From a virus: a stretch of 34,800 nucleotides of DNA. How positions within the stretch are numbered: position 1 is the stretch's first letter; each line of letters starts with the position of its first letter. The stretch is from IMG/VR virus record IMGVR_UViG_3300027801_000080, positions 1 through 34,800 of that record; one strand, written 5' to 3'. The notes under the pieces were generated by a model. That model saw only the letters and a program-made list of their open reading frames with translations. It made no database searches and had not been told where the DNA came from. The position numbers and the translations under genes were made by a program. This document shows, one piece after another, positions 1 to 34,800 of the stretch.

Positions 1-91
1 GGTTCTTTTTTGCGGAGTTCATATACTCTCGAAGTTCGTATTGATATTCCGATGTATTGGAGTCAATATCGGTCGTATAATCATACTCCAA
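1..91 (-). CDS. Partial tail-region protein, N-terminus only
   Basis: An open frame runs off the left edge of the window. It begins with a possible TTG at 91 and reads about 30 codons, rich in Asp, Tyr and Glu, overlapping the last 11 bases of the PKD tail gene. The ATG at 84 lies in a different frame that stops after 21 codons, so the TTG frame is preferred because it stays open to the edge. Its place downstream of the PKD tail protein suggests another tail or baseplate gene, but too little is present to assign a function. Confidence 0.4.
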   Translation of the reverse strand, partial: MEYDYTTDIDSNTSEYQYELREYMNSAKKN

Positions 92-3000
92 GTCCGGCTT
101 CTCGAACCAAAGTTATCGTGTATGGGGTTTGGCCATGTTCGCCGCCTTGACGTTCATAATCGAATGAAGTGATTCGCCCTGTGAATACTTTGCCAGATGG
201 GTTGCCAACATAGTCAACATTCTCATACAGGAACTCAACAAGTGCGCCCGTCAGCAGTAATTCTTCGACGAATCCTATATCGGAATTGGCTGTCGATTTC
301 AAAAACATTCCAGACAATGAGAACGTATCTGACCGATTGCCCGTATCGGTCATTTCAGGATAGACCGCATCAAGAACCGGAGTCATGCCAATCTCCGCCG
401 AGCGTGTGCGATTGAATGCTCTTGGTTTGGTGTTGAAGACTAATGGAACAATGAGGGTTGCTGGCAAACACTTGACAATCGACGATGCTGTTTGAGATAC
501 CGCCGAATCTGCATCCAGAACTGTGAGAGTCGCTCGATACTCACCAGCCGCCGCATATGTATGTTGAGCCGTTGGTGTGCCTTGCGTGATTGTTCCAGAG
601 CCATCTCCAAAGTCGAATGTATATGAGGTCAAAGAGCCACCGGCATTGACATCGAATGAATCGGTTGCATCCAAAGTGCAAACATCTCCAGCACGAACCA
701 AAGAAGGCACAGCACGGAGGATTGCGACCGGAGGTGCATTGGCAACAACCACGCTCAAGGCCGCTGATGTGGCGAGATTCCCAACATCATCTCTGACTTC
801 AAGTGTTGCTGAATAAGTTCCTGTTGTCAGATAAGAATGAGCCGTATCGAATGTGTTGCTTTGAAGGGTTTGGTCGGTGAATGGCAACCAATCGGTTGAC
901 ACGCCATCTCCAAAATTGAATCGAACTGACGACATTGTTCTGTCAATATCGGTGGTGGTTGCAGTTCCTCTAAATGATACTATGTGTCCGACCTTCGTGT
1001 CGATTGGTGCAACGGTGTCGCCGTTGAATGTGTTGCCCGTGCAAGCAATTGTTGATGTCGGAGATAGGTCATATTCCAAAGTCCATGCTCGAACTATTGG
1101 TGTCGAAGACCAATTCACAGGCTGGAGGGATGGGTCAGAAGCGGTTGGGGTGAAAAACAAGAATCGGATAACGAATCCATTGGTGATTGCATCGGCTGGC
1201 AAGGTGGATAAATCGACAGAACCATATCCACCAACGAAGCCGCAATCCATGTTGCTGAATCCGGTGTATGGAGTTCCTCCTTCAATCTCACGACCGCCGA
1301 CATTTGCCGACACCGGACAAATTGAGACTCTCACGTTCATTCCAGCGTTGACTGAAATGTTATCGGCCTCGATAGATAGTGCTGTGTATTTTCCAACCCC
1401 AGCAACCTGCTGCGTAATTGTATCAACGGGGAATGGTGTCATTGGGAGAGATGGTATTTGACGAACAACCATTTCATCAATCTGCAAATCGGCTTGGCTC
1501 TTATTGTATGCCATCCCTGATGGGAATAGATAGTAATTATTTGGGTCAATGATTGGTGAGGTTGAAGCCCGTGCGCCAGCACCACCGGCATTCGACATTT
1601 GAATGGCGAAGCCCCAAACCGGATTGTTCACGTTCAAGTCTTTGCCGATTGTAGTGCCATCAATGTTGAGAAGCATTCCCTCTTCATCGAATGTTGTTCG
1701 GATAGTGTGATAACCTTCTGAAATGGTGGTGGGTGTGCCTGTTCCATATCCATTAGACATATTGCCCCATCCAACATTGTTTGACCCCATTGCCGAATTG
1801 AATATCCATCCATTGGCTGGATTGGTGAGGGTGTTTTTCCATGCAGCCGCATCGAATCCGGTTGAGTCAAAGGTCTTCGAGCCGCCCCAGATGAACAGTT
1901 CTGTGTTCCCAATGTGTTGGCTGACCTGTGAGTTAATAATCATCGACTCCCAAGAAGTCCATTCGGGTCTGTTGGAACTTGAACCACCTTGACTTCGAGG
2001 CAAGAATCCACTTCTCATTGACTCTGCCATTGCAGTTCCACGAGTCGTGAATGCGTGTCTGCCATGATACATTGAGGGTGCGCCCGTATCGAACTCAATT
2101 AGAGTCATGCGGTCGGTTTGGGTTGGCCACCACGCTCGAATAGTCAAGTCAAGCCAAATCGGAGAGCAGCCTATTTCAGCCAATCCTGTCATAATGGTCT
2201 CTTCACCAACCTGTGGGCGGTTGCTGCTGTGAGCCGCATTTGCATTATTTATCGCCCAATAATTCAATCCAGACAGGGGTCCATAACCACCCTTAGTGCC
2301 TATCCTTTCGTGGATTGGATAAGGTCGGTTTCGACCGACTCTCCAAGACGATGGGAGGGTCTTATCGAATCCAGAATCGCCGGTTCGATTTTCCATGTAT
2401 GAATATAATGGCATGACCATTGATTTGCTTCGCCATCTCGCATCGGTCGTATCTGACTTGAATATGGAACTGTCTGCAGCAGCAACATCAAGGGGTCCAT
2501 AGGCAAAATATCCAGAGAAGTCGCCGTAAATCGGCGCATTAGTGCCATCGTCGAGATGTAGCACTTCTGTTGGGGAATAGTAATAGTCAGCAAGACCAAA
2601 ATTGGGTGGTGCTGGCAATCTCAACATTCCACCGCCGATTCCTTGAGCAGTCGGAGTCATTAGGTATCGACTATCATCGGCTGCCACGATTGACAATCCT
2701 CGTGGTGTTATTTGTTGGTCGTCTTGATAACCAGAAAAGTCTGAAACCCATGTGGCCTGTGGTGAATTGACGGCAACGGTTGGGTGCCTGTAATCATGCC
2801 CCGCCGCCGTTGGAACATTTTGACCCGCTTGATTCCAGCCTGCATTCCATCCAAGTCCTGTTGGAAAAGAATAGAATGGCAATGCGTTTTTGCCATCAAA
2901 TTGAGCCGCTGGGATATTATACTTGTTTTTTGCATTTGGCGAATACTTCTGACCCGTGCCGCCGAGAGTTCCATTTGTTGGGTCATTGAGAGGTTGGTAT

Positions 3001-5045
3001 GGCCAAGACCCTGTTGTGTATGTGCCGGTTCCATATTGAACTTCTGCACCACCCATCAAGCCCTGACAAGCCCATCCACCCTCTTCATATGATGCAATGT
3101 CTGGCAAATCCACTTCTTGATTGATATAGAACTCCAACAACACACCCGTGAATGTGCCGGTTGCACCAGCAACAATTGTCGATTTATTGACCGCCGTGAG
3201 GGTGGTTGAAATTGATGGAATCCACCAGCCTGAACGTGAAACGCCGAGTAAAGTTCCGGTTGTTGCCGCCGTTCCTGTATCGCCCAATTGATAATTTTCG
3301 GTTGCACCGACTTTGGGGGTATTTGTTCCAATCATATATTGCACATCGTTGTTCCCAACAATATCCTTTGTTCCATCCATCAATCCCAAGAAGTCTAAGT
3401 TCACGGGCATACCGCTTGGAACATGAACCGATTTGGTTCCCATTTTCTCAATCCAAACCTTCAGAACTCCCTTGCATTCACCTGTGGTTATCCCCGCCAA
3501 TCCTGTCGCATTCGTTGTTCCGATTTGTTCAGCCGCATATATTTTGGCTCGGATGGGATTCGGTCGAACCAAACCTTGTCTGGGTTGACCAATTTTAGTG
3601 CATGAGTTCGGTCGGGTTTGCCCTGAATAGGTTGTAGTATCATATTGAGCCTTCAAATCGGTTTGCTCTTGTGTGTAATAAATCCAATTCATATAGGTTG
3701 TCAATCCATCAACATCGGCATCCCAATTCCATCCCTGCGCCCCAGAACAAAGTGGACCCTGCACGAACTCCGTCAATGGGAATATCTGTGCTGACGACAT
3801 TTCATCTGTATCAACGGCGAGGATTTCAGCCGGTGTGTTTGCTATTCCCTTATCGCCATTCCACACCGCATAACAAGTGTTGCCATTCGAGCCGCCAATG
3901 GTTCGTGCTGGGTCATAGATATAGGGGATGAATGAGCCTCCGGTGAGCAAATACGTTCCATCCTTCAAGAAGCAAGCAAGTGCAGTTCGCATTCGATATG
4001 ATGGACCCCCATATGCCGATGATGATGGGTCGGAATCATTATTGATGAAATCATCTATGTTGTCTGGGTTGTATGTTGGGTCGGTTGTATGATAAGAACC
4101 AACCTTTGCTGGCTTATGGTCGCCGGAGTTCCCTAATTGTTTGTAAATAACCGCCCCGCCTTCTCGGTTCGGCGATTGGTCATAGCGAGTCATTCCCTCG
4201 TCATAGAAGTTAAAATATGCGCCGGAGTTCCCTGCGCCGGTTTCGATGGTTGCACCATCCCATTGCCCCTTCACTATGTCGCTGGTGGCGGTATTTCCAG
4301 ATTGAGAATCCCTCATTTGGTTGTTATCCAATAACAATGGCATGAAAATTGTTGCACACATTTTGCTTGAGGTTGGAATCGCCGCTTTGTTTGCCGCATC
4401 CTGTCTTGGGTCAGCATTTGCCGGTGGCCAAGCACTTGTATCGGGTTCGATAAGGCCAGCAGGCAAGAATGAATACGAGGCTGCATTTTCGTCAAATCCA
4501 GCAACGTATGCACCGAATCCGTGATTCACATATCCATCCAACCAATCGGCAAAGTCTTGCATGGTGGCAAATACAGGATATGGACCCGATGATGCTAAGG
4601 TTGCTGGATTCATTCCATCATTCATCGACATGGCTCTGTGCCTGTCGGATGCACCATATCCAGCCGAGCCTGTTGCCAGAATCCCATCTGCGCTGGGTCC
4701 AATGAATCTCCATTCGGTTTTTGTTCCATCCTCGTGGGTGAGAACGCATCGTGCATCAAGTGTGCCGCTGCCGATAATTTCAAGTGATGGAGTTCCAGAT
4801 GGTGCTGACCCATCGAATCCAATCATCTCGACACGCAGACCAGCAGTATTGGCCTCATCCATCAAACCTCGCCCTTCATCTGCGATTGTATCGGGTCCAA
4901 ATGTTGACCGGAATAAAACGGGGTCAACGGTCAATCCGCCAACGCCATCATTCTTGATATATGCTGGCCACCATCGTTGAACTTCACATAGACCATTCTT
5001 CTGTCTTGAATAGACGAAGGTTATTTTCTGTGTTGTTGATGCCAT
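81..5045 (-). CDS. Giant PKD-domain tail/adhesion protein (1654 aa)
   Basis: Probably a tail-tip or receptor-binding structural protein. Two PKD-type beta-sandwich domains are visible near the C-terminus (about residues 1342-1435 and 1436-1524), each with the FDFGDG / FNFGDG motif and a terminal H-(S/T)-Y...G-x-Y segment. A roughly 130-residue C-terminal domain follows, with no name I recognise. Around residues 1080-1265 the sequence resembles a concanavalin/LamG-like sandwich. The N-terminal two thirds is Gly, Asn, Tyr and Trp rich, typical of exposed fibres. The ATG at 5045 overlaps the tape-measure stop (TGATG), implying translational coupling. PKD domains mediate surface and glycan contacts in archaeal and bacterial exoproteins; the host-recognition role is inferred from the fold and from its place after the tape measure. 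Confidence 0.85.
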   Translation of the reverse strand: MASTTQKITFVYSRQKNGLCEVQRWWPAYIKNDGVGGLTVDPVLFRSTFGPDTIADEGRGLMDEANTAGLRVEMIGFDGSAPSGTPSLEIIGSGTLDARCVLTHEDGTKTEWRFIGPSADGILATGSAGYGASDRHRAMSMNDGMNPATLASSGPYPVFATMQDFADWLDGYVNHGFGAYVAGFDENAASYSFLPAGLIEPDTSAWPPANADPRQDAANKAAIPTSSKMCATIFMPLLLDNNQMRDSQSGNTATSDIVKGQWDGATIETGAGNSGAYFNFYDEGMTRYDQSPNREGGAVIYKQLGNSGDHKPAKVGSYHTTDPTYNPDNIDDFINNDSDPSSSAYGGPSYRMRTALACFLKDGTYLLTGGSFIPYIYDPARTIGGSNGNTCYAVWNGDKGIANTPAEILAVDTDEMSSAQIFPLTEFVQGPLCSGAQGWNWDADVDGLTTYMNWIYYTQEQTDLKAQYDTTTYSGQTRPNSCTKIGQPRQGLVRPNPIRAKIYAAEQIGTTNATGLAGITTGECKGVLKVWIEKMGTKSVHVPSGMPVNLDFLGLMDGTKDIVGNNDVQYMIGTNTPKVGATENYQLGDTGTAATTGTLLGVSRSGWWIPSISTTLTAVNKSTIVAGATGTFTGVLLEFYINQEVDLPDIASYEEGGWACQGLMGGAEVQYGTGTYTTGSWPYQPLNDPTNGTLGGTGQKYSPNAKNKYNIPAAQFDGKNALPFYSFPTGLGWNAGWNQAGQNVPTAAGHDYRHPTVAVNSPQATWVSDFSGYQDDQQITPRGLSIVAADDSRYLMTPTAQGIGGGMLRLPAPPNFGLADYYYSPTEVLHLDDGTNAPIYGDFSGYFAYGPLDVAAADSSIFKSDTTDARWRSKSMVMPLYSYMENRTGDSGFDKTLPSSWRVGRNRPYPIHERIGTKGGYGPLSGLNYWAINNANAAHSSNRPQVGEETIMTGLAEIGCSPIWLDLTIRAWWPTQTDRMTLIEFDTGAPSMYHGRHAFTTRGTAMAESMRSGFLPRSQGGSSSNRPEWTSWESMIINSQVSQHIGNTELFIWGGSKTFDSTGFDAAAWKNTLTNPANGWIFNSAMGSNNVGWGNMSNGYGTGTPTTISEGYHTIRTTFDEEGMLLNIDGTTIGKDLNVNNPVWGFAIQMSNAGGAGARASTSPIIDPNNYYLFPSGMAYNKSQADLQIDEMVVRQIPSLPMTPFPVDTITQQVAGVGKYTALSIEADNISVNAGMNVRVSICPVSANVGGREIEGGTPYTGFSNMDCGFVGGYGSVDLSTLPADAITNGFVIRFLFFTPTASDPSLQPVNWSSTPIVRAWTLEYDLSPTSTIACTGNTFNGDTVAPIDTKVGHIVSFRGTATTTDIDRTMSSVRFNFGDGVSTDWLPFTDQTLQSNTFDTAHSYLTTGTYSATLEVRDDVGNLATSAALSVVVANAPPVAILRAVPSLVRAGDVCTLDATDSFDVNAGGSLTSYTFDFGDGSGTITQGTPTAQHTYAAAGEYRATLTVLDADSAVSQTASSIVKCLPATLIVPLVFNTKPRAFNRTRSAEIGMTPVLDAVYPEMTDTGNRSDTFSLSGMFLKSTANSDIGFVEELLLTGALVEFLYENVDYVGNPSGKVFTGRITSFDYERQGGEHGQTPYTITLVREAGLGV

Positions 5046-7315
5046 CAAATAACCCCCCGTGCGCCAGACCTTGTTCCAGCCGATAACATCGACGGGAGAA
5101 CTTGCTCAATTGCAGACTTCACATCTCGCTTATTGAGGTTATTCCCTGCGCCGATGTGGATTCCACCATTGATGGTCAGAGATGATGATGGTGAAGAGGA
5201 TGCTGAATCGTGCTTGCTGGAATTGGCAATGATGCCATCTAATTTATTGAGGGGAATAACGGCTTCGGGTCCGGCCTCTCCAACGATTCCCAATGTTGGC
5301 TTGTCAACAATTCCACCATCAGCAAAGAAGAATCCACCGACCGCACCTCCGATTGCAGCACCAACGGGTCCACCAACGGCGAATCCAACACCTGCGCCCG
5401 CAGCCGCCGAGCCGAGATTAAACCCTGCATCATCAGCCGCTTCTCCAATTGCTGTATCGTTGAGCATCTCGGCGATTGCCGTCAACATTCTATACACAGG
5501 ATTGAGAACCAGAATCAGATTTCCAAATGCCGATGCGATACTCCCAATGAATCCTTCAAAGTCGCCATTCATAAGGTCAATAAGTGCTTGCGATAAATCT
5601 CCAACCAAACCAAACACAGGTTCCATGAACAAGAACCATAACTCCATAGCGTAGCCGATTAGGGTGATGAATGGTGCAAGCAATTTAAGGATAGTTCCCA
5701 AATTGGTGAGTATCGGAATCAACGCTTCTATTATCGGAGGGAGAACCTCACCCAAAGACACCGCCAATTCTGCAAATGTTGGAACCAATGGCAACAACGA
5801 TGCAATCAATTCTCGCAGAGCCGGTATGACTTCGGCAACCAACATGGGTGCGAACTCTTCACCGATTTGAAGCATGAATGCTTTCCATTCCGAGTTCAAT
5901 GTTGCCAGAGCATATGAGGTTGATGTTCCCATCACATCAACCATCTCCGCCGTCAATCCAAGCCCTTCTTGAGCCGATTTGTTTGCACCTGTGAGTTCAT
6001 CCATAGCATCAACATTGGCGAGCAAAGCATTCGCCGCCGTTCCACCACGAACACCGAATATAGCAAGCATCTGGGAGGTTGTTGCGCCAGCCGCTTCTAA
6101 TTGATGGAACACATCGGAAAGGCTCGTGATTCCTGTTGTTTGCTCACTGACGGTTTTGTTCAAATTGGAGTATTCTTTCGCTTGTTCGGAGATGGTTGCG
6201 TTGGTCTTTTTCTGCTGTGCGCCAACGATTTGTTGCTCGATTCTGCGCTCGGCCATAGTGATATTCAAATCGTCATTTGCATTTTCCAGCCTGTCGATTT
6301 GTTCGACTTCACGTTTGCTTAATTCACGACCCTCCTTCTCGGCTCGCCTCTTGATTTTCATTATGGCGAGGCTATTGGTTTGTTGCTCAATCGACAAATC
6401 CGACAACACTTCGTTAAGTGCTGTCATTTGAGCATTCGTGGCTTCTGCAGACATTTTGGCCGCATCCAATGTTCGTCTGACACTACCTAAAGAAGCCTTC
6501 GCCGCCGCACCAGCAGGAGTCAATGTGAATATGTCAAGTGCCAATTTTTCCATCTGGATTCGAGCCGCTTCTGTTGGCTTGAGCAATTTGGTTATCATCA
6601 TACGCAAGCCTGTTCCAGCCATCGAACCTTTGAGTCCGGCGTTCCCAAGAATACCAGCCGCCGCAGCCGCTTCTTCAAGACTAACTCCAGCCGCAGAAGC
6701 GGTTGGGGCGAGGAACTTCATTGCTTCTCCGAGAGATGTGATATCGGTGAACGTGCTGGAGAGCGTATTGAGCAGAATATCATTGACTTTTCGCAGTTCG
6801 CTGGTTTCCATTTGCATTCCCTTGAGGGTTGAGATTGCGACAGCCGCCGCTTCTGGGAGAGTAATTCCTGCTGCGATTGCGAGGTTGTTGAGGTTGCGAA
6901 GTGCGCCATCATCAACCATCTCCGATTCGCCCAGACCTGCGAGAGCAAGAATCTGTGCTGCTTCTGCAACCTCTTGGGTTGTCGTCTTGGTTTCAGCACC
7001 CAATTGCTTAATTTCAGAAGTTAATTTTGGCAGTTCATCCATGCCGGTTTTACCCATGATTGCCGCCGTCTTAATCATCGTCTCCTCGAACTCGATGAAT
7101 TGCTTGGTCGCCTTGATGATGAATGATGTGAGAATCATTGCACCCGCCGCAGCAGCCGCAACACCAATCGCAACGAATCCCATTTTGGCCATACTTGAGA
7201 ACTTCGCCATAGAGCCGCCGGATGCAGACAAGCCCTGCTGCATTGATTTCATTCCTTTGCTGAACCCGCCGGTTTGAGCATCGAGAACAACCTTGAGATT
7301 CATGTCATTAGACAT
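5045..7315 (-). CDS. Tail tape measure protein (TP901-type)
   Basis: Sets tail length and occupies the tail lumen. The 756-aa product has an N-terminal hydrophobic Ala-rich segment (about residues 45-70), then the TP901 tape-measure core with EFEETMIKTAAIMGKTG and a following stretch about choosing Ala-rich helices. A charged coiled coil lies around 270-400, several hydrophobic helices around 490-610, and the C-terminus has a glycine-zipper segment followed by FADGGIVDKPTLGIVGEAGP, a hallmark of these proteins. ATG at 7315 overlaps the stop of the upstream chaperone gene (TGATG), and an AAAGGAGG Shine-Dalgarno sits about 7-8 nt upstream. The protein is short for a tape measure, suggesting a relatively short tail. 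Confidence 0.93.
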   Translation of the reverse strand: MSNDMNLKVVLDAQTGGFSKGMKSMQQGLSASGGSMAKFSSMAKMGFVAIGVAAAAAGAMILTSFIIKATKQFIEFEETMIKTAAIMGKTGMDELPKLTSEIKQLGAETKTTTQEVAEAAQILALAGLGESEMVDDGALRNLNNLAIAAGITLPEAAAVAISTLKGMQMETSELRKVNDILLNTLSSTFTDITSLGEAMKFLAPTASAAGVSLEEAAAAAGILGNAGLKGSMAGTGLRMMITKLLKPTEAARIQMEKLALDIFTLTPAGAAAKASLGSVRRTLDAAKMSAEATNAQMTALNEVLSDLSIEQQTNSLAIMKIKRRAEKEGRELSKREVEQIDRLENANDDLNITMAERRIEQQIVGAQQKKTNATISEQAKEYSNLNKTVSEQTTGITSLSDVFHQLEAAGATTSQMLAIFGVRGGTAANALLANVDAMDELTGANKSAQEGLGLTAEMVDVMGTSTSYALATLNSEWKAFMLQIGEEFAPMLVAEVIPALRELIASLLPLVPTFAELAVSLGEVLPPIIEALIPILTNLGTILKLLAPFITLIGYAMELWFLFMEPVFGLVGDLSQALIDLMNGDFEGFIGSIASAFGNLILVLNPVYRMLTAIAEMLNDTAIGEAADDAGFNLGSAAAGAGVGFAVGGPVGAAIGGAVGGFFFADGGIVDKPTLGIVGEAGPEAVIPLNKLDGIIANSSKHDSASSSPSSSLTINGGIHIGAGNNLNKRDVKSAIEQVLPSMLSAGTRSGARGVI

Positions 7316-7488
7316 CAACGAGACCTCCTTTGTTGTCGTGCCTTATTCTCATTCATTTGAACAAAAGCATTCGCCAAGAATGCAGCATCTCGTGGGTCGA
7401 GTTCACGCCAATCCTGTGGCGTGATTCCTAAGTGTGAAAATAGATGAAAATAGAATTGGCCTTCGCTCGATTTTGCGAAGGTCGTCAT
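7315..7488 (-). CDS. Tail assembly chaperone, downstream (T-like) frame
   Basis: This 57-aa frame lies between the first chaperone frame and the tape measure, exactly where siphoviruses carry the lambda T-like extension. It contains a GITPQDWRELDPRDAAFL segment and an Arg-rich tail, typical of tape-measure chaperone C-termini. It can be read as an independent gene starting at the ATG at 7488 that overlaps the upstream TGA (ATGA), or as a -1 frameshift extension of that gene through a run of five G just before the stop (CTGGGGGAATGA). The same frame stays open upstream to 7839, but that part is low-complexity and is an antisense-like shadow. Confidence 0.75.
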   Translation of the reverse strand: MTTFAKSSEGQFYFHLFSHLGITPQDWRELDPRDAAFLANAFVQMNENKARQQRRSR

Positions 7489-7847
7489 TCCCCCAGCACA
7501 CCACCACCGGACTCGGTGGGTTGGCCTACTGATTGTATAACTGCTTGGGCTAATTTGCCAAGCATATTGAGAGGTAATTTCTGGAATGAACCCCAAGTTA
7601 ATGTTGCATCGCACTTGGCGAGCATCTCGAATGTCATGCGAAGTCCGAGATATTCTGTTCGGTCTTCGCCCTTTAACTTTTGAGCCTGTGGGTCGGATTT
7701 CAGAACTTGATATTCCGCTGCTGAAATCGGTCGAGCCATGAGAACCTTGACTTCTTTTCCATCCTCGCCGACCAGACCCACGCCTGTCATATCGACTTCG
7801 ATGTCTGCATTTGCTTTGTCCAGCGTGGAATCCAACCATTGAGCCAA
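7485..7847 (-). CDS. Tail assembly chaperone, upstream (G-like) frame
   Basis: A 120-aa acidic/hydrophobic protein directly upstream of the T-like frame and tape measure, in the position of lambda G. Such proteins bind the tape measure during tail assembly and are absent from the mature particle. The start is TTG at 7847, supported by a GAGGTGAT Shine-Dalgarno about 7 nt upstream; the major tail protein stop lies just 11 nt upstream. The last codons are Gly-Gly-Gly-Val-Leu-Gly-Glu, encoded by a G-rich tract that could act as a slippery site. The family call rests on order, size and the overlapping-frame layout rather than on a catalytic motif. Confidence 0.78.
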   Translation of the reverse strand: MAQWLDSTLDKANADIEVDMTGVGLVGEDGKEVKVLMARPISAAEYQVLKSDPQAQKLKGEDRTEYLGLRMTFEMLAKCDATLTWGSFQKLPLNMLGKLAQAVIQSVGQPTESGGGVLGE

Positions 7848-7858
7848 TCTAAATCACC

Positions 7859-8254
7859 TCACACTGCTCGACTGAACGTCAAGCCCTCAAATGAAGCATT
7901 GACCATCAATGCCCCGTCGCCACCTGCTTCAAGTCCTTCGATAGCAAGGTCGGTCAAGACGCAGCCCGAACAAGTATAGGATTTAGTTCCCGCTTGGTCG
8001 GCATCAAAAACGATTGTATATTCAAGGTCAGTATTATACCAGATGTATAGTTCATCATCGGAGATTCCCCAAGCCTTCTTGAGCGAACCACTGACGGTTC
8101 TGACACCACGAGTATGTGAGGTGTTGGTGTTTGTTCCAAGTGTGATGTATTTTCCTGTTGCCGTTGCGAGGCTGAAATCACCAGACACGAATCCAATGAC
8201 AGTTCCGTTTGCCGTGATTTTGCCGGTGCAACCTGTGTATGAATGAATTGCCAT
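7859..8254 (-). CDS. Major tail (tube) protein
   Basis: A 131-aa, Thr/Gly/Ser-rich, predicted all-beta protein beginning MAIHSYTGCTGKI. Its position immediately before the chaperone pair and tape measure, its size, and phrases such as ITLGTNTNTSHTRGVRTVSG fit a siphovirus tail-tube subunit that stacks as hexameric rings. Two Cys (C-S-G-C near residue 97-100) are present. The ATG at 8254 has GGGAT a few bases upstream. No catalytic motif is expected; the call comes from composition and synteny. Confidence 0.8.
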   Translation of the reverse strand: MAIHSYTGCTGKITANGTVIGFVSGDFSLATATGKYITLGTNTNTSHTRGVRTVSGSLKKAWGISDDELYIWYNTDLEYTIVFDADQAGTKSYTCSGCVLTDLAIEGLEAGGDGALMVNASFEGLTFSRAV

Positions 8255-8301
8255 TGTAATCCCTTAGCCCATCCTGTCTTCGTTGGGGTTCTTAACGGTG
8301 T

Positions 8302-8697
8302 TTATTCAGCCCTTCTAATGAACCGACCACTTTCACGAGTCAGCCTTGCAGATTGCATGGCATTCAAACCCTCGACTTCGAGGTTCTGGTGGGGGCTGTG
8401 CTGCAAGCGTTCCTCCATACAATGTTTGCATCGGTGTTCGCTATCCGAATCGTGAGATGGTGCGCCGATTTCAGTTAATTTTGCTCTCCACTTGAGTCGG
8501 TCGTCATTTGGTGGATAATCGACATGGATTGCACATGGCTTCTCATGCTTCTCACAGACCGTCTTGTTGCGAGACCCGCAAGTAATGGGCTTCTTGATAA
8601 CTCGTGGCTTCTTGACCACGCCAGACACCTTCTTGGGGGGTTCTTGGGTTCGCTTGCGCTGTGGGTGCTTATTCGACAGGTTCTTCGCCCCCAGCAC
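8302..8697 (-). CDS. Small Cys/His-rich hypothetical protein
   Basis: Not recognised. The 131-aa product has a very basic N-terminus (Lys/Arg/Pro rich, residues 5-45) and a central Cys/His array (C..C..H....C..H, then H-R-C-K-H-C) that could bind zinc. The start is GTG at 8697, overlapping the last 29 bases of the glycosyltransferase gene in another frame; no ATG is available before residue 100. It sits between the glycosyltransferase and the major tail protein. Basic tail plus metal site would suit nucleic-acid binding, but this is inference only. Confidence 0.6.
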   Translation of the reverse strand: MLGAKNLSNKHPQRKRTQEPPKKVSGVVKKPRVIKKPITCGSRNKTVCEKHEKPCAIHVDYPPNDDRLKWRAKLTEIGAPSHDSDSEHRCKHCMEERLQHSPHQNLEVEGLNAMQSARLTRESGRFIRRAE

Positions 8698-10138
8698 GAG
8701 ATTCCAATAATTCTTGCATGGGATGGTTCATACCGATTCTGGATTCAATCAAATCGTGGAACTGACGAGTTATCAAATCCCAATCGAGATTTTCGACCAC
8801 GAACTTGCGAGCCGCTTTGCCTCTTTTTATACGTTCAATCGGAGATTGGTGAAGTTCAATCAAGGTATCGGCCAACGCTTCAATGTCAACCAGCCCCAAA
8901 TCGACACCCCATCTCGGACCCGTTATCGAATCGGAACACGGCACGAGCCAGCCTCTTTCATTATTGAGTCCAATAAGTTCTGGACCCGTTGAATTATCTG
9001 GGAGGATTATCGGGATTCCGACTCCCATTGCTTCTGCCGATGGGATTCCAAATCCTTCTCCACCTGTTGCCAGCACATGAGCATCCGAGCAACCTAATAG
9101 ATTGGCGATATCCTCACGACTTATTCCATGAAGTGGATTGCTTGAACCATCGGAGAACATGACATTCCCAACGAGTTCATATTGCTTGATGAGTTCTGGC
9201 AGTTTCCAACCGCCCTGATTCATTTGGTCAAGAGGGTCGCCGCAATGCAAAATTATACCAATGGCATTATCATCTCCCAATTTATCAAGAGCAATTCTCA
9301 ACGCCCTCAAGAGTCTTGGAATCTGCTTGCGATTGGTGTTGCGCCCGATTGAACTCAAGACGGTCTCCCATTTGATTCCCAATTTGCCCCTCATTATCTC
9401 TTTGTCCGTGAGCGATAGAGGTTTGAATGTATCAATGTCAACGCCGTGATGAATCATTGGAAAGTCGTCGTCGTTATCCAAATTGAATCGGTCAAGGTCA
9501 GGCATTTTCAAGTTCTCATGTCCATTTCCATCTGGTCGGTATTTGGCCACGAACTCCTTGAACTGCTGGCGACCGAACTCGCTCATCCATAGAGGGGTGT
9601 GGGTGTGCGCCAGAATAGGTGTCCATTGGTTTGAAATAGGAACTCCGTCGATTGGAAAATATCCAATGTATGGAACTCCAGCCTTGTTTGTCGATTGAAC
9701 CATGTGGCCACAAAACCAGCAATCAACAAGGCTCAAATAAACATCAGGCTCAACGGTTTGAAGGTGATAGTCCAAGACGGTTGGGCTGTTTTCAACGCCG
9801 ATTTGAAGAGGTTCTGATGCACCGAATTGAAGTCCACAGTGTTTCAATATCCATCCTTCTTCGTGTTTGAAATCCTCGCCGTTGTAATCCCAACCTATGA
9901 CATGAACTTCATGTCCATAATCTGCAATCAATCGTTTGATAATTTCACGGCTGACAACCGCATAGCCCGTTGGTCGGAGGGGTTGCTCTGAACCCCATAA
10001 TATCCTCGCCATAAAAGACTCGAAGCCCTCGAACCTCTTCAAGCCTTTGGCGAGAACGTGAGATTGAGATTGATTTGGAGGATGCGCTTTGAGATAGAAC
10101 CTGAAACAGATGGGGAGTTCACGCACCCTCCAAATCAT
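8669..10138 (-). CDS. GT-B glycosyltransferase (family 4-like)
   Basis: Predicted to transfer a sugar from an activated donor. The C-terminal half carries the GT4 signature GGEGFGIPSAEAMGVGIP, with the two Glu of the E-x7-E donor-binding motif, then STGPELIG. The N-terminal Rossmann half begins near residue 43 with ARILWGSEQPLRPTGY, a usual start of this family (MRILW...). The ATG at 10138 is preferred because an ATTAAATAGG box lies 22 nt upstream, giving a leaderless start; ATG 10012 is an alternative that removes 42 unusual basic residues. Likely targets are virion proteins or host surface glycans. It is placed between a LamG protein and tail genes, which fits glycosylation of tail or receptor components. 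Confidence 0.88.
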   Translation of the reverse strand: MIWRVRELPICFRFYLKAHPPNQSQSHVLAKGLKRFEGFESFMARILWGSEQPLRPTGYAVVSREIIKRLIADYGHEVHVIGWDYNGEDFKHEEGWILKHCGLQFGASEPLQIGVENSPTVLDYHLQTVEPDVYLSLVDCWFCGHMVQSTNKAGVPYIGYFPIDGVPISNQWTPILAHTHTPLWMSEFGRQQFKEFVAKYRPDGNGHENLKMPDLDRFNLDNDDDFPMIHHGVDIDTFKPLSLTDKEIMRGKLGIKWETVLSSIGRNTNRKQIPRLLRALRIALDKLGDDNAIGIILHCGDPLDQMNQGGWKLPELIKQYELVGNVMFSDGSSNPLHGISREDIANLLGCSDAHVLATGGEGFGIPSAEAMGVGIPIILPDNSTGPELIGLNNERGWLVPCSDSITGPRWGVDLGLVDIEALADTLIELHQSPIERIKRGKAARKFVVENLDWDLITRQFHDLIESRIGMNHPMQELLESRAGGEEPVE

Positions 10139-10151
10139 CCATGAAAACCCA

Positions 10152-10160
10152 CCTATTTAA
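10152..10160 (-). promoter_or_regulatory. AT-rich TATA-like box before glycosyltransferase
   Basis: Minus-strand TTAAATAGG lies about 22 nt upstream of the ATG at 10138, consistent with an archaeal-type leaderless start. It lacks the full form of either promoter family described here, so support is moderate. Confidence 0.4.
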
Positions 10161-10258
10161 TCCTTCGATTCATCAATGGTGGGATAATTTCAATGTTTTG
10201 AATCATAATTATTCCATTCGATAACCACCATATTGAGAATAATAAGGGGTTCAAACCA

Positions 10259-10268
10259 TTGATATACC
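10259..10268 (+). promoter_or_regulatory. Class I promoter box TTGATATACC
   Basis: Plus-strand TTGATATACC starts 45 nt before the ATG at 10304. With initiation about 30 nt downstream of the box start, it predicts a 15-nt leader. A second A/T element (CTTAATAG, about 10274-10281) at leaderless distance is an alternative TATA box. Confidence 0.55.
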
Positions 10269-10303
10269 GACACCCTTAATAGGGGGAACCTGCAGCACTA
10301 AAC

Positions 10304-10657
10304 ATGGACAACAACAGCCCAAACCAATACGCCGACGACAGCCGCACATGGAACACCAATGTTGCACTACCTGATGAAGTAATCACAGCATACATGGATA
10401 TGCAAGCACGAGTCTTCGCAGCAAACGAACAAAAGCCTTCATTCAACAAGGCTCGATTCTCCCAAACCCGTGAAGAGATGCAACAAGCATACTCCGCTGG
10501 ATATGAGCAAGCAGACCGTTGCCAAGCAAAGTTCGGAACAATGGTCTTCAACAAGTATAACCTCTTGGGTGTGCGCTCAACCACAGGAATTGCATTCGCA
10601 ACAGGAGTCGCATCCAACGCATTCAGCGCTGGATTTCAGGCTCGTCAGAATGCTTGA
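10304..10657 (+). CDS. Plus-strand hypothetical protein, 117 aa
   Basis: Not recognised. A monocistronic plus-strand gene among minus-strand genes, ending one base before the convergent LamG gene stop. It has a hydrophilic Asn/Gln-rich N-terminus, a helical Gln/Glu/Arg-rich middle (SQTREEMQQAYSAGYEQADR) and a Gly/Ala/Phe-rich C-terminal segment (TTGIAFATGVASNAFSAGF) that could insert in or lie on a membrane. The promoter upstream matches the TTGATATA family. Its orientation and private promoter make it look like a moron expressed independently of the structural operon. Confidence 0.75.
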   Translation: MDNNSPNQYADDSRTWNTNVALPDEVITAYMDMQARVFAANEQKPSFNKARFSQTREEMQQAYSAGYEQADRCQAKFGTMVFNKYNLLGVRSTTGIAFATGVASNAFSAGFQARQNA

Positions 10658-10658
10658 A

Positions 10659-11807
10659 TCAAGACTTCTTGGCAAAGGTTGGCAATAGCCGATTGACGGT
10701 TCGACCATCCAATGCGTATTGGAGAGTTCCATCACCAACATTCGGCCATGCCGATTGTCCTTGTTCTTGGAGAGTTCCCGATATCGCCAATTGAGGGGTT
10801 TGTCGTGGAACATCGAGAACTCCGGTGAATGACCCAGCACCAGCCTTGATTCCCCATCCCGTTTGAGGATAGGGCAAGAAGTGTGGTGCAGACGCCTCTA
10901 AGACCACGCCGACCCCAAGTGGTGTCTTACTGTCGATTGCTGTTCCAGACGCCCACAGGGATGCTAATGTAGCCAATCTGGAGTATGTGTTGCTTCGATT
11001 CGCTGGTCTGGTCGCAGATACGCTGGGTAATGTCGCTATGCCTCCACCATTCCCGACCCATGCGAGGTCGCCTCCAGCCACTTTGGTTGACCAATAAGAC
11101 CGAGCCTGACCAAAGAATGCGGTTGTTCCTGTATTTTGACCATTCCACCACGCTGTCATATATCCCAGCATTGGATTGATTGGGGCTATTGTTTGGGTCA
11201 GGTCGAAGGTTGAGCCTCCATTGTATAGGATGGTGGCGTCTGATGCGGTTGGTTGCCATCCCGATGCAACCCAAGCCTCCGTGATGAGTCCTTCAAAGAA
11301 TGCGGTTCTGGCAACGCCCAATCTCCACGAGACGGCGGTTGACATATTTGCTGGAACAGAATGGCTATGACTCCAAGCAACATCATTGACATAGATAGTG
11401 AATACATTGTCTTGGATGGTCATTAGAACGTAGTTCCACGAGTTCGGTGTGATGTTCACAGACCCGACATATCCAACCGCCCCGAATGTGATTTGAACCG
11501 CATTAGCAGCGTTGATTTCAAGAGCGAGAATGTCATTGCCGCTGGTATCGACAATCTCCCACAGCCCGATTGGCAATGAGGCTGTTGGTTTGAATCGCAC
11601 ACCGATTGAAAACGAATACCCAGCAGCAACGGTTGGGAGGATTACATTCGGAGAAGCGTTGATTCCACTTAATTGGTAATAATTCCCATTCGCAATGGCT
11701 TTGGTTTTCCATTCAAACGATGCTGGGTTTGTTCCCCGTCTTGTCTGCGCCGCCCATTCTGGTGCAGTTCGAGCAAATCGTGAAAGTGCAAGTGCGCCCC
11801 AAGCCAT
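10659..11807 (-). CDS. LamG/concanavalin-like structural or adhesion protein
   Basis: A 382-aa protein with a LamG-type beta-sandwich at about residues 60-195: YSFSIGVRFKPTA near the start, NSWNYVLMTIQDNVFTIYVND in the middle and a closing segment with FFEGLITEAWVASG. These domains bind glycans or proteins and are common in tail fibres and virion decorations. The C-terminal part is Gly/Ala/Pro rich and ends in Lys-Lys-Ser. ATG at 11807 follows the HNH gene stop by three bases, so the two are probably co-transcribed. It may be a minor tail or fibre subunit; the neighbouring glycosyltransferase fits a surface-recognition module. Confidence 0.75.
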   Translation of the reverse strand: MAWGALALSRFARTAPEWAAQTRRGTNPASFEWKTKAIANGNYYQLSGINASPNVILPTVAAGYSFSIGVRFKPTASLPIGLWEIVDTSGNDILALEINAANAVQITFGAVGYVGSVNITPNSWNYVLMTIQDNVFTIYVNDVAWSHSHSVPANMSTAVSWRLGVARTAFFEGLITEAWVASGWQPTASDATILYNGGSTFDLTQTIAPINPMLGYMTAWWNGQNTGTTAFFGQARSYWSTKVAGGDLAWVGNGGGIATLPSVSATRPANRSNTYSRLATLASLWASGTAIDSKTPLGVGVVLEASAPHFLPYPQTGWGIKAGAGSFTGVLDVPRQTPQLAISGTLQEQGQSAWPNVGDGTLQYALDGRTVNRLLPTFAKKS

Positions 11808-11810
11808 GAA

Positions 11811-12515
11811 TCACGATTCACGTTCTCGGTTTATGTTGGTATCGAACTCAATATGTTCGCAATCGCCTTCGACTTCTAATCCAGCCTGCTCTCGACCAAT
11901 CAGCATTCTGAATCTCTTCACTTCTGATTTGGATAACTTCGCACCATTTTCCATTTTGAATAACATGGTGTCGATATCGTCTTTGTTCATTCTTTGCGGA
12001 CCCGAATTGTTGTTCGTGCCTCGTGCCTCTCGCAATCGTTGTTGCCTTCGCTTGCGCCTTCGCTTCTTGTTCCTTGTCATATCGTCGTTTCCATGCACCT
12101 CGAACTTCGCCCCAGATTTACCTGCTGCAGTCCAAATTGATTCAGTTCCGTCTTCGAGCGATTGCTGATGCTCTTGATAGTGTTCTTTGCGATGGCACGA
12201 TGCACACACCACATCACACTTCTCAATCTCCTCCATGATTCGAGCCTTTGCATATCCACCAGACACCATCCCAGATACAAGAGATTCTTTCTTCGTTGGG
12301 TCTTGGTGGTGGAACTCCATAGCCCAAGCGTTGTCTTTGCCACTTAGTCCACATCTGGAACAAAACAGGCTCTCTTTAAGCAGCCTCATCCATTCACGGA
12401 TGCTCTTTTTCCTGACGGCGACTTCTTTGACTCGATTGTTCTTATTTTGCTCATACCATCTCTTATGATATGCTTTGGAATATGCAGCCCGTTTGATTGG
12501 GTCCTTAATCGGCAC
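11811..12515 (-). CDS. HNH endonuclease
   Basis: Predicted metal-dependent DNA nuclease of the HNH/beta-beta-alpha-metal type. Cys-x2-Cys (CSRCGLSG) precedes MEFHHQDP, the His-His core, and the second half is CDVVCASCHRKEH, giving a Zn-stabilised HNH fold. A very basic tract (NKKRRRKRRQQRLREARG) and a helical acidic tail follow. The GTG at 12515 (PIKDPIKRAAYSKAY...) is chosen because a CTTAACCCC promoter lies 25 nt upstream and because the frame further upstream would overlap the structured RNA and the next gene. It could be a free-standing homing nuclease or act in packaging; most HK97-type packaging HNH genes lie next to terL, which this one does not. Confidence 0.85.
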   Translation of the reverse strand: MPIKDPIKRAAYSKAYHKRWYEQNKNNRVKEVAVRKKSIREWMRLLKESLFCSRCGLSGKDNAWAMEFHHQDPTKKESLVSGMVSGGYAKARIMEEIEKCDVVCASCHRKEHYQEHQQSLEDGTESIWTAAGKSGAKFEVHGNDDMTRNKKRRRKRRQQRLREARGTNNNSGPQRMNKDDIDTMLFKMENGAKLSKSEVKRFRMLIGREQAGLEVEGDCEHIEFDTNINRERES

Positions 12516-12536
12516 GATATCTAAGTGTGCTGTGCT

Positions 12537-12547
12537 GGGGTTAAGAA
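12537..12547 (-). promoter_or_regulatory. Class II promoter (TTCTTAACCCC) for HNH gene
   Basis: Minus-strand TTCTTAACCCC; the first C lies 25 nt before the GTG at 12515, matching the spacing of the other A/T-plus-C4 promoters of the window. It directly follows the predicted structured RNA. Confidence 0.5.
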
Positions 12548-12640
12548 TGAGAGGTGGGCGACGAAGGGTTAAGAGAGGAATTACCAAACACCTCGCACCG
12601 ACCCCTTCGCCGCCCAATTGGGAGGTGTGCCGGTGCAAAC
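12548..12640 (-). ncRNA. Predicted pseudoknotted ncRNA, copy 1
   Basis: There is no convincing gene between the HNH start and the stop at 12679. On the minus strand the segment begins GTTTGCACCGG. Stem A pairs 12603-12616 with 12555-12568 (13 of 14 positions). GCACCG (12631-12636) at the 5' end pairs with CGGTGC (12595-12600) inside the loop of stem A, which is a pseudoknot; an alternative loop pairing is 12622-12628 with 12588-12594. A 10-bp palindrome CCCAATTGGG is at 12613-12622. A TTTAAGAATA box near 12660-12669 would place the 5' end at the start of the first stem. It shares GGGGTCGG and AATTCC motifs with copy 2. It was found by eye, not by folding software. Confidence 0.5.
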
Positions 12641-12660
12641 GATAGTCAGCACCGACTATT
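12641..12660. other. Hairpin ATAGTC-N6-GACTAT
   Basis: A 6-bp inverted repeat with a 6-nt spacer lies directly upstream of the predicted RNA copy 1, just after the stop of the 104-aa gene. It may be a terminator, an operator, or part of the RNA promoter region. Confidence 0.4.
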
Positions 12661-12678
12661 CTTAAAGAATTGCCCGAT

Positions 12679-12993
12679 TCAGATTTTGAGAAGTGAGATA
12701 ACTGCCCCACCTTGCTCGATTGGAACACATGATGGATATGCAAAGTATCGGTCTGCTTCTGGGAGGGTTGTTGGAACACCGTTGGAGACTTCTTGAATAA
12801 CTGCAATGCGAAGGTGTGGTTCACCGCAAGGGCATCCGGCATAGTCTTGTTCGATTGCTTCAAGAGTTCCTAATAAATAGGAATCCTTTGCATATATTTG
12901 GTGGTATGATGCCACCAAATCGTCTTCATACACTTCTTGGCCATAGATGTCAGTCCACAGGTATTGCTTGATAGAGGGGCTAATTGCGCTCAT
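12679..12993 (-). CDS. Small hypothetical protein (104 aa)
   Basis: Not recognised with certainty. The N-terminal part (YLWTDIYGQEVYEDDLVASY) resembles small SH3-barrel phage proteins of the YopX kind in rhythm, but that is tentative. A Cys-Pro-Cys-Gly pair sits mid-protein and the C-terminus is hydrophobic. ATG at 12993 is chosen over the GTG at 13011 because a TTGATATAGT box begins exactly 30 nt upstream, predicting a leaderless message. It is transcribed divergently from the SAP-DUF4214 gene. Confidence 0.72.
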   Translation of the reverse strand: MSAISPSIKQYLWTDIYGQEVYEDDLVASYHQIYAKDSYLLGTLEAIEQDYAGCPCGEPHLRIAVIQEVSNGVPTTLPEADRYFAYPSCVPIEQGGAVISLLKI

Positions 12994-13013
12994 GTGTTGA
13001 ACCAACACCACCG

Positions 13014-13040
13014 ACTATATCAACATATCGGAATATCAAT
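13014..13040 (-). promoter_or_regulatory. Class I promoter with upstream half-site
   Basis: Minus-strand TTGATATAGT (13014-13023) starts 30 nt before the ATG at 12993. A second ATTGATATTCC (13030-13040) lies one 16-17 bp step upstream, the bipartite arrangement seen at several other promoters. Confidence 0.65.
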
Positions 13041-13098
13041 GCTATTGTTCCAAATGATTTTCACGTTCAGGAATCGACACCTTATCGAGACCGATACT

Positions 13099-13110
13099 AA
13101 TTTAACCCCC
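13099..13110 (+). promoter_or_regulatory. Class II promoter (AATTTAACCCCC)
   Basis: Plus-strand A/T box followed by CCCCC; the first C is 23 nt before the ATG at 13129, the same spacing as the minus-strand members of this family. Confidence 0.55.
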
Positions 13111-13128
13111 AAGCCCCACCTTTCGGGT

Positions 13129-13536
13129 ATGACTGACCTGAAAGGATTGTCCAAGACAAAATTACTCGCACTTGCAGAGGAACATGAACTCGCAATCGGT
13201 GGAACAAAAGCCGAACTATTGGCTCGAATCGAAGCCCATCTGGAATCGCTTGAAGAAGTCGAACCTGTGGTCGAAGAAGTAGTCGAAGAGGTTGTTGAAG
13301 AAGTCGAAGAAGTAGTCGAAGAAGTCGCAGTTCCCGAACTCGTTGAAGAAGTCGAAGCAGAAACATCTGGTCTTGCGCCAGAGGATTTTGTCAAAAGTGC
13401 ATTCAAAGAAGTCCTCAAGCGTGAAGCCGATGCTGGTGGCCTCCAACACTACACCGTGCAATTGATGGCACATGGATGGTCAGAAGAACAAATAATCGCA
13501 GACTTGAAAGAATCGTCAGAATACAAATCACTTTGA
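13129..13536 (+). CDS. SAP - acidic linker - DUF4214 protein
   Basis: A 135-aa three-part protein. Residues about 1-36 form a SAP motif (LKGLSKTKLLALAEEHEL then IGGTKAELLARIEAHL), a helix-turn-helix that binds DNA. Residues about 38-75 are a repetitive Glu/Val linker (EEVVEEVVEEVEE), and residues about 85-135 match DUF4214 (FVKSAFKEVLKREADAGGLQ...EYKSL). DUF4214 is common in secreted and surface proteins, so its pairing with a DNA-binding SAP is unusual. The start was chosen by the class II promoter 23 nt upstream; the longer frame from 12937 runs through promoter DNA. The last 9 bases overlap the convergent gene. Confidence 0.82.
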   Translation: MTDLKGLSKTKLLALAEEHELAIGGTKAELLARIEAHLESLEEVEPVVEEVVEEVVEEVEEVVEEVAVPELVEEVEAETSGLAPEDFVKSAFKEVLKREADAGGLQHYTVQLMAHGWSEEQIIADLKESSEYKSL

Positions 13537-13797
13537 TTTGAAATCTGGGTCTGAACTCAAGTCGATTGAGCCTTTGGCAATGTCAATGAATAACTCACGA
13601 ACTGTTTTTCCATCTGGACAAACGGTCAGGAACTCAACGACTCTTTGAATCGCCGATTCACCACCATTGTTCGTTATCCATTCAACGACCCCATAGGTCG
13701 TGAAAACATGGTGTGTGTCCGTGAGAGGCTCGTGGAGGGTGAATGATTCATCCTCAACGCCCAAGCCCCTCATCAGGGTGTGGATTTGCTGTTGCAT
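13528..13797 (-). CDS. Small hypothetical protein (89 aa)
   Basis: Not recognised. A mixed alpha/beta soluble protein with no Cys beyond one residue, no membrane segment and no obvious motif; the C-terminus is acidic then basic (SSDPDFKSK). It starts 4 nt after the upstream gene stop with a weak GAGATG site upstream, so it is the second gene of a two-gene operon driven by the class I promoter at 14081. It overlaps the convergent plus-strand gene by 9 bases. Confidence 0.7.
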   Translation of the reverse strand: MQQQIHTLMRGLGVEDESFTLHEPLTDTHHVFTTYGVVEWITNNGGESAIQRVVEFLTVCPDGKTVRELFIDIAKGSIDLSSDPDFKSK

Positions 13798-13801
13798 GGT
13801 T

Positions 13802-14053
13802 TCACATCTCGGTCAAATACAATGATGATTCGCCTTCAGAATCGGTTTGGACTTTCAAGGTTTCATCGTTGGTGTATAGGTGTGCATGATAGCCCCAACC
13901 ATTTGGTTTTTTGACCATTTCAACAACCATTCCAATCTCTGTCAATGTAGCATGGATGGCGTTTGCTTTTTTCATATCGTTGAATGAACAAATGTAGTTC
14001 ATTCCACTATGGGTTCTTGGCTCGTCTTGGTTATCGTATTGGCTCGTTTGCAT
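13802..14053 (-). CDS. Small hypothetical protein (83 aa)
   Basis: Not recognised. Contains NYICSFNDMKKANAIHATL followed by a short GWGYHAHLYTND segment, suggesting a small alpha/beta fold. The TTGATATAGT box at 14081-14090 would initiate near 14060: a TTG at 14062 would be leaderless and the ATG at 14053 would have a 7-nt leader; the ATG is preferred. A later ATG at 14002 is also possible. Together with the 89-aa gene it forms a short operon within the neck/tail region. Confidence 0.68.
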   Translation of the reverse strand: MQTSQYDNQDEPRTHSGMNYICSFNDMKKANAIHATLTEIGMVVEMVKKPNGWGYHAHLYTNDETLKVQTDSEGESSLYLTEM

Positions 14054-14080
14054 GATGCTCAAACATAGCCAACAGGTTCG

Positions 14081-14090
14081 ACTATATCAA
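14081..14090 (-). promoter_or_regulatory. Class I promoter TTGATATAGT
   Basis: Minus strand, 28-37 nt upstream of the candidate starts at 14062/14053. A degenerate upstream half-site (ATTGTTGTTCC) lies 16 bp further upstream. Confidence 0.6.
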
Positions 14091-14139
14091 TGGTTTGGAA
14101 CAACAATGTTTCAAAAACCCCATTCGTTAAATGGATAAA

Positions 14140-14655
14140 TCATTCGCCCCATCTCAATTCCACCGTGTAATCGGTGCGATATCCGATACAGTTTCCAGCA
14201 TCTCCAGAGGGTCCACATTCAGGCTCAAAATACCGAACAGGTTTGGATTCATCTGACCTTGTAATTCTGGCATATTGATATGCACCATTGCCAGCAGGTT
14301 CCAATCCAGCCGATGGGAACGTGAGAACGCCGTTGTTCATCACCACCAAGAACTTGGCCATCATCTCCCAGCATTTCACACGGGTTGGTGCGAACAAACA
14401 CACACGACCGAACCATTGAGAAGTCTTCGCAATCGTTGTCGATGTTGAATCGAAGAATGCTTCACTTGTCAATCCAATCATGGGTTGAATTGCGATTTGA
14501 TATGTCTTTTGCTTTTTGTATTCGAGCCATTCGGGATTTACAACAGGTGTCCAGACGCCATCTGGTGAAACCATATTGGCTTCAATAAGGTTGGCGAGAG
14601 TAGTGTGTGGGTCAATCGACGGCAGACCTGTATCTCCGATTGCCAAACGTATCAC
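14140..14655 (-). CDS. Neck / tail-completion protein candidate
   Basis: A 171-aa protein coupled to the head-tail connector gene: its GTG at 14655 overlaps the upstream TGA (GTGA). It lies in the head-to-tail junction block, where siphoviruses encode head-closure or tail-terminator proteins. It is a mixed alpha/beta protein with RVKCWEMMAKFLVVMNNGVL in the middle, and a Cys-containing C-terminal region (PECGPSGDAGNCIGY) ending YTVELRWGE, a beta-strand ending usual in tail terminators. The exact identity cannot be decided without structure comparison. Confidence 0.6.
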   Translation of the reverse strand: MIRLAIGDTGLPSIDPHTTLANLIEANMVSPDGVWTPVVNPEWLEYKKQKTYQIAIQPMIGLTSEAFFDSTSTTIAKTSQWFGRVCLFAPTRVKCWEMMAKFLVVMNNGVLTFPSAGLEPAGNGAYQYARITRSDESKPVRYFEPECGPSGDAGNCIGYRTDYTVELRWGE

Positions 14656-15311
14656 CAGCCCCGACCGATTCCAGAATAATTCTGGGGTGCGTTATTTTGA
14701 CCCCACGATGCGACTCCGATGAGGTGATGTGATTTCACCATCTCAAGCAAATCACGATACTCACTATTGCTGTCTTTGAGAAGTCCAATCCAGAACTCCT
14801 TGACTCTCTCCATACAGTTTTCGTCATTCATGGCCGCACGAGCGCACGACCTGACAACATGAAGAATGGTGGCCATTTTGACATCGGCTGGAGGTGTGGT
14901 TGCACCAGCCTGATATACTGCTTTCAATCGAGATTGAGCGTTGTATTGGAATGCGTAAAACATACGGATGAGACCCGCTTCTGGGTCTGCCAAATAATAG
15001 TCGTTGGTGTTCCCGACTCGGCCTTTGCTCAAGAGGGTTTCAACACCTGACGAACTGACAATATGGAATGAAGTGATACTTATGACGGGTCGTTCTGACA
15101 ACGTGAAATTGGAGGAACCAAAACCTGTGTCGAACCATTCTTCATGTTGTTCAGCGCCAGCGAATTGTTTGCCAGCATAAGCATCCATCAATCGGGATGC
15201 GTTTCCAATCATCAATAGGATTTGAGCATCGGTGGGTCCGATTCCATCAGAGAAGTCAACGCCAGCATACGCTTCGACATCGGCAAGTGTGCAGTAGTCG
15301 ATTGCTGTCAT
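14652..15311 (-). CDS. Head-tail connector (gp6-like adaptor)
   Basis: A 219-aa protein immediately after the major capsid gene. The N-terminus reads TLADVEAYAGVDFSD...DAQILLMIGNASRLMDAYAG, typical of the phage head-tail connector family that binds below the portal: helices, then a beta-rich insertion (RPVISITSFHIV...), then a second helical bundle (DVKMATILHVVRSCARAAMN). The ATG at 15311 has a weak Shine-Dalgarno. It is separated from the MCP stop by a 98-bp spacer with a nested hairpin. Confidence 0.8.
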   Translation of the reverse strand: MTAIDYCTLADVEAYAGVDFSDGIGPTDAQILLMIGNASRLMDAYAGKQFAGAEQHEEWFDTGFGSSNFTLSERPVISITSFHIVSSSGVETLLSKGRVGNTNDYYLADPEAGLIRMFYAFQYNAQSRLKAVYQAGATTPPADVKMATILHVVRSCARAAMNDENCMERVKEFWIGLLKDSNSEYRDLLEMVKSHHLIGVASWGQNNAPQNYSGIGRGW

Positions 15312-15343
15312 TATCTATCCCTTATCCTTCATGGTTTATCACG

Positions 15344-15400
15344 GAGTCGCATCCCATTTTGGGGATGGCTCACGCTATACCCATGTTGGATAGGCGACTC
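15344..15400 (-). terminator. Nested hairpin after the major capsid gene
   Basis: The only sizeable gap of the head operon (15312-15409). GAGTCGC at 15344-15350 pairs with GCGACTC at 15394-15400, and an inner CATCCC / GGGATG hairpin sits at about 15350-15367. A structured spacer directly behind the MCP gene is commonly a partial terminator or an RNA processing or stability element that raises MCP message relative to downstream genes. No U-run is evident, so the role is inferred. Confidence 0.45.
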
Positions 15401-15409
15401 TAATCAGAA

Positions 15410-16477
15410 TCAGACTGTTGCTATGCCTGTCATTAGGCACACGGCCTCTGAATAACGGACATTGAATGCAAGGTCTTGACGAGGGATTAAGACGAATCGG
15501 TCTTTGGTCGGCTCATCAAGGAATCCCATGCTGAATCTGCGGTCAGGGTCAGTTGGATTTCCAATCAGTGGAGAACGGTTGTTCAGTAATAGAGCAACGG
15601 TCTTGGTGAGAACTGTGTTGTCGAACTTGCCAAGCCAATTTAGGTTGGTTGGGATAACTCCTGTTGCGAACACACGGATTCCGTAAATGCGGCCAAGTTC
15701 TCCAGAGAGAATTGTTGCGCCAGCACCATACTTATCGACAGTTTGAAGTTCGGTCATTCCAAGCAATTGAACTTCAAGGTTTCGAGGAACAATCAAAGAG
15801 AGTTCAGCACGATTGTCAGCATAGACACCGAGATTGTTGATTGCAGAGCGAAGGTGGCTCAAAGCGAATGTTCCACTAACCGATACAGATGTTGCACCAG
15901 CCAATTTGCGAAGACCATTGAAGTTCAGAAGGTAATCATTCTGTTCTGTTCCTGCTGTGATGTTGATACCATGTGCGTTGTTTGGCAAAGCATAGACACC
16001 GTTGATGTTGTCAGCAAGTGTGAGTTCAGTATCACCGTTAATCAATAGGGATTCTTCATTGTATGCAAGGCGAGAAGCGATATCATCACGGAGAACGGAT
16101 AACAAACCTTCGACACCGTATGCAATCAAATAGTTCCCGATTGGAATGTTGGCAATCATGGTCTTCAAAGTCAAATCGACTTCTGTTGAAGTCTGGGTTG
16201 ATTCATCAGATGCAGTTCCGGCTTTTGTTTGAGCAAGAGTCTGGCGGTGGAATCCAACGCTGCCATTCAATTTTGGAACCTTAACAGTTCTGGTTGACAT
16301 TGGCATAGATGGGAATAGAGAGCGCATGAAATTACGTTCATACACTATCTGAATAATCTCATCAGCGGTTTCAGTTGGAAAAAAGGTTGCACCATTCGAG
16401 GCGGAATCGCCAGCAAGTGCGTCTTTCACACGGCTGACCATATCAGTAAAGTTAATTTCAGTTGTCATATCATTCAT
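15410..16477 (-). CDS. Major capsid protein (HK97 fold)
   Basis: Forms the icosahedral shell. The 355-aa protein has a short helical N-terminus, then the HK97-family start of the core (ATFFPTETADEIIQIVYERNFM, P-loop like E-loop with PKLNGSVGFH and later Thr/Ser-rich segment), spine helix region (LRDDIASRLAYNEESLLING) and A-domain with FALSHLRSAINNLGVYADNRAE. There is no long N-terminal delta domain, which fits the scaffold segment being fused to the protease instead. The start at 16477 follows GGAG by 4 nt; ATG at 16468 with spacing 13 is an alternative. It is expected to be among the most strongly expressed genes. Confidence 0.93.
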   Translation of the reverse strand: MNDMTTEINFTDMVSRVKDALAGDSASNGATFFPTETADEIIQIVYERNFMRSLFPSMPMSTRTVKVPKLNGSVGFHRQTLAQTKAGTASDESTQTSTEVDLTLKTMIANIPIGNYLIAYGVEGLLSVLRDDIASRLAYNEESLLINGDTELTLADNINGVYALPNNAHGINITAGTEQNDYLLNFNGLRKLAGATSVSVSGTFALSHLRSAINNLGVYADNRAELSLIVPRNLEVQLLGMTELQTVDKYGAGATILSGELGRIYGIRVFATGVIPTNLNWLGKFDNTVLTKTVALLLNNRSPLIGNPTDPDRRFSMGFLDEPTKDRFVLIPRQDLAFNVRYSEAVCLMTGIATV

Positions 16478-16511
16478 CTCCGTTTTTATTTATTGCCCTT
16501 TGGACTGTGAT

Positions 16512-18080
16512 TCAAGCACCTCTGCTTGAGATTTGGTTTTCCAACCATGATGCAAGACCGTTCATGCCATGTGATACTACAGGCTGTGGGTCGTGGCGTG
16601 TGATGGACTTGTTCACTTTAGGAACTGTTGCCCCGCCAATGGATTTTGGGTTTGCTGATAATTCAGCAGCAGGAACTTCTCCAACAAGTGCTGCGACTCG
16701 CTTGGAGACTTCTGCTTCAAGTGCGGCTTCTGCGATTGCAGCATCCTTCTCGGTTTTCAGGGCTTCTAATTGAGCCTTGAGGGAATTGATTTCATCATCA
16801 ACAGCAACGTGAGATTCGATTGTTGACAAACGAGCCTCGACACCTGTTAATGCCTTCACGACTTCAATAAGTATTGCTGTGGTTGTTGGGTCAGATGGTG
16901 CAGATTCTTCTTCTGTTGCTTCTGCAACCTCTTCAACGACTTCTGCTGGGAGTTCTTCTGCTGGGAGTTCTTCTGCTTCTTCTGTTGCTTCTTCTGTTGC
17001 CTTAACTACAACCTCTTCTGTTGATTCTTCAACAGTTTTGATTTCGAGTTCAGGTGTAGTAATAGAGTCTTCAACAACAACAAGAGATTCTTGTTCTGCG
17101 GTTTCGATGATTGTTTCGTCAGTCATAGTGTTCGCCTTCGCTGTATATCCTATGTCTTCATCTATTGGGGTATTAAGCGATTCGGTGCATTCACTTTTGG
17201 AGGATTGAGGTTCAGAGATAGGTGAAATCGCATCGAGTCTATCGTTTAGGCTTGAAATTAAGTCTTTCAATTCCGAGATTGTTGTCGATTCGTCGATTGC
17301 CAAATCCTGTTCGGTATCGGCCTCGATAACCTTTGAACCGCAATTGCACGTTCCGCAACCTCCGCAACCAACCGATTCTTCGACAACCATATCATCATCA
17401 TCATCCTCGTCAGCAATATCCTCATCATCGGAATACTCCTTCTCGAATACTATTGCGAATGAATCTCCTAAGTCTTCATATCCAATTATGTGCTTTTCGA
17501 CTTGGAATAGTGCGTTGGGTGAGGCTGGAACATCAACCACGCTGGTCTCAAGCCAATCAATATCGGTGAAGGTCAGATAACATGAATCCTCGTCAGCACA
17601 TTCTTTGATAGCGGCTTTGGCAATGAATCCAATAGAGAACGCACGAAGCATTCCCTTGCGTATTTTCCTGACGATGGCCTTCTCGCCACCATCAATCAAG
17701 GCTCGCCCGATTGGAACTTCGCCTTCGATACCATCCCACATACCCATCTCAACATCGAGCATTCGCCCAATGACCCCAGCATCCTTGCTGTGGTTGTATA
17801 GTATTACAGGATTCTTTGAGTAGTTCCCCCAAGCGTTTAGAATTGCTTCTGGGGCGACGAGTTCACTGTGGCGGTCAAGCATATCGGCATTGCCAACATA
17901 CACGGGTCCACGCACTATCACATCATCTGGGTCAGGAGTATATCCATCAACGGCCTTGTTCGATGTGTCAATCTCGAATGGAATCTCAAAGTTCATTTTC
18001 ATAGACACCTGACGGCTATTGCCACCACGAGCCTTGTAGTCGTCAATATCAAGCACCACAGCACGAATAGGTTGACTCAT
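16512..18080 (-). CDS. Prohead protease fused to scaffold domain
   Basis: Residues about 1-215 are an HK97-type (S78) prohead protease with likely catalytic His97 (ILYNHSKD), Ser149 (RAFSIGF) and Glu178 (WLETSVVDVPASPN). Residues about 216-250 are an acidic stretch followed by a Cys cluster (CGGCGTCNCG), and residues about 319-522 are Glu/Thr/Val-rich with a coiled coil (SLKAQLEALKTEKDAAIAE), as in capsid scaffolds. The protease would digest its own scaffold during maturation. The ATG at 18080 is 24 nt after a class II promoter. An internal ATG at 17126 has a GATATACAGC box 23 nt upstream and could produce the scaffold alone, as with lambda C/Nu3. Confidence 0.9.
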   Translation of the reverse strand: MSQPIRAVVLDIDDYKARGGNSRQVSMKMNFEIPFEIDTSNKAVDGYTPDPDDVIVRGPVYVGNADMLDRHSELVAPEAILNAWGNYSKNPVILYNHSKDAGVIGRMLDVEMGMWDGIEGEVPIGRALIDGGEKAIVRKIRKGMLRAFSIGFIAKAAIKECADEDSCYLTFTDIDWLETSVVDVPASPNALFQVEKHIIGYEDLGDSFAIVFEKEYSDDEDIADEDDDDDMVVEESVGCGGCGTCNCGSKVIEADTEQDLAIDESTTISELKDLISSLNDRLDAISPISEPQSSKSECTESLNTPIDEDIGYTAKANTMTDETIIETAEQESLVVVEDSITTPELEIKTVEESTEEVVVKATEEATEEAEELPAEELPAEVVEEVAEATEEESAPSDPTTTAILIEVVKALTGVEARLSTIESHVAVDDEINSLKAQLEALKTEKDAAIAEAALEAEVSKRVAALVGEVPAAELSANPKSIGGATVPKVNKSITRHDPQPVVSHGMNGLASWLENQISSRGA

Positions 18081-18098
18081 GCCTCAATGGTTGAGCGA

Positions 18099-18110
18099 GG
18101 GGGGTTATCA
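18099..18110 (-). promoter_or_regulatory. Class II promoter for protease-capsid operon
   Basis: Minus-strand TGATAACCCCCC; the first C lies 24 nt before the ATG at 18080. Nearly the same box (TGATAACCCCCC) precedes the 98-aa gene at 31170. Confidence 0.6.
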
Positions 18111-18133
18111 CCCTTCTGTTTGGTCTGGTGGAT

Positions 18134-18493
18134 TCAACGGTTGAACAATCCAACATCATAAGTTATCAGCATTGAGTTCCAATTCATTGCGTGGAACTCA
18201 TTAAGAAGTGCAGTAGCGAACTCTTGGCTGACTACGGGGATGGTATACTGAACCCAATCTGGCGACCATGCTACAACATTCCAATGTGCTTGTTCATATC
18301 TGACGAACTCTGGATGGTCTTTTGGCAACCATCCGACTTGGAGGCTGTTGTTCTGGAACGCCCAATCGACCGAATCAAAGACAGGTGTTGGGGTTTGGCA
18401 TGGCGTTTGCATCTCGAATGCTTCGTGGGTCATATACACCCCTGTGGGTTGCCCCTTATCAATCCTTTGGCGTATCAATGTCTTGAGAACCAT
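18134..18493 (-). CDS. Hypothetical protein (119 aa)
   Basis: Not recognised. The N-terminal MVLKTLIRQRIDKGQPTGVY leads into a mixed fold with many aromatic residues (NVVAWSPDWVQYT, AMNWNSML). No Cys cluster or membrane segment. ATG at 18493 overlaps the end of the upstream gene by 19 bases, so translation is probably coupled. It lies between the portal-side genes and the protease-capsid operon and looks like an accessory insertion rather than a structural protein. Confidence 0.65.
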   Translation of the reverse strand: MVLKTLIRQRIDKGQPTGVYMTHEAFEMQTPCQTPTPVFDSVDWAFQNNSLQVGWLPKDHPEFVRYEQAHWNVVAWSPDWVQYTIPVVSQEFATALLNEFHAMNWNSMLITYDVGLFNR

Positions 18494-18975
18494 GCCGGTG
18501 CTGGTCGGCCATTCGCCCATTTGACGATTTTAGATTTGCCCTCGATGTAGTATCGGCGATATGCAACAACCGCACTTTCGTGCTTGAACTCGTCTGGCAT
18601 TGCTTGAACAAACGGTGTCAGTTCACCGTCTGGAATATGATGAGCCATTGAAATTAACTGTTCGATTGGCAATTGACAAGCGTGAACTTTTCCATATCGG
18701 TTGGAGTATTCTTGGCATATCCACCAGCCGTGTTGCGCCAGCCAAATGAAATTGCTTCGAGTCGATTGCGCCCAGATGGTGCAAGGATGATTCCGGTGGG
18801 TTGGCTTGTATGGAGTTCCAGATTTAGTCAAAGGCATCTCCGATTCATCAACCCCCACCAGATACAAACAGGTCGTCAGGATTTGGGCTGACTCCAGCGC
18901 CATTTTGATTGTATGAACGTCAGCGAGGTTTTCAGCGGCTTGGCGTGGGTCAGTGTCAAGTATGAATATGTTCAT
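18475..18975 (-). CDS. Conserved phage protein, DNA-glycosylase-annotated family
   Basis: Belongs to a family I recognise from marine phages with the motif order MNIF-LDTDP, HTIKMALESAQ, YKPTHRNHPCTIWAQS, YSNRYGKVH, AMPDEF, AYRRYY, KWANGRPAPAWF. Members are sometimes annotated as pyrimidine-dimer DNA glycosylases; the experimental basis is unknown to me, so the repair function is tentative. The invariant His/Lys/Tyr residues of these motifs all appear intact. The start at 18975 lies 30 nt downstream of a TTTAAGTATC box, so it may be leaderless. It is divergent from the plus-strand gene at 19054 and inserted between the portal and protease modules. Confidence 0.78.
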   Translation of the reverse strand: MNIFILDTDPRQAAENLADVHTIKMALESAQILTTCLYLVGVDESEMPLTKSGTPYKPTHRNHPCTIWAQSTRSNFIWLAQHGWWICQEYSNRYGKVHACQLPIEQLISMAHHIPDGELTPFVQAMPDEFKHESAVVAYRRYYIEGKSKIVKWANGRPAPAWFSRH

Positions 18976-18995
18976 CCCCTATCCCAAAGCAATGA

Positions 18996-19005
18996 GATAC
19001 TTAAA
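18996..19005 (-). promoter_or_regulatory. AT-rich TATA-like box TTTAAGTATC
   Basis: Minus strand, starting 30 nt before the ATG at 18975. It shares the distance, but not the full sequence, of the class I boxes, and lies beside the divergent class I box at 19025. Confidence 0.4.
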
Positions 19006-19024
19006 CATTGTGATTGCCAAAGCA

Positions 19025-19034
19025 TTGATATACT
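19025..19034 (+). promoter_or_regulatory. Class I promoter TTGATATACT
   Basis: Plus strand, starting 29 nt before the ATG at 19054, predicting a leaderless transcript. A half-site ATTGTGATTGCC lies 17 bp upstream. Confidence 0.6.
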
Positions 19035-19053
19035 CGGAGGTGTAGCATTAGAT

Positions 19054-19287
19054 ATGACCCAATTCACAGCAGGCCAAACATACCGAGCAACCTCCGTTTG
19101 CGATTCAGAATGCCATTGGTATTTCACCGTTGAACGCCGAACCGCTGGTTCAATCTGGACAACAATCGACGGCGTTATGTGTCGCCGAGTAATCAAGCAA
19201 AGTCATTTTGACGACAGCGAATACTTCATGCCCTTTGGGTCTTATTCAATGGCGGCTTCTTGCGGCTCTGATTCGATAGTCGCTTGA
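19054..19287 (+). CDS. Small conserved phage protein (77 aa), plus strand
   Basis: Starts FTAGQTYRATSVCDSECHW and ends with a YFMPFGSYSMAAS segment. This pattern (short beta-barrel-like protein with C-x3-C, a basic RRVIKQ middle, and a G-x-YSM-A end) is familiar from small proteins of many phages with no known function. The start is set by the class I box 29 nt upstream; a longer frame from 18913 would run through both divergent promoters. It is a plus-strand insertion in the middle of the minus-strand head operon. Confidence 0.75.
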   Translation: MTQFTAGQTYRATSVCDSECHWYFTVERRTAGSIWTTIDGVMCRRVIKQSHFDDSEYFMPFGSYSMAASCGSDSIVA

Positions 19288-19347
19288 GAATCCACACTTT
19301 GGATTGTCTGCACCAGCGGTGGTCAGCATCACGGCCAGCAATGCTCG

Positions 19348-19752
19348 TCATTTGCTTGACCCCATTCTGGCCACACGGCTCAATGACTTGTTCACATCGT
19401 TGATGATGAGACCTTTGATTGCCTTCTTGTTCTTCATCACGGCTGGATATAAGAATGGTTGAGGTCGTTGCCTCATGGTTCCGAACTCCACAGCCTGTGC
19501 GTAGTTCACACCAGAACCGGACCCACCGAATTGCACGATGCGTTGATATTGATTAACACGAACAACCCGACCGGATGCTCTCAATGCACCCGTCTCGACA
19601 GGTGCTAACTTTTTGGCTTCTCCAAGAATCAAATGAGCCACCTTGTCAAGTGCGCTCGGCATGGTTGTTCCTGTAATCGACATAGAGCCGAGAGCAATGG
19701 CGGTTCTCGCCTTGAGCATCCTCGCCAGATTCATTGCCTTGCTCTTGCTCAT
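19348..19752 (-). CDS. HK97 gp10-like neck protein
   Basis: A 134-aa protein with the family signature ILGEAKKLAPVETGALRASG...VVRVNQYQRIVQFGG...NYAQAVEFGTMRQRPQPFLYPA, the hallmark of HK97 gp10 head-tail/tail-completion proteins. It starts with ATG 19752, overlapping the TGA of the portal gene (TGATG). Its coupling directly to the portal-MuF gene rather than to the connector genes is a rearranged order compared with lambda-like phages. Confidence 0.85.
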   Translation of the reverse strand: MSKSKAMNLARMLKARTAIALGSMSITGTTMPSALDKVAHLILGEAKKLAPVETGALRASGRVVRVNQYQRIVQFGGSGSGVNYAQAVEFGTMRQRPQPFLYPAVMKNKKAIKGLIINDVNKSLSRVARMGSSK

Positions 19753-22178
19753 CAATTGCCACCTTCACGCTCTGGGAGGGTTTCAATTGCTGGAACCAAC
19801 ACATCTGATGCTGGCACGGTCGAAGCAGGTTCTCCATCTCGTGCAACGAACGTGCAACGGCAATTTGGATGGGCTGGAATCACGGAGTTCGAGTCTTCGA
19901 TTTTATACACAGCACCTTCATACGGCGCACATAAATCCTTGTCGGTTTGGGTGTCGATTTCAACGAGTCGCTCAACATATTTGAATCCGGCTCGGCGCAA
20001 TCCTGAAATGTGGGAGTTCTCAACGACTCGACGAGTCTCGGTTCGAGCGATTCGATTGTAAAAGTATTTTGGATATTTTGAACCAGATGGGTCAATGAGT
20101 TCTTTCATTCGGCCAGAAGCCCATTTCCACGATTGGCCTTCTCCAACCATCTGTTCAAAGACGGTGGTGATATTAGCCCTATGTGAGCCAAGAGTTCGAC
20201 GAAGGGCTGGTATGACCCATCTCCTTCGCCAGAATGCAATAGCAGCAATGTCGTCGGCCATCAATGCGCTCGCCATTCCGGTCGGTGCAAGAGTCAATCC
20301 CAGAGATTCTCCATACGTTGTAGTCAGCAAGAGTTCAGCCTCGACAATTTGCTTTTCCAGCGTTGTTGCGATATTGGCATCAATACGGCCAAATGCGACT
20401 TCGATGTCGTCGAGATTGATTTTTGCCTTGCGACGATATGACTTCACAGGTATGTCGATTTCAATATCGGGAATCTCAACCGCTTCATCTCCTGCTGCGA
20501 ACAAATCATTTAGGCTGGCGAGAACATCGGTTGCGAATGTTTGTTGATTGTCTTCAAATGTTGCATCGAGCAAAGTCTGGGAATTGCTGATGAGCGATTC
20601 ATATTCGCCAGATGCTTTGACTCTTCGAGAACCCATATCGAGCCGAATATCATTTGATAGTTCTGGTGCTGGATGGATATCGGTCATTGCTGGATGCTCG
20701 CCAGCATATTTTCCTTCACCATCTGGTGTTGAATCGGGAGGGAATAATTCTTCAAGAGATGGAGGTGTTGTTGGATTTTCCTCCGCAGAATCCTCCGCAC
20801 CCATGTTAATGGATAACTTTGGAGATAAAAAGAATGGGTCGTCGGCTTCTGGCTCGCTTAGACGTTCAAGACCGAGCATCATACGGCCTTCATTGATGCT
20901 GACTATGCTCTCCTGTCGCAAATGGCTGATTGCCAATGATTCGGCCTTGCGGGTTTCAGCAAGTTCCTTCTCACGGCTTGGGCGAACTGTGATGAAATCG
21001 AATTGCCAATCGGTGATTCCCAGCAAGGGGAGAAGTCGATTGTTAATGACGGCTTCAATTCGACGATGGAATGATTCAATCACATCATACCACGCATCCA
21101 ATTGCTGTTCGGGATTCGACATTTTGCCTGTCTGAACCCAGCCCAATTTCATCGGTGGGATTCCAAACACAGCACATATCTCTTCACGATAGTAATAGAG
21201 CAAATCCAATTGCGCCCCTTCACGGGTTGAATCGAGAACTCGGTGCATATTGAATCCCGTTCCACCATTGACGGCGACCAGACCGAATGGCGATTTGCCT
21301 CCGGTCAATTGTTGTTCAAGGAGAGCGAGCATTGCTTTCATCTCGCCGTTGGATATATCGCCAACATTCAGGATGGTCTTGGGGAGAGTTCCTGTATAGA
21401 GTTCGTTGAGATAATTTGACAGATTCATGTGTCCTGAAATTACGTTCAATAAAGAGATAAGCGGAGATGTTCCATACGCTCGGTCGTGTTTGAACTTCGA
21501 TATGTGAAGCACTTTGTCAGATGAGAATTGACGAGTCTCGCCATTCAGTTTTTGCTCATATGCCATTCTTGGTGGGGCTGGTCGTCGATTGCCAGCAAGG
21601 AGAGTCATTTGTTCAGATGGGATAGGCCATACGCTCACGAGGTCGCCTCCATATGTCCACTTGACACCTTTGCCACCCGTGTTCTTGTCTTCGGACCCAT
21701 CGAGTTCCAGATAGGCATCTCCGAACAAAGCCAAATCATAGATGAGGGATTCCAACCATTCGTTGCCATTATCGTCAGGATTAGGATTCTTGAACCATTC
21801 TCGTGCCTTCTTCAATTGGTCAGCATCTCCGGTCTCTTCGCCAACGGGGAGGATGAACTCATATCCATTCCCCAGACAATCATCGACAGTTCTGCGGAGG
21901 ATAGCATTGACGACTTCTGACTTCAATGAAATATCTCTCAAGAGGGAATATGACACCAGCGTATCAGTTCCGCTGCCTTCTGCTGCTCGCCCCTTCTTGG
22001 TGGCTTGACCGATTCTTGACATTGATGCCAAAGCCTTGCCATCCCAAAGCAATCCAGATTCAGGCTGGTTCGCTTCATTCACCAAATCGGTGAATCGTTG
22101 AACATCAGCAGGGTCGGGCGCATCGGTTCTTTGACGGCCAAAAACACGCTCACGGATGCTGCGCTTTCGCTCGGACAT
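19752..22178 (-). CDS. Portal protein fused to MuF-type head protein
   Basis: The first roughly 490 residues are a portal (DNA entry ring), with phrases such as LYDLALFGDAYLELD, DKVLHISKFKHDRAYGTSPL and YREEICAVFGIPPMKLG. The C-terminal part from about residue 690 is a MuF-type minor head domain ending YFYNRIARTETRRVVENSH...LCAPYEGAVYKI...IPAHPNCRCTFVA, whose Cys/His/Arg motif is typical. The two are usually separate genes; here they are one 808-aa protein with an acidic Pro-rich linker. ATG 22178 is chosen over the TTG at 22217 because an AATTAAACC box lies 22 nt upstream of it. It is followed by the gp10-like gene in a TGATG overlap. Confidence 0.92.
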   Translation of the reverse strand: MSERKRSIRERVFGRQRTDAPDPADVQRFTDLVNEANQPESGLLWDGKALASMSRIGQATKKGRAAEGSGTDTLVSYSLLRDISLKSEVVNAILRRTVDDCLGNGYEFILPVGEETGDADQLKKAREWFKNPNPDDNGNEWLESLIYDLALFGDAYLELDGSEDKNTGGKGVKWTYGGDLVSVWPIPSEQMTLLAGNRRPAPPRMAYEQKLNGETRQFSSDKVLHISKFKHDRAYGTSPLISLLNVISGHMNLSNYLNELYTGTLPKTILNVGDISNGEMKAMLALLEQQLTGGKSPFGLVAVNGGTGFNMHRVLDSTREGAQLDLLYYYREEICAVFGIPPMKLGWVQTGKMSNPEQQLDAWYDVIESFHRRIEAVINNRLLPLLGITDWQFDFITVRPSREKELAETRKAESLAISHLRQESIVSINEGRMMLGLERLSEPEADDPFFLSPKLSINMGAEDSAEENPTTPPSLEELFPPDSTPDGEGKYAGEHPAMTDIHPAPELSNDIRLDMGSRRVKASGEYESLISNSQTLLDATFEDNQQTFATDVLASLNDLFAAGDEAVEIPDIEIDIPVKSYRRKAKINLDDIEVAFGRIDANIATTLEKQIVEAELLLTTTYGESLGLTLAPTGMASALMADDIAAIAFWRRRWVIPALRRTLGSHRANITTVFEQMVGEGQSWKWASGRMKELIDPSGSKYPKYFYNRIARTETRRVVENSHISGLRRAGFKYVERLVEIDTQTDKDLCAPYEGAVYKIEDSNSVIPAHPNCRCTFVARDGEPASTVPASDVLVPAIETLPEREGGN

Positions 22179-22198
22179 GATTGGTGGTTGCGCCTCAT

Positions 22199-22207
22199 GG
22201 TTTAATT
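22199..22207 (-). promoter_or_regulatory. Class II promoter AATTAAACC for portal
   Basis: The first C lies 22 nt before the ATG at 22178. It is shorter in C than the other members (two rather than four). Confidence 0.45.
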
Positions 22208-22241
22208 GCATTGGCAATTGAGAACGTGAGAATTGATTTGT

Positions 22242-22544
22242 TCAGTCCACGCAGTCCACACCCTCCCGATTCTCGAGAGTGCCGTTTGTGAGAATTGTCG
22301 CTGTTCCCCGACAATCTATGGGTGAGGCCACGAGTATAAGAACATTGCTATTGTGATATTCAACATTGATAGACCGAACAATTGATATAGTATCATCTCC
22401 AGCATCAGAATAGAGGCGAACAACCCGACCAACCCACAGGCGCAAGAACTGAAATCCGAGCAACAGGCGTGGATGGATGGGAGATGCGAAGTGTCGAGGT
22501 GTTGTAGTGTTCGTCTCTGCCAGAACCTGACCGTCGCCAAACAT
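22242..22544 (-). CDS. Hypothetical protein (100 aa)
   Basis: Not recognised. Starts MFGDGQVLAET, and its C-terminal half (DDTISIVRSINVEYHNSNVL then ILVASPIDCRGTATILTNG) reads as a beta-rich fold. The ATG at 22544 is preceded by GAGGTGG with 6-nt spacing, the best Shine-Dalgarno in this stretch. A competing frame (22316-22661, GTG start) overlaps it and encodes a Cys-rich, strongly hydrophobic C-terminus; only one is likely real. Confidence 0.5.
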   Translation of the reverse strand: MFGDGQVLAETNTTTPRHFASPIHPRLLLGFQFLRLWVGRVVRLYSDAGDDTISIVRSINVEYHNSNVLILVASPIDCRGTATILTNGTLENREGVDCVD

Positions 22545-22554
22545 GACGGCCACC

Positions 22555-22722
22555 TCACATAAGAGACCCAAAGCAAACAATCTGTGCGGGAATTGGAGGA
22601 TGGTCTAAGGCAGTCTCGTCGCTCGCCTCCGCTAATATCGGGGGATGGGGCGGTTGGGTTCACTTCTTGAATCTCCATTGTCGATAGCGCATAGCGAATC
22701 GGCAAATTATTTCGATGAACAT
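22555..22722 (-). pseudogene. Small ORF with an in-frame TGA
   Basis: Beginning with ATG at 22722, 1 nt after the stop of the zinc-ribbon gene, the frame reads MFIEIICRFAMRYRQWRFKK, meets TGA at 22660-22662, then continues in the same frame with a natural-looking Pro/Ala/Asp-rich sequence (ILAEASDETALDHPPIPAQI) to a TGA at 22555, right where the next gene's Shine-Dalgarno begins. One base change (TGA to TGG) would restore a 55-aa gene. It could also be two unrelated short ORFs, readthrough, or an assembly error. Confidence 0.4.
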
Positions 22723-22723
22723 A

Positions 22724-22870
22724 TCAATCCCAATTGGGCTTGCTATCGGTCTGAACTATTTTCATGTTTCCATGCGGTCTCCCGCATTGATTTGAACCAC
22801 ACTTAGGTCGGTTCGAGCGAGTCCACTTTTCATGGCCACAGGCCGGACACTTGGCCAAGACGAGAGGCAT
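22724..22870 (-). CDS. Zinc-ribbon microprotein (48 aa)
   Basis: Sequence begins MPLVLAKCPACGHEKWTRSN, with C-x2-C then RPKCGSNQCGRPHG (C-x4-C), giving four Cys for one zinc ribbon. Such small ribbons commonly bind nucleic acid or act as transcription factors in archaeal viruses, but no specific family is recognised. The ATG at 22870 overlaps the upstream TAA (TAATG), so it is coupled to the 45-aa gene. Confidence 0.72.
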   Translation of the reverse strand: MPLVLAKCPACGHEKWTRSNRPKCGSNQCGRPHGNMKIVQTDSKPNWD

Positions 22871-23007
22871 TAGTATGGTCGCCCCCAGAGAGATGCTTGG
22901 TGAACAAGACACTTGATGCACATATCGGCAAGGCGTGTTTTGTTCTTGAGGCAATCGTGAACGTCAGGAGGGCAATCATCAGGTCTAATTGGTGAGGTGA
23001 TGGTCAA
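22870..23007 (-). CDS. Cys-rich microprotein (45 aa)
   Basis: The gene is defined by context: TTG at 23007 overlaps the stop of the coiled-coil membrane gene (TTGA) and its TAA overlaps the next ATG (TAATG), so it fills the gap exactly. The protein reads MTITSPIRPDDCPPDVHDC, then Lys/Arg-rich, then ADMCIKCLVHQASLWGRPY, with four Cys and two His that could bind a metal. Not recognised. Confidence 0.62.
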   Translation of the reverse strand: MTITSPIRPDDCPPDVHDCLKNKTRLADMCIKCLVHQASLWGRPY

Positions 23008-23285
23008 AACAACCCCACCAATTCAGGAACACCCAAACCAGCGGCGACACCTGCAAGTATGAATAGAATCGCTCGCCTCGAATATCTGCGAATCACAGCA
23101 AGCACATCAATTTTAATCTCTTTCAGTTCAACAACATCAATTTTGAGCCGAGCCACATCATGTTTCAGGGTCGTCAAGTCGTCAGCAATATGAGCCAAGT
23201 GATTATCACGCAGGTTGGATAAATCCCTGTGAATCGCTTGGGTCCATTGGAATAAATGGTTGTTGTCGATTTCAGGATTCGGCAT
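23004..23285 (-). CDS. Coiled-coil membrane protein (93 aa)
   Basis: A helical protein: residues about 20-65 are a heptad-like coiled coil (DDLTTLKHDVARLKIDVVEL), then a basic turn (RRYSRR) and a C-terminal membrane segment (AILFILAGVAAGLGV). This is the architecture of XhlA-type or holin-associated proteins, suggesting a role at the host membrane, perhaps with the two neighbouring membrane proteins in egress. That role is inference. Confidence 0.68.
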   Translation of the reverse strand: MPNPEIDNNHLFQWTQAIHRDLSNLRDNHLAHIADDLTTLKHDVARLKIDVVELKEIKIDVLAVIRRYSRRAILFILAGVAAGLGVPELVGLF

Positions 23286-23300
23286 AATATCATCTCAATT

Positions 23301-23792
23301 TTATTCTGACAAGTTCTCGATGTCAAGCGATTCCAATTCGTCGATTGCATCCAATTCGTCAACGGTTGGATTTTCGATGGTTTGAGAATTAGCCTCTTCT
23401 CCACGTTCTGCTGCTGGGTCCGTATCGAGGCCAATAAGACCCAATGCCACAGCCTGTCGCTCTGCTTCGAGAATCTGCTCGTGCTGCTGGTTTTTGGTTT
23501 CGACCATTCGGAGATGTGCGGCCTGATTTTGAATATCGGTGTTTTGATGTTCCCAATACTCTGGCATCGAACCAATCTCTTGATTCTGTTCGTTTTTCCA
23601 CAGTTCAAGAATAGATGTGAGGATGAGCAAAGCGGGTCCACCAATGATGGCTATGAGGGTTGTATAATCCTTGATGTTGACAAGAACTGCAGATGAATGC
23701 AGACCATACCAAATGACAAGACAGGCGAAGCCCATCCATGCCAGCACGACAGGAACTCCCACCAGAAGCATCAGGCGGTCGTTGAAGGACAT
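23301..23792 (-). CDS. Two-helix membrane protein with acidic tail
   Basis: A 163-aa protein with two membrane helices (about residues 8-30, LMLLVGVPVVLAWMGFACLV, and about 40-62, TTLIAIIGGPALLILTSILE) followed by a long hydrophilic Gln/Glu-rich cytoplasmic or external tail. ATG 23792 is preferred because AAGAAGGGA precedes it; the longer frame starts inside the upstream gene. No enzymatic motif. Its place in a run of three small membrane proteins points to a membrane remodelling or lysis function. Confidence 0.7.
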   Translation of the reverse strand: MSFNDRLMLLVGVPVVLAWMGFACLVIWYGLHSSAVLVNIKDYTTLIAIIGGPALLILTSILELWKNEQNQEIGSMPEYWEHQNTDIQNQAAHLRMVETKNQQHEQILEAERQAVALGLIGLDTDPAAERGEEANSQTIENPTVDELDAIDELESLDIENLSE

Positions 23793-23799
23793 TCCCTTC

Positions 23800-24012
23800 T
23801 TATTCGACAACAGCCTCACCATCTGACTCGACTATCTCTTCGACTTCTGCTTTGACTTCTTCTGCTTTATCTCCGATTGCTTTGATTTCACCTATGACTT
23901 CATCAAGTGTGATTTTACCATCGGCCATCAAACGTGTGTATCGCTCTTTGAGCCAAAGCCCTGTTGGTATTGCTACGGCGGTTGCGATTAAGAGAATGGT
24001 TTCGATTTCCAT
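23800..24012 (-). CDS. Small single-pass membrane protein (70 aa)
   Basis: N-terminal membrane helix (EIETILLIATAVAIPTGLWL) followed by a basic patch and an amphipathic acidic helix (EEVKAEVEEIVESDGEAVVE). The ATG at 24012 is chosen because it lies 23 nt after the first C of a class II promoter, where the other leaderless genes start; ATG 24018 would be only 17 nt away. It is the first gene of the membrane-protein operon. Confidence 0.68.
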   Translation of the reverse strand: MEIETILLIATAVAIPTGLWLKERYTRLMADGKITLDEVIGEIKAIGDKAEEVKAEVEEIVESDGEAVVE

Positions 24013-24031
24013 ATCCATTGGTGAATCGGCT

Positions 24032-24040
24032 GGGGTTTAA
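24032..24040 (-). promoter_or_regulatory. Class II promoter TTAAACCCC
   Basis: Minus strand, the first C 23 nt before the ATG at 24012. The extended TTAAACCCCAGC match is shared with the promoters of the HNH and surface-protein genes. Confidence 0.55.
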
Positions 24041-24055
24041 TACAATAGTCGTGTA

Positions 24056-24970
24056 TTATTCCGATTCAGGAACTTTGGCAATTTGATTTTCATGTTTGGT
24101 TTCATCTGTATTGAACCATTCGCCATCCTTCTCAAGCCAAATGCTAAGGCAAAACGAATAGGTTTCGTTTGTTATCGCACCATCCCAAGTCCATGTTTTC
24201 CAATCTGGGTCTTGATATGTTGTATTGTAGCCGGTGAAAATTGAGCGAACAACATCTCCAGATTCATTCTTGATGGTTATATCGACTTCGATATGGTGAG
24301 TCAGGTCGCAGTTCAAATCGGCATCCCATCGAACCGTTGCCAATGTTTTGTTGTCCTCTTCTGTCCAGATGATTTCACTATGATAGAATAGTGCTGATAA
24401 ATTGCAGGCTGGTTCGGTTTCATTGCCAGATTCATTGCCAGATTCAGTGCCGTTATCTGGATTTTGATATGAGTCATATTCACATGAACCATCATCATCT
24501 GTTGCTGTCTCATTGTAATTGTTTGCTGCTGGGTCCGTGCAACCATAGATTGGTTCTGGTGGAGGCGGTGGTGGTGGTGGATATTGGCACGAGCCATCAT
24601 CCTCATTGGCCATTGAATCGTAATTCTCGGCGGTCGAATCCATACAGCCCCAGAATATGGTGATTACAGGCTCGTCTTGACGTTCTGCTTCGTCTATATC
24701 ATCCGAACCCATCAAGTCGATTCCAAGCATCTCCAGACCCCCTCCGCCTATGACAAGAGCAATGATGGGAATGAGAGTCATAAGGAGAGCCTTGAACTTC
24801 TTGGCTTGCTCATTAGCCCTATCCAAGACTCCTTGTTTTTCATTCGACCAATTCATCTCACCGTCGTCGAGCAAATCGGCGAGAACCGCTTTGGCATCTC
24901 TCCCAGATGCTTCTGCAAGCAATTCAGCACGGGCTGACAGTTCTGTTAAATCAACCTCATCGTCGCCCAT
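24056..24970 (-). CDS. Membrane-anchored surface protein with Cys-Asp repeats
   Basis: Residues about 1-60 are a helical cytoplasmic part, about 64-84 a membrane helix (ALLMTLIPIIALVIGGGGLE), then an extracellular region with two GC-x-D...DDGSC repeats (GCMDSTAENYDSMANEDDGS and GCTDPAANNYNETATDDDGS) separated by eight prolines. These repeats belong to a small Asp/Asn-rich family frequent in marine bacterial and Marine Group II archaeal exoproteins. Many Asn-x-Ser/Thr sequons follow (NGTESGNESGNETE), consistent with archaeal N-glycosylation. The rest is a beta-sandwich-like domain. ATG 24970 is 22 nt after a class II promoter; the longer frame would cover that promoter and the ncRNA. It might be a superinfection or host-surface factor. 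Confidence 0.82.
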   Translation of the reverse strand: MGDDEVDLTELSARAELLAEASGRDAKAVLADLLDDGEMNWSNEKQGVLDRANEQAKKFKALLMTLIPIIALVIGGGGLEMLGIDLMGSDDIDEAERQDEPVITIFWGCMDSTAENYDSMANEDDGSCQYPPPPPPPPEPIYGCTDPAANNYNETATDDDGSCEYDSYQNPDNGTESGNESGNETEPACNLSALFYHSEIIWTEEDNKTLATVRWDADLNCDLTHHIEVDITIKNESGDVVRSIFTGYNTTYQDPDWKTWTWDGAITNETYSFCLSIWLEKDGEWFNTDETKHENQIAKVPESE

Positions 24971-24988
24971 ACCAATAACATTGGCGCT

Positions 24989-25000
24989 GGGGTTTTTTAT
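24989..25000 (-). promoter_or_regulatory. Class II promoter ATAAAAAACCCC
   Basis: Minus strand, first C 22 nt before the ATG at 24970. It lies immediately downstream of the predicted ncRNA copy 2, as with copy 1 and the HNH promoter. Confidence 0.55.
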
Positions 25001-25013
25001 GGATTGGTGAAAA

Positions 25014-25173
25014 GGATTCCCAGCCAACCTCGTGAACTCCCCACTAAGCCGTCGCCTGTGGTTTGCCGGTGCGCTGGTCTGGAATTGTAGCAGCCGACCC
25101 CACAGGCGGCTTAGGAGTCTGCGCTCAATGCGCTTCGTCGATTTCGCTCGCAGGTGGTGGTTGTCTGCTACAA
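25014..25173 (-). ncRNA. Predicted pseudoknotted ncRNA, copy 2
   Basis: No credible ORF is present here. On the minus strand: TTGTAGCAG (25165-25173) pairs perfectly with CTGCTACAA (25085-25093), which lies inside the loop of a 15-bp stem between 25100-25114 and 25044-25061 (3-nt bulge), so the two stems interlock as a pseudoknot. A further hairpin GCGC-TCAAT-GCGC lies between them. A class I box at 25192-25201 would initiate at about 25172, exactly the first base of the 5' stem. A run of four U at about 25010-25013 could mark the end. Shared GGGGTCGG and AATTCC motifs and identical stem order link it to copy 1. Confidence 0.55.
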
Positions 25174-25191
25174 ACCACACCACGCACCACC

Positions 25192-25218
25192 ACTATATCA
25201 ATGTGCCGGTGTATCAAT
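25192..25218 (-). promoter_or_regulatory. Class I promoter of the ncRNA
   Basis: Minus-strand TTGATATAGT (25192-25201), with ATTGATACACC 16 bp upstream. There is no start codon near the predicted initiation site, so the transcript is probably the structured RNA. Confidence 0.55.
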
Positions 25219-25225
25219 GGTGAGT

Positions 25226-25248
25226 AATATCAATGGGTTTGATATACT
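25226..25248 (+). promoter_or_regulatory. Class I promoter and inverted-repeat operator
   Basis: Plus-strand TTGATATACT (25239-25248) starts 45 nt before the ATG at 25284, giving a leader of about 16 nt with GAGGG. Just upstream, ATATCAA-TGGGT-TTGATAT forms a 7-bp inverted repeat overlapping the TATA box, a likely repressor site. Four TATCAA/TTGATA elements lie within 25190-25250. Confidence 0.55.
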
Positions 25249-25283
25249 ACAACGAGGTGGGTCAGCACAGAGGGTATAGACAA

Positions 25284-25613
25284 ATGACGCAACCAGAACT
25301 AACAGAAAGAGATGAAAACGGACTTCTTGATTTAGGTTATGTGTATAAAGAAAGACGCTGCGGAGCCTGCGAATGCAATCTCCTTGTTCAACAAATTACT
25401 GACAACATTAAAGCGAAGGTGCAGTGTAAATGGACTCGTTGGTTCTGCCATGATTGCCAAGAGTTCGTTGAAACAAAATTGGTCATTGTCGATTGGCGAG
25501 ACATGGGGTCCAAATCAACCGATGTTGCCAAATTGGAAAAGAGATGTGAACGCCGAATGCAAATCATCACCGAGATGCGAGATGCAACAGAAGCCAGATT
25601 GCTTGGTCTCTAA
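25284..25613 (+). CDS. Zinc-binding hypothetical protein (109 aa)
   Basis: Not recognised. Cys-x2-Cys (RRCGACECNLL) and Cys-x2-Cys (WFCHDCQEF) about 25 residues apart form a zinc-ribbon-like site; the C-terminal third is a charged helix (LEKRCERRMQIITEMRDATE). The ATG at 25284 is preferred over 25233 because the class I promoter lies inside the longer frame, and GAGGG precedes it. The stop overlaps the TerL stop by 4 bases (convergent). Confidence 0.7.
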   Translation: MTQPELTERDENGLLDLGYVYKERRCGACECNLLVQQITDNIKAKVQCKWTRWFCHDCQEFVETKLVIVDWRDMGSKSTDVAKLEKRCERRMQIITEMRDATEARLLGL

Positions 25614-27145
25614 GCACCAAAGGTTCTCATGGTTGGCAATCCGCCACCCTCATCCATCATCTCGATAGCCAGCAACGCATACAGCAGGGCGTGGAATGCG
25701 TGGTCGTCGCCATCTCGACCATACTTGGTCAAGGTTTGCCCTCGCAATTGTCTCTGGCTTTTCATGTCGTCTTCGACCGAACTGTTGATGGCGCACCATT
25801 CATGGAGAACCCATTCCAAATCTCGGTCTTTGAATGGGAGAGAGATTTCCTTGTTCTTGATAATTTCAAGCGTTTTTTCCACATACGTTGTCCTATCGAC
25901 AACGGCCATATTGATTATGTTGCGGTTGTTATCTCTTCGCTTGAACTGATATGGAGTCATTGGTCGAGATGAATAATAGCACGAGCAAACACGGTCGGCG
26001 AACTCGTCTTGGAGTTCCTTTGTTTGTCTTGCACCATATCCGATATCGCACACGACCTTCACGCAATTGTATCGGAGAATTAGTTCTTTGATTCTGGCGA
26101 CTTCATCCAATTCTCCATCGCCTCTCGCCTCAATCCGTATTGCATTCAATATCTCTTTTCCATCCTTGCTGCAAATCACGATTGTCGTTGTCAATCCCCA
26201 ATCAATTCCCATGACCGATTCTGCTGGAATCGCCAGAGACTCCGCTGGGAACTTATTGGGGTCAATACAATTCAACGCAACATCGAACGTGAGAGGTTTT
26301 GCAGAACCGGCAAAGAACTCGCCAAGCACTTCGTTTTGAAATCGACGAGGCGAGTATGTTCCTCGCTTTTGCTCTATATCGGCGTCTGACACGGATGGAT
26401 GAATCAATTGGGTTATGTGATAGCCATAGATGTTCTGAACTTGCGTTGCACCGCCGTTTTGATGCACCCATTGGCTGCCATCCCATTCGCCCTTCGTGCT
26501 GGATTCCCAAAGCCTCCAGAACTCCGAGCCTTGTTCACGGGCTGTGCCAGATACAAGCACTATTTTGAAGTTCGATTGGGTGAGCATCTCCATCAGCATC
26601 GGGAGAACGTCTGGGTCGCAATCCTGATATTCGTCAATGCAACACAGGTCTGCGGCGATACCAAGAAGCCCATGTGCATCTCCCCAATTTGAATAGGCAT
26701 AGAAGTGATTCAAAGACCTTGCACCAACATCGAATGTCTGGTGGCTCACGCTTGTCTTGATACGCTGCTTTAGAAGGCATCCATTGTTCACCGAACTCAT
26801 CATAGCCCCATTGAACCGTTCCTCGACGAATCGGCTCACTTGCGGTTGTCTGGGCGCAGTATAGACCGCATTGAAGTATGGAATGTTGAGCAACCCATAC
26901 AGGAGAATGTTGCAGATGGTTTCAGTTTTTTCAACCTTGCGAGAACACTTGAGAACAATCACTTTCGTTATGTCATTGCGCTCGGTTGCACCAAAGTGGC
27001 GATAGACTTCTTGGAGATACGGTCGCTCTCCCAGCAAGAATGCTTTGCCGTTGATGGTTCTGAAATAAGAAGCCCAACGGTCTGGATAGAGAGCAATCTC
27101 CCTCGCTTGTTCGCCTGTGAGAACAGCATTGCCAGCCTTGCTCAT
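25610..27145 (-). CDS. Terminase large subunit
   Basis: The packaging motor ATPase and headful/site nuclease. In the 511-aa form, a degenerate Walker A (KCSRKVEKT, Lys73) follows IVL, Walker B is CCIDEYQD (Asp171-Glu172), and a motif-III-like SGTAREQGSEF follows. The RNase-H-like nuclease has Asp315 (MGIDWGLTT), Asp367 (VVCDIGYGARQ) and Asp480/481 (GRDGDDHAFHALLY). The Walker A lacks the usual Gly-Lys-Thr, having Glu-Lys-Thr, a variant I know from some terminases. Start: ATG 27145 (MSKAGNAVL) or TTG 27175; neither has a good Shine-Dalgarno. It probably shares a transcript with the DUF6011 gene upstream. Confidence 0.93.
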   Translation of the reverse strand: MSKAGNAVLTGEQAREIALYPDRWASYFRTINGKAFLLGERPYLQEVYRHFGATERNDITKVIVLKCSRKVEKTETICNILLYGLLNIPYFNAVYTAPRQPQVSRFVEERFNGAMMSSVNNGCLLKQRIKTSVSHQTFDVGARSLNHFYAYSNWGDAHGLLGIAADLCCIDEYQDCDPDVLPMLMEMLTQSNFKIVLVSGTAREQGSEFWRLWESSTKGEWDGSQWVHQNGGATQVQNIYGYHITQLIHPSVSDADIEQKRGTYSPRRFQNEVLGEFFAGSAKPLTFDVALNCIDPNKFPAESLAIPAESVMGIDWGLTTTIVICSKDGKEILNAIRIEARGDGELDEVARIKELILRYNCVKVVCDIGYGARQTKELQDEFADRVCSCYYSSRPMTPYQFKRRDNNRNIINMAVVDRTTYVEKTLEIIKNKEISLPFKDRDLEWVLHEWCAINSSVEDDMKSQRQLRGQTLTKYGRDGDDHAFHALLYALLAIEMMDEGGGLPTMRTFGA

Positions 27146-27184
27146 AATACAAGGAGGCAAGCCGCCCACATTCAATCTATCTGT

Positions 27185-28318
27185 TCAAACCTTTTCGACA
27201 ACGGAGAATTGGTCTGCATATTCGTTTGCCTTTTGACGGGATTGGAATGTGCAGATTGTTTCGCCTGTGGAACGGTCTTTGACAGCGTAGTTCCCTTCAT
27301 CATCACGAAGGATAACGACTTCAACGACTCGTGCTTCGATAGTGCCTTCAATGACCATAGCGGTGGTCTTAGAGTATGGTAATGCGTAATGCTTGGCACA
27401 GATGGGTCCATAGCCGTGTGCGGTGGACTTGAAGTCAGTTAGAGGCAAAGAGCAGAAGCAACAGCGACCGGATTTGCGCCCCATCTCTGAAACCGTTGCG
27501 ATTGGGTCATTGCGGAATTGAGTCATAACTGCAACAACCGATTCTGTGGTTGCTGGTGTGAAGTTCCAGCCTGCGGTTGATTTGGTGATGTGTCCGAATT
27601 GGGAATCACGGTCGTTGTAGTCAGCGCCATGATTATGGATATAGAGAACATCATTGGATTCGCCGTTGCGTCGGTTCGAGCGAACAACGACTTCTTGGCC
27701 ATCATCAGTAATCAAGTGGATTTTGGTGCGTGTTAATGTTGCACCAGCACCGTCGAATAATTCGAGAACTGCTTCAAATCCTGTCATTGCTTCTGAATCG
27801 CTCACAGGTGTGGTTGCGATTCGATGTGCTTCACGAGCCGCTTCACGAGCCACACGAGCCGCATCTCTGGATGCCATTGTCGATGCGTGTTTGCCTTTCA
27901 TGTCATTGCCTTCTGCAATCATTTTATGGACAAATGGCAATTGCTTGGCGGATAAGAAGCCTTTGCTTCGACCTTGACGAATCAAGGATTGAGCGAAGTT
28001 CTGGCCACTTGATTTCAAGTGTGGTCGAACTGCTTCTAATTGGTCGCACAGTTCCGAGATGTTCTCGGTTGTTGACGGGGTGATGGTGCTGACGGTGGTG
28101 ATTGTTTTACCAGCGCCCTCTTCGCCTGTTGTCGAGGTTGCGTCTTCGCCTTCTTTGACGAACTTGTTGACATAGAACATTTGTTTGCTCGATAGAACCC
28201 ACTTGCTGCCTTTTGACACGAGGTCTCCGGCGAACTTTTGGCTTCTGGTCGGTAATACTTCAAGCACTTCTGCAAGTGCCGATATCGCTGTGGTCTGGGT
28301 TTCTGGTATGGTGGCCAT
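27185..28318 (-). CDS. DUF6011 zinc-finger protein with duplicated domain
   Basis: A 377-aa protein in three parts. Two related helical units (SQKFAGDLVSKGSKWVLSSK.. and GQNFAQSLIRQGRSKGFLSAK..), each with FA..L...G.....LS.KQ..FV.K, occur at about residues 25-60 and 100-140. A central beta-rich region follows, then DUF6011 (GRCCFCSLPLTDFKSTAHGY then GPICAKHY), a four-Cys zinc site at about 290-320. Members occur widely in phages; the function is unknown. ATG 28318 lies 29 nt downstream of a class I box and is preferred over the ORF start at 28363, which would include the promoter. Confidence 0.78.
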   Translation of the reverse strand: MATIPETQTTAISALAEVLEVLPTRSQKFAGDLVSKGSKWVLSSKQMFYVNKFVKEGEDATSTTGEEGAGKTITTVSTITPSTTENISELCDQLEAVRPHLKSSGQNFAQSLIRQGRSKGFLSAKQLPFVHKMIAEGNDMKGKHASTMASRDAARVAREAAREAHRIATTPVSDSEAMTGFEAVLELFDGAGATLTRTKIHLITDDGQEVVVRSNRRNGESNDVLYIHNHGADYNDRDSQFGHITKSTAGWNFTPATTESVVAVMTQFRNDPIATVSEMGRKSGRCCFCSLPLTDFKSTAHGYGPICAKHYALPYSKTTAMVIEGTIEARVVEVVILRDDEGNYAVKDRSTGETICTFQSRQKANEYADQFSVVEKV

Positions 28319-28337
28319 ACCCATCCTAAGTAGTTCC

Positions 28338-28363
28338 ACTATATCAATGGTTCGGTATATCAA
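28338..28363 (-). promoter_or_regulatory. Class I promoter with upstream half-site
   Basis: Minus-strand TTGATATAGT (28338-28347), 29 nt before the ATG at 28318, with a second ATTGATATACC 16 bp upstream. This is the cleanest example of the paired element and probably drives the DUF6011-TerL operon. Confidence 0.65.
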
Positions 28364-28849
28364 TCAAGCGTCTTTCCAATCACGCTTGCGTTCTGCCATT
28401 TTGGTTTCACGCTCTGCACGACTTTCATCTCTGCGAACATCATCTGCACGGCGGAGTTCGGTTTTTTTGAGTCTGACATTACCTGCACTAATCGAGGCAT
28501 TGACACATAATTCGATTCGCTCATCCGTGTGCGATTCAAAGTGAACCGCCCATTGAAATCCTCTGCGGAATAATGCAACATCTTCGACAATAGTATCGGC
28601 TGGCAATGATTCTTTGATTTGAGCGAATGCTGCTTCTTTCATCCATAACGATGCACAGCCCTTGATTGAGCCATAGATAGCGGCGACAATCTGATTCTCT
28701 TCATGTGGGTATCTGGCGACGGTGTATTTGATTGAACCTGCTGTCATATCCTCACATTGGAGACCTTTGGATTCCAAAGACATCTGGATATTTGTTCGGC
28801 ACATTTTCTTCATTTCACGCTTTCCTATCAGTGGTTTTTTTCTCGGCAT
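28364..28849 (-). CDS. Hypothetical protein (161 aa), basic C-terminus
   Basis: Not recognised. The basic N-terminus (PRKKPLIGKREMKKMCR) is followed by a compact alpha/beta region (SIKYTVARYPHEENQIVAAI, GFQWAVHFESHTDERIEL), then a long Arg/Glu/Lys helix (LRRADDVRRDESRAERETKM) likely to be a coiled coil. It follows the SprT-like gene by 12 nt, hence the same operon. Nucleic-acid binding is possible but unproven. Confidence 0.68.
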   Translation of the reverse strand: MPRKKPLIGKREMKKMCRTNIQMSLESKGLQCEDMTAGSIKYTVARYPHEENQIVAAIYGSIKGCASLWMKEAAFAQIKESLPADTIVEDVALFRRGFQWAVHFESHTDERIELCVNASISAGNVRLKKTELRRADDVRRDESRAERETKMAERKRDWKDA

Positions 28850-28861
28850 GAGCCGTGCTGG

Positions 28862-29440
28862 TTATCCCACCTTTATCAATACATAGGATTCACACCAAAC
28901 ACCTTTGTTGAATACTTTGCAGCACTCTCGACAAGCCGATTCGGGAGACATAGCCCTTGTTCGGAATAATACCTTTTGGCAATTCGGACATTCATAGCGA
29001 TGGAGGTTGCCTCTTTCACGTTCAAGCCGTTCCACCGAGCGCACGAACTTGGCTCTGTGGTATTTGTAATCTGGATATTCCATCCAAGACTTCTCCATCC
29101 TTTGGAACATGGGTCCATGACCCTCGCTCGAACCGAGAACTATGTGAATCAGTTCGTGATGAATCAATCCTTTGAGTAGTATCGGTGAACCCTCGAAGTA
29201 ATAATCGAAGGCATATCGGTTAATCGACAACGTAAAGTCGTCGTCTTTCAGCCTGACTTGCGCCAGCACACGAATAGTTCCTTCACGGAGATATCGCCAT
29301 CTCAACCAAGAAGTTCCTGATGGCAACCCACCGAGTTCATCTGGCCTCTCGGCACGAAGTTCACGATACAACGAGCGCACGAGCAAGAGATGTTCAACAC
29401 TTAATGGATTGGTCAATCCTCGTTCTCGACTCTTTTCCAT
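28862..29440 (-). CDS. SprT-like zinc metalloprotein
   Basis: Contains the HExxH site (H95-E96-L-I-H99, in GLIHHELIHIVLG) followed by a downstream His (GHGPMFQ, H108), the SprT/Spartan arrangement, then a zinc ribbon (CPNCQKV...CRECCKV). In host cells SprT-like proteases remove DNA-protein crosslinks; in viruses the role is unclear and it could process virion or host proteins. ATG 29440 overlaps the end of the upstream gene by 28 bases. The class I promoter near 30523 probably drives this whole run of genes. Confidence 0.83.
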   Translation of the reverse strand: MEKSRERGLTNPLSVEHLLLVRSLYRELRAERPDELGGLPSGTSWLRWRYLREGTIRVLAQVRLKDDDFTLSINRYAFDYYFEGSPILLKGLIHHELIHIVLGSSEGHGPMFQRMEKSWMEYPDYKYHRAKFVRSVERLERERGNLHRYECPNCQKVLFRTRAMSPESACRECCKVFNKGVWCESYVLIKVG

Positions 29441-29676
29441 TCTTCTCCCTCGACGGCGGTGATGAATATGACTTCATCTGCACGGAACATTCTGAAAACC
29501 TGTTGAGGATTCGACATCAATAACATTTGGACTTTTTCACCAATCGCCGATGGTGCTGTGTTGGCGTTGAGTTCCCAAGAACGGGTTTCTCTTCGACCGT
29601 TAATTTCAATCTGAACGGAATCATCATCATCTATGGCATCGTCTGGACACATAACTTTGGGGTGTCTCCCCACCAT
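29413..29676 (-). CDS. Hypothetical protein (87 aa)
   Basis: Not recognised. An acidic Asp run (DDAIDDDDSVQIEING), then a ubiquitin-like or beta-grasp rhythm (SAIGEKVQMLLMSNPQQVFR, then ADEVIFITAVEGEEW). Two possible starts: ATG 29676 and ATG 29652; the former is used. It is followed by an overlap into the SprT-like gene. Nothing indicates an enzyme. Confidence 0.6.
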   Translation of the reverse strand: MVGRHPKVMCPDDAIDDDDSVQIEINGRRETRSWELNANTAPSAIGEKVQMLLMSNPQQVFRMFRADEVIFITAVEGEEWKRVENED

Positions 29677-29688
29677 TATGAATGCGAC

Positions 29689-30489
29689 TCATATGTCGAT
29701 TGAAACCTTTGTCGGGTCTTTGAGGATTTGATTTGACAGTTCAAGAATAATTTTATTTGTATTCTGGAGATTGGTTTTGGTCTGTGGAGTATGCAGCATC
29801 CAATTATCGGAGTCAATATCTGGTCGAAGGCAAATCGCCATGAATCCAGATTCGCTCGGTTTGATTTCATTCATCGAGCCGATTGAAACCAATTCTGGTG
29901 CAATCGACTTTTTGGAAAACCATTCTTCTTCAACATCGTGAGTATCTATCCATTCGCACCAACCATTTGTCATTAGTGCTGGGTCAATTGCGACAAACGA
30001 CTTCAATGGAATTATCAATTGGTCAGGAACAAGAACCTTCTTTGCTGGTCGGGTGAATTGACCGGCGGTTGAATCGAGAACCCAGCCGTCGCACATGGCA
30101 ACAACATGACCATCATATCCTGTTCCTTCGACTTCTTGTTCGTGGTGGATGGCGAGGCAATATGGCCAAATCCTCGTCTCCTTCTTTTTTCGACCGCCAC
30201 GCTGGGGATGCCGATTGACCTGATGTTTTGGAATCCTTTTGACTATGGCTTCTCCACTTTTGGCTCGTGTGAAGTGATGGTTCCATCCATAAACATCACA
30301 GGCCATTGACTTTGCATCTGGGAATCCCATCTCATTCAAAGAGTATGCAATGCCCTCGCTCACTTGATAGCAACAATCTGGAACTATGCCTGAAATCTGT
30401 GCGAGGTGAGCAGCATTCAACACAGCCTCGATTCTCTTGTCAACATAATCAATCTCGATGAAATTGAATGGAATTATTTTTGAACTCAC
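29689..30489 (-). CDS. Transglutaminase-like cysteine protein
   Basis: The order Cys (VPDCCYQVSEGIAYSLNEMG), His (GYDGHVVAMC) and Asp (GWVLDSTAGQF) matches the transglutaminase/papain-like catalytic triad, with the usual G-x-x-H-V-V and W-V-x-D motifs. It might be a protease, amidase or protein cross-linker; the target is unknown. A Lys/Arg-rich patch (HPQRGGRKKKETRI) lies between Cys and His. GTG 30489 is favoured because GGAGG lies 9 nt upstream and its class I box is 43 nt away, like the other leadered genes; ATG 30510 (7 residues longer) is possible. Confidence 0.75.
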   Translation of the reverse strand: MSSKIIPFNFIEIDYVDKRIEAVLNAAHLAQISGIVPDCCYQVSEGIAYSLNEMGFPDAKSMACDVYGWNHHFTRAKSGEAIVKRIPKHQVNRHPQRGGRKKKETRIWPYCLAIHHEQEVEGTGYDGHVVAMCDGWVLDSTAGQFTRPAKKVLVPDQLIIPLKSFVAIDPALMTNGWCEWIDTHDVEEEWFSKKSIAPELVSIGSMNEIKPSESGFMAICLRPDIDSDNWMLHTPQTKTNLQNTNKIILELSNQILKDPTKVSIDI

Positions 30490-30522
30490 ACCAATCGGCC
30501 TCCACCTCATGGTGGTGTTGCG

Positions 30523-30548
30523 AGTATATCAATGCTCTTGTTCCTCAA
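30523..30548 (-). promoter_or_regulatory. Class I promoter TTGATATACT
   Basis: Minus strand (30523-30532), with ATTGAGGAACA 16 bp upstream. Probably drives the transglutaminase-like, 87-aa and SprT-like genes. Confidence 0.55.
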
Positions 30549-30868
30549 TATGCCGACCATAGCAATCGACAAGCGTTGTTATGTCCTGACTCCGCATCGT
30601 GGTCGAATACCAAATGTTCCAATTGGCCATCTGGGTTGCAGCAACGAGTCATATCCATAATGACTTTTGGATTCTCGACTTGATGTTTGAATGCTTCTTG
30701 CATTGCTGAACTGATTCCAGCAATAATATCCTCGAATGTGCTGGTGATTTTGACTTCACCGATGTCGTCGTCTTCGTTTATGATTCTCACGTTGTCGCCA
30801 GATTGAATCAACAACATTATCGGCTTCAATACCGTTTCGCCCAGAACACTGTTCAAATCGGAATCCAT
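30545..30868 (-). CDS. Hypothetical protein (107 aa)
   Basis: Not recognised. An acidic alpha/beta protein with NVRIINEDDDIGEVKITSTF in the middle and a helical part (IIAGISSAMQEAFKHQ), then a CC pair (MTRCCNPDGQ) and a His/Cys-containing tail. It begins 3 nt after the stop of the 98-aa gene and is likely coupled to it. No membrane segment or signal peptide. Confidence 0.62.
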   Translation of the reverse strand: MDSDLNSVLGETVLKPIMLLIQSGDNVRIINEDDDIGEVKITSTFEDIIAGISSAMQEAFKHQVENPKVIMDMTRCCNPDGQLEHLVFDHDAESGHNNACRLLWSAY

Positions 30869-30873
30869 TCAAA

Positions 30874-31170
30874 TCATTCCCAATCGACAATTATATTTGC
30901 CGGACCCGTGCCAACGATTGTTGCCTTGACAACAATTCCCTGCAAGAATATAGCCTCGTTGAATACAAATGAAAACTGATTTTGCAGGTATGCGTCGAAC
31001 TCAAATGCAACCGCACCAGCAACCGCATCGGCAACACTTTTGGCATCATACACGGTGATGGTGCATTCGTCTTGTTTGAAAGAGCCACTTATTCCAGATA
31101 ACATTGAAAACGGAGTCGCTGACACGACCTGTGTTCCTGTTGCTGAAAGAGCAATGTGAGTCAAAACCAT
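30874..31170 (-). CDS. Small beta-rich (possible virion) protein (98 aa)
   Basis: Ala/Val/Phe-rich and probably all beta, starting MVLTHIALSATGTQVVSATP and ending IVGTGPANIIVDWE. The composition resembles small capsid-decoration or tail-associated proteins, but no family is recognised. ATG 31170 lies 23 nt after the first C of a class II promoter and also has AGAGGTTGAG upstream. It shares its promoter type with the capsid operon, which fits a structural role. Confidence 0.6.
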   Translation of the reverse strand: MVLTHIALSATGTQVVSATPFSMLSGISGSFKQDECTITVYDAKSVADAVAGAVAFEFDAYLQNQFSFVFNEAIFLQGIVVKATIVGTGPANIIVDWE

Positions 31171-31187
31171 AACTCAACCTCTTGCGT

Positions 31188-31199
31188 GGGGGGTTATCA
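31188..31199 (-). promoter_or_regulatory. Class II promoter TGATAACCCCCC
   Basis: Minus strand, the first C 23 nt before the ATG at 31170. Practically identical to the box before the protease-capsid operon. Confidence 0.6.
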
Positions 31200-31209
31200 C
31201 GGTATTGGC

Positions 31210-31410
31210 CTATTCGTCTTCACCAGATGGAGATGTTCTATCAGATAATGGCGAGCCTTGTTTGAGGATTCCACTTGCCTCTTCGATTGATTTCACTTTG
31301 GCCAAAGCAGCCTTTTGTTTTTTCAATAAATCTGGGCGGTGGATTGAGCAAACCCTGAATCCACGATTGGGTTGGTTGGTGCAATTCTTTTGAACACATC
31401 TGCGAGCCAT
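31210..31410 (-). CDS. Zinc-finger-like microprotein (66 aa)
   Basis: Starts MARRCVQKNCTNQPNRGF and continues RVCSIHRPDLLKKQKAALAK: C-x4-C...C-x2-H is a single treble-clef or zinc-finger-like site, followed by a basic helix and an acidic tail. A basic DNA-binding role is plausible. ATG 31410 is preferred over the earlier ORF start (31482), which overlaps the upstream gene. Confidence 0.62.
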   Translation of the reverse strand: MARRCVQKNCTNQPNRGFRVCSIHRPDLLKKQKAALAKVKSIEEASGILKQGSPLSDRTSPSGEDE

Positions 31411-31436
31411 AACTTCTCGGAGATGAATCCTGTATT

Positions 31437-31820
31437 TCAAACCAGCGTGAGTCGAGATTCCATTGAACCTTCGCTCACCCAATTCTCAATCGCTCGTTGA
31501 GCATCCGAGTATCGTCGCTTATTGGAGTATTCTTCACCATTGACAAATATCACCCATACGTTCCGAACCGCCCGAACCCGAACTCGTTGAATCCGTAATT
31601 CCCAGCCTGTGTTTGGACAAACGGATGAGTATGTGGAATAATTATCATAGCCCCACTTCAACATCGAGTCGGTCATATCTGGATGGATGCGCTCACCGTA
31701 TTTCAATGACTTGGAATGATTGGGATGCTTCTTGAGCCTGTGAAACCAGCCTGCAATCATTAACCCCCTAAAGGGGGTTAGAACAATGAATGGAACCAGA
31801 CCCCCCTTTGAGGCATACAC
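31437..31820 (-). CDS. Hypothetical protein (127 aa)
   Basis: Not recognised. Aromatic- and Arg-rich (WELRIQRVRVRAVRNVWVIF followed by VNGEEYSNKRRYSDAQ), reading as a small beta-sheet fold with a helix. Two starts are possible. GTG 31820 has a strong GGAGG a few bases upstream and adds a hydrophobic N-terminal stretch. ATG 31760 sits directly behind a perfect hairpin and would give 107 aa. The former is listed because of its ribosome-binding site. Confidence 0.6.
   Translation of the reverse strand: MYASKGGLVPFIVLTPFRGLMIAGWFHRLKKHPNHSKSLKYGERIHPDMTDSMLKWGYDNYSTYSSVCPNTGWELRIQRVRVRAVRNVWVIFVNGEEYSNKRRYSDAQRAIENWVSEGSMESRLTLV
31761..31780. other. Perfect hairpin TAACCCCC-TAAA-GGGGGTTA
   Basis: An 8-bp perfect inverted repeat with a 4-nt loop, ending one base before the in-frame ATG at 31760. 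It could be an operator, a terminator or a translational control element; it also falls inside the longer reading of the gene. Confidence 0.5.
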
Positions 31821-31867
31821 ACACCTCCAGATTGCGTAGTGCGTTTAGGTTTTGTATCGTGTGTATG
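31814..31867. repeat. Inverted repeat CATACACAC / GTGTGTATG
   Basis: A 9-bp inverted repeat with a 36-nt loop in the AT-rich gap 31821-31900, which holds no gene. It spans the promoter region and Shine-Dalgarno of the 127-aa gene and may sequester them. Confidence 0.35.
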
Positions 31868-31900
31868 TGTCCTATACCCCTCTTGTTTGTTTAATTATTA

Positions 31901-32125
31901 TTAGAGAACAGAAGTAGTATGAAAAGTTAAGAAAAAAAATAGTGAAAAACGACAATAATTTTCGAGGGGATATTGCACAGGAATCCAAAATAAATATGGC
32001 TCTCGATAACAGATGGGGGGGTTGGTCAGCAACCATCCCTCCAGCCTGCAATTCTTCTGGAACATTTTGTTTATTTGTTTGGCCTGTGAGCGCATGAATC
32101 GCTTGGAGGCAATCTCGTTGCTCAT
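31901..32125 (-). CDS. Hypothetical protein (74 aa)
   Basis: The start is fixed by a TGATG overlap with the upstream Cys-rich gene. The N-terminus is basic and helical (MSNEIASKRFMRSQAKQINK), the C-terminus hydrophobic and aromatic (YCRFSLFFFLTFHTTSVL) and encoded by unusually AT-rich DNA, so the true end or reality of the gene is less certain. A competing frame 31872-32192 overlaps it. No family recognised. Confidence 0.42.
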   Translation of the reverse strand: MSNEIASKRFMRSQAKQINKMFQKNCRLEGWLLTNPPICYREPYLFWIPVQYPLENYCRFSLFFFLTFHTTSVL

Positions 32126-32307
32126 CAAGCAATCGACACGCACACGCCATCCCCAGCACACACGCATGGGCGGCATCTATCGCACCCATCACAGATGTTG
32201 GAGGTGAGCAGTTCAGGAATGAATCCCTCCAGCATCACCGGCATGGTATTGTTCATCATCTCCACACCAATCGGTGTGAGTATCGGGTGAACTGCAACCA
32301 ACACCAC
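32125..32307 (-). CDS. Cys-rich small protein (60 aa)
   Basis: Ends in a dense cysteine cluster (SNICDGCDRCRPCVCAGDGV followed by CVSIA), with seven Cys in about 20 residues, suitable for one or two metal ions. The N-terminal part is hydrophobic. GTG 32307 is the upstream limit; ATG 32259/32256 (MMNNTMPVMLEGF) are alternatives. The next gene starts by overlapping its TGA. Not recognised. Confidence 0.55.
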   Translation of the reverse strand: MVLVAVHPILTPIGVEMMNNTMPVMLEGFIPELLTSNICDGCDRCRPCVCAGDGVCVSIA

Positions 32308-32337
32308 CAGATGGGTGGCATGGATAATTGACTATCA

Positions 32338-32400
32338 CATCTCAACGACCCCCCACCCCCGCAGGGATGGAGAGCCTAAGACTCGACTCGACTCGTGCTT
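32338..32400. other. G/C hairpin and GACTC tandem repeat after gene end
   Basis: The spacer between the 60-aa and 176-aa genes holds no gene. It has a hairpin (CCACCCC-CGCA-GGGATGG, about 32351-32368) and three tandem GACTC units (about 32382-32396). Probably a terminator or processing region on the minus strand. Confidence 0.4.
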
Positions 32401-32405
32401 GGTAT

Positions 32406-32936
32406 TCAAGAACGGTCAGTGAATTGCTGGCGACCTGCCTTCATTCCACGAGTATCGTTGGTGATTCCCTTTAGAAGTGTTTCAGCAAAAGCGAATCTCT
32501 CGGAGTCAAAGTCAATTCCAAGTAGTGTAGCCTGTGTTGCGACATCACCGTTGATTAGTGATTCGGACATTTCCTGTGCTTGCTTTAGAGAAGTGATTTT
32601 GTTCTGTTTCATCAATAGTAATAGAGCAAGGGATTTTGTTCCCAATTTCTGTGTGATGATTGCGTCTGGGTTATCAAGACCAACTGTTGCATCTCCGGTG
32701 ATGTTGTCTGTTGCACCTGTGATGTTGTCTATGATGGTCAAGTCAACAGCGTTGGTTTGCTTTTCTGCAGGTGCTTCATTAACAGTAGCACGGTCGGTCT
32801 TCTTCTGCGAAGTAGCCCATGATGCAACGGCGCAACCTGCGCCTGTTGACATAACAGCAGGAACCAAAGTTCCTGTTGCCCTATCAAGGGTTAGTTCGTT
32901 TGTCTGGCTCATTTCTAATTCTTCAGTTTGGCTCAT
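32406..32936 (-). CDS. Hypothetical protein (176 aa)
   Basis: Not recognised. Soluble and Thr/Asn/Ala-rich, starting MSQTEELEMSQTNELTLDRA, with an Ile/Thr/Asp-Asn middle (IIDNITGATDNITGDATVGL) and a helical C-terminal half (SLALLLLMKQNKITSLKQAQ). ATG 32936 is chosen because AAGGAG lies upstream and the class I box at 32972 would then leave a 16-nt leader, as for other leadered genes. An ATG at 32957 would be 24 nt from the box. It lies next to the repeat block. Confidence 0.65.
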   Translation of the reverse strand: MSQTEELEMSQTNELTLDRATGTLVPAVMSTGAGCAVASWATSQKKTDRATVNEAPAEKQTNAVDLTIIDNITGATDNITGDATVGLDNPDAIITQKLGTKSLALLLLMKQNKITSLKQAQEMSESLINGDVATQATLLGIDFDSERFAFAETLLKGITNDTRGMKAGRQQFTDRS

Positions 32937-32971
32937 ATTGGCGGTCTCCTTATCCATTGGTAGCACTATGC

Positions 32972-32998
32972 ACTATATCAATGCTTCGTGTATATCAA
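32972..32998 (-). promoter_or_regulatory. Class I promoter with upstream half-site
   Basis: Minus-strand TTGATATAGT (32972-32981) with ATTGATATACA 17 bp upstream, at the edge of the repeat block; drives the 176-aa gene. Confidence 0.6.
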
Positions 32999-33059
32999 TA
33001 CCAATTGCCCTCAAAACCGGCTTTTTGCATTGTTCCATAGTGATTTATTTGAGCAGCAG

Positions 33060-33828
33060 ATAATCTGTCAATTTTGACAAACCCCCTTTAGTGAGTATCG
33101 AATCCAATATCTGTTGTCGATAACCTCGAAGAATAATCGACAAATCAATCTGGTGCTGGTTTTGTGCTGGAGATGGACAACGTGCGATTGAGGGTAATTC
33201 GCAGCACGGATATATTGAAGTCAATACCTGTTTTTTGAGAATAGTGTCGATGGGATTAAAACGCTTTTTAGCAAGAAAAAACAGGCTCGCAGTAGCACGG
33301 TTATTTTGTCTGGGTCCGGCGTGTTTCACTTGGTCGTCTGGAATGGTGTCGATAGGCTATGTGTGATATTGAACTCAATACCAAATCGCACGTTCTGTTC
33401 CTCTATCCATTCCTCCTTGCTGGATAATCTGCAGCACCAGATTCTTTGGTCGTCTGAAAAAGTGTCGATGCCCCTTTTGGTGAGAACGTCTGGAAAACAA
33501 CAGGCTCGCAGTATAGCGTTTTTTGTTCGTCGATGCGAGGGTGTGATTGGGTTTTTAATTTGGTCGTCTGAAAAACCGTCGATTGATTGTTTGCTGCGCT
33601 TGGGCTGGTGGCTGGAATAGTGCTGCGACTCTTGCTGGATAATTCCCAGCACCGGATTCTGGGATTCTCACGTTCCCTGACCCGAATAAAAGACAGGCTC
33701 TCGGTCATGCTTTTTTTTCTGTCGATGCCTTGTTAATTGCTATCTCACGTTGTAAATCGGTGCTGCGATATATTGAGTTCAATACCACTTGCTGCTGACA
33801 GCCTGCTGCTGCGAATCGCATATGCGGT
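33060..33828. repeat. Repeat-rich non-coding block, candidate origin/control
   Basis: About 770 bp with no convincing gene. Families seen: a TATTGA-NN-TCAATA palindrome at 33213-33226, 33367-33380 and 33771-33784; TTGGTCGTCTG followed by A-run and GTCGAT at 33330-33354, 33446-33469 and 33560-33583 (about 115 bp apart); CAGGCTCGCAGTA at about 33282 and 33501 with a variant at 33693; CTTGCTGGATAAT...CAGCACC.GATTCT at 33416-33447 and 33631-33660; several long T-runs. Spaced palindromes, iterons and A/T tracts resemble a replication origin or partition site; an array of small RNA genes is the alternative. ORFs here on either strand just translate the repeats. Confidence 0.55.
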
Positions 33829-34401
33829 TCAATCTGAATCTGTTGTTCCATCATCTGAATCTGAATCGTCTTCAACATCTATGATTTCAATTGCATCCTG
33901 TATGACTTCTCTGAATTGTTGAAGCGGGTCATATCCAACATTGACAACAACCTGTGGTGCGGCCTCCTGTGCGCCCGTGAACTTATCCATTGACTCTTGA
34001 GCCTTGATGAGACCACCAAGCATGAATGAAACGCTATTCAATTTGCTGACGGAATCCGCTTGGTCATGTGCCGATTCAATCACCGCTTCGAGCCGAGCAA
34101 TCGCTCGTCGCCTTCGACCAAATGAATCGAGCCTCTGATGTTCAATATCATCCATCTCCGCTTTCGCCACGACCATCCACTTAATGTCCTCTGCAACAAT
34201 CTGCGCCTGTCGAATAAGAGAACGCCATTTGTCGGCTGGGCTTGAAGAGTTAAACAGACTATTTTCAATCAAGTTCCTTTTGACTTCTGATTCAGTTTTG
34301 CCCCTCACCAAGAGATGAGCAACGAATCTCACGAGCGATTCATCGTGTTTCGATTTCACCATTACATCGGCCTTGTCAACATCATCAATGGTTTCATCCA
34401 T
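33829..34401 (-). CDS. Probable terminase small subunit
   Basis: A 190-aa helical protein. The N-terminal half (LVRFVAHLLVRGKTESEVKR...) could be a helix-turn-helix, the middle is a coiled coil (RRRRAIARLEAVIESAHDQA), and the segment SFMLGGLIKAQESMDKFTGA followed by VVVNVGYDPLQQFREVIQ resembles the C-terminal region of phage small terminases, ending in an acidic Asp/Ser tail. TerS recognises packaging sites, which lie in or near this gene in many phages; the adjacent repeat block may thus matter for packaging. ATG 34401 is 23 nt after a class II-like box (GAATAACC). TerL is 6.7 kb away, which is unusual. Confidence 0.65.
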   Translation of the reverse strand: MDETIDDVDKADVMVKSKHDESLVRFVAHLLVRGKTESEVKRNLIENSLFNSSSPADKWRSLIRQAQIVAEDIKWMVVAKAEMDDIEHQRLDSFGRRRRAIARLEAVIESAHDQADSVSKLNSVSFMLGGLIKAQESMDKFTGAQEAAPQVVVNVGYDPLQQFREVIQDAIEIIDVEDDSDSDDGTTDSD

Positions 34402-34420
34402 ATCATTGACCTATCGCTAA

Positions 34421-34430
34421 GTGGTTATTC
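34421..34430 (-). promoter_or_regulatory. Class II-like promoter GAATAACCAC
   Basis: Minus strand; the first C (34424) lies 23 nt before the ATG at 34401, the spacing of the family, but it has only two contiguous C. Confidence 0.4.
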
Positions 34431-34456
34431 ACACTTTCGTAGTATTGAGGTTGCGA

Positions 34457-34729
34457 CTATCCATGCCAATCATCAACCGATTTGACCAACCTGTATAGGA
34501 TGGTTGTCTGTTGATTTAACTGCGCTCTGACGACGAATCTGTGGTTCACCCATTCCGTCAATATCATTGCGACTCGTTGACGGGGTTGTTGCATTCTCAA
34601 CCCCCTTCTATCTGGGGATTTGGGGATTCTCATTGCTTCGACTAATTCATCCAAACCGAACTCATCACCAACATTCATTCCCTGTAATGCTTGTTTAATT
34701 TGCATTCGACATTGCTGGTTTCTTGTCAT
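34457..34729 (-). CDS. Small possible DNA-binding protein (90 aa)
   Basis: Starts MTRNQQCRMQIKQALQGMNV; a helical N-terminus, GDEFGLDELVEAMRIPKS, then a basic segment (DRRGLRMQQPRQRVAMILTE) and a beta-hairpin-like end (HRFVVRAQLNQQTTILYRLV). This is a winged-helix-like order (helices then a wing), but the call is tentative. ATG 34729 overlaps the upstream TAA (TAATG). Confidence 0.6.
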   Translation of the reverse strand: MTRNQQCRMQIKQALQGMNVGDEFGLDELVEAMRIPKSPDRRGLRMQQPRQRVAMILTEWVNHRFVVRAQLNQQTTILYRLVKSVDDWHG

Positions 34730-34800
34730 TATGAAAACCACGAATCCATTGTCTTTTGACCGACCGCCACACCGTCTTTGAAATCGGCTAAGAGCGTATC
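34729..34800 (-). CDS. Partial gene end at right edge
   Basis: The last 23 codons of a minus-strand gene enter from the right edge: DTLLADFKDGVAVGQKTMDS, then Trp-Phe-Ser and TAA, which overlaps the ATG of the next gene. Too short to identify. Confidence 0.55.
   Translation of the reverse strand, partial: DTLLADFKDGVAVGQKTMDSWFS

Follow-up and report, generated by a model that had tools for sequence, protein, structure and literature searches.

A 14-bp palindrome recurs across the whole genome of this virus and of close relatives, and its copies in a non-coding repeat block next to a terS-like gene are merely the densest patch of that genome-wide array. Related lineages carry dispersed palindromes of their own. 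Our tentative reading is that each palindrome is bound by a dimer of a DNA-binding protein that the virus itself encodes and whose specificity changes from lineage to lineage, most likely for stoperator-like silencing. We place the chance that this is right a little under even.

The window, i.e. the whole stretch of DNA that was analysed (34.8 kb), matches a segment of the IMG/VR contig G001, 65 kb long, at 99.8% identity. Among its genes, nearly all on one strand, are those of a tailed virus for the large terminase, the portal, the protease, the capsid and the tape measure. Relatives have terminases that are 65-85% identical and reach lengths of up to about 82 kb. In one long relative, G003, we found CobS/CobT-like genes together with an RFC-type clamp loader, a primase-polymerase and an ERCC4/HHH nuclease, the latter three pointing to an archaeal host. 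The family as a whole consists of tailed viruses from the sea that are uncultivated and have replication genes of archaeal type. A search of GTDB contigs found no relative of the large terminase, and no capsid match was found in 319 Poseidoniales genomes. Rfam and tRNA scans of the whole window gave no match. The CobS/CobT-like AAA and VWA genes are kept across the family (L092:721-1890, L092:3158-5470, L082:6-1409), some members encode DNA methyltransferases, and a pyrimidine dimer DNA glycosylase gene (Pfam Pyr_excise) sits amid the structural genes at window positions 18475-18975.

The preliminary description of this DNA reported a block of alternating repeats, with three TATTGA-NN-TCAATA palindromes and three elements about 115 bp apart. 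All reported families are there and exceed chance, with 34 repeated 9-mers, whereas 1000 order-2 Markov simulations from the block average 4.0 and never exceed 15. Elsewhere in the window, comparable repetition is limited to coding sequence of low complexity around 12.6-13.3 kb and 16.3-17 kb. The three palindromes are exact and are joined by a degenerate fourth, while the three elements are exact copies of TTGGTCGTCTG with spacings of 116 and 114. The block and its flanking genes are as follows (palindromes, like the block itself, carry no strand).

33060-33828: non-coding repeat block lying between the terS-like gene and the next gene; its four sites are the densest palindrome cluster
33096-33109: palindrome TATCGAATCCAATA, degenerate, the fourth site of the block
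33213-33226: palindrome TATTGAAGTCAATA (exact TATTGANNTCAATA)
33367-33380: palindrome TATTGAACTCAATA (exact TATTGANNTCAATA)
33771-33784: palindrome TATTGAGTTCAATA (exact TATTGANNTCAATA)
33330-33340, plus strand: TTGGTCGTCTG element copy 1, followed by GTGTCGAT
33446-33456, plus strand: TTGGTCGTCTG element copy 2
33560-33570, plus strand: TTGGTCGTCTG element copy 3
33281-33293, minus strand: ACTGCGAGCCTGT element (ACAGGCTC) copy 1; intergenic, found in relatives too
33500-33512, minus strand: ACTGCGAGCCTGT element (ACAGGCTC) copy 2
33693-33705, minus strand: ACTGCGAGCCTGT element (ACAGGCTC) copy 3, degenerate
33419-33438, plus strand: GCTGGATAATNNNCAGCACC element (GCTGGATAATYNNCAGCACC; GCTGGATAAT family) copy 1
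33634-33653, plus strand: GCTGGATAATNNNCAGCACC element (GCTGGATAATYNNCAGCACC; GCTGGATAAT family) copy 2
32406-32966, minus strand: gene downstream of the block, with homologues 71-76% identical in L002/L004 and L005/L006
33829-34401, minus strand: terS-like gene, 46-73% identical in seven relatives
34457-34741, minus strand: small gene on the upstream side of terS, judged winged-helix-like by eye alone, with homologues in G002, G003 and G004

The terS-like protein is predicted, at low confidence, to be all-helical and has no Pfam or PHROG match; the label terS-like reflects only its place, its conservation and this prediction. The gap that follows terS varies in length: G001 has 862 bp, G002 330 bp, and G005, G007, G008 and G013 have 625-796 bp, so that six of eight genomes fall within 0.3-0.9 kb, while G003 has only 52 bp and G009 80 bp. 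We regard the block as non-coding, since its internal ORFs have no homologues in the seven other long genomes and three relatives (G002, G003 and G009) have a much shorter gap. In the last two, which are close relatives, the block is essentially missing, and it is mostly lineage-specific. Absence of the repeats from close relatives had been named in advance as an argument against a functional array; it holds for the TTGGTCGTCTG and GCTGGATAAT arrays, which this virus alone carries, whereas the palindrome is present in those relatives. GCTGGATAATYNNCAGCACC occurs twice against 0.07 expected (up to three mismatches). On the reverse strand ACAGGCTC reads as an A-tract, CCG, four free positions and TACTGCGAGCCT(G/A), and this element is found three times in the block, once in the equivalent gap of G002 and L002, and also in G003, G005 and G009. 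The form AAAACCG-N4-TACTGCGAGCCT(G/A) is recurrent and intergenic (L086-L090, L091-L095, L096-L100, L002:2840-2887, and the minus strand of window 33281-33705), a possible promoter or packaging element. GTCGAT has about eight copies within the block. Folding gave z = -1.8 on the minus and -0.3 on the plus strand, which makes no case for a structured RNA.

A local reading of the block is right about the repeats but too narrow, as the palindromes are not confined to it. The pattern TATYGRNNYCRATA, which we call class A and which includes the three exact TATTGANNTCAATA copies, has 18 copies in the window, where Markov models (orders 2-4) predict 0.1-0.2. The four class A genomes (65-82 kb) contain 30 (G001), 33 (G002), 36 (G003) and 35 (G009) sites, and a reversed-pattern control gave 0. 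Iterative weight matrices built on whole genomes converged on the same motif with 35-59 sites. Being a 14-bp palindrome, it has equal counts on both strands by symmetry. Its dispersed copies in the window are:

55-68: palindrome TATTGGAGTCAATA
1361-1374: palindrome TATCGGCCTCGATA, within a gene
4439-4452: palindrome TATCGGGTTCGATA, within a gene
8962-8975: palindrome TATTGAGTCCAATA, within a gene
11840-11853: palindrome TATCGAACTCAATA, with a gene start 33 bp downstream
13083-13096: palindrome TATCGAGACCGATA
14574-14587: palindrome TATTGGCTTCAATA, within a gene, at a position common to four relatives
17315-17328: palindrome TATCGGCCTCGATA, within a gene
20372-20385: palindrome TATTGGCATCAATA, within the portal gene
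23423-23436: palindrome TATCGAGGCCAATA, within a gene
24280-24293: palindrome TATCGACTTCGATA, within a gene
26254-26267: palindrome TATTGGGGTCAATA, within the large terminase gene, at a position common to four relatives
29805-29818: palindrome TATCGGAGTCAATA, within a gene
30818-30831: palindrome TATCGGCTTCAATA, within a gene

To evaluate the sites in coding DNA we compared them with random synonymous codons. In G001, G002, G003 and G009 we observe 19, 25, 28 and 26 coding sites against 0.87, 1.28, 1.02 and 0.60, a 20- to 40-fold excess, and this excess over synonymous recoding argues that the DNA word itself is selected. In the same order, 19/30, 25/33, 28/36 and 26/35 of the class A sites fall within long ORFs (98 of 134 in total), which roughly follows the coding fractions of 0.74-0.82 and shows no intergenic preference. 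The longest genes hold several sites each. The codon phase of the sites is biased, at least partly because a stop codon arises in phase 0 (TAT TGA). In five genomes, the four of class A and G011, the intervals between sites vary less than under random placement, with a coefficient of variation of 0.54-0.71 against 0.96 (Fisher combined p ~3e-9). When homologous coding positions were aligned between the four class A genomes, 38 of 52 were occupied in one genome alone and three in all, i.e. sites are gained and lost between relatives while their density is kept.

There is a mild excess of class A sites before gene starts, 23 against 11.7 expected (p=0.002), and the gaps downstream of terS hold nine sites against 1.3 expected. 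The four-site cluster in 690 bp of the block is marginal against uniform placement, p=0.09. In G007, which has a different palindrome (class C, see below), a fraction of 0.33 of the sites lies 30-130 bp before gene starts, against 0.09, and the observed fraction was reached in 0 of 500 simulations. In this genome ATGTTC-N4-GAACAT (L106-L110) precedes several gene starts by about 56-72 bp, in contrast to class A sites. The gene families 0-1-2 lie, for most class A genomes, in site-poor stretches, a pattern noticed post hoc.

Relatives with few or no class A words carry a dispersed palindrome of their own, mostly with the same 14-bp layout. Searching de novo for gapped palindromes dispersed over a genome, we identified class A' (CTATTGNNNNCAATAG; G008, G013, G014), class B (TGTTGANNTCAACA; G011), class C (ATGTTCNNNNGAACAT; G007) and the weaker class D (TACGNNNNNNCGTA; G005, G006, G010). 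Sites of the other classes are few or absent in each member, apart from A and A', whose sequences overlap. The spacing of class D, with its weaker signal and 7-15 sites, is not significantly even. As a control, the same search recovered the dispersed inverted repeats of Streptomyces phage phiC31; it found nothing comparable in lambda and just GC-rich words, e.g. CCTCGAGG, in phiCh1. Ten genomes of the putative host lineage, Poseidoniales, are not enriched in class A, each having 0-8 sites in 1.3-2.2 Mb. A control that pooled palindromes from Poseidoniales loci was discarded because every locus contained 16S rRNA.

The palindromic 14-bp form suggests recognition by a dimeric protein, which we infer to be encoded by the virus. 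Such a sequence-specific protein would bind about one site per 2 kb of viral genome, and the bound dimers would silence it in the manner of stoperators. Sites at a few promoters would serve as operators, with their main cluster in the block beside terS, and those within long operons and genes would act as road-blocks. The outcome might be a repressed or persistent phase, with self/non-self specificity between related viruses, and co-evolution of site and protein would give each lineage its own palindrome. The preliminary description had suggested that the block might be a binding array for a regulator; the data speak for this and extend the putative array to the whole genome and to the relatives. 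The excess upstream of gene starts and the clustering in the terS gap fit such a silencer. No integrase or ParA is among the families listed for 49 G003 proteins, so a silenced or persistent state gains no independent support.

A genome-organising array, in which the dimers would compact, bridge or mark the chromosome of the virus, with regulation secondary, is a credible alternative although probably not the correct one. It could serve segregation, nuclease protection or feeding of the packaging motor. The even spacing, the indifference to genes and the turnover of positions at constant density fit a chromosome organiser equally well, and the several sites in each of the longest genes and the lack of enrichment in Poseidoniales agree with it. 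However, the surplus of sites shortly before gene starts, pronounced in G007, and the clustering downstream of terS do not, nor do the site-poor stretches around families 0-1-2, which include the candidate binding protein described below. We lean slightly towards silencing. The fuller proposal, that an evenly spaced, gene-embedded array organises or marks the whole chromosome through a virus-encoded dimer whose specificity has diverged into at least five classes, seems to us rather unlikely.

The leading candidate for the binder of the palindrome is a conserved protein of 162 residues encoded by gene 2 of G001 (L082:2875-3363) and present in eight of eight long genomes. It is predicted to form a winged helix, a strand-like ITVNLP segment and then two helices, and this C-terminal part may be ribbon-helix-helix-like. 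Foldseek returned only weak winged-helix matches, and the C-terminal part has no Pfam match. The G007 homologue is without this part, yet class C sites are strong in G007, and the predicted third helix is nearly identical between G009 (class A) and G007 (class C). As its presence does not cleanly track site class, we keep this protein as a candidate. The small genes adjacent to terS were rejected as a universal binder: family f14a is found only in G001-G004 and f14b in A', C and weakly in D, with no profile link between the two.

A few temperate phages of bacteria are known to carry dispersed operator arrays. The stoperators of cluster A mycobacteriophages (L5, Bxb1), more than 20 repressor sites over one genome, lie in short intergenic spaces; each is an asymmetric 13-bp site that follows the direction of transcription and is bound by a monomer (PMC6550527, PMC9283540). 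Their consensus is lineage-specific and drifts with the repressor, and most lie off promoters while operators cluster at key promoters (PMC6550527, PMC9283540). The array described here is alike in copy number (20-40 per genome there, 30-36 strict class A sites here) and in a consensus that differs between related lineages (A, A', B, C, D). It is unlike them in consisting of 14-bp palindromes, mostly within genes and evenly spaced, with a strong bias to gene starts only in G007, and in belonging to a virus whose gene set is of archaeal type. The CIRs of phiC31, about 15 palindromes with a mean gap of 2.8 kb by the same de novo method, are dispersed palindromes of similar length and spacing; however, 14 of the 15 lie between genes and only 1/15 within long ORFs, against 98/134 here. 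In Bacillus phage SPbeta the 15-bp SPBRE element, bound by MrpR, is likewise repeated over the phage genome under one viral master repressor, but its sites are few and limited to promoter regions (PMC10516654). The array may work like any of these three, but we do not class it with any of them.

Outside viruses, matS/MatP and Noc-type palindromes organise bacterial chromosomes and are dispersed within genes, and MatP is a ribbon-helix-helix protein. The likeness to our gene-embedded palindromes and to the possible ribbon-helix-helix C-terminus of the candidate is an analogy, and those sites belong to bacterial chromosomes at a much lower density. A short literature search found no report of a dispersed operator array in archaeal viruses. 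Here a whole virus family with replication genes of archaeal type carries a putative array of this kind, within genes, evenly spaced and with lineage-specific words. Its site sequence and a small list of viral DNA-binding proteins offer a testable handle on the control or organisation of the genome, and the palindrome is a simple signature to sort virus lineages, perhaps immunity groups, from metagenomes.

The block might in addition be the pac region of a headful-packaging virus, its other repeats being contacts of the small terminase, which is compatible with the array but quite unlikely. It adjoins the terS-like gene, the downstream gap is of substantial length in most genomes, and the long contigs look circularly permuted, as judged from terminal repeats of 123 bp in G003 and 91 bp in G007 and from the contigs of G005 and G008, which end within a collagen-like repeat gene. 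Against it, the gap is minimal in G003 and G009, and relatives share only the palindrome and one TACTGCGAGCCT element, not the TTGGTCGTCTG and GCTGGATAAT arrays. Recognition of the palindromes by a host protein, or their use as a modification target, we consider improbable. The viral binder is a candidate only, the word differs between virus lineages whose hosts may differ, and methyltransferases are encoded by some members; however, the putative host genomes hold hardly any sites, and selection for 30-60 evenly spaced copies is unexpected for a modification or restriction target. The replication origin proposed in the preliminary description, with the repeat families of this long non-coding stretch as iterons, is very improbable, as the cumulative GC skew of this virus and of three long relatives does not clearly turn at the block, nearly all genes share one direction, the close relatives lack the block, and the palindromes are genome-wide.

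Other repeats were noted in these genomes. TGTCGATT, counted on both strands of G001 including the window, occurs 41 times against 7.9 expected and is missing from G003 and G009, and TCACGTTC occurs 20 times in G001 against 1.75 expected. GGTCC N4 GGACC (G005, G006, G008) and CCGG N5 CCGG (G007) were rejected as arrays, being 9-nt repeats limited to a few kb that we take as the collagen-like gene. Long 9-nt coding-type repeats span several kb in G005, G006, G007 and G008, and in G001 the collagen-like protein is encoded by gene 10 (L082:5770-7629).
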